This document shows, one piece after another, positions 1 through 52,054 of a stretch of 52,054 bases of DNA; positions within the stretch are counted from its first letter, which is position 1; every line of letters starts with the position of its first letter. Source of the DNA: Muribaculaceae bacterium (GTDB taxonomy: Bacteria > Bacteroidota > Bacteroidia > Bacteroidales > Muribaculaceae); contig JAFQZK010000032.1 of the NCBI GenBank assembly GCA_017405965.1, forward strand, positions 1 through 52,054, given 5' to 3'. The position numbers and the translations under genes are program-made. Below the pieces are notes generated by a model. The model saw nothing but the letters and a program-made list of their open reading frames with translations. It ran no database searches and was not told the origin of the DNA.

Positions 1-219
1 ATCCAAATATACTGTGCCATAATTACTTACTGTCTAGTCGCAATCGTGCAACATGACATGAAGCTTGAGCGCAGCATATATGAAACGCTCCAGATCCTGA
101 GCATCTCGCTGACTGACAAGACCCCGTTACGGGATCTTTTCGACAAACAGAATTTCAACAATGTCAAAGAGCTCTATGGTTCAAGTGAACCGAGTTTGTT
201 TGAAAATTTTATTTATTAA
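1..219 (+). CDS. IS4-family transposase, C-terminal fragment
   Basis: Frame 1 is open from the window edge to TAA at 217-219 and encodes 72 residues. It starts IQIYCAIITYCLVAIV and contains LQILSISLTDKTPLRDLF, which is the typical C-terminal tail of Bacteroidales IS4-family transposases (DDE recombinases, often with an N-terminal DUF4372). Only the tail is visible, so the catalytic residues cannot be checked and it is unknown whether the gene is intact upstream. The family call rests on recalled similarity of this tail and is fairly secure; the exact IS name is not claimed. Confidence 0.7.
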   Translation: MQIYCAIITYCLVAIVQHDMKLERSIYETLQILSISLTDKTPLRDLFDKQNFNNVKELYGSSEPSLFENFIY

Positions 220-250
220 CCGTCCACAATTTTTAGTGGACAGCAATGTC
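1..250 (+). mobile_element. Right end of an IS4-family insertion sequence
   Basis: This is the 3' part of an insertion sequence entering from the left edge. It contains the transposase C-terminus and, after its stop, an inverted repeat GTCCAC (222-227) / GTGGAC (236-241). The right boundary can be placed at about 250/251. From 251 onward the sequence matches the array repeat found at 7914-12524 (CTAAACAC then the repeat body), while the bases to the left do not. The element therefore landed inside a repeat copy. The left end and target duplication are outside the window. Confidence 0.65.
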
Positions 251-257
251 CTAAACA

Positions 258-585
258 CTATTTTCTTTTAGATTTCGGTGATTTATTGTTCATGAGGCGC
301 TGGTACTCGTCCTGCGCCAGGTTGGATAAACTTGGTGGTGCCTCAGCAAATCGAACGAGTTCGTTTGCATTCACCTTGCACAAGTTTTTTTATTCCTTTG
401 TCGCCGGTCACTGTGTTGACGGTGACGAAGGGCTCGTCCAATCGCTCGTTGAGACGGGCGATGATCTCTTTCAAGTCTTAGGTTTCCTGCTTGACTGACA
501 GCGGATTATTGGGGGATACAATGTACCCCCCTTTTGTGGTATAACAGGGGTTTTCAACAATTATTACGGGATGGCGGTCAGTCAT
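258..585 (-). pseudogene. Decayed small gene joined to an array-repeat tail
   Basis: Read on the minus strand from ATG at 583-585, it begins MTDRHPVIIVENP, reaches an in-frame TAA after about 35 codons, and then continues recognisably as LKEIIARLNERLDEPF and VTGDKGIK. It then runs into a REP-like hairpin insertion (324-391). Beyond the insertion the frame becomes DEYQRLMNNKSPKSKRK and stops at 258-260, which is the tail encoded in the array repeats at 7914-12524. A second, independently decayed copy lies at 907-1432. I do not recognise the protein family. The stop codon and the insertion make it non-functional as it stands. Confidence 0.55.
324..391 (+). repeat. REP-like hairpin element, copy 1
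   Basis: One of four copies of an element of about 69 bp. It begins GATAAACTTGG, continues GGTGCCTCA, has a bulged hairpin at 346-368, and ends with CTTGCACAA. The hairpin is GCAAA-T-CGAAC, a two-base loop GA, then GTTCG-TTTGC. The T is an unpaired bulge. Compared with copy 2 the stem has changed on both arms (AAC/GTT against AGC/GCT), so pairing is maintained. Confidence 0.75.
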
Positions 586-587
586 AA

Positions 588-680
588 ATCACAAAACCAC
601 AATACTTTAACGTATCATAACGACTCTTAAAGTACTGTCCGAAAGTCCCAACAGGATCACGCTTCCAATTTAGGCGCTGG
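588..680 (-). pseudogene. C-terminal remnant of an unknown gene
   Basis: On the minus strand this stretch reads VGTFGQYFKSRYDTLKY and ends CGFVIYD followed by TGA, which overlaps the ATG of the decayed gene at 258-585. A related fragment, TFERYLKSRYDALEG, is readable at about 6020-6090 on the same strand. The two share LKSRYD-type wording, so they are pieces of one gene family that has been dispersed and eroded here. No start codon or full domain is visible, and the family is not recognised. The overlap suggests that an intact ancestor was translationally coupled to the MTDRHP gene. Confidence 0.4.
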
Positions 681-819
681 ATTTCTGCGGTTTACCAATG
701 AAATTCTGCGCCTTTTGTGTTATACAATTCGTTTTCCCCACATCAGAGTCTGGTATGGTTTATCTCTCAACGGCTGCAAAAAATCCGATATGTCGGCGGT
801 GCGTTTCATCGAATTTTAC

Positions 820-827
820 TACTTTTG
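820..827 (+). promoter_or_regulatory. -7 box (TACTTTTG) of a putative small RNA
   Basis: TACTTTTG fits the Bacteroidetes -7 consensus TAnnTTTG and lies directly before a strongly folding stretch that ends in a terminator hairpin. No clear -33 TTTG was found at the usual spacing. Confidence 0.35.
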
Positions 828-828
828 C

Positions 829-908
829 GGTGCGGGACGAGTGAGGGAGGTAAAGCCCCCGCGTCGTGCACCATTCTCGGACAGTCACTTATGATTGTCC
901 GGTTTTTT
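829..908 (+). ncRNA. Candidate small RNA with terminator
   Basis: No coding frame is supported here, but the DNA folds well. GGTGC (829-833) pairs with GCACC (868-872), GACG (836-839) with CGTC (862-865), and GGG (845-847) with a CCC run before 860. A second hairpin, GGACA (879-883) / TGTCC (896-900), is followed by six T residues (903-908), like an intrinsic terminator. With the -7 box at 820-827 this would give a transcript of about 75-80 nt. It does not match any RNA family I recognise, and the surroundings are eroded, so it could be chance structure. Confidence 0.3.
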
Positions 909-1061
909 ATTCAAGGATTCCCAATTCGTTGAGTTCCTTCGTCATCTTCTCTGTCGAATTGAGGGCGTTGGCGAAGATGTCGAGGTTCTGCGGACAGTCT
1001 GCCAGGGGCAGTTCTATCTCCATTCTGTAGTCGTCAGCATCGGTGAAGATTCGGTTCTCCG

Positions 1062-1130
1062 AAAATTTGTGCAAGCCGAATGCAAAGTAAAGCATGCTTT
1101 AACTTAGCTGAGGCGCCGCCAAATTTATTC
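1062..1130 (-). repeat. REP-like hairpin element, copy 2 (inserted)
   Basis: This 69-bp copy is in reverse orientation. Its flanks (ending TTCTCCG at 1061 and resuming ATACGTATTC at 1131) join directly in the related sequence at 6907-6925, so the limits are exact to within one base. On the minus strand its stem is AAGT-T-AAAGC, loop AT, GCTTT-ACTT (1082-1108). The bulged T again lies five pairs from the loop, and the stem sequence differs completely from the other copies. No target duplication is obvious. Confidence 0.8.
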
Positions 1131-1173
1131 ATACGTATTCTATCGAAGACCCCTTCTTCAGCGCTGCCTGGTT

Positions 1174-1236
1174 GGATAAACTTGGCGGCGCCTCAGCAAA
1201 TCGAGCGAGCTCGTTTGCCTTCAACTTGCACAAGAA
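1174..1236 (+). repeat. REP-like hairpin element, copy 3
   Basis: Same layout as the copy at 324-391: GATAAACTTGGCGG, GCGCCTCA, a hairpin at 1196-1218 (GCAAA-T-CGAGC, loop GA, GCTCG-TTTGC), then CTTGCACAAG. It interrupts the decayed gene at 907-1432. The plus-strand reading frames across it are by-products of the repeat. Confidence 0.75.
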
Positions 1237-1608
1237 TTATGCCTTTGTCGCCGGTCACGGTGCCCGCGGTGAAGAAGGGCTCGTCCAATCGCTCGCTGAG
1301 GCGGGCGATGATATCCTTCAAGCCTTTGCTCTAGTGCTTGACAGACAGCGTTTTTTTGGGGGATACAATGTACCTCCCTTTTGTGGCATAATAGGGATTT
1401 TCTACATTTATTATTGGATGGCAATCGGTCATAGATCACAAAATCACAAAATCACAATACTTTTATGACTTACAGCGGGTCCGTTTTTCATCATGCCATC
1501 CGCAATCTGTCGCTCCGATGAGGCTAGTATGAGAGTTATTCACTGCCTCCCTGCCTATAACCTGGTTGACACTGACAGGAGTTTTCCTGGGCAACAATGA
1601 TTGTATGC

Positions 1609-1646
1609 AATGAGTCCTTGCTGCGCTGATGCAACAAGGACTCATT
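1609..1646. terminator. 12-bp inverted repeat downstream of the lipoprotein gene
   Basis: AATGAGTCCTTG (1609-1620) and CAAGGACTCATT (1635-1646) form a perfect 12-bp stem just past the 3' end of the minus-strand gene at 1679-2203. There is no long T-run after it, so it may act as a transcript-end stabiliser rather than a full intrinsic terminator. Confidence 0.45.
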
Positions 1647-1678
1647 TATCCTAAGTAGTGTATCTCGAAAACTGCTGT

Positions 1679-2203
1679 TTAGAAGGAGATCTCTTCAGTA
1701 GCATTGACGGCGCCGTCAGCACTAATAGTGTAGCCGTAGACACCACCTGTCTTCCTGGGCACGTACTCGGCAACCTTGTCGGCCTTAATGCCCTTGCCGC
1801 CTACGAAGAAGTAGGGCTGGTCATATCCTTTTTTCGCGCCATTGATCATGACATTGTGTTTAAGTTCAGCGACAAGGTCATAGTTTTCCTTCGTCAGCTG
1901 GACTCCGCTCTTCAATTTAAAGTCACACTTCGCACCGACAATAGCGGGCAGTTTATTGACTTTCACCTTTTTATTCCACGTGGTGGATGTGACGGTTTCG
2001 GTGACAGCTTTGCCATCACTATCCTTGTAAGTCATGGTCACATCACAAATGTCAATCATATCCTGGGAGAATGTGACAGAAGCCTCATAGCTTATGCTTT
2101 TGCTCGTGGGCTCGTCTCCCTTCTTGTCGTCGTCACTGCCACAACTTGTCATTGTGAGGGCGGCCATGAGGACCAACACACTCATATAAAAAAACTTCTT
2201 CAT
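1679..2203 (-). CDS. Small lipoprotein of unknown function
   Basis: The 174-residue product has a lipoprotein signal (MKKFFYMSVLVLMAALTMTSC, with lipid attachment at the Cys) followed by an acidic linker GSDDDKKGDEP typical of exported Bacteroidetes lipoproteins. The rest is a likely all-beta domain with no motif I recognise. It is the last gene of a minus-strand series that starts near 4969 or 4187, with 61 bp to the upstream gene, and a strong inverted repeat follows it. An envelope location is well supported. Function is unknown. Confidence 0.8.
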   Translation of the reverse strand: MKKFFYMSVLVLMAALTMTSCGSDDDKKGDEPTSKSISYEASVTFSQDMIDICDVTMTYKDSDGKAVTETVTSTTWNKKVKVNKLPAIVGAKCDFKLKSGVQLTKENYDLVAELKHNVMINGAKKGYDQPYFFVGGKGIKADKVAEYVPRKTGGVYGYTISADGAVNATEEISF

Positions 2204-2264
2204 AATTTTTGATTCTTGTTAGATTAATATGAAAATTTAGGTGTATAATCGTTTTTACTCACTA

Positions 2265-2753
2265 TCAGTCGGTCATACCATCGTAATGGATGGCGATCGT
2301 CTTGGTGTCAAGGGTCGTGTTGCCACTGAGTTCGCCTCGAATGCAAGTAACTACTGCGTCGAAATCCCAGTCAAACTGGTTCTTCACGAGGGTCTTGTCA
2401 AGTTTATCGAGTTTGGCCTTGAAAGCATTAACCTTGGCGACCATATCGTCAAATTTCTTCTTGGCATTTTGATCTTCACGCTTCAGGACCTCATCTTGAT
2501 TCTTCTTGTTGATATCCACATTCCATGTATCGGTTTTGACCAATTGCTGAAACTCGGCATAAAGGGCTTCATAATTTGCTTTAGCTTCGGTATTGCCATC
2601 AACAGACGTTATTTTTTTCTGCTCATTGGTCATAGCGGTGCTAACCGTATAGATAGCATTTAATGGCTCTTTCTCTTCGTCACACGATGACATGCAAACA
2701 CTCAGTAAGGCAACACACATGATGGCGCCTACAGTAAATAAAAACTTCTTCAT
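2265..2753 (-). CDS. Small lipoprotein, tandem paralogue 1
   Basis: 162 residues with signal MKKFLFTVGAIMCVALLSVC and lipobox MSSC. The first 16 residues are identical to those of the next gene upstream (2824-3324), and later segments also match (DVNKKNQDEVLKRED against TKGDQDEVFKRED; VNAFKAKLDKLD against VNAFKSKLEKLD). The two are therefore a tandem duplication that has diverged. The centre is rich in Lys and Glu and probably helical. The gap to 2824 is 70 bp and contains a weak -7-like TACCTTTA on the minus strand (2804-2811). No family is recognised. Confidence 0.8.
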   Translation of the reverse strand: MKKFLFTVGAIMCVALLSVCMSSCDEEKEPLNAIYTVSTAMTNEQKKITSVDGNTEAKANYEALYAEFQQLVKTDTWNVDINKKNQDEVLKREDQNAKKKFDDMVAKVNAFKAKLDKLDKTLVKNQFDWDFDAVVTCIRGELSGNTTLDTKTIAIHYDGMTD

Positions 2754-2823
2754 TTTTTTTGTTTTGTTTTTTGAATTTAATTAATGCAATAGTTTAATTC
2801 ATATAAAGGTATAAAATTGTTTG

Positions 2824-3324
2824 TTAGTTAGACTCGGGATGATATCTGTCGTATTTGAAGGTCGTCGTCTTGGTATCAATGATTTTTTCACCAGAGAGCG
2901 AAACGCGCCTGCAAGTCAAGACGAGGGTGGCCCTCCAGTAGAACTGGTTCTTCGGGTCGTTCTGGTCGAGTTTCTCGAGTTTGCTCTTGAAAGCATTGAC
3001 CTTGGTTTCCAATTCGGTCAATTTTTTCTTGGCAACTTCATCTTCACGCTTGAAAACCTCATCCTGATCGCCCTTGGTATATTTCACAGTCCACTCGCCT
3101 CCCGCGAGGATTTCCCCGAACTCGGCACGAAGGGCGTTATAAGTATCTCTAGCACCCGTTTCGCCTGCCAATTGGCTGAAATAAGTCACTTCTTCATCAT
3201 ACGCACCACCATAGGAATAAGTGGCCTGCATATCGGGCTCTTTGTCATCTCCACACGATGCCAGACAAACACTCGCTAAGGCCACACACATGATGGCGCC
3301 TACAGTAAATAAAAACTTCTTCAT
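2824..3324 (-). CDS. Small lipoprotein, tandem paralogue 2
   Basis: 166 residues, signal MKKFLFTVGAIMCVALASVC with lipobox LASC, followed by GDDKEPD. It is the sister of the product at 2265-2753: the same signal peptide, a shared helical segment with QDEVFKREDEVAKKKL, and a shared C-terminal stretch with DTKT and YDR. It lies 86 bp downstream of the secreted protein gene at 3411-4187 on the same strand, so co-transcription is plausible. The signal region stays nearly identical while the mature part has diverged, which may reflect recent duplication with selection on the exposed part. Function is unknown. Confidence 0.8.
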   Translation of the reverse strand: MKKFLFTVGAIMCVALASVCLASCGDDKEPDMQATYSYGGAYDEEVTYFSQLAGETGARDTYNALRAEFGEILAGGEWTVKYTKGDQDEVFKREDEVAKKKLTELETKVNAFKSKLEKLDQNDPKNQFYWRATLVLTCRRVSLSGEKIIDTKTTTFKYDRYHPESN

Positions 3325-3410
3325 TTTCTTGTTTTATCAGTTTTGAAAAATAATAAATAATAAAATACAATTGTCTATTATTTGGTTTTGTGAGCACGGC
3401 TCTGCAAGTA

Positions 3411-4187
3411 TTACTTGCAAGGGATTTTCGTGAAATTCCAGTATTTGCCCGGCATCTTGAGTTCAAACTCGCTGTCCTCAAGCGACAGCGGCGGGAAAAT
3501 AAGGGCAAAACGCAGTTTCTGGTAAGGCTGCTCAATAAGGGTGCGCGAGGGTTTGACGCCAATGTTTTGGGCCTGAACGATGCGCATCTTGCCACTCTTC
3601 TTAGCCTTGATGTAGGTATCGGCGCTGGCGCTGGCATAGATCGCCTTGGCTTCATCGTTCTCATATTCCAGTTCCACGCGGGTCTCGGTGTCGGAGCAGC
3701 ACACGCGCAAAATCTTGATGTTACCGGCATTTTTGTCAGCCTTGTAGATCGGGTTCTCTCTCATGAAGCGGTAGCCCGAGTAGTCAGTCAAGGTCACCTT
3801 GTCGTTGTTCATGACACTGGGACCGTCTTCGGTGCGACCGGCAGGACCATACAGGCTGGTGATTTTGCGGGTAATGTTACGCTGGTCGGTGTATTCATAT
3901 TTCCAGTTCAACACAGCAGCTTCCTCATACTTGGCAAGGGCCTCGGCATACTGGCCGTCCTCCTCAAGTTCGCGAGCCTCGTCCATAGCAGCGGTGAAAT
4001 CAGCTTGGTATTGTGCCTTCTCACGGGCATGGATTTCGGCCTTCTGCTTGCGTTCCTGTGAATCCAGTACCGAGTTGATACCGTTGAGCACACCACGAGC
4101 GATGCGGTCGGTTTGGGTGTACTGTGCCTGGATAGGCATCATGGCAGCAAGTACCATCATTGTTGCAATCAATAATCTTGTTCTCAT
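3411..4187 (-). CDS. Secreted protein with a helical, TPR-like N-terminal half
   Basis: 258 residues with a cleavable signal peptide (MRTRLLIATMMVLAAMMPIQAQ). Residues about 45-95 are strongly helical and charged (KAEIHAREKAQYQ, EDGQYAEALAKYEEAAVL), the latter resembling a single tetratricopeptide unit. The C-terminal half looks like a beta-rich domain ending WNFTKIPCK. It lies between the AraC-type gene (stop at 4289) and the two lipoproteins, all on the minus strand. No CAAAnnTA box is visible directly upstream, so it may be read from the promoter at 5000-5007. Function is unknown; an envelope role is inferred from the signal. Confidence 0.75.
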   Translation of the reverse strand: MRTRLLIATMMVLAAMMPIQAQYTQTDRIARGVLNGINSVLDSQERKQKAEIHAREKAQYQADFTAAMDEARELEEDGQYAEALAKYEEAAVLNWKYEYTDQRNITRKITSLYGPAGRTEDGPSVMNNDKVTLTDYSGYRFMRENPIYKADKNAGNIKILRVCCSDTETRVELEYENDEAKAIYASASADTYIKAKKSGKMRIVQAQNIGVKPSRTLIEQPYQKLRFALIFPPLSLEDSEFELKMPGKYWNFTKIPCK

Positions 4188-4288
4188 TGTTTTGTCATTT
4201 AGTTTTAATATAATTATACTACATTTGTCTGTATTTGGTCAGGATAACACTTTTCCTGTCGGCAAATGGCAACATCTGCCAACCCAGG

Positions 4289-4969
4289 TCAGTCCATCAG
4301 GCGCTTTTTCTCGCGGTACTGTTTGGGCGACATGCCAAACCGGTTTCTGAAGATGGTGCGGAATGTGGTCGTGCCCCCAAAGCCCGCCTCGTGGGCCACA
4401 GCATCGATAGTCCAGTTGGGCTGCTCCACCAGCAGGCGGCAACCATCCAGCAGACGCTTGGTGGTCAGGTACTCGGCGAGGGTATTGTCTTCTGTACGGG
4501 CTTTAATGGCTTGGGTTATGCGCCGCTGGGTCAAACCGAGTGTCTGCGCTATCTCCTTGAGCGTCACATCAGGGTTCCTGTGCAGCCTCAATCTGTCCAT
4601 CTGCGCGTCAATCCAGCCCATGAGTTGTTCGTCGGTCATGTCGGCAACATTGGCCACATCATTGATTTCCTGCTGTAACAACGCGCCCGCCTGGTCGGCC
4701 TGATTGGCTTGACGCATCATGTCATTGATTTTATCTTGGGCTTTCTTGAGTTCCTCTTCGGCTTTCTGCAGTTCATGTTCGGTCTGATAGAAGGCTTCCT
4801 TGGTTGAGGCCTGTTGCTCATCTCTCTCGCGCACCTGACTCATCAGATTGGTATTGTGCTTCATCAGTTTCTGGACCATATTAAACGATAGCACCAGTGC
4901 GAGGATAACCGCAACAAATGTAGCCGTCACGGCCACGATGATGAGTTTCAGTATAAGAGTATCTTGCAT
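4289..4969 (-). CDS. Membrane-anchored AraC-type HTH protein
   Basis: The 226-residue product starts MQDTLILKLIIVAV with one transmembrane helix (about 6-28). A long charged coiled coil follows (about 35-95, TEHELQKAEEELKKAQDKI), then a C-terminal AraC-type double HTH (about 125-223) with the usual WTIDAVAHEAGFGGTTTFRT and FGMSPKQYREK. I chose this start over a longer in-frame one at 5062 because a -7 box (5000-5007) lies inside the longer version. It lacks a cupin or sensor-kinase domain, so the signal it senses is unknown. This arrangement recalls the membrane-tethered AraC-like proteins of Bacteroidales that may couple envelope state to transcription. It probably regulates 4187-1679. Confidence 0.8.
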   Translation of the reverse strand: MQDTLILKLIIVAVTATFVAVILALVLSFNMVQKLMKHNTNLMSQVRERDEQQASTKEAFYQTEHELQKAEEELKKAQDKINDMMRQANQADQAGALLQQEINDVANVADMTDEQLMGWIDAQMDRLRLHRNPDVTLKEIAQTLGLTQRRITQAIKARTEDNTLAEYLTTKRLLDGCRLLVEQPNWTIDAVAHEAGFGGTTTFRTIFRNRFGMSPKQYREKKRLMD

Positions 4970-4999
4970 ACTAAGCAACCATATTTCGTGATTCAAGTA

Positions 5000-5007
5000 C
5001 AAAGTTA
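5000..5007 (-). promoter_or_regulatory. -7 box TAACTTTG for the AraC-type gene
   Basis: The minus strand reads TAACTTTG, a match to TAnnTTTG, 31 bp before the ATG at 4969. It supports the short start of that gene. No TTTG was found at the expected -33 distance. Confidence 0.5.
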
Positions 5008-5155
5008 CTATTATTTTGAATGGGACTCCAGAAATTCGACAAAATACCGAAATCTGTATCAACCGAATCGGCTACAAAGCGACCAAATCGCCAATTCTGC
5101 GTCAAAAAAGGCACAAACAATCATCCATTTGGCCTTGTCATAACAAGAGAATGAT

Positions 5156-5163
5156 TACCTTTG
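5156..5163 (+). promoter_or_regulatory. -7 box TACCTTTG for the interrupted membrane gene
   Basis: TACCTTTG lies 32 bp before ATG 5195, with TTG at 5135-5137 eighteen bases upstream, a good Bacteroidetes promoter layout. It is divergent from the AraC-type gene. Confidence 0.5.
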
Positions 5164-5194
5164 TGCCATTATAATAAATATTCATGATACCCAA

Positions 5195-5779
5195 ATGAAC
5201 AAGACCACAAACGACAATTTGGATTACACCCAATCTACTCTCCGCAACATAAACCATCTGGACTCTGGCCTACCCTAATGGGTCATTTTAACTGCCTTCA
5301 TCATCATGGTGGTGGCAGCCATTTTTACCATCACCCCGATTGATCGATGGTTTAAAGACTATGCTTCGATAGTCATTGCGCTCATCAACACGGTGGGCAT
5401 GGTGACGATGTATTTCACGGAGATGCGTGGCATGAAGCGTCTGTACCACCCGCTCACAGCATTGTGGATTGTTGTCATTGCACTCAACATCGTCAGTTTC
5501 TTTGCCATCCTCTTTGAGTCGGCCTTTCCCGAAGTCAGTTTCATCATTGCTTGTGTGTTGCCTTTGTGTTATCTGCCGCTGGGAGCACTGATCATCATCT
5601 GGTACCGCGGGCATCTGCAGAGTTTAGGCATTTGGATGATTGTCCGAATCCTCATCGTCATTCTACTCCCCATTGCCTGGTATATACTGGGCATCGGCCT
5701 GAACGACATTTTCCTGGATTCCATCATTCTCATTACCGAACTCATCTATGCATGGCAGTTCTACCGTCTCCTCCGATAG
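5195..5779 (+). pseudogene. Multi-pass membrane protein interrupted by an in-frame TAA
   Basis: A single reading frame runs from ATG 5195 to the stop at 5777-5779 (195 codons), except for TAA at 5276-5278 (codon 28). The part before the stop (MNKTTNDNLDYTQSTL) is hydrophilic. The part after it encodes about five transmembrane helices, starting WVILTAFIIMVVAAIF. A shorter product could begin at ATG 5306 but would lose part of helix 1. The promoter box and the frame agreement on both sides of the stop argue for one ancestral gene with a recent nonsense mutation. It is followed by the remnant of a LuxR-type regulator, so the two may have been a regulator/sensor pair. The family is not recognised. 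Confidence 0.6.
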
Positions 5780-5825
5780 TCATAACAGGCACGGTTTTCA
5801 TAATGTAATAATGTAATGACATCAT

Positions 5826-5983
5826 GTGAACAAGGAAATTGCCGCCCACCTCGGCATATCGGTCAACACCGACATTACCCATCGCCGCAACATCGCCCAG
5901 AAACTCCAGACACACAGTCAGCAGGACTAACCATCTATGCCATCGTCAACGACCTGATTGACATCAACGCCGTGAAACTGTAA
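5826..5983 (+). pseudogene. LuxR-type HTH domain fragment, frameshifted
   Basis: The frame starting NKEIAAHLGISVNT and HRRNIAQKLQTHS is the C-terminal DNA-binding helix-turn-helix of a LuxR/FixJ-type response regulator. After THS a shift of frame restores the usual end, SAGLTIYAIVNDLIDINAVKL, before TAA at 5981-5983. No receiver domain or start codon is present upstream, where the previous frame ends at 5779. This is a remnant, not a working regulator. The motif match is strong because the order and spacing fit Bacteroidales response regulators. Confidence 0.7.
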
Positions 5984-6093
5984 TGTTGGAGCGGTGATAG
6001 CCGTTTTTCCACATAAACCACAATCCTTCTAACGCATCATAGCGACTCTTGAGATACCGCTCAAAAGTTACCAATGAGGTTTCAGCGTTCTTT

Positions 6094-6765
6094 TTATTTG
6101 TTGATAAATGTCAAGACTTGCTGTGCAATTGACCTCATTCCTTTTACGGTGGGATGATTCTGTTTCTTGTCAATATCTTTTAGTTCGATATATGGAATGT
6201 CGTAATGGTTACAAATCACTTTGGTCGATTCTTTAAAATCTTTATCCAGGATGTCATTGATGAGAAAGAAGATCCTGACATTGGGATACCTCTCCTTTGC
6301 CTGCTGTAGCAGGTTAGCCAATGCGGGACGATAGGTGAAGAAGTCGGCCTGAGCGAAATCATCATATTGGTAATCGCCCAATTCTGCCCCCGCCCAGTCG
6401 TCGTTGGTGGCTCCAAAGATGAAAATCACATCAGGGCTGCCCAGGCGAGGCAATCGGGTGACAAACGACCTGTAGCTGTAATCTTCATTGTTGTATCCGT
6501 GGTTGCTGACCGTGGCACCGCTGTAAGAATCAATTTTCTCAATGAGGCAGCCAGCCTGATTGATGACCTGCCACCACCAGGTCTGAGTGACATTGTCCAC
6601 ATCGGTTCTTGAAGTGTCGGCCGGGGTATAGTACCATGTCTCGTTTCCCTCGGGTATATACCCTTGAAAAGTCGAGTAAGAGTCACCCAAAACCGAAACG
6701 CGTAGTCGATTCTGTGCACTGGCAAGCAGCGGGATCAGCAGAATGAGAAGCAAGACTTTTTTCAT
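6094..6765 (-). CDS. SGNH/GDSL-family hydrolase, secreted
   Basis: The 223-residue product starts MKKVLLLILLIPLLASAQ, a cleavable signal peptide; I prefer this Met to one three codons upstream because it begins a standard signal. Block I is VLGDSYSTF with the catalytic Ser at about residue 29, the Asn block is IFGATNDDW, and the C-terminal His block is NHPTVKGM. It belongs to the SGNH esterase/lipase group, which includes carbohydrate deacetylases and lysophospholipases; the substrate cannot be read from sequence. A -7 box (6796-6803) and a partial array repeat lie just upstream, so it is the last gene of the cassette-like string. Confidence 0.85.
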   Translation of the reverse strand: MKKVLLLILLIPLLASAQNRLRVSVLGDSYSTFQGYIPEGNETWYYTPADTSRTDVDNVTQTWWWQVINQAGCLIEKIDSYSGATVSNHGYNNEDYSYRSFVTRLPRLGSPDVIFIFGATNDDWAGAELGDYQYDDFAQADFFTYRPALANLLQQAKERYPNVRIFFLINDILDKDFKESTKVICNHYDIPYIELKDIDKKQNHPTVKGMRSIAQQVLTFINK

Positions 6766-6795
6766 AACTAACAATGATTGATGTTATTAATAGCA

Positions 6796-6803
6796 CAAAG
6801 GTA
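6796..6803 (-). promoter_or_regulatory. -7 box TACCTTTG for the SGNH hydrolase
   Basis: The minus strand carries TACCTTTG 31 bp before ATG 6765, preceded by a degenerate copy of the array-repeat tail (about 6815-6855). Confidence 0.5.
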
Positions 6804-6853
6804 GTGATTATTCCCCAAAAACGCTGATATTTCACTTTGATTTTGGTGATTTT

Positions 6854-6979
6854 TCAAGCGGGCAGTTTAATCTCCATGCTGTAGTCGCCGGCATCGATGA
6901 AGATGCGGTTCTCCGATACATACTCTATCGAAGACCCCTTCTTCAGCGCTGCCTGTTTTCCGTTTATCGTCAGTATCAT
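6854..6979 (-). CDS. 41-residue small open frame, possible microprotein or gene fragment
   Basis: From ATG 6977-6979 to TGA 6854-6856 the minus strand encodes 41 residues beginning MILTINGKQAALKKGSS and containing SENRIFIDAGDY. It equals the middle of the decayed gene at 907-1432, without the hairpin insertion found there. It has its own -7 box (7003-7010) 24 bp upstream, set inside an 11-bp perfect inverted repeat. It is therefore either an expressed small protein or a truncated remnant that kept a promoter. It reads directly into the repeat-like tail before the SGNH gene. Function is unknown. Confidence 0.4.
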   Translation of the reverse strand: MILTINGKQAALKKGSSIEYVSENRIFIDAGDYSMEIKLPA

Positions 6980-6987
6980 AAAGAATT

Positions 6988-7020
6988 GCGGTTGATTTGC
7001 CGCAAAGGTAAATCAACCGC
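6988..7020. promoter_or_regulatory. 11-bp inverted repeat around a -7 box
   Basis: GCGGTTGATTT (6988-6998) and AAATCAACCGC (7010-7020) are perfect complements and enclose CAAAGGTA (7003-7010), a minus-strand TACCTTTG box. An operator overlapping a promoter is the simplest reading; it also lies where an array repeat copy (remnant of GAAAAGACG at 7033-7041) has been truncated. Confidence 0.4.
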
Positions 7021-7091
7021 GTATGACTGGAAAAGACGACGTTAAATTGGAATTACATCAAAGGTGCCGCCACTATATTCGTTAAAATCGG

Positions 7092-7859
7092 TTAGGATTG
7101 ACTCCAACGATGAAGAATTCTAATGCTGATCCAAATAAGAACAAAACATAATAAAACGAATAAATATTTAGTTGTCGATATCATTAACAAAATGAAAACA
7201 TAAAAAGCATTTTTGATTGGCAAACTATCATATTGATAATTATTATCAAGATAATGTTCTCTAAAATATTTATTATATCTATTAACTTCTAGAAGCTCGG
7301 ATAAATCTAACTGACAATTTCCAAATATCAAACCCCGAAAAGAATTTGGCGCGTAAAGAGGACGAGGTATGATTAAAGTAACAGGACTTGTGTCAATCAC
7401 CTTAAACGAGAATAGGTATTTATCACCATACTTATTGCTCACACCATCATTATTAGGCAAAAAGATGCTTATCTCACAATAGCGTGGTCCTTTACCTTCG
7501 GCTTTATGCCAACCTAAACGCCCCCAATCCACCTTCATTGTATCAATCCTATATTCCTCATGCTTAGTGTTATTTCTTTCATCAATTATTAACACTTTTC
7601 GCTTTCCATAACATGCAGCAGTGTCCGTCTGAATCAAAGCAGTAAAGCGCGACACAAACTCATCTATTGATAAATCTTTTATTCGATATTCAGTATTATC
7701 CAGGCTATAATATTGATGATATGGTGTCATATCTCCATTGTCAAATTGTTCATTACTACATCTGGTAAATAAGAAGAGTGCCCACATTGAGAGAAATAGT
7801 ATGAAATAAGTTCCGAGAAACTTACTAATAATTTTGTTTATTCTTCGATATGTTTCCAT
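7092..7859 (-). CDS. Membrane protein of unknown function, array gene
   Basis: 255 residues, start METYRRINK chosen because the -7 box at 7893-7900 lies just upstream of it and inside the longer frame. It has an N-terminal transmembrane helix (about 17-35), an extracytoplasmic region, and a C-terminal helix (about 220-245). The segment YSLDNTEYRIKDLS, FVSRFTAL, DTAACYGKR and later HYLDNNYQYDS and KNAFY are shared in order with the product at 10457-11437, so the two are paralogues of an unnamed family. It lies between repeat copies like the other array genes. Function is not recognised. Confidence 0.75.
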   Translation of the reverse strand: METYRRINKIISKFLGTYFILFLSMWALFLFTRCSNEQFDNGDMTPYHQYYSLDNTEYRIKDLSIDEFVSRFTALIQTDTAACYGKRKVLIIDERNNTKHEEYRIDTMKVDWGRLGWHKAEGKGPRYCEISIFLPNNDGVSNKYGDKYLFSFKVIDTSPVTLIIPRPLYAPNSFRGLIFGNCQLDLSELLEVNRYNKYFREHYLDNNYQYDSLPIKNAFYVFILLMISTTKYLFVLLCFVLIWISIRILHRWSQS

Positions 7860-7892
7860 GTTTATCACATATTTAGAGTTACATTTGAAATA

Positions 7893-7900
7893 CAAATATA
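7893..7900 (-). promoter_or_regulatory. -7 box TATATTTG for the gene at 7092-7859
   Basis: TATATTTG on the minus strand, 33 bp before the chosen ATG. It begins right after repeat copy R1. Confidence 0.5.
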
Positions 7901-7913
7901 GCAATAATTCTCT

Positions 7914-8019
7914 ATTTTCTCTTAGATTTCGGTGATTTATTGTTCATGAGGCGCTGGTACTCGTCCAGACTTTTATAATTTTGGGAAAGTTGCTCAACTG
8001 CTTATGCCTTGAAAAGACG
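7914..8019 (-). repeat. Array repeat R1 (106 bp)
   Basis: Spans from the stop of the gene at 8033 to the promoter of the gene at 7092. On the minus strand it starts CGTCTTTTCAAGG and ends AAATCTAAGAGAAAAT. Read as protein it gives KA-stop-AVEQLSQNYKS then DEYQRLMNNKSPKSKRK and a stop. Copies R4 (10303-10408) and R6 (12419-12524) have the same 106-bp length. Confidence 0.85.
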
Positions 8020-8032
8020 GAAAGGCGCAATG

Positions 8033-8554
8033 CTACCGTTGTTTAAAACTCAAGTTGATTGCTTTTTCTTTTAGTTCAGTGTAAAATGCAACAGAATCAA
8101 GAGGCCCTTCCAAATTTTTTGTAATCACTCCATTAACTCTCATCCACGAATTCTTATAAGATGGATTAGCGAAAGGCGGTTCAACTCGATAAATATGGCC
8201 ATATGTTTCTTTTTGATGCAAATCCAGTTTAACACTTTTGTCTATTATCCAATAATCTGTAATGCTGTCAGATACCACACTGTCTGGGATACTCTTGTGA
8301 TATCCATAACGGATTTTTGTCTTCGCAATAATCCACCTATTATCATAGGCATAGTCTATAATTCCTTGATCTATCACTACTGACCCCCCGTTTATTTCAT
8401 CACCATAGATAAGTCCTTTGCATTCAACATCAATATAGTAATCATCCCCCAAACGCTCATGCACATTCCAATCTTGAAAATCTTTTAAAGTACAAGAAGC
8501 AGAAATAATGGCGATCACACCACCGATAACCAGAAATAAACGACATCTTTTCAT
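8033..8554 (-). CDS. Lipoprotein of unknown function, array gene
   Basis: 173 residues starting MKRCRLFLVIGGVIAIISASC, a lipoprotein signal with attachment at the Cys of SASC; this Met is preferred to one three codons upstream. The mature part (DDYYIDVECKGLIYG, ITDYWIIDKS) looks beta-rich and has no recognised motif. Its stop is only 13 bp from the repeat R1. A weak -7 box TTCCTTTG is present on the minus strand at 8572-8579, preceded by repeat R2. It is unlike its neighbours in sequence, which fits independently acquired cassettes. Function is unknown. Confidence 0.75.
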   Translation of the reverse strand: MKRCRLFLVIGGVIAIISASCTLKDFQDWNVHERLGDDYYIDVECKGLIYGDEINGGSVVIDQGIIDYAYDNRWIIAKTKIRYGYHKSIPDSVVSDSITDYWIIDKSVKLDLHQKETYGHIYRVEPPFANPSYKNSWMRVNGVITKNLEGPLDSVAFYTELKEKAINLSFKQR

Positions 8555-8603
8555 ATTGATCATTATTTATGCAAAGGAAGGGATTTATTTCGTTTAAACA
8601 CTC

Positions 8604-8700
8604 ATTTTCTCTTAGATTTCGGTGATTTAAAGACGCTGGCACCCACCTGAGTTTTACAATTTTGTTATAAGTTGTTCAACCGCGTAAGCCTTGAAAAGAC
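8604..8700 (-). repeat. Array repeat R2 (degenerate, 97 bp)
   Basis: Shares KAYAVEQL coding and the ends GTCTTTTCAAGG and AAATCTAAGAGAAAAT with R1 but has lost part of the middle (DEYQRLMNN region). Confidence 0.75.
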
Positions 8701-8760
8701 ATGCAGATAAATCGGTATAACAATCTGCTCACATAACAATTGTTGAGAATGGATAAATCT

Positions 8761-9384
8761 TTAGAACTTCATGCCGAAGGCCAGCTGGATGTTGCCGTTC
8801 TTGCTTTCATTAAACCCACTTTTAAACACACTGGTGAGACCGAGTGTATAGCGTGCCTGAACAAAGGCGTTGTCAGTCAAGTTATATGTGCCGCCAAGAC
8901 CCAAGCCGAAGTCAACCGCCTTGGTGTACTTTTTATTATTCGTGACATACTTATAATCACGATCTCCGTCATTACTCTTGATAGTGTATTTGCTATACAC
9001 GTTGAAACCCACTTGCGGACCAAAGTCGATGCTGAATGCGGGCGTTGCATAGTACTTGAGCATCACGGGCACATTGATGTAGTTGACCTGATGTGAAATC
9101 ATCGTCGTTGACGTGGGCTCCTCTCCTACCCACCCCTCTTCATATAAAGACCTTTTGCCATTACCCTGTGAGGCAAACACCACTTCGGGCGAAACGGCAA
9201 ATGCGTGGCTGAATTTGTATTCCATCACCAAACCCGCCTGATAGTTCAGTGCCATCTTATGACCAACATCCTTACCCCAAAAGTTGGTCAAGTCAACACC
9301 CACCTTTGCACCAAATTGAACTTGCGCGCTTGCGCTCATGCATGCCAGTACAGCAAGTAGCAGTGTCATTAGTTTCTTTGTCAT
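8761..9384 (-). CDS. Outer-membrane beta-barrel (porin-family) protein
   Basis: 207 residues with signal MTKKLMTLLLAVLACMSASAQ and then alternating beta strands (VQFGAKVGVDLTNF, NYQAGLVMEYKF, YINVPVMLKYY, FGPQVGFNVY) ending in an aromatic terminal residue (LAFGMKF). This is the pattern of the small outer-membrane beta-barrel family (PF13568-like) common in Bacteroidetes, usually eight strands. It probably sits in the outer membrane; whether it is a channel or a structural or immune-related protein cannot be told. It has the -7 box at 9419-9426 and lies between repeats R2 and R3. Confidence 0.85.
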   Translation of the reverse strand: MTKKLMTLLLAVLACMSASAQVQFGAKVGVDLTNFWGKDVGHKMALNYQAGLVMEYKFSHAFAVSPEVVFASQGNGKRSLYEEGWVGEEPTSTTMISHQVNYINVPVMLKYYATPAFSIDFGPQVGFNVYSKYTIKSNDGDRDYKYVTNNKKYTKAVDFGLGLGGTYNLTDNAFVQARYTLGLTSVFKSGFNESKNGNIQLAFGMKF

Positions 9385-9418
9385 AACAATATCATTTTTA
9401 GTTAATGTTTATCAGCTG

Positions 9419-9426
9419 CAAAGGTA
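9419..9426 (-). promoter_or_regulatory. -7 box TACCTTTG for the beta-barrel gene
   Basis: TACCTTTG on the minus strand, 35 bp before ATG 9384, directly preceded by the conserved end of repeat R3. Confidence 0.55.
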
Positions 9427-9450
9427 GTAAAAATCTTTGCTAAACACTTC

Positions 9451-9550
9451 ATTTTCTCTTCTTTTTCGATGCTTTGTTGTTAGGTGTTATTCGTCCCGAC
9501 TTTTATCATTTTGGTATAAGTTCTTCAGCCGATTAGACCTTGAAAAGACG
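9451..9550 (-). repeat. Array repeat R3 (100 bp)
   Basis: Most diverged of the long copies: the ends CGTCTTTTCAAGG and AAAGAAGAGAAAAT are kept while the coding sense of the centre is lost. Confidence 0.7.
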
Positions 9551-9569
9551 TAACATTATCTAACCATAA

Positions 9570-10241
9570 TCAAGGATTGTTAGATTCCTTTCTGAGAGAA
9601 AACAACCCTATTTTCCATAATAAGAACAAGGCTAGAATGATGACAATTAGTGTGATAACAGTTCCAATCATATACGGTATCTTTCTGGACTCCCAATAGA
9701 ATTCATTTAACGTCAATATTTTGATTTGCCCGTTATCAATCATGGTAGATATGCGCTTGTCGTTTTCAAGAAGAGTAATAGATTTTTTACTTGTATTGAG
9801 AACGAAATTTACGCAATTATCTTGATTGATGCCTATAACTGTGTCACCAACCACCTGGATATTTGTCACGTCGGCACTAACATCAAATCTTAATTCATCA
9901 TCAGAAATCGTCACTTTCTGATCATCACAAGTAATGTAGCCATGCCATGTATTATCATCAATTGAGCATAATTTGTACCCATTGGGTAAATGGGCAACCC
10001 ACGAATCCCCTATTCCTAGGTCTATATCACAGATAACCGATGTGAGCAGCATTGTTACAAAACTGCCTACAATCCAGATGCCTATGGCTACCGCTGGTGA
10101 AATGGCTGCAAGAAATACCTTGCGTTTTCTTTTGCGTTTTCCACCTAGCACATATGCCACCAGTCCACCAATGACACCCAACACCCATGCCAGTAGTAAC
10201 CCAAAACCTAAAATAAACAGGATATTGACAAATAACATCAT
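9570..10241 (-). CDS. Membrane protein of unknown function, array gene
   Basis: 223 residues. Helices are visible at about 2-32 (FILGFGLLLAWVLGVIGGLV), 43-68 and near the C-terminus (about 190-212, VITLIVIILALFLLWKIG), with a basic KRKRKRK loop after the first and an extracytoplasmic domain of about 110 residues (SWVAHLPNGYKLCSIDD, WHGYITCDDQKVTIS). The first Met was kept because it lies 31 bp after the -7 box at 10272-10279. The domain arrangement resembles small DUF membrane proteins of Bacteroidetes, but I cannot name the family. It is flanked by R3 and R4. Confidence 0.75.
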   Translation of the reverse strand: MMLFVNILFILGFGLLLAWVLGVIGGLVAYVLGGKRKRKRKVFLAAISPAVAIGIWIVGSFVTMLLTSVICDIDLGIGDSWVAHLPNGYKLCSIDDNTWHGYITCDDQKVTISDDELRFDVSADVTNIQVVGDTVIGINQDNCVNFVLNTSKKSITLLENDKRISTMIDNGQIKILTLNEFYWESRKIPYMIGTVITLIVIILALFLLWKIGLFSLRKESNNP

Positions 10242-10271
10242 AGACTATTAAGGATACTATAATTGACATTG

Positions 10272-10294
10272 CAAAGGTAGCGATTATTTCGCTA
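10272..10294 (-). promoter_or_regulatory. -7 box TACCTTTG with overlapping palindrome
   Basis: On the minus strand TACCTTTG (10272-10279) directly follows a near-perfect palindrome, TAGCGATTATTTCGCTA on the plus strand (10278-10294), set between the -7 and where a -33 would be. The same arrangement occurs at 12389-12411, so it is a conserved part of the array repeat. Confidence 0.5.
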
Positions 10295-10302
10295 AACACT
10301 TC

Positions 10303-10408
10303 ATTTACTTTTAGATTTCGGTGATTGATAGTTCATGTTGCGCTGGTACTCGTCCTGACTTTTATAATTTTGGAAAAGTTGTTCAACCGCGTATGCCTTG
10401 AAAAGACG
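10303..10408 (-). repeat. Array repeat R4 (106 bp, open reading frame intact)
   Basis: The best copy for coding: the minus strand reads RLFKAYAVEQLFQNYKSQ then DEYQRNMNYQSPKSKSK and TGA without interruption. It has no start codon of its own, so it looks like the 3' end of a gene reused as a spacer. Confidence 0.85.
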
Positions 10409-10456
10409 TGCCGAATGGTAATATTTTCTTTTGCTGTTATATCTATAAGTCATTGT

Positions 10457-11437
10457 TTATTGGTTGCGCATCACAATTCTTTTAATCAGTTGTAAAAGCA
10501 ATCCAAGTAGCAATAAAATAATTAAAAGTGGAATTGATGGTATAAAAATAAGATAGAAGTAATTGCTGAGGAAATAACTTCCCATGATGTCATCAAGCTT
10601 TGAATAAAAAGCGTTCTTCGTTGATTGCCGATCATACTGACAAATGCGGTCAAGATAGTGTCTAGCTATATATTTTTCAACCATTGAGTCCTGAGTTCTT
10701 CCCAACAGCAATCTCAACGGCTGGTCATCAACAACCGTTACTGACATTAGGAATTTACCTTCATAGGCCTTGTTCCCTCTGTCAGTAAAATTACATTTAT
10801 GAGAATACTTGTTTACGGCTCCGATGCTATCGAATGGCACAAAGAAACTGAAACAGTAACATAATGGGCCTGTCTTATTTTCTACGAATAAAAATGTGCC
10901 CACGGACAAGGTATCGATATCATTATCATCGAAATCTGATGGAATAAGACCTTCAGATATTCTATACCCAAGACTTGGAATCCGTGATTGATGAACCGTG
11001 GTGTCAACAATGAAAACATCAGGAAAATCATTCAATAACAGATTATTATTCTGATGTTTTGTTTCTTGTTTCACTTGTGACTTTTCCACGGTAACAGTCT
11101 CAGTAAGCACACGGCCATTTCCTGCCACTGAGTCAACATCAGATTTCACATGATGCTTGAAAGTAGAGATTCCATAGTGTGCAACCGTATCTTGCGCCAA
11201 GAGATCTGCGAACTTGGAAACAAACTCTTTTTGAGTTATTCCAAGTAACAGGTACTCAGTATCATCAACACTATAATTATATTTAAAGGGTTGGTCAGGA
11301 TGTTCATATTGCGTACGATTCGTACCGTCGATGAGATTACATATAGTGGACAGTGCAATGATACATAACACTTCCAATGCCACGAAGATTGCAAAAAATT
11401 TCACAACGGCCCAATAGACTTTCATAAACTTCTCCAT
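10457..11437 (-). CDS. Membrane protein of unknown function, larger paralogue
   Basis: 326 residues, start MEKFMKVYWAVVKFF, chosen because it begins the first transmembrane helix (about 8-33) and a longer frame adds only basic residues. A C-terminal helix spans about 290-318 (YFYLIFIPSIPLLIILLLLGLLL). Between them, YSVDDTEYLLLGIT, FVSKFADLL, DTVAHYG, HYLDRICQYD and KNAFY align in order with the product at 7092-7859. This copy has an extra segment of about 70 residues rich in Asp and Val in the middle. The two copies are separated by three unrelated genes, which suggests cassette insertion rather than simple tandem duplication. Function is unknown. Confidence 0.75.
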   Translation of the reverse strand: MEKFMKVYWAVVKFFAIFVALEVLCIIALSTICNLIDGTNRTQYEHPDQPFKYNYSVDDTEYLLLGITQKEFVSKFADLLAQDTVAHYGISTFKHHVKSDVDSVAGNGRVLTETVTVEKSQVKQETKHQNNNLLLNDFPDVFIVDTTVHQSRIPSLGYRISEGLIPSDFDDNDIDTLSVGTFLFVENKTGPLCYCFSFFVPFDSIGAVNKYSHKCNFTDRGNKAYEGKFLMSVTVVDDQPLRLLLGRTQDSMVEKYIARHYLDRICQYDRQSTKNAFYSKLDDIMGSYFLSNYFYLIFIPSIPLLIILLLLGLLLQLIKRIVMRNQ

Positions 11438-11530
11438 AATTGTTAAATCTTTTTCTTTATAACGAAAAAGACACCTCATTATTACTCAATGATAAGTTGA
11501 TCCAATTTGTTGGTTTTTGTGAGTAATTCT

Positions 11531-11605
11531 TCTTGAGGCGCTGGTGTTTGCCCAGACTTTTATAATTTTGGAAAAGTTGCTCAACCGCCTAAACCTTGAA
11601 AAGAC
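11531..11605 (-). repeat. Array repeat R5 (truncated, about 75 bp)
   Basis: The minus strand keeps TGTCTTTTCAAGG, AVEQLFQNYKSLGKHQRL and then leaves the consensus, so the SPKSKRK end and the promoter palindrome are missing. The downstream gene at 10457-11437 accordingly lacks the usual box. Confidence 0.75.
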
Positions 11606-11631
11606 ATTCCGATTAATTGGGGTTTATACAA

Positions 11632-12351
11632 TTATCTCATCCATCCTTCAACCCTGTATATCTTTTCGCATAGTTTTCTTTCCTTCTTTGATGCTGCATC
11701 TCTAAACCACACCTCTATTCGAGCAGCATAGTAATCTTCGAAATCACCTTCATAGATGGTAAACTCTTGATGATTAACCAATTGAGAGAAGGAGCATGTG
11801 GCATCCACGAGTACTGCGCTTCGATGCTGCAATCTATCTTCCGATAAAGGGATATTTTCAGTAGCCTCAAAACATCGCAGGAATACTTCTCCAGAAGGTA
11901 AGGAAGGATAGTAAAAATCATACATGTACATACCACCTTGGACTCCTTGCCAAACCTGCAGGTAAGTTTCGGTGTTAAGGCTATCAATAAGCACATCTTT
12001 GTCTGATGATGAGTAAAGTGGCAAATGATATTCAAGACCATCGGGGATTTTATGCTTACTTCCAAAATCATCAGCATCAGGTCCAAACATTGCAGCCGTC
12101 ACCAGAGGCACCCAAAACAAAACTACAATTATTACAGAAGACAAGAATGACAAGATGCATTGCCACCATTTTTTATTGATCAGCAAAATAATCCAAGAAA
12201 CTGGAAGTAGAATGACCACCAATAAGAGCAAAACACCGACTATGCTTTCAGAAATACTAGGAGTTGAGGTAAAAGAATACATCAAGCCCAGTAAGCCGAA
12301 ACATAGCAGTAGTGGCAATACCCACCAATATTTAATTACAATATTTTTCAT
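11632..12351 (-). CDS. Membrane protein of unknown function, array gene
   Basis: 239 residues with three N-terminal transmembrane helices (about 8-27, 34-58 and 64-88: VLPLLLCFGLLGLMYSF, VGVLLLLVVILLPVSWIILL, LSFLSSVIIVVLFWVPLV) followed by an extracytoplasmic domain of about 150 residues starting GPDADDFGSKHKIPDG. That linker wording occurs in Bacteroidetes membrane proteins I have seen as hypothetical. It has a TATCTTTC box at 12389-12396 upstream within the repeat-linked promoter, and lies between R5 and R6. No enzymatic motif is visible. Confidence 0.75.
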   Translation of the reverse strand: MKNIVIKYWWVLPLLLCFGLLGLMYSFTSTPSISESIVGVLLLLVVILLPVSWIILLINKKWWQCILSFLSSVIIVVLFWVPLVTAAMFGPDADDFGSKHKIPDGLEYHLPLYSSSDKDVLIDSLNTETYLQVWQGVQGGMYMYDFYYPSLPSGEVFLRCFEATENIPLSEDRLQHRSAVLVDATCSFSQLVNHQEFTIYEGDFEDYYAARIEVWFRDAASKKERKLCEKIYRVEGWMR

Positions 12352-12388
12352 GCCCGAACGATTAAACTCCGATTTATATTAAACGCAG

Positions 12389-12411
12389 GAAAGATAGCGA
12401 ATATTTCGCTA
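12389..12411 (-). promoter_or_regulatory. -7 box TATCTTTC with palindrome TAGCGAA-TAT-TTCGCTA
   Basis: The palindrome at 12395-12411 has two perfect 7-bp arms and overlaps the -7 box at 12389-12396. Same place and sequence as at 10272-10294. Confidence 0.5.
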
Positions 12412-12418
12412 AACACTC

Positions 12419-12524
12419 ATTTTCTTTTAGATTTCGGTGATTTATTGTTCATGAGGCGCTGGTATTTGCCCAGACTTTTATGATTTTGGAAAAGTTGTTC
12501 AACCGCTTTTATCTTGAAAAGACG
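12419..12524 (-). repeat. Array repeat R6 (106 bp)
   Basis: The minus strand begins eight bases after the stop of the gene at 12533 and reads KAVEQLFQNHKSLGKYQRL then MNNKSPKSKRK and TGA. It ends at the promoter of the gene at 11632. Confidence 0.85.
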
Positions 12525-12532
12525 AGGCTACT

Positions 12533-13969
12533 CTAATTCTGCGTGACACGCACAGCACGCACGGGGAACCCGATGTATCGTTCGTTGCCGTAGTTGCCTT
12601 TATGGTCATCTAAATAGAAGAAAAGAATGACAGCAGCATACGAATGATTATCGTCATAGAGTGTGCGTGACCAAAATTGGCCGAAGGAACCTAAGTCGCC
12701 ACTGGTATTATTGTATCGCTCGCCCGCAGCGGGAAGGAACATAGATTGGCCATTTGGCCCAGTCACCAATTGGCCATTCACGCCGTTCCTTGTCGTCTGC
12801 TGCCATGTGCAAGATTGACAAAGCTCTAAACATTGTTCTCTGGATGGCATGCGCCATGACGGACCCCAGTTGACATAAGCGGCATCATCTTCAAACTCTA
12901 GAACTGTCTTGTTGTCAACAGTGCCAAAATCGTTGTTTGTGCAGTACTTGGTGATAGAACTTTTAGTACCGTTACACCACTTGTAAGTTTCCCATGTATA
13001 GACCTCCTTGGGAGCGGTCTCGCCCCAAGCAAAATAGTCGCCGTACTGCTCTGGGGTGTTGGCGCCCAGGTTGCACGTTGCCCATAGCGTACCACTAGGC
13101 AACCCAAGGTCAACATATTCATGATTATCTTGAGGTGCACCGCCCCCCAGGATGAGGTCGATGAGGGCATTGACATCGGCAATGTTGACTTCATGATCTA
13201 GATTCACGTCGCCAGCAGTGAGATTACCGCTACCGCTCAAGATGATGTCAATGACAGCATTTACATCGGCAATATTGACCTCGTAGTCACTGTTCACATC
13301 TCCAATTATGCTACTACCACCATCTCGTGAGACAATGATGTGAGTGGCACGATTTCCATCTCCTCGAGCGATGAAGTTGCCATATTCATCGTGTTCGACA
13401 TAGGCATCCTCTGGAAAAGTGATAGCACAGTTCAGGAAAGTAATGGATTCGCCGAATCTTTCTACTACACCATTGATGTCTGCTTGTACGTTGTCAAACT
13501 TAAGCGCACACAGCACACCATCTCCACAATTAATGCCTTTGGTTGTCTGCAGAGTGATATCTTTGATAGTCAGGCGAGTGCATTTGCAATAAATGCCACG
13601 CATAGTGCTGGAAAGGTAGAGCTTGCCATTGCCTTGAACGGTCACGTTTTTACTATTTGTGCCTTCAAAGCCTATAGCAACAAAGCCCGTAGTGGTCAGT
13701 TTACAATCTCCTTGTATGATAATGGTGGCCTCATCTTCAGTAAGACGGATAGGATAAACATAATCGTAGGGCGTCTCGCTACTGTGTTCTACAACAGCAT
13801 TTTTCAGCGTGAGCGTGTGGTTACCTTCATCCCAGATGATGCTGCCGCTCTTAATATAAGGGCAATTGAAATGTCCGTTAGCATCAGGGCTCACGTCGCA
13901 AATGGTAATCTCGGCAACTGCACCGAGTGCCGCAACCAGTGATAGGCAAAGTAAGAATAGTTTCTTCAT
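12533..13969 (-). CDS. Secreted protein with internal dockerin-like repeats and a FISUMP domain
   Basis: 478 residues, signal MKKLFLLCLSLVAALGAVAE. Residues about 22-210 form a repetitive beta region of short strands (GHFNCPYIKSGSIIWDEG, NHTLTLKNAVVEH, TVQGNGKLYLSS) like a small beta-helix. Two Ca-binding dockerin-type units follow at about 218-275 (GDVNSDYEVNIADVNAVID, GDVNLDHEVNIADVNALID). The C-terminal part (about 285-478) starts YVDLGLPSGTLWATCNLGA, the hallmark of the Fibrobacter succinogenes major paralogous (FISUMP) domain, and ends FPVRAVRVTQN. It is probably a surface or adhesion-type protein. It is the first and largest gene of the repeat-spaced array. Confidence 0.85.
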   Translation of the reverse strand: MKKLFLLCLSLVAALGAVAEITICDVSPDANGHFNCPYIKSGSIIWDEGNHTLTLKNAVVEHSSETPYDYVYPIRLTEDEATIIIQGDCKLTTTGFVAIGFEGTNSKNVTVQGNGKLYLSSTMRGIYCKCTRLTIKDITLQTTKGINCGDGVLCALKFDNVQADINGVVERFGESITFLNCAITFPEDAYVEHDEYGNFIARGDGNRATHIIVSRDGGSSIIGDVNSDYEVNIADVNAVIDIILSGSGNLTAGDVNLDHEVNIADVNALIDLILGGGAPQDNHEYVDLGLPSGTLWATCNLGANTPEQYGDYFAWGETAPKEVYTWETYKWCNGTKSSITKYCTNNDFGTVDNKTVLEFEDDAAYVNWGPSWRMPSREQCLELCQSCTWQQTTRNGVNGQLVTGPNGQSMFLPAAGERYNNTSGDLGSFGQFWSRTLYDDNHSYAAVILFFYLDDHKGNYGNERYIGFPVRAVRVTQN

Positions 13970-14009
13970 ATCGTTTTGTATTAATTGGTTAATCGACTAA
14001 AGGGCAATC

Positions 14010-14033
14010 GCCTCGACGGCGAGCCGTCGAGGC
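14010..14033. other. 11-bp perfect stem in the 5' leader of the FISUMP gene
   Basis: GCCTCGACGGC (14010-14020) and GCCGTCGAGGC (14023-14033) form a very stable GC-rich hairpin between the -7 box (14055-14062) and ATG 13969. It could stabilise the leader or attenuate transcription; there is no T-run on the minus-strand side. Confidence 0.5.
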
Positions 14034-14054
14034 TAGGTGATATCTTAGGATATG

Positions 14055-14062
14055 CAAATATA
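14055..14062 (-). promoter_or_regulatory. -7 box TATATTTG for the FISUMP gene
   Basis: TATATTTG on the minus strand, preceded (plus coordinates 14063-14118) by a diverged copy of the array-repeat end (AAATCACCAAAAT, GTTTAGACGAAA), so the promoter module also heads this gene. Confidence 0.5.
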
Positions 14063-14167
14063 GCGAATATCTTTCGTCTAAACAATCTCTTTCTCTAACA
14101 TTTTGGTGATTTGGCTAAATTAAAGATAAATAACTTCTTATATGCGGGATTTTTCGAAAATTAATAG

Positions 14168-14175
14168 TAAATTTG
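14168..14175 (+). promoter_or_regulatory. -7 box TAAATTTG for the GH31-GH5 operon
   Basis: TAAATTTG lies 22 bp before ATG 14198 and is the only TAnnTTTG match in the divergent spacer on this strand. Confidence 0.5.
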
Positions 14176-14197
14176 TACGTTTACAGCGTAATTTAAA

Positions 14198-17143
14198 ATG
14201 AAAAGAGCCCTACAACTGTTTTTGATGACGGCATTTGTGCTGTATGCCACTGTGGCACAGGCTGCTGTCAAGACCGAAGGCAACTTCGTGACAATCGACA
14301 TCGAGTATGCTCAGGCAGGTGCTGCCCGCGTGGTACGCCTGCAAGTGGTGAACGACAACATCGTGCGGGTGCAGGCCACCTGCGAGGCACAACTGCCGGC
14401 CAAGCCGGCCAGCCTGATGATTGTGCCGCAGACGGCCAAGCCCAAGTTCACGGTCACCGACAATGGCGACAGTTATTGCGTCAAGGCCAAGAACGTGACG
14501 GCCACCGTCAACAAGGCCGATGGCCGCATCAAGTTCACCGACGAAGGCGGCAAGGTCCTGGCGACTGAGGCCGTGGGCGGTAAGTCGTTCAAGCCATTCA
14601 ATGTGCCCGAGCGCGAAATCGGTGTCGGCACCCTGACCGACGACCAGAGTAAGGGCTTGACCTGGACGCTCAAGTTCGAGAACCAAGATGAGGCGCTCTA
14701 TGGCCTGGGACAGCACCAGTCGGGCGAACTCAACATGAAGGGCAAGAACGAGGATCTGTTCCAGTATAATACCAAGGTGAGCGTGCCCATGGTACTGAGC
14801 ACCAACGGCTACGGCATCCTGTGGGACAGCTACAGCTATTGCCGCTTTGGCAACCCCGAGGACTATCAGCAGCTGAACCGTGCCTTCAACCTCTATGACA
14901 AGCACGGCAAGAAAGGCAGCCTGACGGGCACCTATACCGACAAGAACGGCCAACGCCTGGTGCGCGGTGAGGACTCCCTCTATTATGAGTTTGACATGCC
15001 CGCAGGATCGGAACTGGGCAAGTTGACCGAGCCCGGCGGCATCAAGAACCTGCCGAAGGGCTTTGCCCTGAACGGCGCGACGGTGGTCTATGAAGGCTTC
15101 ATCGAGCCGAAGGGACGCGTGAGCGAGACGCTGCGTCAGTTCATCCTCTACTATGCCGGCTACATCAAGGTGTACATTGGCGGCGAGGAAGTGGTTCCCG
15201 AGCGCTGGCGCACGGCATGGAACCCCAACGCATGGAAATTCACCGCCCAGGTGCCTTCAGGCAAAAAGACGCAGCTGCGCATCGAGTGGCAACCCGACGG
15301 TGACGTGTCTTATTGCGGACTGCGCGTGTCGGCACCCCGCAGCGCTGCCGAACGTGAGCAACTCACCGTGTGGAGCGAGATGAGCCGCGACATGGACTAC
15401 TACTTCATCGCCGGTCAGAACTTTGACGAAATCATCTCGGGCTACCGCACCCTCACGGGCAAGGCCTCGTTGTATCCCAAGTGGGTGCTGGGCTTCTGGC
15501 AGAGCCGCGAGCGCTACAAGAGTTCGCAAGACATCGAGCAGACGCTTGCCGAGTTCCGCAACCGCCGCATCCCCGTCGACAACATTGTGCAGGACTGGAA
15601 TTACTGGAAACTGGAGAACTGGGGCGACCACACCTTTGAGGCCTCGCGCTTCCCCAACCCGCAGGCCATGCTCGACTCGGTCCACGCCATGCACGGCCGC
15701 TTCATGATCAGTGTCTGGCCCAAGTTCTATGAGACCGTCGACAATTACAAGGCGCTTGATGCCAAAGGCTGGATCTACAAGCAAGCCATCGTTGACGACA
15801 TCCACGACTGGCTGGGATTCCGCGGCTCGTTCTACGATGCCTATGACGCGGGGGCCCGCAAACTGTTCTGGAAACAGATGGACGACAACCTGTACACCAA
15901 GTACGGCCAGAGCATCGACGCCTGGTGGATGGACGCCAGCGAGCCCAACATACGCGACTGCACGCCCATGTGGTACCGCAAAGCCCTGTCAGGCCCCACG
16001 GCCCTGGGTTCGTCGACCGAATATTTCAACGCCTACTCTATCGTCAACGCCGACGCCATCTATAACGGCCAGCGTGCCACGGGCAACAATAAGCGCGTGT
16101 TCCTGCTTACCCGCAGTGGCTTTGCAGGCGAACAACGCTACTCAACTGCCACATGGAGCGGCGACATCGGCACCCGTTGGGAAGACATGAGAGCCCAGAT
16201 GACTGCAGGCCTCAACTTCTCGATGTCAGGCATCCCCTTCTGGGGCATGGACCAGGGCGGATTCTGCGTCGAGAACCGCTATGTGGCCGCACAGCAAGAG
16301 TTTGACCAAACAGGCCACGAGAACAGCGACCTGACCGAATGGCGCGAGCTGCAAGCCCGCTGGAACCAGTTCGGTTGCTTCATCCCCTTGTATCGTGCCC
16401 ACGGCCAGTGGCCCCTGCGCGAGGTGTTCAACATCGCCCCCGAGGGTCATCCCGCCTATGAGAGCATCGTCTATTACCACAAGCTGCGCTACCGCATGAT
16501 GCCTTACCTCTACTCAATGGCCGGTTGGGCACACTTCAAGGATTACACGCTCATGCGCGCACTGGTGATGGACTTTGCCGACGACAAGAACGTGCTCGAC
16601 ATCCCCGACCAGTGGATGTTCGGCCCCGCCTTTATGGCATGCCCCGTCGCTACCTACAAGGCCCGTAACCGCCAGGTTTACTTCCCCAAGCAGTGCGGCT
16701 GGTATGACCTGTACAGCGGCCAGTATATCGAAGGCGGCCAGAAGCTGGTGGTTGACGCCCCCTATGAGACAATGCCCGTGTTTGTGCGCGAAGGCAGCAT
16801 CATTCCCTTCGGCCCCGAGATGCAGTGGAGTGACGAAAAGCCCGCCGAACTCATCAACCTGTATATCTACGCAGGTGCCGACGGCCAGTTCCAGCTCTAC
16901 GAGGACGAGGGCACCAACTACAACTATGAGAAAGGCAAGTACGCCACCATCGACTTCAGCTATGACGATGCCGCCCGCACGCTCACCATCGGTGCCCGCC
17001 AAGGCTCGTACAAGGGCATGCTTAGGGCACGCCGCTTCAACGTCGTTGTCATCACCCGCGACAATCCCCGCGAGCTCAACCTCGAGAATCCCGCAGGGAA
17101 GATGGTAGAGTACAACGGCAAGCAAGTGACTGTCGAACTATAA
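14198..17143 (+). CDS. GH31 glycosidase with PA14 insert, probable alpha-xylosidase
   Basis: 981 residues, signal MKRALQLFLMTAFVLYATVAQA. An N-terminal GH31 beta-sandwich is interrupted at about 260-390 by a PA14-like insert (VYEGFIEPKGRVSETLRQF, YYAGYIKVYIGGE). The barrel begins near YPKWVLGFWQSRERYKS. The nucleophile is Asp579 in WWMDASEPN and the acid/base Asp656 in TWSGD. A PA14 insert at this place is known from the alpha-xylosidases of Bacteroides xyloglucan loci, so removal of alpha-1,6-xylose from xyloglucan oligosaccharides is the best guess. The next gene follows after 43 bp on the same strand, and the enzyme probably works in the periplasm. Confidence 0.9.
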   Translation: MKRALQLFLMTAFVLYATVAQAAVKTEGNFVTIDIEYAQAGAARVVRLQVVNDNIVRVQATCEAQLPAKPASLMIVPQTAKPKFTVTDNGDSYCVKAKNVTATVNKADGRIKFTDEGGKVLATEAVGGKSFKPFNVPEREIGVGTLTDDQSKGLTWTLKFENQDEALYGLGQHQSGELNMKGKNEDLFQYNTKVSVPMVLSTNGYGILWDSYSYCRFGNPEDYQQLNRAFNLYDKHGKKGSLTGTYTDKNGQRLVRGEDSLYYEFDMPAGSELGKLTEPGGIKNLPKGFALNGATVVYEGFIEPKGRVSETLRQFILYYAGYIKVYIGGEEVVPERWRTAWNPNAWKFTAQVPSGKKTQLRIEWQPDGDVSYCGLRVSAPRSAAEREQLTVWSEMSRDMDYYFIAGQNFDEIISGYRTLTGKASLYPKWVLGFWQSRERYKSSQDIEQTLAEFRNRRIPVDNIVQDWNYWKLENWGDHTFEASRFPNPQAMLDSVHAMHGRFMISVWPKFYETVDNYKALDAKGWIYKQAIVDDIHDWLGFRGSFYDAYDAGARKLFWKQMDDNLYTKYGQSIDAWWMDASEPNIRDCTPMWYRKALSGPTALGSSTEYFNAYSIVNADAIYNGQRATGNNKRVFLLTRSGFAGEQRYSTATWSGDIGTRWEDMRAQMTAGLNFSMSGIPFWGMDQGGFCVENRYVAAQQEFDQTGHENSDLTEWRELQARWNQFGCFIPLYRAHGQWPLREVFNIAPEGHPAYESIVYYHKLRYRMMPYLYSMAGWAHFKDYTLMRALVMDFADDKNVLDIPDQWMFGPAFMACPVATYKARNRQVYFPKQCGWYDLYSGQYIEGGQKLVVDAPYETMPVFVREGSIIPFGPEMQWSDEKPAELINLYIYAGADGQFQLYEDEGTNYNYEKGKYATIDFSYDDAARTLTIGARQGSYKGMLRARRFNVVVITRDNPRELNLENPAGKMVEYNGKQVTVEL

Positions 17144-17186
17144 CGTGTGAGCTAATAACAAAAGACAATAACCAAAACAAGAGATA

Positions 17187-19388
17187 ATGAAAAGATTTAT
17201 TTCGACCATTGCCATAGCCCTGATGCTGGCAACGACCACCGTATCGGCACAAAAAGCGAAGCCGATTTACCTGGATCCCAACGCACCTCTCGAGCAACGC
17301 GTCGAGGATGCCCTGTCGCGCATGACGCTGCATGAGAAAATCCAAGTGATTCATGCCCAGAGCAAGTTCACCAGCGCCGGCGTGCCCCGACTGGGCATCC
17401 GCCAACTCAACATGGACGACGGCCCTCACGGCGTGCGTGAGGAACTGGAATGGAACACTTGGTCGCCCGCCCAGTGGACCAACGACAGCATCGTGGCCTT
17501 TCCGTCGCTCACCTGCCTGGCAGCGACCTGGAACCGTGACCTGTCAGCCCTCTATGGCAACGCCTTGAGCGAGGAGTTCGCCTTCCGCGGCAAGGACATC
17601 TTGCTGGGTCCCGGCGTGAACATGGCCCGCCTGCCGCTCAACGGCCGCGCCTTTGAATATATGGGCGAAGACCCCTATCTGGCCGGCGAAATGGCAGTGC
17701 CCTACATCAAGGCAGCCCAGGCCAACGGCGTGGCCTGCTGCATCAAGCACTTCTTCATGAACAATCAGGAGGTGGACCGCTTTGCAGCCAATGTCAACGC
17801 CAGCGAGCGTGCCGTCAATGAGATCTATCTGCCCGCCTTCAAGAAGGCCGTCGAGGAAGCCCACGTGTGGACCGTCATGGGCAGCTATAACTTGTGGCAG
17901 GACGTCCACTGCTGCAACAACGACTCGCTGCTCAACGGCATCTTGAAGCGCCAGTGGGGATTTGACGGCGCCGTCGTGAGCGACTGGGGCGGCACGACCG
18001 ACACCTGGCAAGCCGCCACGGGAGGCCTCGACATCGAGATGGGCTCCTATACCGACGGCAAGACCAGAGAATCGGAATATACCTACGACGACTACTATAT
18101 GGCCCGTCCGCTCGAGACGCTCATCAAGGAAGGCAAACTCGACGTGTCTTATCTTGACGACAAGGTTCGCCGCGTACTGCGCACCATGTTCCGCACCTGT
18201 ATGAACCCCGACAAGGCCATCGGCAAGCAGTGCAGCGAGGATCACTACGAGGTCTGCCAAGCCATCGGCGAGGAAGGCATCACCCTGCTGCGCAACGAGA
18301 AGAACATCCTGCCCATCGCCCCCGAGCGTTACAAGAAGATTCTCGTTGTGGGCGAGAACGCTACCCGCAGCCTCACCCAAGGCGGTGGCTCATCGGAGCT
18401 CAAGACCCTGCGCGACATCAGCCCGCTCGAAGCCATCAAGAAACTCTATGGCGACAAGGTGGATTATGCCCAGGGTTATCTCTCGGGCCGTGCCATGTAC
18501 GACCATGTTGACGAAGTCATCCCCTCGGAGCGCGTGCGCCTGAGAGAAGAGGCCCTGCGCAAGGCCAAGAATGCCGACCTCATCATTTACATCGGCGGCT
18601 TGAACAAGAACCACAAGGAAGACTGCGAGAACGGCGACCGCCTGGGCTATGACCTGTCATTCGAGCAGAACGAGCTCATCGCGGGCCTGGCCAAAATCCA
18701 GAAGAACATGATTGTCATCACCTTTGGCGGCAACCCTTATGCCATGCCTTGGCTCGACAAAATCAAGGGCCTGCTGCATTGCTGGTACCTGGGCTCGATG
18801 GGCGGCGACGCACTGGCTGGCGTGCTCAGCGGCAAAGTCAACCCCAGCGGCAAATTGCCCGTCACCTTTGCCAAGACACTGGAAGATTATCCCTACTATG
18901 AATACGGCAAGAAGGCCTATCCCGGCGTAGGCAAGCAGGTCTATTACAGCGAGGGCATCTACATCGGCTACCGCCACTTCGACACCCGCAAGGTTGAGCC
19001 GCAGTTCCCGTTCGGCTACGGTTTGAGTTATACCACCTTCAAGTACGGTGAGCCTACCCTCACCTCGGCCCATATCACCAACGACGGTCCCATCACGGTG
19101 AGCGTGCCGGTGACTAACACGGGCAAGGTGGCTGGCAAGGAAATCGTCCAGCTCTACATCAGCGACCTGGAGTGCAGCGTTGACCGTCCACGCAAGGAAC
19201 TCAAGAACTTCGTCAAACTCGACCTTGCTCCTGGCGAGACCAAGATGGCCGAGTTCACCATCACGCTCGATGACCTGAAGTATTACAGTGAGACCATCCA
19301 CGGCTGGGCCATTGAACCGGGCACATTCCGCGCCTATATGAGCACCAACTCCAGTGACGAGGACTGCTACGTTGAGTTCAGTTATTAA
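17187..19388 (+). CDS. GH3 beta-glucosidase, periplasmic
   Basis: 733 residues, signal MKRFISTIAIALMLATTTVSAQ. The N-terminal barrel has LNMDDGPHGVREE, KHFFMNNQE and the nucleophile Asp266 in AVVSDWGGT. The alpha/beta sandwich follows (about 370-590), then a C-terminal fibronectin III-like domain with RPRKELKNFVKLDL. This order is typical of GH3 enzymes that release glucose (or xylose) from the non-reducing end of beta-linked oligosaccharides. It lies 43 bp after the GH31 gene and 18 bp before GH43, so all three are co-transcribed and probably act on the same oligosaccharides. The exact sugar specificity cannot be read from sequence. Confidence 0.92.
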   Translation: MKRFISTIAIALMLATTTVSAQKAKPIYLDPNAPLEQRVEDALSRMTLHEKIQVIHAQSKFTSAGVPRLGIRQLNMDDGPHGVREELEWNTWSPAQWTNDSIVAFPSLTCLAATWNRDLSALYGNALSEEFAFRGKDILLGPGVNMARLPLNGRAFEYMGEDPYLAGEMAVPYIKAAQANGVACCIKHFFMNNQEVDRFAANVNASERAVNEIYLPAFKKAVEEAHVWTVMGSYNLWQDVHCCNNDSLLNGILKRQWGFDGAVVSDWGGTTDTWQAATGGLDIEMGSYTDGKTRESEYTYDDYYMARPLETLIKEGKLDVSYLDDKVRRVLRTMFRTCMNPDKAIGKQCSEDHYEVCQAIGEEGITLLRNEKNILPIAPERYKKILVVGENATRSLTQGGGSSELKTLRDISPLEAIKKLYGDKVDYAQGYLSGRAMYDHVDEVIPSERVRLREEALRKAKNADLIIYIGGLNKNHKEDCENGDRLGYDLSFEQNELIAGLAKIQKNMIVITFGGNPYAMPWLDKIKGLLHCWYLGSMGGDALAGVLSGKVNPSGKLPVTFAKTLEDYPYYEYGKKAYPGVGKQVYYSEGIYIGYRHFDTRKVEPQFPFGYGLSYTTFKYGEPTLTSAHITNDGPITVSVPVTNTGKVAGKEIVQLYISDLECSVDRPRKELKNFVKLDLAPGETKMAEFTITLDDLKYYSETIHGWAIEPGTFRAYMSTNSSDEDCYVEFSY

Positions 19389-19406
19389 TAACCAGTTAAG
19401 CGCAAA

Positions 19407-20969
19407 ATGAAGTTTCATCGATTGATATGGTTCGCGGCTGGCATCGTCATGGCGTTGCAGCTCACGGCACAACCCACGGGTGCCTATCTGAATCCCGTCA
19501 TACCGGGTTTTAACCCCGACCCGTCGATTTGCCGTGTGGGGAATGACTACTATGTCGTCAATTCCACATTCCAGTACTTCCCAGGCGTGCCCATCTATCA
19601 CAGCACCGACTTGGTGAACTGGGAGCAAATCGGCAACGTGCTTACCCGCGATTCACAGCTACCGCTCAATCAAGCCTCGTCATGGCTGGGCATCTATGCC
19701 ACCACCATCCGCTATCACGAGGGCACCTTCTACATGATCACGACCAATGTGGGCAATGGCGGCAATTTCATGGTCACCGCCACCGACCCGCGCGGCCCGT
19801 GGAGTGAGCCCATCTGGCTCAAGCAGCAGGGCATCGACCCGTCGCTCTATTGGGAAGACGGGCACTGCTATATGGTGAGCAATCCGGGCGACAAAATCTG
19901 GCTGTGCGAAATCGATGACAAGACGGGCGAACAGCTCACCGAGAGCGTTGCCCTGCGGTGCGGCGACGGCGGCCGTTATCCCGAGGCACCGCACATTTAT
20001 AAGAAAGACAACTACTATTATCTGCTCATCTCGGAAGGCGGCACCGAACTGGCCCACTCGCTCACCATTGCACGCAGCAAGAAGATTGAGGGTCCCTATA
20101 TCTCCAATCCTGACAATCCCATCATGACCAACTGCAGCCAGAAGGGCCAAACCCTAAAAGTGCAAGGCACCGGCCACGGCGACTTTGTCCAGGCTCCTGA
20201 CGGCTCATGGTGGCTGGCCTTCCTGGCTTACCGCAACTTCGGTGGCAGCTATCACCACCTGGGACGCGAGACCTATCTTGCTCCCGTGCAGTGGCCCGAG
20301 GGCGAATGGCCCATCGTAAACGGCGGTGAGCCCATCGACACGCTCATGCAGGCCAATCTGGGCGGCACGCCCGTGCGCAAGTTGCGCACCGTCACCCACG
20401 AGGACCTCATGGCCTGGCCCGAGCGCCCCATGTGGATGCACATTCAGAGTCCCATCGAGGCCAACTATGAACGCATCAACGGTCGCCTGCGCCTGCATGC
20501 CGGGCGCCCCGTGATGCAGACCGACCATCCCACCTTCATCGGCATGCGCCAGACAAGCGAGCGCATCGTGGTGCAGGTGGATGTTGAACCGAGCAACAGC
20601 ATCGAAGGCGACGAGGCTGGACTGATCGTTTATCAGATTAACGACGGATGGCATTCGCTGTCATGCAGCCGTCAGAACAATGAGCTGATTGTGAAACTGG
20701 AATGCCGCCTCAAGACCATGTGTGAGGTCAAGACGTATAAGGCCGATGCAGCGAGCGCACGCCTGCGTATCACCAGCGACGGCGAGAACTACAGCTATGA
20801 ATGTTCGACCAACGGCGGCTCGACCTGGCACCTGCTGGGCACTCAAAGTTGCACCCTGCTGAGCACCGAGATTGCCGGCGGCTTCACTGGAGTTGTCCTG
20901 GCCTTGTACGCACAAGGTTCCAAGGACTCCTATGCCGACTTCACCCACTTCGGCTACCAAGAGTATTGA
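19407..20969 (+). CDS. GH43 arabinofuranosidase/xylosidase-type enzyme
   Basis: 520 residues with signal MKFHRLIWFAAGIVMALQLTAQ. The five-bladed propeller starts YLNPVIPGFNPDPSI with catalytic-base Asp38. Asp144 lies in GIDPSLYWEDG and acid Glu193 in YPEAPHIYK. A C-terminal beta-sandwich (about 335-520, with YEYSTNG-like strands) matches the GH43_C2 module. The layout resembles subfamily 12, whose members in xyloglucan and arabinoxylan loci remove alpha-L-arabinofuranose or beta-xylose. Its place in the operon between GH3 and a regulator supports side-chain removal from imported hemicellulose fragments. The subfamily is an inference from overall look. Confidence 0.88.
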   Translation: MKFHRLIWFAAGIVMALQLTAQPTGAYLNPVIPGFNPDPSICRVGNDYYVVNSTFQYFPGVPIYHSTDLVNWEQIGNVLTRDSQLPLNQASSWLGIYATTIRYHEGTFYMITTNVGNGGNFMVTATDPRGPWSEPIWLKQQGIDPSLYWEDGHCYMVSNPGDKIWLCEIDDKTGEQLTESVALRCGDGGRYPEAPHIYKKDNYYYLLISEGGTELAHSLTIARSKKIEGPYISNPDNPIMTNCSQKGQTLKVQGTGHGDFVQAPDGSWWLAFLAYRNFGGSYHHLGRETYLAPVQWPEGEWPIVNGGEPIDTLMQANLGGTPVRKLRTVTHEDLMAWPERPMWMHIQSPIEANYERINGRLRLHAGRPVMQTDHPTFIGMRQTSERIVVQVDVEPSNSIEGDEAGLIVYQINDGWHSLSCSRQNNELIVKLECRLKTMCEVKTYKADAASARLRITSDGENYSYECSTNGGSTWHLLGTQSCTLLSTEIAGGFTGVVLALYAQGSKDSYADFTHFGYQEY

Positions 20970-21000
20970 AACAGGTTAAAGAACCAGAAAGGACAAGACG

Positions 21001-21897
21001 ATGAAACCAGACACTAAAGTTCTGCACGAAATCACACCGCTGGGCGACCGCGACTTCATGTATGTCGCCGACCGCTACAAGAGCGAGTTCAATTATCCCA
21101 TCCACTGTCATGACATGATGAACATGATGGAACTGAACTTTGTGGAGAATGCCGCCGGCTGCCTGCGTGTGGTGGGCGACAGCAACGAGGTGATAGGCCC
21201 CTATGACCTCGTGCTCATCACAAGTTCGGAGCTGGAACATGCCTGGGAGCAGAACGGGCGCCCGGCAACCGACATTCACGAAATCACGATTCAGTTCCGC
21301 CTGGATTTCGACCGCGAGAACAGCGCATTCCTGACCAACCCGTTTGACTCCATCTACAAGATGCTGGTACGAGCACGCAAGGGTCTGGCATTCCCCATGT
21401 CATCCATCATGCGGGTCTATCGCCAGCTCACCAATCTGTCGAGCATCAAAGAGGGCTTTGTGGCCGTGCTGGAGCTGCTTGACATCCTGTATGAACTGTC
21501 CAAAGGCGAAGCCACCGAACTCTCGTCGTCGGCCTTTGCCCAGGTACCTGTGACCAGCGACTCGCGCCGTGTGCTCAAGGTGAAGAACTACATCGATGCG
21601 CACTACATGGAGCCGTTGCGCCTCACGCAACTGTGCGACATAGCCGGCATGACGCCGAGCGCCTTCTCGCGGTTCTTCAAACTGCGCACCGGCAAGACGC
21701 TCAACGAGTACATCATCGACGTGCGCTTGGGTTACGCCACCCGCATGCTGGTCGATACCACGAGCACCATTGCCGAAATCAGTTACAGCTGCGGTTTCAA
21801 TACGTTGAGCAACTTCAACCGCCAGTTCAAGAAAGGCAAGGGTTGCAGCCCGTCGGAGTTCCGCAAGAAGTACCGCAAGACCAAAATCATCATCTAG
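21001..21897 (+). CDS. AraC-family transcriptional regulator
   Basis: 298 residues. The N-terminal half is a cupin-like sensing domain (about 15-110; FNYPIHCHDMMNMMELNF, YDLVLITSSELEHAW). The C-terminal 100 residues form the AraC double HTH (KVKNYIDAHYMEPLRLTQL, AGMTPSAFSRFFKLRTGKT, IAEISYSCGFNTLSNFNRQF). It lies 31 bp after GH43 in the same operon, the usual place for a local activator responding to a sugar from the pathway. It is a soluble cytoplasmic protein, unlike the membrane-anchored AraC-type protein at 4289-4969. No sensor-kinase hybrid (HTCS) gene is visible in the window, so this is the main candidate regulator of the hemicellulose locus. Confidence 0.9.
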   Translation: MKPDTKVLHEITPLGDRDFMYVADRYKSEFNYPIHCHDMMNMMELNFVENAAGCLRVVGDSNEVIGPYDLVLITSSELEHAWEQNGRPATDIHEITIQFRLDFDRENSAFLTNPFDSIYKMLVRARKGLAFPMSSIMRVYRQLTNLSSIKEGFVAVLELLDILYELSKGEATELSSSAFAQVPVTSDSRRVLKVKNYIDAHYMEPLRLTQLCDIAGMTPSAFSRFFKLRTGKTLNEYIIDVRLGYATRMLVDTTSTIAEISYSCGFNTLSNFNRQFKKGKGCSPSEFRKKYRKTKIII

Positions 21898-21906
21898 TAT
21901 ATTATT

Positions 21907-21943
21907 CAAGTTTCTAAAGTAGCTACGCCACTTTAAAAACTTG
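21907..21943 (+). terminator. Hairpin after the regulator gene
   Basis: CAAGTTT (21907-21913) pairs with AAACTTG (21937-21943), extended by TAAAGT/ACTTTA. It lies 10 bp after the stop of the AraC gene. No strong T-run follows, so it may only partly terminate. Confidence 0.4.
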
Positions 21944-22016
21944 AAGTTTAGAGTTTAGAGGTTAAAGTTTAGAGTGGCATCCGCGCCCTAAGGTCTAAAG
22001 TCTAACAACTAACAAT
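21943..22016. repeat. Period-7 intergenic array H1
   Basis: Units of seven bases (AGTTTAG, AGTTTAG, AGGTTAA, AGTTTAG) flank a core TGGCATCCGC, after which the units read CTAAGGT, CTAAAGT, CTAACAA, CTAACAA. Related arrays occur at 26897, 38361, 39671, 47015 and 48446. Confidence 0.65.
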
Positions 22017-22061
22017 TTGCGAAACTTAAATATATAACAAGAATTCAAATAATCAACAACT

Positions 22062-23498
22062 ATGAAAAAAAGCTTAAGTTTATTATTGCTTGTGGCATTA
22101 TGGGCAACGGCCCAGGCTGCCATCAAACTGCCAGAAATCATTGGCAACGACATGGTGCTGCAACAACGCACCCAGGCCCGCTTGTGGGGCAAGGCCAATG
22201 CTGATGCCACCGTGAGCGCCGATGCCGACTGGCTGGGCCAGCCGGTGACCACCCAAGCCGACAAGAACGGCAACTGGTCACTGCTGCTGCCCACACCCGC
22301 TGCCGCCAAACAGGAACACCGCATCACGCTCATGGAAAACGGCCAGCAACAGGTTGTGCTGGAACGCGTGCTCATCGGCGAGGTGTGGTTCGCCTCGGGA
22401 CAATCCAACATGGAGATGCCCCTGAACGGATTCTGGAACTGTCCCGTTGAGAACTCCAACGAGGTCATCGCCACTGCCAACGAGAACCGCTGGCTGCGCG
22501 TAGCGCAAATCAGGCAAAACGGACAGACCAAGCCCGTCGAGGAAGTGCCCGGCCAGTGGCTCGTGCCCACGCCCGATACCGCGCCGTGGATGAGCGCAAC
22601 AGGCTTCTTCTTCGGCCAGATGCTGCAACGCGTGCTCGACATCCCCGTGGGCGTGATTGCCTGCGCCTGGGGCGGCTCGAAAGTCGAAGGCTGGGTTCCC
22701 GAGGAAATCGTCAAGACCTATGATGACATCGACATCGCCAAGGAGCAAAAAGAAGGCAAGAAGGGCAACTCGTGGCACTACTATACCCCCGTCATCATGT
22801 ATAACGGCATGCTGCACCCCCTGCGCCATTACACCATCCGCGGATTCATCTGGTATCAAGGTGAATCCAACGTGGGCAAGGATCAGACCTATGCCCAGCG
22901 CTTGAAAGACATGGTTGACAGCTGGCGCAAGGACTTTGGCGGCACAGCCCAGGAGTTGCCGTTCTATCAGGTGGAAATCGCACCTTGGGGCGGCTATGGC
23001 GAATGGCTGAGTTCACCGCTGCTGCGCGAGGCCCAGCACAACGCCGCACAACTTATCGAGAACTGCGGCATCGTCTCGACCAACGACCTGGTCAAGCCCT
23101 ACGAGATCAATCAGATACACCCCGCTCAAAAGCGTGAGGTGGGCAACCGCCTGGCCTATATGGCCTTGAACCGCACCTACGGCTACAAGGGCATCGCTTG
23201 CGAGTCGCCCGAGTATGACCACATGCAAATCAAAGGCAACGAGATTGAGGTATTCTTCAAGAATGCCGATGACGGCCTGTCGCCCTGGCAGGACATCAGG
23301 GGCTTTGAGATAGCCGGTGCCGACGGCGTGTTCAAGACCGCCAAGGCCAAACTCAACGAGAGCCACAAGTCAATCATGGTATCCTCGAGCGAGGTACCCG
23401 AACCAGTGGCAGTGCGCTACTGCTTCAAGTCGTTCCAGATCGGAAACCTCAAGAACATGCGCGGTCTGCCCGTCGTTCCTTTCCGTACCGACAAATAA
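22062..23498 (+). CDS. Sialate-O-acetylesterase-family carbohydrate esterase
   Basis: 478 residues, signal MKKSLSLLLLVALWATAQA. The SGNH fold is marked by WFASGQSNMEMP with Ser115, by FIWYQGESNV, and by the C-terminal block NQIHPAQK with His353. The family removes O-acetyl groups; members of the related family CE20 act on acetylated xyloglucan and occur in xyloglucan loci, which fits the GH31-GH3-GH43 context. One oddity: relatives usually carry an Asp two positions before the His (DIHP), here Gln, so the Asp may come from elsewhere or activity may be altered. It is separated from the regulator by 164 bp containing array H1. Confidence 0.82.
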   Translation: MKKSLSLLLLVALWATAQAAIKLPEIIGNDMVLQQRTQARLWGKANADATVSADADWLGQPVTTQADKNGNWSLLLPTPAAAKQEHRITLMENGQQQVVLERVLIGEVWFASGQSNMEMPLNGFWNCPVENSNEVIATANENRWLRVAQIRQNGQTKPVEEVPGQWLVPTPDTAPWMSATGFFFGQMLQRVLDIPVGVIACAWGGSKVEGWVPEEIVKTYDDIDIAKEQKEGKKGNSWHYYTPVIMYNGMLHPLRHYTIRGFIWYQGESNVGKDQTYAQRLKDMVDSWRKDFGGTAQELPFYQVEIAPWGGYGEWLSSPLLREAQHNAAQLIENCGIVSTNDLVKPYEINQIHPAQKREVGNRLAYMALNRTYGYKGIACESPEYDHMQIKGNEIEVFFKNADDGLSPWQDIRGFEIAGADGVFKTAKAKLNESHKSIMVSSSEVPEPVAVRYCFKSFQIGNLKNMRGLPVVPFRTDK

Positions 23499-23539
23499 TC
23501 AAACAATAACGATATAGCATTTGACCCATCAGTTATATC

Positions 23540-23654
23540 AACCGCCCTGCGGGCGGGAAATTAATCAAATTATATTTAAAAATTTGTTTGCGAACCATTG
23601 TACTATCAATTTTAAATTAAAAATTTGTTTAATTTCTCGTGCGATAGCACGGTT
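23540..23654. repeat. Two-hairpin repeat element (a), 115 bp
   Basis: The left end is a hairpin, CCGCCC-TGC-GGGCGG (23542-23556), followed by GGAAATTAA. The right end has AATTTCTCGTGC and a hairpin, CGTGC-GATA-GCACG (23638-23651). The outermost bases AACCG and CGGTT are inverted. An outer inverted repeat GATATAGC (23511-23518) / GCTATATC (23686-23693) encloses the element. Four more copies lie at 25252, 27672, 47145 and 50431. Confidence 0.75.
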
Positions 23655-23726
23655 ATAGTAGCGACATTAAGTTGCAGGACTGGCAGCTATATCATTGCCT
23701 AACCAAACAATATTATACATCACATT

Positions 23727-25208
23727 ATGAACAGATTGAAATTTTTAACATTCTTCCTGCTGGCCGCATTGACCCTCGGTCTCTCGGCCTGCAGCGGCAG
23801 TGACGAACCTGATGCACCCAAACAGGCTGCTCCTGCCGTAGTCAGCACATCGCCCGAAAACGGCTCGACGACAGTAGTTCCCGGCGCCATCGATGTGACC
23901 ATCACCTACGACAAGACTATTGCCATGGAGGCCGGCGACATCAGCAAGATTCAGGCTACCGGAGCCACCATCAGCAACGTGCGCACCATGAAAGCCGCCC
24001 TGATGCTCACTGCCACCTGTGCCGAAGAGGGCCAGGCCGTGACCATCACCATTCCCGCCGGAATCATCAAGAACACCAACGGCGTGGCAGCAGCGGCCTA
24101 TACACTGAACTTCACCACCAAGAAGACCGAGTTGCCCAACCCCAATGCCCCCGACGGACACGAGTCGGCCGCCCAGGCTGTCATCAACATGGCCCCAGGC
24201 TGGAACCTGGGCAATACGCTCGACAGCTACGGTGACTGGATTGGTGACCATCAGGAGCCCTACAAATATGAGACCGCATGGGGCCAGCCCATCACCGACG
24301 CCCACCTGATGCAGGCCTTCAAGGAGAAAGGCTTCAAGGGCATCCGCGTTCCCGTGACCTGGTACCAGCACATGGATGCCCAGGGCAATGTTGACGAGGC
24401 TTGGATGAACCGCGTGCAGGAGGTTGTGGACTATGTCATCAACCAGGGCATGTATTGCATCCTCAACGTGCACCACGACACCGGTGCCCACAATGCCGCA
24501 TGGGTTGTCGCCAGCTCGACGCTGCAACTCGACCGCTATGCCAAGCTGTGGACACAGATTGCCACCCGCTTCCAGAACTACGACCACCACCTGCTGTTCG
24601 AGGGCTATAACGAGATGCTCAACACTGCCCAGCAGTGGAACCAGCCGAGCAATCTGTCCGATCTCGAGTACGTGAACCAGCATGCCGCCAAGTTTGTCGA
24701 GGCAGTGCGCGCTACCGGCGGCAACAACACCTACAGGAACCTGATTGTTTCGACCTATGCCGCCGCCCATGGCACTGCCGTGCTCAACGGTCTCACCGTC
24801 CCCACCGACCCGTGCGGCAACCAGAGCCACATCGCCGTCGAGGTTCACTCCTATGATCCCTGGGATTGGTTGCATGTTTACAACATGACCTGGACCAGCG
24901 AATGTCGCGAGTACCTCAAGAGCATGTTCACGGATTTGGAAACCTACTTCATCTCCAAGGGATATCCCGTTATCATCGGCGAGTATGCCACCAACGGTGC
25001 CGGCGAATTGACCATCGACAAGAACAGCACTACCGCCCAGAAGGCCGAAGCCGGCAAGCAAGCTGGCGACATGAACCGCCTGTGCAAGAAGTACGGTGCC
25101 GCCTCGTTCTACTGGATGTCGCTCGTTGACGGTGCCGACCGCAGCGAGGCCACCTTCAAGTGGACGATGGAACAAGTTGCCGACTCGATCGTCAACGTGT
25201 ATAAATAA
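23727..25208 (+). CDS. GH5 endo-glucanase-type lipoprotein, probably subfamily 4
   Basis: 493 residues. Lipoprotein signal ending LGLSAC, then an Ig-like (SbsA/Big_5) domain (about 35-130; VVSTSPENGSTTVVPGAID) and the GH5 barrel (about 145-490), which starts APGWNLGNTLDSYG and contains FKGIRVPVTWYQH and LNVHHD. The acid/base is Glu296 in FEGYNEML and the nucleophile Glu419 in VIIGEYA. The order of motifs fits GH5_4 (endo-xyloglucanase, lichenase, glucomannan-active enzymes). As a surface lipoprotein it would make the first cuts outside the cell. It is convergent with the GH26 gene at 25422-26867, with a bidirectional terminator between. Confidence 0.88.
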   Translation: MNRLKFLTFFLLAALTLGLSACSGSDEPDAPKQAAPAVVSTSPENGSTTVVPGAIDVTITYDKTIAMEAGDISKIQATGATISNVRTMKAALMLTATCAEEGQAVTITIPAGIIKNTNGVAAAAYTLNFTTKKTELPNPNAPDGHESAAQAVINMAPGWNLGNTLDSYGDWIGDHQEPYKYETAWGQPITDAHLMQAFKEKGFKGIRVPVTWYQHMDAQGNVDEAWMNRVQEVVDYVINQGMYCILNVHHDTGAHNAAWVVASSTLQLDRYAKLWTQIATRFQNYDHHLLFEGYNEMLNTAQQWNQPSNLSDLEYVNQHAAKFVEAVRATGGNNTYRNLIVSTYAAAHGTAVLNGLTVPTDPCGNQSHIAVEVHSYDPWDWLHVYNMTWTSECREYLKSMFTDLETYFISKGYPVIIGEYATNGAGELTIDKNSTTAQKAEAGKQAGDMNRLCKKYGAASFYWMSLVDGADRSEATFKWTMEQVADSIVNVYK

Positions 25209-25251
25209 GGGAACAATACGCCAGTCGCCACATTTAACCGCCTGGAATATT

Positions 25252-25332
25252 AACCGCCCTAGCGGGCGGGAAATTAAACAAATTATAATTTTAAAATTAA
25301 TTTTTTTTTAATTTCCCGCCCGCAGGGCGGTT
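25252..25332. repeat. Two-hairpin repeat element (b), 81 bp
   Basis: Nearly perfect inverted ends: AACCGCCCTAGCGGGCGGG on the left and the complementary type CCCGCCCGCAGGGCGGTT on the right, with AAATTAA / TTAATTT inside. Here both end hairpins use the CCGCCC stem, unlike copies a, c, d and e. Confidence 0.8.
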
Positions 25333-25367
25333 ATACTAAATTTTGCTGGACAGTAATGAAAAAAAAC

Positions 25368-25401
25368 AGGCTGAATCCCGCCAACGAGGTTCAGCCTTTT
25401 T
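25368..25401. terminator. Bidirectional terminator between GH5 and GH26
   Basis: AGGCTGAA (25368-25375) pairs with TTCAGCCT (25390-25397). T residues follow on the plus strand (25397-25401) and an A-run (25359-25366) gives a T-run on the minus strand. It serves both convergent genes. Confidence 0.75.
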
Positions 25402-25421
25402 CGTTACAAAATGTCAAGCCA

Positions 25422-26867
25422 TCACTTGAGGTCGGGCAACTGGTCGCGGGTGATGACATAGGCATTGGACATGGCGTTCTTCCACCAGGCGTCGCTGGTG
25501 AAGTTGCCGCCATACCACACCATGAACGAGCCCCACTTGGCTCCGGCGCCCCAGATGTCGGCGATGTTGGCAAAGCTGGTGCTGCCGTCAACACCACACT
25601 CGCCCAAGATAACCATCTTGCCTTGATAGGTAGCCTGAATTTCGTCAAACTCCTGCTTGTTCTGCGCGGCGTTGTAGCCGTACAGGTCGCGGGCAATGAT
25701 ATCGACATACTCGTTGCCGGGATACCAATCGATGTCCTGGTTGTATTTAGAGCTGTCGCCGTTGTAATTCTGAGTGGTCCATACCCAGATGAGGTTTTTC
25801 ACGCCCTTCTGCTTGAAGTAGTCAAACATGGCAACCCACAACTTCTTGTAGGTATCGGCGCCGTCATATCCCCACCAGAACCAGGCCTTGGTCCAATTGG
25901 CCTGTTGCTTGGCACATGCGTTGCCTGCGCCCTCGTGGAAGGGACGCCACATGGCAGCGATGCCTTCGTTCTGCAACTTCAGCAAGACGTCAACCACCTT
26001 GTCCATCTGGCCATAGAACCACTGGTTTTCCCAAGTGCCGCTGACCAGGGCATTGGAGGCCTTGAAAGTGGTCTCACTGGGCGTGCAGGTCACGCCCGAG
26101 CCGTCGCTGCCGGGAACGGTGCTCGCACTGAGGGGCACGTTGAAATGCCACATGAGCTGGACGATGCCACCGGCGTCGGACCACTCCTTGACAGGCGTTA
26201 TGTTGCTGTAGTCGATCCAGTTGTTCTGGGGAACATAGATATGGAGGAAGTCATAGCAGTTCATGGCCGGATATTTACCGGTCACGCCCTTCACATAGTC
26301 GGCCATACGATGATTCCAGTTCACATCGGCCATGACGCTCGAGATGGTCTTGCTGCCATACTGCGACCACATATAGGCCAGCAGTTTCTTGGCGGATTCG
26401 GTAGTGGCAACCACGGGTTCCTGTCCCTCGGCAGGAGGAATCACGGTGGCCTTCTTGGTCTTGAAGCTCAAGGTGAACTCCGGAGCCGATGCCGAAGCGT
26501 CGGCAGTGGAAACGATAGCGCCCTTGGGCACCTTGACAGTATAGTCGGTGCCAGCAACGAGCGATAAGGGAATATCTACCGCCATGGTCGTCTGTGAATT
26601 GCTCTTGGCAGTAACAGCAGCACCGTTGAGCGTGATGCCAGTCGAGGATGCGACCTTGACCGTCGTGTTATAGGTCAGCGTGAGCACAGTGGTGGTTTCG
26701 GCATCCACCTCGGCACCCTCGGCAATGGTCTGCCCTCGCAAGACCACGGTCACGCTGGGCGTGGGCTCATCCGGGTCGTCTCCACCACTACACGAGGAGA
26801 AAGTGAATACCGCTGGTAATAGCATAAGGGCCAGTAACGCAAGATTAACGAGATGATTTCTTTTCAT
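25422..26867 (-). CDS. GH26 endo-beta-1,4-mannanase, surface lipoprotein
   Basis: 481 residues. Lipoprotein signal ending FTFSSC, then an acidic linker and an Ig-like domain (about 35-135), then the GH26 barrel (about 150-480). The acid/base is Glu312 in WRPFHEGAGN, the nucleophile Glu423 in VILGECG, and WFWWGYDGADTYKKLW is the conserved GH26 aromatic segment. It probably sits on the cell surface and cuts beta-mannan or glucomannan chains for the SusC/D system encoded upstream in the same orientation. The Ig-like N-terminus parallels that of the GH5 lipoprotein across the terminator. This is one of two GH26 genes; the other (47288) has no lipobox. Confidence 0.9.
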   Translation of the reverse strand: MKRNHLVNLALLALMLLPAVFTFSSCSGGDDPDEPTPSVTVVLRGQTIAEGAEVDAETTTVLTLTYNTTVKVASSTGITLNGAAVTAKSNSQTTMAVDIPLSLVAGTDYTVKVPKGAIVSTADASASAPEFTLSFKTKKATVIPPAEGQEPVVATTESAKKLLAYMWSQYGSKTISSVMADVNWNHRMADYVKGVTGKYPAMNCYDFLHIYVPQNNWIDYSNITPVKEWSDAGGIVQLMWHFNVPLSASTVPGSDGSGVTCTPSETTFKASNALVSGTWENQWFYGQMDKVVDVLLKLQNEGIAAMWRPFHEGAGNACAKQQANWTKAWFWWGYDGADTYKKLWVAMFDYFKQKGVKNLIWVWTTQNYNGDSSKYNQDIDWYPGNEYVDIIARDLYGYNAAQNKQEFDEIQATYQGKMVILGECGVDGSTSFANIADIWGAGAKWGSFMVWYGGNFTSDAWWKNAMSNAYVITRDQLPDLK

Positions 26868-26896
26868 TGTCTTTACCTTGTAATGTTGTGCAAAAT

Positions 26897-26989
26897 TGGT
26901 TTCTAGTTTCTAGTCTTTAGTCCCTAGTCCTCAGATAGGAGTTAGGAGTGAGAATTTGGCGGATGCCAACTAAGGACTAAGGACTAACC
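26897..26989. repeat. Period-7 intergenic array H2
   Basis: Units TTTCTAG, TTTCTAG, TCTTTAG, TCCCTAG, TCCTCAG, then a palindromic core TTGGCGGATGCCAA (26956-26969), then TAAGGAC, TAAGGAC, TAAC. It fills the spacer upstream of the GH26 lipoprotein gene. Confidence 0.65.
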
Positions 26990-27011
26990 TTGGCATCGTG
27001 AAAACAAGTTA

Positions 27012-27620
27012 TCACTTTGCGCTCGGCTCGCCCATCAGTTGTTGTACCCGTGCAGTGATCGACGCGATGTAGCGGGCACGGCATTGCTCGGGCACCGTCT
27101 GCGCCATCTGTCGCAAGCGCTCCTGATAGGATATCCACGCCCGGCGGGCATGGCCTATGGCCGACTTGCGCTTTAGCCCGCTCTGACCGATGAGTTTGAA
27201 ATAAGCAGTGTCGATGGGAGCCATATCAGGCCACTCGCCAATCTCGGCGACATCGTCGGGACCATAGAGTGCATCATTCAGGATGGCGTCGACACTCATG
27301 ACTTGCGTCTTGGTGCCCACACGGGCTTCAGCCTCCAGTTCCTGCCATTCGTCATAGGCCTTCTTGGCCTTTTTGGCGGCATGGTAGAACTCGGGATAGT
27401 AGCGCAACACATCATCGACGCGTGCCGAGCACAGCGTGTCGCCGGGCTCCACAGCGATGGTGTCGATGCCATAACCCTCGATATTGGCAATGAGGTCTTC
27501 CTCCTGATGAGTGCCGTCCTTTTCCTCCTTGTAATAATGACATGAAGTCAGCATCAGGGCTAACGACACGACAACAGACAAAGAGAGGACTCGCCGACAG
27601 TTGAATTGGTTTTTGATCAT
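27012..27620 (-). CDS. Lipoprotein of unknown function inside the PUL
   Basis: 202 residues from MIKNQFNCRRVLSLS, with lipobox LTSC and attachment Cys at about residue 26. I chose this Met because the longer frame extends back into repeat element (c) and adds no signal. The mature protein is helical and charged (AAKKAKKAYDEWQELEAEARV, HARRAWISYQERLRQMAQ), with repeated YY/W residues. It has no glycosidase or binding motif I recognise. Its location between the SusC/D-SGBP operon and the surface GH26, same strand, suggests a role in the mannan/xyloglucan machinery, but this is guilt by association only. Confidence 0.75.
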   Translation of the reverse strand: MIKNQFNCRRVLSLSVVVSLALMLTSCHYYKEEKDGTHQEEDLIANIEGYGIDTIAVEPGDTLCSARVDDVLRYYPEFYHAAKKAKKAYDEWQELEAEARVGTKTQVMSVDAILNDALYGPDDVAEIGEWPDMAPIDTAYFKLIGQSGLKRKSAIGHARRAWISYQERLRQMAQTVPEQCRARYIASITARVQQLMGEPSAK

Positions 27621-27671
27621 TAGTGGATTTATAATATATGAGGGTGTGTCATAATAACCTCGCTGGCTTTT

Positions 27672-27759
27672 AATCGGCCTAGCGGCCGAGAAATTAAACA
27701 AATTAATTATAAAATGAAAATTTAAAAATTTGTTTAATTTCCCGTGCGATAGCACGGTT
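27672..27759. repeat. Two-hairpin repeat element (c), 88 bp
   Basis: The left hairpin here is TCGGCC-TAGC-GGCCGA, a changed stem against CCGCCC/GGGCGG in the other copies with pairing kept. The right hairpin is CCGTGC-GATA-GCACGG. A perfect 14-bp outer inverted repeat, GGGTGTGTCATAAT (27642-27655) / ATTATGACACACCC (27776-27789), surrounds it. Confidence 0.8.
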
Positions 27760-27819
27760 ATATTGCCGAGTCGCAATTATGACACACCCCCATATTCTAG
27801 AGATTGAATGTCAATTGGA

Positions 27820-29682
27820 TTACATGGGAGCTACGGTCACCTTGGTCAAGACGAAGTTCTGACCCTGGACGATGAACGTGCCGCCCCACCATTGCTGGGC
27901 GTAAGCAGCATCGAGCATAGCCTGGGTGAGCGTCATCTTGATGCAGTTGCCGCTGCCAGCAAAGTCATAGGCACTGAACTCGCCCTCGGCAGCCTCGGCA
28001 ACAGCCAGATAGGTGGGACCCCAGTGGCCCTCGACAATCTTGACCTGCCAGCCAGCGCCAACCTCGCCATAGAAGCGAACCACGCTGCCCTCCTGCGGGT
28101 TGCAAGCAGCCAGCTCGGGCGACGTATCGGAACCGATGGTGATGTTGTTGCCCCAGCCGCTGGTGTCCTCACGGCCTTCCCAGATAACCTGTTCGGCGCC
28201 AGCACCGATAAACTTCACATACTGCAGCTTGATGCCGTCACCCCAGATAACCATACCCATGCCGCCGTCGCCAAACATTTTAGCAGCTTCCTCGCCAGTG
28301 ATGTCAAACACGAGGTCGGTGACATTGACGCCAGGAGTGATGTTGCCATCAGAACCGTACATGCCTGCCAGGCCACTGAGCGGAGTGCTCCAGTCACCCA
28401 TGCGGAAGTTGAAGATGGGATTACTGTTGGTAGCGACAAAGTGAACGGTCATCTGACCAGGACCGGTGATGGCCTCCTGGAACTTGGTCCACAGGTCGCC
28501 GCTCCAGTTGAATACACCCCAGTTGCTCCAGCCACTCAGTTCCTCATTGCCCTGCCAGATAACACCGGCGAGCTTGCGGATCTCGAGAGGATAGGTAGCA
28601 GTGATGTTGGAGTTCTGCTTAACCACTACATCACCATCAACCAAATATTCGGGAACGGTAAAGGTCAAAGTGTTGTCCACGATGCTGTATTCATTGGCAG
28701 CCAAAGGAGCAGTACCACCAGGCAACGTAACCTCGATGATGCGGTCGAAGTTCTCACCGTACAGGGTGACAACGTCGCCGGCAACGAGGTCGGAACTCTG
28801 TGATGCACCGGTAATGACAACGGTGGGAACCGAGAACGCATCGGTCTGCAATGCAGCGCCCGAGTAGAGCAGCAGCGAGATAGCACCCGACTTACACTCG
28901 GCGGGAACAGTTGCGATAATGGTCCTGTTGTCTTCCGAAACAGTGAAGTCGGCAGCAACACCACCGGCGAACAGCACTTGCTCTACCGTGTGCAGGTTGG
29001 TGCCGTGGATAGCGATCTGCTGGCCAAAGTCGGCTGCGGCAGGCTCAAGGCTCAGATAGCTGGCCGAAACGATCTCGAGCGGAGTCTCGAAGGTGTACTC
29101 CCAGTCAGCACCGTCATTCATGGTGATGGTACCGGTCTCGGCAGCCAGAGGCACGCGAACGCGGATCTCGCGACGCGAAACATATTCAAAGTCTTCGGCG
29201 ATCACCGAGGCACTCCTGGTGAAGATAACCTCAGCAATGTTATAGACATAGTCACCCGTGATCGAGATGATGTCGCCTGCATTCAGGCCAGTGACGGGAG
29301 TCACATTGGTCACCTCGATGGGCTCTTCAAACACGAGCGTACCAATCGAAACGATAGTATCGTTGCCGGCAACCAACCTGATCTGACCGGGAACACTCTC
29401 GTCGGGCACGTTGCAATAGATGTTCTCATTGTCGCTGCGGTTGAAAGCCGAGCGCTCAACGATGGCATTACCCGGGAAGATGACTTTGTCCACCTTCTGC
29501 ATGTTGGTACCCGTGAGGCGGATTTCAGTATTGCGCAGGATGGGCGACGGTCCATAAGCCAGCAGGTTTACACCCGACTTGCTATAGGGGTCGGTGACCA
29601 GGTCCTCATCATTACAGCTTGTGAGCGAAACCCCAACAAGGGCTACCACAAACAGGATGAAAATATTTCTGAACTTTTTCAT
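27820..29682 (-). CDS. Surface glycan-binding lipoprotein with IPT/TIG domains
   Basis: 620 residues, lipoprotein signal ending SLTSC. Several IPT/TIG Ig-like domains follow (about 40-370; LRNTEIRLTGTNMQ, LNAGDIISITGDYV, VAGDVVTLYGENF). Two copies of a C-terminal beta-sandwich then appear at about 372-490 and 497-620, starting VIWQGNEELSGWSNW and VIWEGREDTSGWGNN, which look like tandem carbohydrate-binding modules. It is the fourth gene of the SusC/D operon, 18 bp after the third. It is predicted to display binding modules on the cell surface. The duplicated modules are an unusual feature; the glycan bound is unknown. Confidence 0.85.
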   Translation of the reverse strand: MKKFRNIFILFVVALVGVSLTSCNDEDLVTDPYSKSGVNLLAYGPSPILRNTEIRLTGTNMQKVDKVIFPGNAIVERSAFNRSDNENIYCNVPDESVPGQIRLVAGNDTIVSIGTLVFEEPIEVTNVTPVTGLNAGDIISITGDYVYNIAEVIFTRSASVIAEDFEYVSRREIRVRVPLAAETGTITMNDGADWEYTFETPLEIVSASYLSLEPAAADFGQQIAIHGTNLHTVEQVLFAGGVAADFTVSEDNRTIIATVPAECKSGAISLLLYSGAALQTDAFSVPTVVITGASQSSDLVAGDVVTLYGENFDRIIEVTLPGGTAPLAANEYSIVDNTLTFTVPEYLVDGDVVVKQNSNITATYPLEIRKLAGVIWQGNEELSGWSNWGVFNWSGDLWTKFQEAITGPGQMTVHFVATNSNPIFNFRMGDWSTPLSGLAGMYGSDGNITPGVNVTDLVFDITGEEAAKMFGDGGMGMVIWGDGIKLQYVKFIGAGAEQVIWEGREDTSGWGNNITIGSDTSPELAACNPQEGSVVRFYGEVGAGWQVKIVEGHWGPTYLAVAEAAEGEFSAYDFAGSGNCIKMTLTQAMLDAAYAQQWWGGTFIVQGQNFVLTKVTVAPM

Positions 29683-29700
29683 ATTCTTCTTACATTATAA

Positions 29701-31086
29701 TTAATTAGGAACCACACGGATGTTGTCAATCTTGATGATGGGGGTGCAATCTACACCTTCAACACCACAGCTCGAGACGAAGATCCACAAGCTGGTGAAG
29801 CTATCGGCAGTAAGCGTTCCGCTGGATACCGAGCCGTCCCAACCATAAACGAAGTTGGCTGCGATGGGCAGAGTAACGGTTACCCACTCGCCACCGGTGT
29901 CGTAGCTGCCCGTCGAGCTGGTTGACCAGGGACGGTACAGGGCACGAGGATTGGCATTGTTGGTCATGTAGGTGTTGTTAGCACCAGCCACGGTCTTTCC
30001 ATAGATGTCGACACCTGCAGCGCCGAAGGTCACCTTGTCAACGCCAGCGAAGCAAATCTGCATGGCTGCATTGTTCCAAGGATACTCGCTGGGAATGTTC
30101 ATCTCAAACTTGAGCGCCATGTTGCTCCAGTCACTGAAGTCGGCCAGATCGGTCAGACGTACACCGATACCGGTATCACCATCCTGATAGTTCTCGGGTG
30201 AGTTCCAGCTGCCGGGCCAGTAAACGAACGAGAAGTGTTGCTCGTCCCAGGTCTCGCCATTCAGTACCGAGCTGCCGTCACCAAGCTGGATGAACCTGCC
30301 GCTCAATGCGGTATCATCGATCGTGCTGCTGTGACCGTTCCATCCGTGGTTGTCCAGGACGTTGGTATCGAAGTCGAACAGCATGCCGCGCGAATCCTTG
30401 TAATAGAAGCTCGTCTTGGTAGTTCCGTAAACCGAAGTCACATAGATGGGACCCTCGACAGCACCGGCGGGAACAATGAAGGTTACCTGGGTGTAATCCG
30501 AGGAGATGTTGGTGATTTCGGCAGGAATCATGGAACCGTCGGCACCAGTGAAGTTGACGGTCAGCGGAGTGCCGGGATCGTCGATGAAGTAGTTACCAGT
30601 CAGCGTCTGGGATGTGCCTGCAGGTGCATACTCGTTGCCCATGCTGATGATTTGCGGAGCCGAGATAACAACGTGGAAGTCATAGGTCACGGTATCCTTG
30701 TCCTTGGTGATCATGTAAATCTTGTCGGTAACAGTTTCGGGTACCGAGCGGGGGATTTGCACGATGAGGGTGTTGTCGGTGATGTAGCTCGAGTTGAGAA
30801 TACCCTTCTTGTCGTTAAAGTAGATCTCATAGACACTACGCAGGTTCTTACCCACAAGGCAAATGATGCTTTGAGGAGAGGCCTCGGTCACCAACTCACC
30901 ATTGGTATAGTGCATGTCGGGGTCGTCGTTAGAGCCTTCAATCTCGGTGCTCATACAGCGCACATAGCTTACCGAAGGTAATCCGCTTGCCACCTCATAC
31001 TTGTCAGGCTCGTCGGCACATGAGAACAAACCCAATGCCATAACGGCAAGTGCCATGACGATGAAATTATATTTGAAATTTTTCAT
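29701..31086 (-). CDS. Surface glycan-binding protein, SGBP-B type
   Basis: 461 residues, lipoprotein signal ending LGLFSC. IPT/TIG-like domains occupy about 60-235 (VGKNLRSVYEIYFNDKKG, PAGTSQTLTGNYF). The C-terminal domain (about 235-461) begins FDFDTNVLDNHGWNG and ends IKIDNIRVVP, which resembles the xyloglucan-binding domain of SGBP-B proteins (PF18329-like). It lies 40 bp after SusD and 18 bp before the next SGBP. It would capture long polysaccharide outside the cell and pass it to SusC/D. The xyloglucan-like domain supports the idea that this locus also serves xyloglucan or glucomannan; ligand specificity is not proven by sequence. Confidence 0.85.
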   Translation of the reverse strand: MKNFKYNFIVMALAVMALGLFSCADEPDKYEVASGLPSVSYVRCMSTEIEGSNDDPDMHYTNGELVTEASPQSIICLVGKNLRSVYEIYFNDKKGILNSSYITDNTLIVQIPRSVPETVTDKIYMITKDKDTVTYDFHVVISAPQIISMGNEYAPAGTSQTLTGNYFIDDPGTPLTVNFTGADGSMIPAEITNISSDYTQVTFIVPAGAVEGPIYVTSVYGTTKTSFYYKDSRGMLFDFDTNVLDNHGWNGHSSTIDDTALSGRFIQLGDGSSVLNGETWDEQHFSFVYWPGSWNSPENYQDGDTGIGVRLTDLADFSDWSNMALKFEMNIPSEYPWNNAAMQICFAGVDKVTFGAAGVDIYGKTVAGANNTYMTNNANPRALYRPWSTSSTGSYDTGGEWVTVTLPIAANFVYGWDGSVSSGTLTADSFTSLWIFVSSCGVEGVDCTPIIKIDNIRVVPN

Positions 31087-31126
31087 TTTCTTTAATCTTT
31101 AATTTAATAGGTGTCAAACTAAAGTA

Positions 31127-32914
31127 TCAATAGCTATAGGTTTCTCTCACGTCAACATGGACACCGTCAACATTGCTGCCCAGGTTGGGATTGAACACAA
31201 CGTCTTCCTGCGGGAAAGGCATGAAGAAGTAACGCTTGCTGCCGTCGGGGCTGGTCTTCATCATAGCCTCGGGATTGGGAGCAGACTGTGCATCGTTATA
31301 GCCAGCCGACGAGGTAATCGACCAGATACCGGTCTCGGAATAAGTCTTGTAAATGTCGCTCAGGCCATAGAACGTGCTGCGCTTTTGAGCCCTGAGTTCG
31401 GCAACGCAGAAGTCGGGATCATAGTAAGATACGCGCACGTAGTCAAACCAGCGGTCACCCTCGAAGGCGAGCTCCAGGCGACGCTCTTTCCAGATGTCGT
31501 CAAAGGTGATGACAGTGGGACGCTGAGCGTTCCTGATTGCGCGGTGGCGCACTGCATAGAAGGCGTCGATGGCGCTAGCGTCGGAGGTCGACTTGGAAGT
31601 ACCCATCTTGGCCTCGGCATAAATCAGATAAATGTCGGCAAGACGCAGCAAGTGGGTCGACAGCGAGCTGGCCATACGGCCATCAGAATGTCCGAACTCA
31701 GCAACGTGGTCGGCTGTGTTGCCGTACAGGTGCTTCACACAGTTGGAACCGGTAGCCGAGTTGAGCTGGCCACCAGCCGACTTGTTATAATCGGTGTCGA
31801 ACATGAACTTCAGATAATCGAAGCCCATCTCATGGGTAGTGCTGTTCATCTCATGATCACGCCAGAAGTAGGAATAGGTGTAACCGGGCAGCATCATGGT
31901 AGCCTTCAAGCGGCTGTCAACGTTGTTGAGCCACATGTCAGGGTTGTTCTCCAGCAGCTTGATGCCAAAGGCTTCCTGCAGGTCAACCGAAGGATCGGTC
32001 CAGTCGCCCCAAGTGGCACTGTAGCCCTCAAAGCCAGTCAAACCAAGGTCACTCTCGAGCGAGTTCTGAGCGGTCCAGACGTTGCCGTCGGCAGTCCAAC
32101 GCCAAGCGATAAGGCTCTCGGCGCAGTTGTTGTTGTGACCGCGGAAGATGTCCTCATAGTTATCCATGAGCGTGCGGCCGCTATTATCAATCACTTCCTT
32201 GGCATACTGGGCAGCCATGGCCATGTCGTCACCATTGATGGTGCCGCTGATACCAGCCTTCATCCAGTAAACCTTGGCCAGCAAACCAGTTGCTGAATAA
32301 TAGTCTACACGGCCATTGGTGGGCGTCTTGACACCAGCAAGGAGTTCACGGGCTTTTTCGAGCGTCATGATGATGTACTCATAGACGTCGGAACGCCAAA
32401 CTTTCTCCTTGGTATTATAGGCGCCGTCAAGTTCCTCGGTGTTGTTGTGCACGATGGGCACCTCACCGAATGAGCGAACCAGATAGAAATAGGCCATTGC
32501 CTTCCAAACGAGGCATTCGCCCATCGTCTGGTTCTTAATAGCCTGCGAAGGACCGCTGCTGCCGTTAATGTAGTTATAGACGGTGCTTGAGTGACCGATA
32601 ACGGCCCACAGAGAGTAAGCCATGTTCACCAAGTCCTGGTCGGTACCGTTCAGGGTGAACTCACAGTAAGGCGAATTGCCCATGTAGAGGTTACCCGAAA
32701 GGCCCTCACCCACTTTAAAGAAACCACGCTGGTAGTCATACCAGGGAGAGTTGTACAGGTAGTTGACGCCTGCAATGCACTGCTCGTCGGTCTTGTAGTA
32801 GTTCCCTGCGTTGTAGCTGTCCTCATTGGGTCGATCGAGGAAGTCCTCGCACGAAGTCATGGTCAGCGCAACGAATGCCAGAGCAATGATATATTTAATC
32901 TTGAATAGTTTCAT
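31127..32914 (-). CDS. susD: SusD-family nutrient-binding outer-membrane lipoprotein
   Basis: 595 residues, lipoprotein signal ending ALTMTSC followed by EDFLDRPNEDSY, a classical SusD N-terminus. The N-terminal helical region contains the TPR-like repeats (AIKNQTMGECLVWKAMAYFYLVRSFG) and the C-terminal RagB/SusD domain contains LRLADIYLIYAEA and WKERRLELAFEGDRWFD. It forms the lid on the SusC channel and binds oligosaccharides. It lies 42 bp after the susC gene in the same operon. The length is normal for the family. The gene symbol is used in the family sense; the bound glycan here is probably mannan- or xyloglucan-derived. Confidence 0.95.
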   Translation of the reverse strand: MKLFKIKYIIALAFVALTMTSCEDFLDRPNEDSYNAGNYYKTDEQCIAGVNYLYNSPWYDYQRGFFKVGEGLSGNLYMGNSPYCEFTLNGTDQDLVNMAYSLWAVIGHSSTVYNYINGSSGPSQAIKNQTMGECLVWKAMAYFYLVRSFGEVPIVHNNTEELDGAYNTKEKVWRSDVYEYIIMTLEKARELLAGVKTPTNGRVDYYSATGLLAKVYWMKAGISGTINGDDMAMAAQYAKEVIDNSGRTLMDNYEDIFRGHNNNCAESLIAWRWTADGNVWTAQNSLESDLGLTGFEGYSATWGDWTDPSVDLQEAFGIKLLENNPDMWLNNVDSRLKATMMLPGYTYSYFWRDHEMNSTTHEMGFDYLKFMFDTDYNKSAGGQLNSATGSNCVKHLYGNTADHVAEFGHSDGRMASSLSTHLLRLADIYLIYAEAKMGTSKSTSDASAIDAFYAVRHRAIRNAQRPTVITFDDIWKERRLELAFEGDRWFDYVRVSYYDPDFCVAELRAQKRSTFYGLSDIYKTYSETGIWSITSSAGYNDAQSAPNPEAMMKTSPDGSKRYFFMPFPQEDVVFNPNLGSNVDGVHVDVRETYSY

Positions 32915-32956
32915 ATCTTTAATTCCTTTGAATAATTAAACCGTTAACCATGAATG

Positions 32957-35900
32957 TCAGAAAGTAACATTAACGCCAAAGCTATAGGTCGTGGGCGACG
33001 GATAGCGGCCGTTGTCAAGGCCCATCACATGGTTAGATGCCGTGCTAGCACCGATTTCGGGATCGTAGCCGTCATAACCAGTAATAGTGAGCAGGTTCTG
33101 GATGTTCACCTGCAGACGCAGGGTCTCAAGACCGAGCCTGCCTACGAAGCGCTTGGGGAACGTGTAACCCAAAGTGATGTTCTTCAGACGGATGTAGCTT
33201 CCGTCCTCGATGTAACGGTCGCTGATGCGGTCGTTGTCGTTCGGGTCCATGATTGAAGCGCGAGGCAGTTTGCCTTCCTTGTCGATGCGCACGTTGGTGA
33301 TGTCATCATACCAGTTCCAAACGAGCTGGCCATCGCCACGGTCAACGCCTGCCGAGTAATCCTTATTAGGATCGATGGGAGCCAGCGTGGTGCAATCGAG
33401 CACGTCAACAAGCTGGTTGGTCCAGGTCGAGTTCATGTGCGTGAGCTTCATCTTCATGTAGTTGAACACCTTGTTGCCATAAGAGCCGTTGATGAAGATG
33501 CTCAGGTCAACGTTCTTGAAACGGAAGGTGTTGGTCCAACCGAAGGTGAACTTGGGCAGCGGCGAACCGATGTTGGTGCGGTCGTTCTCGTCGATGATAC
33601 CGTCACCGTTAATGTCCTTATACTTCACGTCGCCAACCCATACGGTGGTGTTCTTCGAGAACACGCCGTTGGAGGGATACTTCTCGGCCTTAGGCGAGGT
33701 CTGGATATCCTCGAGCGAGGTGTAAACACCGTCGGTCTTATAGCCGTAGAAGTTGAACAGGCTCTCGCCCACGTTGGTCACGCTGACCACGTCGGTCCAC
33801 TGACCGTAGCCCACGATCTGGGCATTGTCGGTACCGTCAAGAGCGATAAGTTTATTCTTGTTGAACGAAATCTGAGCCTCGGAATCCCACTCAAACGCGC
33901 CAACGATGGGGTGAGTGGTCAAGGTAATCTCGACACCAGTGTTGCGGATGTGGCCATAGTTGCCCATGGGTGCGGTCAAGGCCGAAGATGCATTACCCGA
34001 GGTACCCATGTAAGACGGCAACTGCAGGTTCATCAGCATGTCCTTCGACTCCTTGCGATACCAGTCAACAACCAAGCCGATGCGGTCATACAGGAAGCCC
34101 AGGTCGAGACCGACGTTGAACTGCTCCTGCTTCTCCCACTTCACACTCTCGTTGGGAAGGTTCTGAGGCTTGTAGCCCGTGCCCAGCGAAGACTTGATCA
34201 TGGCGATGGTGGTGCCCCAAAGGTAACCACCGATGTTGGAGTTACCGGTCTGACCCCAACCCAGACGCAGCTTACCGTTGGTGAGCCAATTCACGTTCTC
34301 CATGAACTTCTCGTTGGTAAAGCGCCACGAACCGGCGAGCGAGTGGAAACCTGCCCAACGGTTAGAGGGACCGAAGTTGGAGCTACCGTCATAGCGGTAG
34401 GTGTAGGTCGCATTGTAACGGTTATCGTAGCCGTAGGTCCAACGGGTGAAGAACGAAGCCATCGACGAGCTGCCAAAGCCGTAGTTGATTTGGGGCGAGC
34501 CCTGACCCAACTTGGGATTGTGAACCTCGTCAGAAGGCAGGTTGGTGTTGGTTATACTCGAGTAGTCATATTTCGACTCCCAGCACTCTTGACCGAGCAT
34601 GGCGGTCAGGTTGTGACGGTCGGCTATGGTCTTGGTATAGGTCAAGTAGTTCTTCAACTGCCAGAAGGTGCTTGAGTTCTTCTGAATCGAGCTACTGTTG
34701 GTGGTACGGTGCCAGGTACCCAGGTTAACGGTGGGTTCCCACTGTTCACCCTTCGACGACGAGATGTCGTAACCAAGCTCGGCGTGCCAAACGATGTCTT
34801 TCAAGAAAGTGGGGTTAACCTCAAAGAAGATGTTACCGGTCAATTTCTTACGGTTCAGCAGGATCTCGTCCAGCAATGCCAGAGCAACAGGGTTGGGGTT
34901 GGTGTAACCTTCCTGCGAGATGCTGCTGTAGCTGCCGTCAACATTATAAATAGGAATCGAGGGAATGGTGGTCAACGAGTAGTTGATGATACCCTCGTCA
35001 CTGTCGGCAAGCTTCAGGTTATCGTTGGTATTAGAGAACGTGGCGTTCAAACCTAACTTCAACCATTTGTTGAGCTGAGCGTCAAGGTTGGTACGAACCG
35101 AGAAACGGTCGAACTTAGAACCGATGATAGTACCTTCCTGGCTCATGTAAGAACCCGAAACGTAGTACTGAACCTTATCGGTACCACCCTGAGCACTGAC
35201 CTGGTGGCTATGCTGGATAGCGGTGCGGAAGACTGCATCTTGCCAGTTGGTACCCTTACCCAGTATCGAAGGATCGCTGTAGTAGGCGTTGGCCTGAGTC
35301 TCACCCTGTTGTACCAGGTTGTTGTAGAACGTACCAAACTCACGCAGGTTCATCATGTCAAGACGCTTGGTCTGGCGGTTCATGGCCACCATACCGTTGT
35401 AAGAGAACTTAGCCTCACCGGCCTTACCATGCTTGGTGGTAATCAGAACAACACCGTTAGCACCCTGCGCACCATAGATGGCGGTTGCCGAGGCGTCCTT
35501 CAAGATTTCCATCGAAACGATGTCGGCGGGATCGATGGTCGACAGCGGGGAGATGGTCGAAACCGAACCGTTACCCAGAGCGTCGCCCAGACCGAAGTCG
35601 GCACCCGACGAACCACCGCCTTGAACAATCACACCGTCGATGACGTAGAGAGGTTCAGCGTTGGCATTGATGGTTGCGGTACCACGCACGCGGATTGAAG
35701 AACTTGAACCAGGAGCACCACTGGTCTGAACAGCGGTAACACCGGCTGCACGACCTTGCAGTGATTGGTCAAGCGAGGTAATGATAGAGCCCTTCACAGC
35801 CTTTTCGCCCAGTGATACACTGGAACCGCTGATGTCGCTCTTTTTCATCGTACCGTAACCCACTACGACAACTTCGTCGAGAAGCTTATTGTCTTCCTCA

Positions 35901-36241
35901 ATGAAAATGTCGTAGTTGTTCTGCTGGCCAACCGTCACCTCCTTGGTGAGATAGCCCACATAAGTCACTACCAGTGTCTGGCCTGGGCTGACGTTGAGCG
36001 AGAACCTTCCGTCATTGTCGGTACTGGTGCCGTTGGACGTACCCTTAACGGCAACCGTGGCTCCGATAACCGGACCCATGGCATCGCTCACCACACCCGT
36101 AATCCTCTTGGTCTGCTGTGCCGACTGCTGAGGAGCGCCCGCTCCCCCGCTGCTGGCTGCAAACGCTTGCGGCGCCACGCTCAGCATTGCTAGCGAGCAA
36201 AAGGCCGCAATCATAGATTTTTTACAGTAATTGAAAATCAT
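32957..36241 (-). CDS. susC: SusC-family TonB-dependent outer-membrane transporter
   Basis: 1094 residues with a signal peptide cleaved after AFA (about residue 28). A carboxypeptidase-regulatory-like beta-sandwich (about 45-117; RITGVVSDAMGPVIGATV) precedes the TonB box DEVVVVGYGT (122-131). The plug domain (RVRGTATINANAEPLYVIDGV, MEILKDASATAIYGAQGANGVVLI) follows, and a 22-stranded barrel ends with an aromatic residue (GVNVTF). It imports oligosaccharides across the outer membrane using TonB energy and partners with the SusD encoded next. Promoter box TAACTTTG lies upstream at 36349-36356. The length is typical. Confidence 0.95.
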   Translation of the reverse strand: MIFNYCKKSMIAAFCSLAMLSVAPQAFAASSGGAGAPQQSAQQTKRITGVVSDAMGPVIGATVAVKGTSNGTSTDNDGRFSLNVSPGQTLVVTYVGYLTKEVTVGQQNNYDIFIEEDNKLLDEVVVVGYGTMKKSDISGSSVSLGEKAVKGSIITSLDQSLQGRAAGVTAVQTSGAPGSSSSIRVRGTATINANAEPLYVIDGVIVQGGGSSGADFGLGDALGNGSVSTISPLSTIDPADIVSMEILKDASATAIYGAQGANGVVLITTKHGKAGEAKFSYNGMVAMNRQTKRLDMMNLREFGTFYNNLVQQGETQANAYYSDPSILGKGTNWQDAVFRTAIQHSHQVSAQGGTDKVQYYVSGSYMSQEGTIIGSKFDRFSVRTNLDAQLNKWLKLGLNATFSNTNDNLKLADSDEGIINYSLTTIPSIPIYNVDGSYSSISQEGYTNPNPVALALLDEILLNRKKLTGNIFFEVNPTFLKDIVWHAELGYDISSSKGEQWEPTVNLGTWHRTTNSSSIQKNSSTFWQLKNYLTYTKTIADRHNLTAMLGQECWESKYDYSSITNTNLPSDEVHNPKLGQGSPQINYGFGSSSMASFFTRWTYGYDNRYNATYTYRYDGSSNFGPSNRWAGFHSLAGSWRFTNEKFMENVNWLTNGKLRLGWGQTGNSNIGGYLWGTTIAMIKSSLGTGYKPQNLPNESVKWEKQEQFNVGLDLGFLYDRIGLVVDWYRKESKDMLMNLQLPSYMGTSGNASSALTAPMGNYGHIRNTGVEITLTTHPIVGAFEWDSEAQISFNKNKLIALDGTDNAQIVGYGQWTDVVSVTNVGESLFNFYGYKTDGVYTSLEDIQTSPKAEKYPSNGVFSKNTTVWVGDVKYKDINGDGIIDENDRTNIGSPLPKFTFGWTNTFRFKNVDLSIFINGSYGNKVFNYMKMKLTHMNSTWTNQLVDVLDCTTLAPIDPNKDYSAGVDRGDGQLVWNWYDDITNVRIDKEGKLPRASIMDPNDNDRISDRYIEDGSYIRLKNITLGYTFPKRFVGRLGLETLRLQVNIQNLLTITGYDGYDPEIGASTASNHVMGLDNGRYPSPTTYSFGVNVTF

Positions 36242-36348
36242 AGGTTTTGGTTTGAAAATAAATTAAATTGTATATGGATTTGAGTTATAATTCATGCAAT
36301 TTCATGACTATATTCTTTCTAACACAATTTTAAATAATAAAATCGTTG

Positions 36349-36356
36349 CAAAGTTA
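36349..36356 (-). promoter_or_regulatory. -7 box TAACTTTG for the SusC operon
   Basis: Exact TAnnTTTG match on the minus strand, 108 bp before ATG 36241, leaving a long AT-rich leader. Confidence 0.5.
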
Positions 36357-36836
36357 ATGTTAATTATCCAACATAATAAACTATTTTTTGCTCTATATTG
36401 ACACTTTTTTAACATGATGACTGAAAACCGTTGCTAAATAAGGGTCTGGTCACTAAAACCAATAAACAGAATCCATATCCGTTATCGCTTCGTCAGAATT
36501 CCGCAACTATTCTTCGAAATGCCTTTTGGAATGCCTCACGCAAAGGCGCAAAGGCGCTAAGATATCACATTCAATATAAATGGTTTCTTTGCATATGAGA
36601 TAAGTCATTTTTCTATTATAAACCAATGTCGAGACAATGCACAATTTGCATTACCACAAACAATTATAGAATAAAAGCTTAGCGTCTTTGCGCCTTAGCG
36701 AGAGGGGGAGCAAATGGCTGAATGGTCACCAGAATTCCGTAAAAAATTATTCAACCAAAGTGTCATGAGAGTTTGAGAATGATCCAAGTGCCAAAACACT
36801 GATGAAGCAGTATGATTCTTAAAACAAACAGAAGGT

Positions 36837-36858
36837 GTGACATGGCGCGAGATGTCAC
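36837..36858. promoter_or_regulatory. Inverted repeat GTGACAT-8-ATGTCAC, candidate operator
   Basis: Perfect 7-bp arms with an 8-base GC-rich spacer, about 170 bp upstream of the CE7 -7 box in the divergent control region. It would suit a dimeric regulator, for example an AraC-type or response-regulator protein; no binding protein is assigned. Confidence 0.3.
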
Positions 36859-37025
36859 GCCAGCACATATCGACAAGTCACACATTAAAATTTTCAATCA
36901 AAATCATAACAAAATCATGTTTTTCATGATGATTTACCCTTTTTTGATTAATTAAATGGCCCCAAAATATCAAAAAAGTATAAGAGTTAGAGAAAATAAT
37001 ACCACTCCAATTAGGGAAATATACT

Positions 37026-37033
37026 TAATTTTG
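37026..37033 (+). promoter_or_regulatory. -7 box TAATTTTG for the CE7-GH26 operon
   Basis: TAATTTTG lies 31 bp before ATG 37065 and fits the TAnnTTTG pattern. Confidence 0.5.
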
Positions 37034-37064
37034 CCACATTAAATAATCCAATAACATTATCTAA

Positions 37065-38354
37065 ATGAAACGTCAATTATTGTGCTTATTGCTGCTCATA
37101 GTGGTGCTGCCGCTTGAAGCGCAAATCAGAGGTAACAACATCGTGGTCACCGTGGAACCAGACCATCAGGACTGGAACTATAAAGTGGGTGAAAAATGCA
37201 AGTTCAATGTCGAGGTGCGCCGCTCGGGCACATTGCTCGACAACGTGGACATCGACTATGAAGCCGGTCCCGAGATGTATCCTGACGTGAAGAAATCAAC
37301 CACATTGAAAAATGGGACTATGGCCTATACGGGCCAGATGAAGACTCCGGGCTTTTATCGCCTGAAAGTCACCGCCCACGTGGATGGCAAGAACTACTCG
37401 TCATGGTGCACCGCAGCCTACTCGCCCGAGAAACTGAAGCCCACGACAGTTGACCCGAAAGATTTTGACCAGTTCTGGGAAAAAGCCATTGAGGAGGCCC
37501 GCTGGACCAAACTAGAGCCCACCAAGACGTTGCTGCCCGAGCGCTGCACACAAGACGTGAACGTCTATCAAGTCTCGTTCCACAACGTGCGTTGGGGAAG
37601 CCGCACCTATGGCATCCTGTGCGAGCCTGTCAAGCCCGGCAAATACCCTGCCCTGCTGCGTGTGCCCGGTGCCGGTGTGCGTCCCTATCAAGGCGACGTC
37701 TATACAGCTTCACAAGGTTTCATCACACTCGAAATCGGCATCCACGGCATCGATGTGACCCTGCCGCAGAGCGTCTATGACAACCTGGCTAATGGCGCTC
37801 TCAACTGCTATTGGGAATTTGGCATGGACGACCGCGACAAGAGTTATTACAAGCGCGTCATCGTGGGTTGCGTGCGTGCCATCGACTACATCGAGCAATA
37901 CACCGACTGGGACGGCAAGAACCTGGGCGTGACGGGCAGCAGCCAGGGCGGTTTCCTGTCGCTGGCAACGGCCGGACTCGACAAGCGCGTGAGCTGCTAC
38001 GGTGCAGTGCACTCGGCCCTGTGCGACCACACGGCATCGCTCCAAGGCGTGGCTTGCGGTTGGCCCCATTATTTTTACTGGATGTCGCCCGAGCAGTGCA
38101 AAGCCAGTCAGGACAAGATCGAGACCTCGCGTTACTATGATGGCGTGAACTTCGCCCGCCGCATCACCTGCCCGGGTTGGTTCTCGTTTGGCTACAACGA
38201 CGACGTGGTGCCTCCAACGACCGCCTATGCGACCTATAATGTGGTAACTGCCCCCAAGAAGTTGAGTGTCTATCAGCAGACGGCTCACTTCTGGTATCAG
38301 GAACAATGGGACGAATGGCTCGAGTGGCTCATGAATCAATTGAGGAGCAAGTAA
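37065..38354 (+). CDS. CE7-family acetyl esterase, secreted
   Basis: 429 residues, signal MKRQLLCLLLLIVVLPLEAQ. An N-terminal beta-sandwich (about 22-125) is followed by the alpha/beta-hydrolase domain. The nucleophile is Ser293 in GVTGSSQGGF, the acid Asp lies in GYNDDVVPPTT, and the His in TAHFWYQEQ. The family (PF05448-like) removes acetyl groups from xylan and other acetylated oligosaccharides; in this operon acetylated mannan is the likely target. It is the first gene after the divergent control region and is followed by array H3 (38361-38450) before GH130. It probably acts in the periplasm. Confidence 0.88.
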   Translation: MKRQLLCLLLLIVVLPLEAQIRGNNIVVTVEPDHQDWNYKVGEKCKFNVEVRRSGTLLDNVDIDYEAGPEMYPDVKKSTTLKNGTMAYTGQMKTPGFYRLKVTAHVDGKNYSSWCTAAYSPEKLKPTTVDPKDFDQFWEKAIEEARWTKLEPTKTLLPERCTQDVNVYQVSFHNVRWGSRTYGILCEPVKPGKYPALLRVPGAGVRPYQGDVYTASQGFITLEIGIHGIDVTLPQSVYDNLANGALNCYWEFGMDDRDKSYYKRVIVGCVRAIDYIEQYTDWDGKNLGVTGSSQGGFLSLATAGLDKRVSCYGAVHSALCDHTASLQGVACGWPHYFYWMSPEQCKASQDKIETSRYYDGVNFARRITCPGWFSFGYNDDVVPPTTAYATYNVVTAPKKLSVYQQTAHFWYQEQWDEWLEWLMNQLRSK

Positions 38355-38360
38355 AAGCTA

Positions 38361-38450
38361 GCAGTGAACAGTTAACAGTGAACAGTGAACAGTTAACAGT
38401 TGGCGGATGCCAACTAGGGACTAGGGACCAGGGACTAGAAACTAAAAAAC
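38361..38450. repeat. Period-7 intergenic array H3
   Basis: Units GTGAACA and GTTAACA alternate, then a palindrome GTTGGCGGATGCCAAC (38399-38414), then TAGGGAC, TAGGGAC, CAGGGAC, TAGAAAC. Same plan as H2. Confidence 0.7.
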
Positions 38451-38459
38451 TACAAAATA

Positions 38460-39635
38460 ATGAGTGAATTCCAGAATCGAATTAACGCTTTGCGCAAGCA
38501 TCACGAGGAGTTACTGAACCGCAAGAATGAACCCCTCGCTTGGGGCAACGGCATCTACGAGAAATACAAGAATCCCATCATCACCGCCGAGCATACTCCC
38601 CTGGAGTGGCGCTATGACTTCAACGAGCAGGACAACCCCTACTTGATGCAGCGCATCATGATGAACGCAACGCTCAATGCAGGCGCCATCAAATGGCAGG
38701 GCAAATATGTAGTTGTTGTGAGGGTTGAAGGCGCCGACCGCAAGTCGTTCTTCGCTGTGGCCGAGAGTCCAAATGGCGTGGACAACTTCAGATTCTGGCC
38801 CGAGCCCATCACGATGCCCGATGATGTGGTTCCCGCCACCAACATCTATGACATGCGCCTCACGGCTCATGAAGACGGCTGGATCTACGGCGTCTTTTGC
38901 GCAGAACGTCACGATGACACTCGCCCGGGCGACCTGAGCGCCGCCACGGCTACTGCCGCCATTGCCCGCACCCGTGACCTCAAGACCTGGGAACGCCTGC
39001 CCGACCTCAAGAGCAGGAGCCAGCAGCGCAACGTGGTGCTTCACCCCGAGTTTGTAAACGGCAAGTATGCCTTCTATACCCGTCCTCAAGACGGCTTCAT
39101 CGACACGGGCAGCGGTGGTGGTATCGGCTGGGCACTGGTGGATGATATCACCCATGCCGAAATCGTTGATGAGAAAATCATCAACGCGCGCCACTATCAC
39201 ACCATCATGGAAGTGAAAAACGGTGAGGGTCCCCACCCCATCAAGACTCCACAAGGCTGGCTGCATCTTGCCCACGGCGTGCGCGGCTGCGCTTCGGGAC
39301 TACGCTATGTATTATATATGTACATGACAGCACTCGACGACCCCACACGCGTTATCGCCCAACCAGGCGGTTATTTCCTCGTTCCCGAGGGTGGCGAGTA
39401 TATCGGTGACGTGATGAATGTGGCCTTCTCTAACGGCTGGATTGCCGACGAGGACGGACGCGTCTTCATCTACTATGCCTCGAGCGACACCCGCCTGCAT
39501 GTAGCCACCTCGACCATCGACCGCCTGGTGGACTACTGCATGCACACGCCGCAGGACGGCCTGACCACCACGGCCAGTGTGGAGACCATCAAGCGACTCA
39601 TCGAGAAGAACCGATTAACCAATAAGAATAAATAA
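38460..39635 (+). CDS. GH130 4-O-beta-mannosyl-glucose phosphorylase
   Basis: 391 residues without a signal peptide, so cytoplasmic. The five-bladed propeller has the GH130 acid Asp131 in NIYDMRLT, the same position as in the Bacteroides fragilis mannosylglucose phosphorylase. Other conserved words are RVEGADRKSFFAVAES and HYHTIMEVKNGEGPHP. The enzyme converts mannosyl-1,4-glucose and phosphate into mannose-1-phosphate and glucose. Its neighbours, a transporter, a cellobiose 2-epimerase and a GH26, are exactly the genes of the known B. fragilis mannan operon, which fixes the role in mannobiose catabolism. Subfamily 1 is inferred from length and motif. Confidence 0.93.
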   Translation: MSEFQNRINALRKHHEELLNRKNEPLAWGNGIYEKYKNPIITAEHTPLEWRYDFNEQDNPYLMQRIMMNATLNAGAIKWQGKYVVVVRVEGADRKSFFAVAESPNGVDNFRFWPEPITMPDDVVPATNIYDMRLTAHEDGWIYGVFCAERHDDTRPGDLSAATATAAIARTRDLKTWERLPDLKSRSQQRNVVLHPEFVNGKYAFYTRPQDGFIDTGSGGGIGWALVDDITHAEIVDEKIINARHYHTIMEVKNGEGPHPIKTPQGWLHLAHGVRGCASGLRYVLYMYMTALDDPTRVIAQPGGYFLVPEGGEYIGDVMNVAFSNGWIADEDGRVFIYYASSDTRLHVATSTIDRLVDYCMHTPQDGLTTTASVETIKRLIEKNRLTNKNK

Positions 39636-39670
39636 TAACAAATCATAGACGAGGCAACGGACTTAAAACA

Positions 39671-39702
39671 ATTCCCGATTCCTCACTCCTAATTCCTGAC
39701 TA
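39671..39702. repeat. Period-7 intergenic array H4 (short)
   Basis: Units ATTCCCG, ATTCCTC, ACTCCTA, ATTCCTG and ACTAATA lie in the 73-bp spacer between GH130 and the transporter. No hairpin core is present. Confidence 0.55.
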
Positions 39703-39708
39703 ATAGAA

Positions 39709-41052
39709 ATGGCAAGTTTAAAAGAAAAAATCGGCTACGCCCTTGGTGATGCGGCTGCCGGTGGCATTACCTGGAAAGTCATGTCAATCGCTTTCCCGTT
39801 GTTTTTCACCAACGTCTTTGGCCTCACGGTTGCCGACACGGCAACGCTGATGCTCATCGCCCGCATGTTTGACGTCATCACCGACCCCTTGATGGGCAGT
39901 CTGGCCGACCGCACACAGTCGCGCTGGGGCACCTATCGTCCCTGGCTCATCTTCGGTGCCATCCCCTTGGGCCTGATATTCGCATTGTTGCTTTACACGC
40001 CCGACTTCGGTCCCATGGGCAAGCGTATCTATGCCTACACGCTCTATCTGCTCATGATGGCCGTTTACACTGCCGTCAACGTGCCTTACGGCTCGCTGCT
40101 GGGCGTGATGACCGACGATGACAACGAGAAGAACCAGTTCTCGTCGTTCCGCATGGTAGGCGCCTATGCCATGGGCTTTATCACCCTGCTCTCGTTCCCC
40201 TATCTGCAGAAGATGGTAGGCGGCACCGAGGCACATCAATATGCCGTGCTGGGCGCTGGCCTTGGCTTCGTGGCCACAATCATGACGCTGGCCTGCGGTC
40301 TGCTGACCAAAGAGCGTCTGAAACCCGTTCGTGCCGAGAAATTCTCCTTCAAACCTTTTGCCGACCTGTTCAAGAACAAGCCCTGGATTTACCTGACGCT
40401 CATCGGTATCTGCACCAACTTCTTCAACGGCTTCCGCTATGCCGTAGCCGGTTACCTGATGGAATACTGTCTGCACGGTGACGTGACCGTGAGCGGCCTG
40501 ATCATCAACTACACGGTATTCATGACCTTTGGCGAGGTGACCTGCATGATCTTTGGCGGTCTGTCACCCAAGTTCACCCAGTGGATGGGCTCAAAGCGCA
40601 AGGCCTTTACCGTTGCAGCCATCATCTGTATGGTGACCTCCATCGCCTTCTTCTTTGTGCCGATGGATCCCAAGTACATTTGGGTACTGGTGGGCATCGT
40701 TATCCTCACTTCGGTTGGCGTGGGTCTCTATTCCCCGCTGCTGTGGTCGATGTATGCCGACGTGGCCGACTATGCCACCGAGAAGAACGGCACTTCGTCG
40801 ACGGGCCTCATCTTCTCGTCGGGTACGATGGCACAGAAGTTTGGCACGGCCATCTCGGGTTCGCTGGTTGCCCTGTTACTAGGCTTCGCCGGCTTCATCT
40901 CGGGTACTGACCCAGCCACGGGCCAGACGGTGGTAACCATCGCCGACGAAGAATCAGTTCGCAACATGGTTTGGGCTCTGTTCTCGCTCTTCCCTGCTGC
41001 CATTATTATCATCATGCTTTACTTGCTCCATCTGTATCCCATCAAGAAGTAA
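39709..41052 (+). CDS. GPH-family sugar:cation symporter (MFS)
   Basis: 447 residues with about 12 transmembrane helices and no signal peptide. The N-terminus (KEKIGYALGDAAAGGITWKV) and the loop DVITDPLMGSLADRTQSRWGTYRPWLIFGAIPL, with the family's RWGxxRPW motif, mark the glycoside-pentoside-hexuronide transporters. It would carry mannobiose or related disaccharides across the inner membrane. It lies between GH130 and the epimerase, and a single G separates its TAA from the next ATG, so translation is probably coupled. The homologous transporter sits in the same order in the B. fragilis mannan operon. Confidence 0.93.
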   Translation: MASLKEKIGYALGDAAAGGITWKVMSIAFPLFFTNVFGLTVADTATLMLIARMFDVITDPLMGSLADRTQSRWGTYRPWLIFGAIPLGLIFALLLYTPDFGPMGKRIYAYTLYLLMMAVYTAVNVPYGSLLGVMTDDDNEKNQFSSFRMVGAYAMGFITLLSFPYLQKMVGGTEAHQYAVLGAGLGFVATIMTLACGLLTKERLKPVRAEKFSFKPFADLFKNKPWIYLTLIGICTNFFNGFRYAVAGYLMEYCLHGDVTVSGLIINYTVFMTFGEVTCMIFGGLSPKFTQWMGSKRKAFTVAAIICMVTSIAFFFVPMDPKYIWVLVGIVILTSVGVGLYSPLLWSMYADVADYATEKNGTSSTGLIFSSGTMAQKFGTAISGSLVALLLGFAGFISGTDPATGQTVVTIADEESVRNMVWALFSLFPAAIIIIMLYLLHLYPIKK

Positions 41053-41053
41053 G

Positions 41054-42289
41054 ATGAAAGAAGATATCAAGAAGCTGAAAGCCGAAGTTCAGGATGTGTT
41101 GGAAAACAACATCCTGGACTTTTGGCTATCCAATATGATCGACGACGAGCACGGCGGTTTCTACGGCCAGATGACCGGTGAGGGCCGGCTCGTCAAAGAT
41201 GCAGACAAAGGCGGCATCCTGTCAGCCCGCATCCTGTGGGCCTTCTCGGCTGCCTACCGCGTGCTGGGTGATCCTGAGTACCTGATGGCGGCAACTCTCA
41301 TCAAGGACTACATTATTGAGTATTTCTACGACAACGAGTTCGGCGGCACCTACTGGTCGGTGGACTATCTGGGCAATCCCAAAGATACCAAGAAGCAGTT
41401 CTACGCCATCGGGTTCATGATCTACGGCCTGAGCGAATATTTCCGCGCTACCGGCGACCAGCAGGCGCTGGATTATGCCATCAAGTTGTTTGACTGCATC
41501 GAGCAACATTCGCTGGACAAGGTGAACAACGGCTATATCGAGGCTCAGACGCGTGAATGGAACGAGATTGCCGACATGCGCCTGTCGGAACTCGACGCCA
41601 ACTTCCCCAAGTCGCAGAACACCCATCTGCACATCATCGAGCCTTACACCAACCTGTACCGCTGCCTCATGGAATGTGAAGCCTGCCCAGTGTCTAGCGA
41701 CGTTGTGGAGCGTGTGGAGAAAGCCCTGCGCAATCTCATCGATATTTTCACCGACAAGATTCTGAATCCCGAGACGCATCATCTGGACCTGTTCTTTGCC
41801 ATGGACTGGACCCGCGAGGCAGGTGCCCTCGAGAGTTACGGACACGACATCGAGTGCTCATGGCTCATGCACGAGGCGGCACTGGTGCTGGGTGACCAGG
41901 CCGTGCTTGACAAAGTGGAACCCATCGTGAAACTCGTGGCAAAAGCCAGCGAAAAAGGCTTGAATGCCGACGGGTCGATGGTACACGAGGCCAACCTTGA
42001 CACCGGCTATGTCGATGACGACCGCCACTGGTGGGTACAGGCCGAGACTGTGGTAGGATTCATTAACCTGTATCAGCACTTCGGCGACAAGAGCGCGCTG
42101 CAAAAGGCGCTGCACTGCTGGCAATACATCAAGGACAACCTCATCGACCGCGAGGGCGGCGAGTGGTTCTGGAGTCGCGACGCCCAGGGCAACATCAACC
42201 GCAGGGACGACAAGGCGGGCTTCTGGAAATGCCCTTATCACAACTCGCGCATGTGTCTTGAAATCATGGAACGCAATTTCGAACAATAA
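41054..42289 (+). CDS. Cellobiose 2-epimerase (AGE superfamily)
   Basis: 411 residues, cytoplasmic, an (alpha/alpha)6 barrel of the N-acylglucosamine 2-epimerase superfamily. The catalytic His residues lie in NTHLHIIEP, in ECSWLMHEA and in KCPYHNSRM (His396). Trp/Tyr-rich loops such as GGTYWSVDYLGNP and DDDRHWWVQAETV match cellobiose 2-epimerases. It inverts C2 of the reducing sugar and so converts mannobiose to mannosylglucose, the substrate of the neighbouring GH130; it may also act on cellobiose and glucosylmannose. Its start follows the transporter stop by one base. Confidence 0.92.
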   Translation: MKEDIKKLKAEVQDVLENNILDFWLSNMIDDEHGGFYGQMTGEGRLVKDADKGGILSARILWAFSAAYRVLGDPEYLMAATLIKDYIIEYFYDNEFGGTYWSVDYLGNPKDTKKQFYAIGFMIYGLSEYFRATGDQQALDYAIKLFDCIEQHSLDKVNNGYIEAQTREWNEIADMRLSELDANFPKSQNTHLHIIEPYTNLYRCLMECEACPVSSDVVERVEKALRNLIDIFTDKILNPETHHLDLFFAMDWTREAGALESYGHDIECSWLMHEAALVLGDQAVLDKVEPIVKLVAKASEKGLNADGSMVHEANLDTGYVDDDRHWWVQAETVVGFINLYQHFGDKSALQKALHCWQYIKDNLIDREGGEWFWSRDAQGNINRRDDKAGFWKCPYHNSRMCLEIMERNFEQ

Positions 42290-42298
42290 TTATAAGAT

Positions 42299-44782
42299 AT
42301 GGAAAACAAAAGATACGGTCACTTTGACGACCAACACCGCGAATATGTCATCACCGACCCGCAGACGCCGTGGCCCTGGATCAACTACCTGGGCAACGAG
42401 GATTTCTTCTCACTGATTTCCAACACGGCCGGCGGCTACTGCTTCTACAAGGATGCCAAGTTCCGCCGCTTGACACGCTACCGCTATAACGGCGTGCCTA
42501 TGGACAACGGCGGCCGCTACTTCTACATCAATGATGGCGGCACCGTGTGGAATCCCGGATGGAAGCCCTGCAAGACGCCGCTCGACACCTATGAGTGTCG
42601 TCACGGCATGAACTACACCCGCATCACGGGCAGCAAAAACGGCGTGGAGGCATCGGTGCTGTTCTTTGTACCCCTGCACACATGGGCCGAGGTGCAGAAG
42701 CTCACGCTCACCAACAACAGCAACGAGGTGAAGCGCCTCAAGCTGTTCTCCTTTGCCGAGTGGTGCCTGTGGAATGCAGCGACCGACATGGAGAACTTCC
42801 AGCGCAACTTCTCGACCGGTGAGGTCGAAATCGAGGGTTCGGTCATCTACCACAAGACCGAATACCGCGAGCGCCGCAATCACTACGCATTCTACGGTGT
42901 GAACGTACCCATCCAAGGCTTTGACACCGACCGTGAGACGTTCGTCGGCCTCTATAATGAGTTTGCCAATCCCGATGCCGTGATCGAAGGCCGTCCACGC
43001 AACAGCCATGCCCACGGTTGGAGCCCCATCGCCTCACACTACATCGAGGTGGAACTGCAACCGGGTGAAAGCCGTGACTATATCTTCCTGTTGGGCTATG
43101 TCGAGAACAAGCAAGAGGAGAAATTCATCGCTCCGCAGGTCATCAACAAGACGCAGGCCAAGGCTATGATGGCACGCTTCGACACCAGCGAAAAGGTGGA
43201 TGCTGCTTTTGCCGAACTGTGCAACTATTGGGACAACCTGCTCAATATCTACACGGCAAACACAGGGAACGATAAACTCGACCGCATGGTCAATATCTGG
43301 AACCAATATCAGTGCATGGTCACCTTCTGCATGTCACGCTCGGCCTCTTTCTTCGAGAGCGGCATCGGACGCGGCATGGGATTCCGCGACAGCAACCAGG
43401 ACCTGGTGGGCTTTGTACACCTCATCCCTGAGCGTGCCCGTGAGCGCATCATCGACATCGCCTCGACGCAGTTCCCCGACGGCGGCTGCTATCATCAGTA
43501 TCAGCCATTGACCAAGCGCGGCAACAACGACATCGGCGGCGGCTTCAATGATGACCCCTGCTGGCTCATCTTCGGCACCGTGGCCTATATCAAAGAAACG
43601 GGAGACTTCTCGATTCTCGACGAAATGGTTCCGTTTGACAACCAACCGGGCACCGAGGTCACGCTGTTTGAGCACCTGCAAGTGTCGTTCAACCACGTGG
43701 TCAACAACCTGGGACCGCACAGGTTGCCCCTCATCGGCCGTGCCGACTGGAATGACTGCCTGAATCTGAACTGCTTCTCCTGGGACCCCAACGAGAGTTT
43801 CCAGACCACCGAGAACAAGACCGAGGGCTCACAAGCCGAGTCGTTGATGATTGCCGGTCTGTTTGTCGTGACAGGCAAAGACTACGTCGAACTCTGCAAG
43901 ATTCTGCCTGACCACATCCAGACGATGCAAAATCTCAAAGCCATCGATTTCGCCGCCGAGGCCGACCGTGCCCAGCAGCATGTCGACGAGATGGTCAATG
44001 CCGTCAAGGCCCATGGCTGGGACGGTGAATGGTATCTGCGTGCCTATGACTTCTATGGCAATAAAATCGGCAGCGATGAGTGCGAGGAAGGCAAAATCTT
44101 CATCGAGTCACAGGGCTGGTGCACCATGGCGGGCATCGGTCTGGAAGAAGGACTCGTGGAGCGTTCGCTCGACTCGGTGAAAGAACGCCTGGATTGCGAA
44201 CACGGCATCGTGCTCAACAATCCTGCCTTCACCACCTATCATGTCGAGATGGGTGAAATCAGCTCCTATCCCGAAGGCTACAAGGAGAATGCTGGCATCT
44301 TCTGCCACAACAATCCTTGGGTCATCATCGGCGAGACGGTGGCTGCCCGCGGCGATGACGCTTGGAGCCACTACAAGAAGATCCTGCCCAGCTACGTCGA
44401 GGAGGACCGGCAGACGCTGCACAAGGTCGAACCCTATGTCAACTGCCAAATGGTGGCCGGCAAGGACGCCTATCGTCCCGGTGAGGGCAAGAACTCATGG
44501 CTCACCGGCACAGCAGCATGGATGTGGTACACGGTGTCGGAATTCATCCTTGGCATCAAGCCGCACTATGATGGTCTGCTCATCGACCCGTGTCTGCCCA
44601 AGACAGCGCACAACTACACGGTGACCAGGCGCTTCCGCGGTGCGGAATATGAAATCCATGTGAGCAACCCCAAGGGCGTGAGCAAGGGCGTTGCCAAGAT
44701 GACTGTTGATGGAATGCCGGTCGAGGGCGCTGTCGTGCCCTCACAACCCGGCAAGCACATTGTCGAGGTCGTCATGGGATAA
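42299..44782 (+). CDS. GH94 cellobiose phosphorylase
   Basis: 827 residues, no signal peptide. The N-terminal super-beta-sandwich contains [19 protein letters not shown] and [13 protein letters not shown]. The catalytic (alpha/alpha)6 barrel contains [20 protein letters not shown] and [10 protein letters not shown], with the general acid Asp in the DWND motif (residues 483-486). It converts cellobiose and phosphate into glucose-1-phosphate and glucose. It lies 9 bp after the epimerase, so the operon handles both Man- and Glc-ended disaccharides, as expected from glucomannan. Length and motifs are those of true cellobiose phosphorylases rather than chitobiose or cellodextrin phosphorylases. 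Confidence 0.93.
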
Positions 44783-44825
44783 TAATTGAAATGTAGAACA
44801 ACATTAACTGAAATATATCGAAACG

Positions 44826-47012
44826 ATGAAAAGATTCTCTCTTATCCTTGCAACGATGATGTTGCTGGGTTCCGGCACGATGAGTGCTTGGCAGGGTGAC
44901 GTTGCTGTGCAAACGCCCAACACCCAGTTGGTGCTGCACGCCTATGAGGGCGGCGACCTGCGCATGGGCTATTACGGCAACAAGAGCGCCACACTGCAGC
45001 AACTGCGTGACGGTGGTGCCGACCTTAACTTCTCGGCATTGCCTGCATTCGGCACCGTGGACGCCATCCAACTGCCTGCTATTCAGGTGCAGCATGCCGA
45101 CGGCGACCTGAACCTCGAGCTCAAGGTCACCAACTACGAGACGAGCAGCGACGACCGCTCGCAGCTTCACATTTTCACGATGACCGACAAGCTGCTGCCT
45201 GTCACAGTGAAAGTGTTCTATAAAGCCTACAAAAACGTGGACGTGATTGAGACCTGGACTGAGATCTCTCACAAGGAGAAACGTGCTATCACGCTCAAGC
45301 GCTTCGACTCCGGCCACTTGACGCTGCGCCAGGGCGACGTGTGGATCAGCCACCTGCACGGCAACTGGGCAGCCGAGACCGAGCCCACGACCGAACCGCT
45401 TACACAGGGCCTGAAAACCATCCGCAACACCGACGGCGCCCGCAACTCGCACATGGATGCTCCCGAGCTGATGATTTCGCTCGACGGTGAGCCGCAGGAG
45501 ACCACGGGTCGCGTCATTGCTGCCATCCTGTGCTGGAGCGGCAACTACGAACTCCGCATCAACACCACAGGCCATCGTCAGCACCAGTTCTACGCCGGTA
45601 TCGACCCGATGTCGTCGGAATATGTACTTGAGCCCAACGAACTCTTCGAGACTCCGCATCTGGCTCTGGCCTACTCCGAGGACGGTCTGGGAGGTGCCAG
45701 CCGCACCATCCATCGCTGGGCACGCACCGAGGGCATGTTCCACCGTGGCATGAAGACGGGCGACATCCTGCTCAACTCGTGGGAAGGCGTCGTATTTGAC
45801 ATCAAGGAGGAAACCATGATCAACATGATGGACGACATCGCCAAGTTTGGCGGCGAACTGTTCGTGATGGACGATGGTTGGTTTGGCGACAAGTATCCCC
45901 GCAACAACGACTCTTCGTCGTTGGGCGACTGGGTGGTTGACAAGCGCAAACTGCCCGGCGGCATCAGCACGCTCACCCAGGCGGCCCGTCAGCGTGGCAT
46001 CAAGTTCGGCATCTGGATTGAGCCCGAGATGTGCAACACCGTGAGTGAACTCTACGAGAAGCACCCCGACTGGATGCTCCAGACCAAAGGGCGCGAACTC
46101 AAACAAGGCCGTGGCGGCACCCAGGTGGTGCTCGACCTGACCAACCCCAAGGTGCAGGACTTCATCTTCGGCATCGTGGACAACCTGATGACGCAGAATC
46201 CTGACATCGCCTATATCAAGTGGGATGCCAACGCCTCGATCCAGAACTACGGCTCGCTATACTTGCCCAAGGACAAGCAGAACAATATCTCCATACTGTG
46301 GCACCGCGGACTTATCAACGTGCTCAAGCGCATCCGCGCCAAGTATCCCGACCTGGTCATCCAAGACTGCGCCTCGGGTGGTGGCCGTGCCAACTATGGC
46401 CTGCTGCCCTACTTCGACGAGTTCTGGGTGAGCGACAACAACGATGCCCTGCAGCGCGTTTATATCCAGTATGGTACCTCCTACTTCTTCCCTGCCAACG
46501 CCATGGCACAGCACATCGGCGGCTCTCCTTATTGGAACACTGGCGGCCGTGTCATCCCCATCAAGTTCCGCTGCGACGTGGCTATGAGCGGACGTCTGGG
46601 CATGGAGCTGCAACCGCGGCACATGAGCCAGGAGGAGCACGACCAGTGCACACAGGCGTTTGCCGACTACAAGTTGCTGCGCCCCGTCGTGCAGAACGGC
46701 AACCTCTATCGTCTGATTTCGCCGTACAACCGCAAGGGCGTCTCGTCCATCATGTTCAGCAATGATGCTATGGACCATGCCGTGTGGTTCGTCTACAAGG
46801 TTGACAACTACGTTGACCAGCCCCTGCCGCGCATCCAACTTGCAGGTCTTGATCCCAATCGCAGTTACACCATCACCGAGCGCAACGTCAAGGTGGGCCA
46901 AAAGCCATGCGCACTCAACGGCAAGACCTTCACCGGCCGCTTCCTGATGGACATCGGTCTTGAAGTGCCCCTGGCCAGCGACTACGCCAGCCGCATCTTC
47001 GAACTCAGATAA
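44826..47012 (+). CDS. GH36 alpha-galactosidase, periplasmic
   Basis: 728 residues with signal MKRFSLILATMMLLGSGTMSA. An N-terminal beta-supersandwich (about 25-330) precedes the barrel. The nucleophile is Asp467 in YIKWDANAS and the acid/base Asp537 in WVSDNNDALQR; FVMDDGWFGDK and GIKFGIWIEPEM are further GH36 blocks. It removes alpha-1,6-galactose from galactomannan or galactoglucomannan oligosaccharides, clearing the chain for the GH26 that follows. It lies 43 bp after GH94. Its length of about 730 residues matches bacterial GH36 subgroup I. Confidence 0.93.
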   Translation: MKRFSLILATMMLLGSGTMSAWQGDVAVQTPNTQLVLHAYEGGDLRMGYYGNKSATLQQLRDGGADLNFSALPAFGTVDAIQLPAIQVQHADGDLNLELKVTNYETSSDDRSQLHIFTMTDKLLPVTVKVFYKAYKNVDVIETWTEISHKEKRAITLKRFDSGHLTLRQGDVWISHLHGNWAAETEPTTEPLTQGLKTIRNTDGARNSHMDAPELMISLDGEPQETTGRVIAAILCWSGNYELRINTTGHRQHQFYAGIDPMSSEYVLEPNELFETPHLALAYSEDGLGGASRTIHRWARTEGMFHRGMKTGDILLNSWEGVVFDIKEETMINMMDDIAKFGGELFVMDDGWFGDKYPRNNDSSSLGDWVVDKRKLPGGISTLTQAARQRGIKFGIWIEPEMCNTVSELYEKHPDWMLQTKGRELKQGRGGTQVVLDLTNPKVQDFIFGIVDNLMTQNPDIAYIKWDANASIQNYGSLYLPKDKQNNISILWHRGLINVLKRIRAKYPDLVIQDCASGGGRANYGLLPYFDEFWVSDNNDALQRVYIQYGTSYFFPANAMAQHIGGSPYWNTGGRVIPIKFRCDVAMSGRLGMELQPRHMSQEEHDQCTQAFADYKLLRPVVQNGNLYRLISPYNRKGVSSIMFSNDAMDHAVWFVYKVDNYVDQPLPRIQLAGLDPNRSYTITERNVKVGQKPCALNGKTFTGRFLMDIGLEVPLASDYASRIFELR

Positions 47013-47014
47013 AA

Positions 47015-47098
47015 GAGTTAGGAATCAGGAGTTAGGAATTAGGAGTTAACTAAGGACTAGGGACTAGGGACTAGGGACTAGAAACTAAAAACTAAAAA
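47015..47098. repeat. Period-7 intergenic array H5
   Basis: Starts right after the GH36 stop: GAGTTAG, GAATCAG, GAGTTAG, GAATTAG, GAGTTAA, then CTAAGGA and CTAGGGA three times, CTAGAAA, CTAAAAA. The longest regular stretch of this family; the GGCGGATGCC core is absent. Confidence 0.7.
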
Positions 47099-47144
47099 AT
47101 CACCTAAACAATAACAAATGATATAGAGACCCATCAATTATATT

Positions 47145-47225
47145 AACCGCCCTACAGGCGGGAAATTAGAAGAAAATTAATTTTTTAAAATATAATTTGT
47201 TTAATTTCCCGTGCGAAGCACGGTT
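47145..47225. repeat. Two-hairpin repeat element (d), 81 bp
   Basis: Left hairpin CCGCC-CTACA-GGCGG, right hairpin CCGTGC-GAA-GCACGG, with an outer GATATAG (47120-47126) / CTATATC (47259-47265). It sits between GH36 and the second GH26. Confidence 0.75.
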
Positions 47226-47287
47226 AAATGTTGCGTGGTTCTTTCGCAGAGCCAACTGCTATATCGATACTGAACTATAACAAAAAA

Positions 47288-48445
47288 ATGAAAATGATGA
47301 AACCAAGACTGTTGCTCATCGCCCTGCTGATTGCCCTTTGCGCATCACAGGCGGGAGCACGTGCACCCAAAGTGGAGAAAACCCCGGCGCAAAAGTTGAT
47401 TGAGCGCCTCGCCAAGCTGCAAAAACGCGGTATCATGTACGGCCATCAGGACGACCCGTTCTATGGCATCACTTGGGAGTGGGAGCATGGCCGTTCCGAC
47501 ACCTATGACCTTGTCGGCGACTATCCTGGCGTGATGGGCTTTGACCTGGGCGGCATCGAGATGGGCGACGACAAGAACCTGGATTCGGTACCGTTCAATT
47601 GGATTCGTGAAGAAATCATCAAGCAACACGAGCGTGGCGGTATCGTAACGCTGTCATGGCATCCGCGCAATCCCATGTTGGGCACCACGGCTTGGATTGA
47701 GAGCGACATCAAGTCGTTTGAGGCAGCAAAGCCTTATCTTGAGAAAACCGGCCAACTCGGTCTTGTCCTCGATCCCAAGAGCACGGTAAAGGAGATTCTG
47801 CCCGGCGGCAAGGGCCACAACAAGTTCATGACTTGGCTCCAGCGTGTGGAGGCATTCATCCTCTCGCTCACCGACAAGGACGGCCGTCCTGTCCCTGTTA
47901 TCTTCCGTCCCTGGCATGAGTACAACGGCGGATGGTTCTGGTGGGGCAAGGGCAATTGCACCGACGAGGATTTCCTGAGCTTGTGGAATCTCACTCAAGA
48001 TTATCTCAACAAGAGCCTGTCCAAGTCCATCGTGTGGAGTTGCTCGCCCAATTTGGGTGTCGATCCGCAGGAATTCTATAACCGCTGGCCCGGTGACGAG
48101 CGTGTTGATTTGCTGGGTCTTGACGCCTATCAGTGGGGCACCGAAGAGGATTTTGTCAAGCAGTGTAATGCCGATATGGACTTCCTGGACGCCTATGCCC
48201 GGGAGCACGGCCTGCTGCTGGCATTCACCGAGTGCGGCTACAAGAATTCGCCCGATGCCACCTGGTGGAGCCGCGTGTTGCTGCCCATCATGGAGAAGCA
48301 CCATCCCTGCTATTTCCTGCCGTGGCGCAACTTCAAGCGTGAGCACTTCGGCGCAGCGCCTGGCCTGGCCACAGCCGATGATTTCAAGCAGATGGCAAAG
48401 GACAAGAAAATCCTCTTTGTCCAGGACATCAAGAAGGTGAAGTAG
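47288..48445 (+). CDS. GH26 beta-mannanase, mannobiose-forming type
   Basis: 385 residues from MKMMKPRLLLIALLIALC; this start begins the signal peptide, while a longer frame reaches back into the repeat element and is not credible. The acid/base is Glu211 in FRPWHEYNGGWFWWG and the nucleophile Glu315 in FTECGYKN. There is no extra domain and no lipobox, so it is probably periplasmic. The type resembles the GH26 of the B. fragilis mannan operon, which releases mannobiose for the epimerase and GH130. It is the last gene of the operon and is followed by a terminator (48482-48522). Confidence 0.9.
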   Translation: MKMMKPRLLLIALLIALCASQAGARAPKVEKTPAQKLIERLAKLQKRGIMYGHQDDPFYGITWEWEHGRSDTYDLVGDYPGVMGFDLGGIEMGDDKNLDSVPFNWIREEIIKQHERGGIVTLSWHPRNPMLGTTAWIESDIKSFEAAKPYLEKTGQLGLVLDPKSTVKEILPGGKGHNKFMTWLQRVEAFILSLTDKDGRPVPVIFRPWHEYNGGWFWWGKGNCTDEDFLSLWNLTQDYLNKSLSKSIVWSCSPNLGVDPQEFYNRWPGDERVDLLGLDAYQWGTEEDFVKQCNADMDFLDAYAREHGLLLAFTECGYKNSPDATWWSRVLLPIMEKHHPCYFLPWRNFKREHFGAAPGLATADDFKQMAKDKKILFVQDIKKVK

Positions 48446-48476
48446 TTAACAGTTAACAGTTAACAGATAACAGTTA
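48446..48476. repeat. Period-7 intergenic array H6
   Basis: TTAACAG units (TTAACAG, TTAACAG, TTAACAG, ATAACAG) directly after the GH26 stop. Confidence 0.6.
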
Positions 48477-48481
48477 TTTAG

Positions 48482-48522
48482 CCGGCAGGACACCCGTCAA
48501 AAGGTCTCCTGTCGGGTTTTTT
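48482..48522 (+). terminator. Intrinsic terminator of the mannan operon
   Basis: CCGGCAGGA (48482-48490) pairs with TCCTGTCGG, one G.T pair, and T residues follow at 48516-48522. Confidence 0.7.
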
Positions 48523-48536
48523 ATTTTTCTCATTTT

Positions 48537-48603
48537 TTGATAAATTTGGCGGCGCCTCAGCAATTGATGCAAGCATCATTGCGTTCGGCTTGCACAAATT
48601 TTC
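48537..48603 (+). repeat. REP-like hairpin element, copy 4
   Basis: GATAAATTTGGCGGCGCCTCA, hairpin at 48560-48582 (GCAAT-T-GATGC, loop AA, GCATC-ATTGC), then CTTGCACAAATTTT. The stem differs on both arms from the other copies while the bulged T is kept. It lies between two terminators. Confidence 0.8.
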
Positions 48604-48660
48604 CATTTTTTCTTTTTTTTCTACGCACACGTGTGGAAAGAAAAAATTGCTCGATGGTGA

Positions 48661-48695
48661 TAAAAATCCCTCATGCCCGGGAGAGCATGAGGGAT
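48661..48695 (-). terminator. Terminator of the BspA-like gene
   Basis: ATCCCTCATGC (48666-48676) pairs with GCATGAGGGAT (48685-48695), and the minus strand continues with five T residues. A similar hairpin at 51836-51924 is split by an insertion. Confidence 0.7.
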
Positions 48696-48723
48696 ATTAC
48701 TGGACTATGTCGGATTTTTAATT

Positions 48724-50160
48724 TCATCTGCCGTTCAGGACGATGTCGATGACAGCGTTGACGTCGGCGATGTTGATTTCGCCATCACCGTTCACGTCGG
48801 CAGCAGAGGTGTTACCACTTCCGCCCAGAATCATATTGACGACGGCATTCACATCAGCAATATTGATCTCACGGTCGCCATTCACGTCGCCCATGAATAT
48901 ATCTTCCACAATCTGTCCGAAATACGGATACCAGTTCGCGTCATCCCGGTAAGCATCAGCCGTCCCTTGCAGCACATGAAGCGTACGACCAGAGTAATCA
49001 CCATTGTAATCTTTATCGAATTGTTCATTCCCGCACGATACGCCCGAGAGGTCAGCAATGTAGCAATACACATCCGTGAGCACCCAGCAGTTCTTGAACG
49101 CCTCGTTACCAATTGAAGTCACCGAGTTCGGGATGACGATGCTGGTCAGCCCAGAGCACCAATAGAACGCATTGTCACCGATTGAAGTCACCGAGTTAGG
49201 AATATTGATGCTGGTCAGACTTTCGCAGTTGTAGAACGCATATCTACCGATAGAAGTCACCGAATTGGCGATGTCGACGCTGGTCAGTCCCATGCAGCTC
49301 TCGAACGCACATTTACCGATTGAAGTCACCGAGTTAGGAATAATGATGCTGGTCAGGCCATAGCAGTAAGAGAACGCAAAGTTACCGATTGAAGTTACCG
49401 AGTTGGGGATAATCGTGTTCTTGCAGCCAACAATTAAAGTATTATCGGCGGTCTCTATAATTGCATTGCAATTGTTGCGCGAATCATATCTTGGATTGCC
49501 ACTCTCTACTACGAAACAGGCCAGCTCATCGCAGTTCTCGAACACCCCGTTACCGATAGAAGTCACCGAGTTAGGAATATTGATGCAAGTCAGACCATCG
49601 CAGCTGTAGAACGCTTTGTTACCGATAGAAGTCACCGAGTTGGGGATGACGATGCTGGTCAGACCATCGCAGCCCTCGAAGGCCCTCTCACCGATTGAAA
49701 TTACCGAGTTGGGGATAATCGTGTTCTTGCAGCCAGCAATTAAAGTATTATCGGCAGTCTCTATAATTGCATTGCAGTTGTTGCGCGAATCATATCTTGG
49801 ATTGCCACTTTCTACCACGATGCTGGTCAGCCCAGGGCAGTTCCCGAACGCAAAGTTATCGATCTTAGTTATTGAGTTGGGGATGTCGATGCTGGTCAGA
49901 CTGTCGCAACAATAGAAGGCAATTTCATCGATTGAAGTCACCGGGTAGGTGGTTCCATTGTAGGTGACGGTGGGCGGGATGACGACAGAGCCTGAATACC
50001 CAACAAAATACATATCATAATATAGACCTTTGCTGGTCACGGTGGCTTCGTTGCCGTTGATGTTGTAAAAGATGCCATCGACCACAAAGTCGTGGGCCGT
50101 GGCGAGTGCCGGCAATAGGATGGCCAGCAGCATTACTGAAAAGCGAAATAGTTGTCTCAT
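48724..50160 (-). CDS. BspA-like leucine-rich repeat protein with dockerin-type tail
   Basis: 478 residues with signal MRQLFRFSVMLLAILLPALATA. About ten LRR_5 (BspA-type) repeats follow, each like SVTSIGNKAFYSCDGLT, between residues 70 and 370. A segment of about 90 residues (VESGNPRYDSRNNCNAI, ADNTLIAGCKNTIIPNS) occurs twice, an internal duplication. The C-terminus (about 420-478) has two Ca-binding dockerin-type units, GDVNGDREINIADVNAVVN and ADVNGDGEINIADVNAVID. These proteins are secreted or surface-exposed adhesins in Bacteroidetes. Promoter box TATATTTG at 50222-50229. Target unknown. Confidence 0.9.
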   Translation of the reverse strand: MRQLFRFSVMLLAILLPALATAHDFVVDGIFYNINGNEATVTSKGLYYDMYFVGYSGSVVIPPTVTYNGTTYPVTSIDEIAFYCCDSLTSIDIPNSITKIDNFAFGNCPGLTSIVVESGNPRYDSRNNCNAIIETADNTLIAGCKNTIIPNSVISIGERAFEGCDGLTSIVIPNSVTSIGNKAFYSCDGLTCINIPNSVTSIGNGVFENCDELACFVVESGNPRYDSRNNCNAIIETADNTLIVGCKNTIIPNSVTSIGNFAFSYCYGLTSIIIPNSVTSIGKCAFESCMGLTSVDIANSVTSIGRYAFYNCESLTSINIPNSVTSIGDNAFYWCSGLTSIVIPNSVTSIGNEAFKNCWVLTDVYCYIADLSGVSCGNEQFDKDYNGDYSGRTLHVLQGTADAYRDDANWYPYFGQIVEDIFMGDVNGDREINIADVNAVVNMILGGSGNTSAADVNGDGEINIADVNAVIDIVLNGR

Positions 50161-50221
50161 GATCTTAATGTTTAGAAATTAAATAACGGTTAATACAATA
50201 AATGATTTAAAGTCTCGCCCG

Positions 50222-50229
50222 CAAATATA
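50222..50229 (-). promoter_or_regulatory. -7 box TATATTTG for the BspA-like gene
   Basis: TATATTTG on the minus strand, 62 bp before ATG 50160. Confidence 0.5.
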
Positions 50230-50430
50230 AAAAACATTTTTCATTTTTCATCACAGGCATGCCTATTTTTTTCAGTAGCTGCCTTAAAATATACACCAAG
50301 ATTTAACTAACACCCTTATTATCAACTAATTATAGCAAAACAACATACTGAGACGACTTTATATTTGACAAAAGGGGCTTACCATATCAGGCAAGCAGGG
50401 TGTTGCAAAACTCCACTCGACGCAGTTTTT

Positions 50431-50521
50431 AACCGCCCTGACGGGCGGGAAATTAATCAAATTGAAATAATTTTTACTTGATTATATATAATTTGAATAA
50501 TTTCCCGTGCGTAGCACGGTT
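50431..50521. repeat. Two-hairpin repeat element (e), 91 bp
   Basis: Left hairpin CCGCCC-TGAC-GGGCGG, right hairpin CCGTGC-GTA-GCACGG. A perfect 12-bp outer inverted repeat TGTTGCAAAACT (50401-50412) / AGTTTTGCAACA (50538-50549) surrounds it. The right flank GCGACATTAAGTT is shared with element (a). The rest of the 50161-50616 spacer holds only AT-rich sequence and the BspA promoter. Confidence 0.8.
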
Positions 50522-50616
50522 TGTTTCAGCGACATTAAGTTTTGCAACAACAACCATTTTCCGCATTTCTCCGGACAATGTTCCTCAACTATAGTTTCTA
50601 GAAATAGGGGTTAATT

Positions 50617-51468
50617 CTAATTCCAGGGCTTGAGGCCTAGGAACATTTGTGCCAGGTCGGTGTCGTTGTTGAAGTCGTTGATGAGTTTTTCGCCCTGATC
50701 TAAGCGGCCAATGGCCTCCATGTCCTCGCTGGAGAGTTCAAAGTCGAAGATGTCCAGATTGCTTGCCATGCGCTCCTTGTGCGATGTCTTGGGCACGGGC
50801 ATGATGTCTTGCGACACCAGCCAGTTGAGGGCCACTTGGGCGTTGGTTTTGCCGTATTTTGCTCCGATGGCCTTGAGCGTCTCGTTTTCGAAGAAACCGT
50901 GTCGGCCCTGTGCCAACGGTCCCCATGCCATGAGCCGGGTGCCATAGTCGCTGATGAGCGCACGCATGGCCCGTTGCTGGGCAAACACATGCGTCTCGAG
51001 CTGCAGCACGGCGGGCTTGACGTCCATGTGCTCGGCGATGTCGATAAAACGCACGCTGTAGAAGTTGCTTAGTCCGATGGCCCTTGCTTTGCCAGCCTGA
51101 TAGGCTTTTTCCATCGCCCGATAGGTGCCGTAGCAGTCACCATAGGGCTCATGCACCAGCAGCAGGTCAACATAGTCGGTGCACAGTTTGCGCAGCGACT
51201 CATCGATGCTCTGTGCCGCACGTTGCTCGCCGGCGTTGCTGATCCACACCTTGGTGGTGATGAACAGTTGGTCACGCGGGATGCCGCACTTCTTGATGGC
51301 AGCGCCCACACCTTCTTCATTCTTATAGTCCTGGGCCGTGTCGATGCTACGGTAGCCCATCTCGATAGCGTCGAGCACGCAGCGTTCACATTCGGCCGGG
51401 GAGAGCCTGAATACGCCAAATCCCAGTGCGGGCATCTCCACACCATTGTTCAGTTGAATTGTTTTCAT
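50617..51468 (-). CDS. Aldo/keto reductase
   Basis: 283 residues, cytoplasmic. The catalytic tetrad is visible: Asp43 and Tyr48 in SIDTAQDYKNE, Lys73 in TTKVWIS and His106 in LLLVHEP. GLSNFYSVRF and LNWLVSQDIMPVPKTSHKERM (cofactor-binding end) are standard for AKR family proteins that use NADPH to reduce aldehydes or ketones. The length is normal. It stands alone with its own -7 box (51505-51512), between element (e) and a repeat-rich spacer, so it has no functional link to the PUL that the sequence shows. The substrate is unknown. Confidence 0.92.
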   Translation of the reverse strand: MKTIQLNNGVEMPALGFGVFRLSPAECERCVLDAIEMGYRSIDTAQDYKNEEGVGAAIKKCGIPRDQLFITTKVWISNAGEQRAAQSIDESLRKLCTDYVDLLLVHEPYGDCYGTYRAMEKAYQAGKARAIGLSNFYSVRFIDIAEHMDVKPAVLQLETHVFAQQRAMRALISDYGTRLMAWGPLAQGRHGFFENETLKAIGAKYGKTNAQVALNWLVSQDIMPVPKTSHKERMASNLDIFDFELSSEDMEAIGRLDQGEKLINDFNNDTDLAQMFLGLKPWN

Positions 51469-51504
51469 ACGGGTAATCTCATGTCATCGGGTTGCTATTG
51501 ATGG

Positions 51505-51512
51505 CAAAGGTA
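51505..51512 (-). promoter_or_regulatory. -7 box TACCTTTG for the aldo/keto reductase
   Basis: TACCTTTG on the minus strand, 37 bp before ATG 51468. Confidence 0.55.
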
Positions 51513-51599
51513 ATGATAAAAATCGAAAAAACGCACAATTCTTGACTGCAACTACCGTTAGCTCGATGAAATTTTTGCTGTTAATCAGTGCGTTAGCAA

Positions 51600-51763
51600 C
51601 TCCCAACTCCTCCCCCGCCCGTGGGGAGGTACCCGAAGGGCGGAGGAGGGGGAGCGCTTAGAGGGGATCAGGGGGCGTTGATGCTACCGATAACAGTTGC
51701 TTGTCGCTGTAGCACGAACGCCCCCGCCCTGACGGGCACCCCCTCTTAACCAAGAGGGGGAAC
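51600..51763. repeat. Composite GC-rich inverted repeat
   Basis: GGGGGCGTT (51671-51679) pairs with AACGCCCCC (51717-51725), and AGAGGGG with CCCCTCT further out. Each arm also has local hairpins (CTCCCCCGCCC with GGGCGGAGGAGG; CCCCCTCTT with AAGAGGGGG). No coding frame fits. It may be a non-autonomous element; the remainder of 51469-51952 holds the promoter above and the split terminator. Confidence 0.5.
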
Positions 51764-51835
51764 TGAATATCAGTACTTTATTAACTATCGTCGGCATCAC
51801 AAACAATGGTGCTGGCGGTATTTTTTCGCTTCAAG

Positions 51836-51924
51836 ATAAAAATCCCTCACACCCGCCTGTGAACTGTACCCCAAAAGTTAGACACAAAACTTTTGGAGTG
51901 CAGTTCAGCGAGGGCATGAGGGAT
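51836..51924 (-). terminator. Terminator hairpin split by an IS-derived insertion
   Basis: The left arm ATCCCTCACACCCGC (ending 51855) and the right arm GCGAGGGCATGAGGGAT (51908-51924) still pair, with an A-run to the left giving T residues on the minus strand. About 50 bp of IS-end sequence (51860-51907) now fills the loop. Confidence 0.55.
51860..51907. mobile_element. Pair of IS3-type terminal repeats without an interior
   Basis: TGAACTGTACCCCAAAAGTT (from 51860) faces AACTTTTGGAGTGCAGTTCA (to 51907); these are inverted ends differing at two bases, like the TGAACTG ends of IS3-family elements, only 48 bp apart. An internally deleted element or an excision scar is the likely origin. No target duplication is obvious. 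Confidence 0.5.
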
Positions 51925-51952
51925 ATGGCTTGACTGTGTTGATGGATTAATA

Positions 51953-52054
51953 CTAGGCGTTGCTCATCAGATATGTGATCAGGGACGTCACGTCGCTGAT
52001 GTTCGTTACACCGTCATCGTTGAAATCGGCGGCGGCTGGCATCTCGGCATCGAT
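51953..52054 (-). CDS. Dockerin-tailed protein, C-terminal fragment
   Basis: The minus strand is open from the window edge to TAG at 51953-51955 (33 residues). It ends ADFNDDGVTNISDVTSLITYLMSNA, a Ca-binding dockerin-type unit (D-x-N-x-D-G and the following ISDV helix) of the same kind as in the BspA-like and FISUMP proteins. The rest of the gene is outside the window, so the main function is unknown. Confidence 0.7.
   Translation of the reverse strand: MDAEMPAAADFNDDGVTNISDVTSLITYLMSNA

Follow-up and report, generated by a model that had tools for sequence, protein, structure and literature searches.

The question raised by this locus is how seven genes came to lie in a row on the minus strand of a Muribaculaceae contig (JAFQZK010000032.1, assembly GCA_017405965.1), split by six co-oriented repeats of ~106 bp and closed by a seventh half-copy. 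The window, i.e. the whole stretch of 52,054 nucleotides analysed, holds gap-free copies of 106 nt at 7914-8019 (the reference), 10303-10408 (90%) and 12419-12524 (90%), besides worn ones. A repeat search thus recovered the same-strand genes with a repeated separating sequence that an earlier note had described, including its three copies of 106 bp, which are equal in length though they differ in sequence. A profile search placed six copies on the minus strand (junctions 1 to 6 below) with E-values of 5e-26 to 5e-38; as those six copies were themselves the source of the profile, independent support comes from its matches in other contigs and genomes. The distance from stop codon to repeat is 8-59 bp (8 to about 60 bp in the earlier note), and the only mutual similarity among the seven genes is that of the pair singled out there, 7092 and 10457 (blastp E 1e-10), no other comparison falling below E 0.5. 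The promoter box noted behind the repeat was likewise found across the genus: TAnnTTTG, which we take to be the promoter motif of the units, follows 52 of the 73 junctions tested, compared to 7.6 in shuffles, a count of the sequence motif alone. Three of the six spacers in the window are worn. The terminal half-copy, the truncated X behind it and the TMP and X relics in 261-1330 are absent from the earlier note. The features, in the direction of the row, are:

14198..17143, plus strand: GH31 glycoside hydrolase, upstream flank (locus comparison)
14069..14116, minus strand: promoter remnant resembling the right part of the repeat (73% repeat match), ahead of the first gene
12533..13969, minus strand: first gene of the row, 478 aa, Dockerin_1 and a weak Lcl_C (Pfam), family F0
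12402..12528, minus strand: junction 1, consisting of unit 3' end, relic of the 3' end of the phage tape-measure gene (TMP) and promoter of the next gene (repeat and profile search)
11632..12351, minus strand: unit F27, 239 aa, N-terminal part hydrophobic, no family below E 0.01 (Pfam)
11505..11611, minus strand: junction 2, right part worn (profile search)
10457..11479, minus strand: unit F28, 340 aa, distant homologue of 7092 (blastp)
10287..10413, minus strand: junction 3 (repeat and profile search)
9570..10241, minus strand: unit F29, 223 aa (family comparison across genomes)
9434..9554, minus strand: junction 4, worn (profile search)
8761..9384, minus strand: outer-membrane beta-barrel protein, 207 aa, OMP_b-brl_2 (Pfam)
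8588..8706, minus strand: junction 5, worn (profile search)
8033..8563, minus strand: lipoprotein-like unit, 176 aa, DUF3997 under its cut-off (Pfam)
7898..8023, minus strand: junction 6 (repeat and profile search); TMP residues 1365-1381 match 7965-7915, 94%
7092..7859, minus strand: last unit, 255 aa counted from ATG (blastp pair with 10457)
7005..7038, minus strand: terminal half junction, left part alone, running into the promoter palindrome of the phage tail gene X (sequence comparison)
6860..6979, minus strand: truncated start of X (92% to residues 1-40 of intact X)
6094..6774, minus strand: GDSL-like lipase, downstream flank (Pfam)
261..1330, minus strand: more TMP and X relics near the contig end, including a right-half copy at 248-314 (sequence match)

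Apart from its central ~25 nt, the spacer originates from phage tail genes, a relic of a prophage that the earlier note overlooked. The right half is the 3' end of the tape-measure gene (...DEYQRLMNNKSPKSKRK*, PHROG tape measure, 2.8e-56) followed by the promoter of the next gene, and the TMP frame is open directly upstream of it in several prophage loci. The left half is the stretch found ahead of the following tail gene, X, in phages, and in most terminal copies it runs on into the promoter palindrome (fold z -4.2 in a relative) and the start codon of X. The TMP and X relics are visibly decaying. For the central ~25 nt no source was found, the exact pattern matching 0 IMG/VR contigs in a search that may omit the near relatives of the window.

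In related phages, unrelated genes of lower GC content occupy the position between TMP and X. Morons are additional genes set among the conserved ones of temperate phages; by the criteria of PMC2920897 they are recognised by separating two genes that a related phage has side by side, by their own transcriptional control, by a deviant GC content and by forming a hotspot of variable genes. In the distant locus L171, TMP and X overlap by 4 bp without cargo, while cargo lies between them in all five closer IMG/VR loci; its GC content is 33-50% versus 53-61% for TMP and X, no blastp match at 1e-3 connects the cargo of the five loci, and the TAnnTTTG motif after 52/73 junctions points to separate transcription. 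As cargo sits between TMP and X in phages, and the spacer halves are the TMP end and the lead-in of X, the row looks like a chromosomal array of morons from which the phage core has been deleted. Unlike the morons of that source, the cargo here appears to outlive the phage, joined end to end on the chromosome in arrays that are shuffled and share a TMP-derived spacer.

An intermediate exists in locus L173, where the TMP end is followed by two lipoprotein-like genes (one 86% identical to array family F6), a truncated X fused in frame to a TMP end, the next cargo and an integrase remnant. L078 has four cargo genes, flanked on one side by a TMP whose frame stays open as far as the contig end and on the other by an intact X, and three or more lie in L070 between TMP and X sequences that are both incomplete. 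Among the ORFs of 303-492 aa beside some arrays, those of L078 and L066 are phage integrases (Pfam), and the others look by eye like host genes. Half of the ten cargo families found behind an open TMP-ended frame also border the short spacer, F6, F13 and F16 in chromosomal arrays and F34 and F72 in prophage-type loci only. Here, 'behind TMP' denotes the 11 of 24 candidate rows in which an uninterrupted frame, >=44 codons long, terminates with the TMP C-terminus; the false candidates carry a ~68-bp insert in place of TMP, F5 and F1 were left out of the shared families as both rest on such rows, and the true but shorter L080 (36 codons) was also left out. None of the window's own unit families was found directly behind an intact TMP. 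The IMG/VR comparison covered two of the seven window units: no relatives of F29 appeared in it, while F0, the commonest unit family of the sample (15 ORFs), has a relative (57%) near one end of phage contig IMGVR_UViG_3300028048_003170, but not in the TMP-X slot. In genome G060, an F0 gene lies behind a TMP relic at the GH31-lipase locus, ~0.5 kb from tRNA-Arg and tRNA-Ser genes, and in G046 F29 is a member of an array at a tRNA-Ser locus; no tRNA gene was found within the window.

The repeat, whole or in part, occurs in 51 of the 101 genomes of the genus, some matching the right half only, and full copies were restricted to this one genus among 397 genomes of the family. Copy numbers are lower bounds since at most eight candidates per genome were scored in the genus scan and at most two in the family scan. 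From 80 junctions 74 were kept (L074, L088, L089, L102 and L178 being dropped as their arrangement was already kept from another locus), and the 68 with both neighbours called (six lacked one) form 63 different ordered pairs, a count inflated because many families occur once in the sample. Two or more partners were found for each of the 11 left and 13 right families that recur. In nine genomes, the same GH31 and lipase flanks enclose 164 to 7432 bp of differing content; the lipase is present in 24 genomes, 15 of which lack GH31 on the stretch compared and hence fall outside the nine. Content at one locus and unit order both differ among genomes, in keeping with the cassette array proposed in the earlier note: relatives share the repeat with other genes between its copies, and its suggested check, varying genes at a single locus, gave the 0.16-7.4 kb of differing content above. 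The repeat proved to be neither a fixed spacer with one gene order nor a common genome-wide element, the outcomes named there as contrary evidence.

The reading we prefer, with a probability of roughly 80%, is that prophages left their cargo genes here as an array, in which a short TMP-derived scar recombines, so that units are inserted, deleted and reordered. In this rumen genus a family of tailed phages, with tRNA genes as its apparent integration sites, would carry between TMP and X one or two genes that vary, have a lower GC content and come with a promoter of their own. Such prophages would stack, and deletion of the DNA from X of one to TMP of the next would leave the cargo genes as neighbours, joined by a short scar made up of the 3' end of a unit, that of TMP and the promoter of the following unit. 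Repeated in arrays and in some prophages, the scar could then serve as homology for recombination among units, probably of the RecA type. The units, among them many small envelope proteins and some candidate defence and toxin-antitoxin-like genes, would be kept for the fitness of the lysogen, most likely by excluding other phages. This order of events is the one we infer.

It is quite unlikely that the repeat is the target of some undetected recombinase in a site-specific system of cassettes resembling an integron or an rAID. In integron and CALIN arrays, units of one gene each point the same way and are set apart by a constant spacer, and the system relies on IntI, single-strand folding of attC and a fixed crossover. 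The present arrays share the one-gene units, the common orientation, the constant spacer and the mostly low-GC genes, with toxin-antitoxin-like, acetyltransferase and candidate defence genes among them; they differ in that most units are followed by their own promoter motif, the best IntI score in the own genome is 72 bits versus a cut-off of 265 (TIGR02249), and no attC-like fold was found beyond chance (hairpin z +0.23 on one strand of a single consensus and +0.51 on the other), so that such folding was rejected. A first linkage profile had put a sharp crossover of ~8 bp at CGGTTG, but this was contradicted by same-locus triplets and by family-averaged linkage, in which exchange is spread over columns 58-114 (~60 bp), and two same-locus pairs differ by eye in crossover position. 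An exchange over ~60 bp fits homologous recombination. The rAIDs of Bacteroidales, as described in PMC12247911, combine a contiguous tyrosine recombinase, co-oriented short genes below 41% GC, a conserved intergenic sequence and orphan immunity proteins. Short genes, mostly co-oriented and many of low GC, and a conserved intergenic sequence are found here too; however, the spacer is phage tail DNA, which explains its contents, only part of the units fall below 41% GC, none of the seven window products matches an immunity domain in Pfam, and none of the seven PF00589 matches in the genome lies on the array contigs C28 (52 kb) or C20 (149 kb). With neither a tyrosine recombinase on these contigs, nor an IntI above cut-off, nor an attC-like fold, rAID and integron are both unsupported, and the rAID-type system considered in the earlier note was not borne out. 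Identifying the spacer with a general repeat of the MITE, REP or promoter-element kind, dispersed behind a large number of genes, would agree with its being repeated and intergenic, but is extremely improbable as the sequence codes for the TMP end, strong copies in the own genome are confined to C28 and C20, and full copies are limited to one genus.

The remaining alternatives accept the phage origin. Decay of tandem prophages with chance survival of cargo, in the absence of selection or active shuffling, would account for the eroding TMP and X relics and the worn window spacers, but is unlikely given that the same families recur in many orders and that 14 of the 15 testable families have a median dN/dS under 0.5 while TMP and X erode (F1, the lipase of the flank, is one of the 14, and the values pool chromosomal with phage-type copies). 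The median of the family values is 0.17; family F2 reaches 0.74. Arrays may instead grow inside the phage, incoming phages recombining at the moron slot to give multi-moron prophages whose decay leaves chromosomal arrays with no tandem step. Favoured by L078 and L070, each with at least three cargo genes in the TMP-X interval, this is a possibility to be taken seriously, if short of an even chance; the X-TMP fusion and the integrase remnant between cargo genes and prophage in L173 are rather what tandem prophages predict. The tandem-prophage route and growth inside the phage are not mutually exclusive.

Regarding the units retained under the preferred prophage-cargo reading, their median GC content is 39% compared to 53% in the flanks, with 85 of 136 unit ORFs and five of the seven window genes below 41%, and by simple rules 44 of 58 unit families look envelope-targeted versus 151 of 315 flank families. 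The window genes are co-oriented, and a few units elsewhere hold reverse genes. Among the units there are also ordinary bacterial genes which these phages were not seen to carry (a peptidase C69, a reverse-oriented gene of 798 aa). PADLOC, run on five of the seven window proteins, returned no match, and predicted structures were too poor for a fold search (mean pLDDT 43 for F6 and 47.5 for F28). Perhaps the units function in phage exclusion or otherwise benefit the lysogen. A functional analogue, and no closer likeness, is Ltp of phage TP-J34 (PMC3952083), a small superinfection-exclusion lipoprotein that lysogens express and that is directed against the tape-measure protein (title of Bebeacua 2013, cited there). 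Its gene lies in the lysogeny module, unlike the cargo here.

The titles and abstract openings of the literature on rAID, superinfection exclusion, morons, tandem or defective prophages and defence hotspots, mostly outside subscription papers, gave no description of such an arrangement, and on that search it appears new. It would explain a kind of Bacteroidales array that could be taken for rAID, and reading behind the tape-measure scar yields a set of uncharacterised small envelope genes as candidates for phage exclusion. It also suggests concretely how cargo brought by phages could turn into a durable part of bacterial gene content, ordered and shuffled with no dedicated integrase. More tentatively, the system might be a phage-fed, recombinase-free counterpart of the integron, in which each lysogeny adds cargo at the scar, the scar is a standard joint for the host's recombination, and past infections leave the genus with a changing store of genes for phage exclusion and other fitness traits, common to chromosomes and phages.

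Seven minus-strand genes lie in a row between a GH31 gene and a GDSL-like lipase gene, with a copy of the same repeat in each of the six gaps.

Genes of the row and its flanks
14198-17143, plus strand, GH31, one flank of the row
12533-13969, minus strand, unit of protein family F0
11632-12351, minus strand, unit of family F27
10457-11479, minus strand, unit of family F28
9570-10241, minus strand, unit of family F29
8761-9384, minus strand, unit of 207 aa
8033-8563, minus strand, unit of 176 aa
7092-7859, minus strand, unit of 255 aa
6094-6774, minus strand, GDSL-like lipase, other flank of the row

The earlier note's count of three copies of 106 nt and three worn ones was borne out; the former are gap-free and 90% alike, and the repeat begins 8-59 bp after a stop codon. 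The own genome consists of 40 contigs, the window being the whole of contig C28, and strong repeat copies occur only there and on contig C20 (39.2-41.6 kb), with weak partial matches elsewhere. The row is read here as a chromosomal array of prophage cargo genes, the spacer being a scar of phage tail genes. Open frames outside the family searches are named from our own reading of the sequence. The 12533-13969 protein carries at residues ~216-280 a dockerin-like stretch, the source of most of its 133 own-genome matches, which looks like a genome-wide module. On the far side of the lipase, towards the contig end, are two adjacent homologous lipoprotein-like genes (family F46; 2265-2753 and 2824-3324).

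A left part (CGTCTTTTCAAGG..CGGTTGA..) and a right part (..GACGAGTACCAGCGCCTCATGAACAATAAATCACCGAAATC..) of the spacer are recognisable in all 38 full copies from the own and related genomes, and their origin is revealed by half copies, in which one part stands alone. At several places a lone right part is entered from upstream by an open frame ending in ..RLNERLDEPFVTVNTVTGDKGIKQAQDEYQRLMNNKSPKSKRK*, the C-terminus of a tail tape-measure protein (TMP; PHROG 2.8e-56 in locus L166, 2.5e-12 for a fragment in L078). At the 3' end of arrays a lone left part is followed in most copies by a palindrome (z -4.2 for the one folded) and then by the start of X, the phage gene following TMP, which encodes 653 aa in L078 and whose product had no match in family searches. 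The window ends in the same pattern, a half copy (7005-7038) preceding X residues 1-40 at 92% identity (6979-6860). The best match to X in the own genome (96% complete as assembled) spans 55 residues, indicating that this genome, as assembled, has arrays without an intact X. No source was found for the ~25 nt in the middle of the spacer. A ~68-bp element (GCAAACGAGCTYGCTCGATTTGCTGAGGCGCCGCCAAGTTTATCCAACCAGGC), probably another repeat of the genus, occupies the same joint inside many TMP/X relics (window ~315-395 and ~1090-1245; L064, L084, L093, L103), and a spacer variant recurs in many junctions (L010 10450-10580, L075, L087 and other loci), its right part enlarged by a ~60-nt insert that contains CATGCTTGCATG. 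The contig starts inside an open frame (1-219) without a Pfam match, which resembles the end of an IS transposase; an IS adjoining phage relics may thus be where the contig breaks off.

With X as query, eight IMG/VR loci on seven contigs were retrieved. In five of these (L166-L170, the last cut by a contig end) TMP is followed by one or two variable genes and these by X. Across them TMP is 51-86% and X 59-95% identical over aligned segments, while the cargo genes compared mutually gave no blastp match at 1e-3 and have a GC content of 33-50%, versus 53-61% for TMP and X. No cargo is present in the distant relative L171 (X 31% identical), where TMP and X share a 4-bp overlap. The unrelated, low-GC cargo at this slot, together with the overlap in L171, identifies the cargo as morons by the usual criteria, as given in PMC2920897. 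L166-L168 have an opposite-strand gene where an integrase is expected, and in L078 and L066 Pfam confirms an integrase there. Beyond the integrase position a tRNA gene is present in L078 (Gly), L066 (Ser), L167 (Pro) and L168 (Ser); L166 and L169 yielded none. In one locus a CrcB (fluoride channel family) gene (L095:7858-8226) is cargo directly behind a 1372-codon TMP frame.

Intermediates between prophage and array were also found. In prophage L078, TMP (open to the contig end) and an intact X enclose four cargo genes, and a short spacer separates two of these. In L173 (IMG/VR 3300026549_002532) a TMP end is followed by two lipoprotein-like genes, one of them 86% identical to array family F6, then by an X that is shortened and fused in frame to a second TMP end, a further cargo-like gene and an integrase remnant; TMP, cargo and X recur at the opposite contig end. 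We read L173 as a pair of adjacent prophages from which the stretch between the X of the first and the TMP of the second has been deleted. In 11 cases (10 families) cargo follows an open frame that is 44 codons or longer and ends in the TMP C-terminus. Five of these families border the short spacer as well: in chromosomal arrays for F6, F13 and F16, in prophage-type loci only for F34 and F72. Among the loci examined, an intact TMP preceded none of the unit families found in the window; in G060, a related genome, an F0 gene follows a TMP relic at the GH31-lipase locus.

The repeat is found, whole or in part, in 51 of 101 genomes of the genus. A search of 397 genomes of the family gave 46 same-genus matches and five weak partial ones in other genera, none of the latter covering the left part. 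All 57 pattern matches in named genomes bear Bacteroidales titles, and where a title names an animal it is a ruminant. The lipase is present in 24 genomes, in nine of them with GH31 on the same fetched stretch, at an interval of 164, 219, 1360, 1445, 1541, 2331, 3741, 3944 or 7432 bp. Relatives differ in their units at the same locus, the outcome that the earlier note named as support for a cassette array. G046, for example, has F0/F28/F5 where the window has its seven units, and at a tRNA-Ser locus F0/F6/F5/F29/three genes/F50/three genes where C20 has F0/two-gene unit/F5/F6/F50. TMP scars are visible at the GH31-lipase locus in G060, G078 and G088. With tRNA-Arg and tRNA-Ser genes ~0.5 kb away in G060, this locus may be an old prophage site too; no tRNA gene was found in the 52,054 nt of the window. 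Of 57 repeat matches, 23 are no more than 1 kb from a contig end (3.8 expected), which is what breaks in assembly at shared repeats would lead to.

Among the 68 junctions with both neighbours called (40 loci) there are 63 distinct ordered pairs. Many families are seen a single time, and all recurrent ones (11 left, 13 right) have at least two partners. Where junctions share the left gene and differ in the right, linkage to the left gene extends to about column 58 of the spacer (38 pairs, 12 families). Where the right gene is shared (45 pairs, 13 families), linkage to it is clear from about column 114 and partial (0.65) in the bin of columns 74-84; the remaining columns between are weakly linked to either side. 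Crossovers in two same-locus pairs, judged by eye, fall at about columns 85-114 and 112-121. A sharp crossover site, the first reading of the linkage, was ruled out by this spread, which fits homologous recombination or conversion rather than a single recombinase point; we infer that unit exchange depends on RecA. None of the seven PF00589 matches of the own genome lies on C28 or C20, the best IntI match in that genome scores 72 bits against a cut-off of 265, and folding of the spacer is no stronger than chance.

By our own simple sequence criteria 44 of 58 unit families look envelope-targeted, versus 151 of 315 flank families, and median GC is 39% in units versus 53% in flanks. Pfam matches among unit proteins are DUF4160, nucleotidyltransferase, CrcB, DUF1016 nuclease, GNAT acetyltransferase, PAD-type deiminase, redoxin, C69 peptidase and HTH or DNA-binding proteins, while several further unit proteins gave no match. 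Among 15 families with usable pairs, which include the flank lipase F1 and pool phage-type with chromosomal copies, the median of family dN/dS values is 0.17 and 14 lie below 0.5; the cargo thus looks conserved while TMP and X decay. Unlike other units, the membrane-protein-like F2 (e.g. L085:9245-9802) has a median of 0.74 (25 pairs) and may be diversifying, possibly as an arms-race gene. A two-gene unit of the own genome's second array (L010:10588-11299) matches the PADLOC candidate defence model PDC-M64. Four of ten proteins submitted to PADLOC match candidate defence models (the PDC-M64 pair, PDC-S02, PDC-S09), and none of five window proteins does. The putative function preferred for the units is exclusion of other phages, by analogy with Ltp, a phage lipoprotein that targets a tape-measure protein according to the title of a reference cited in PMC3952083.
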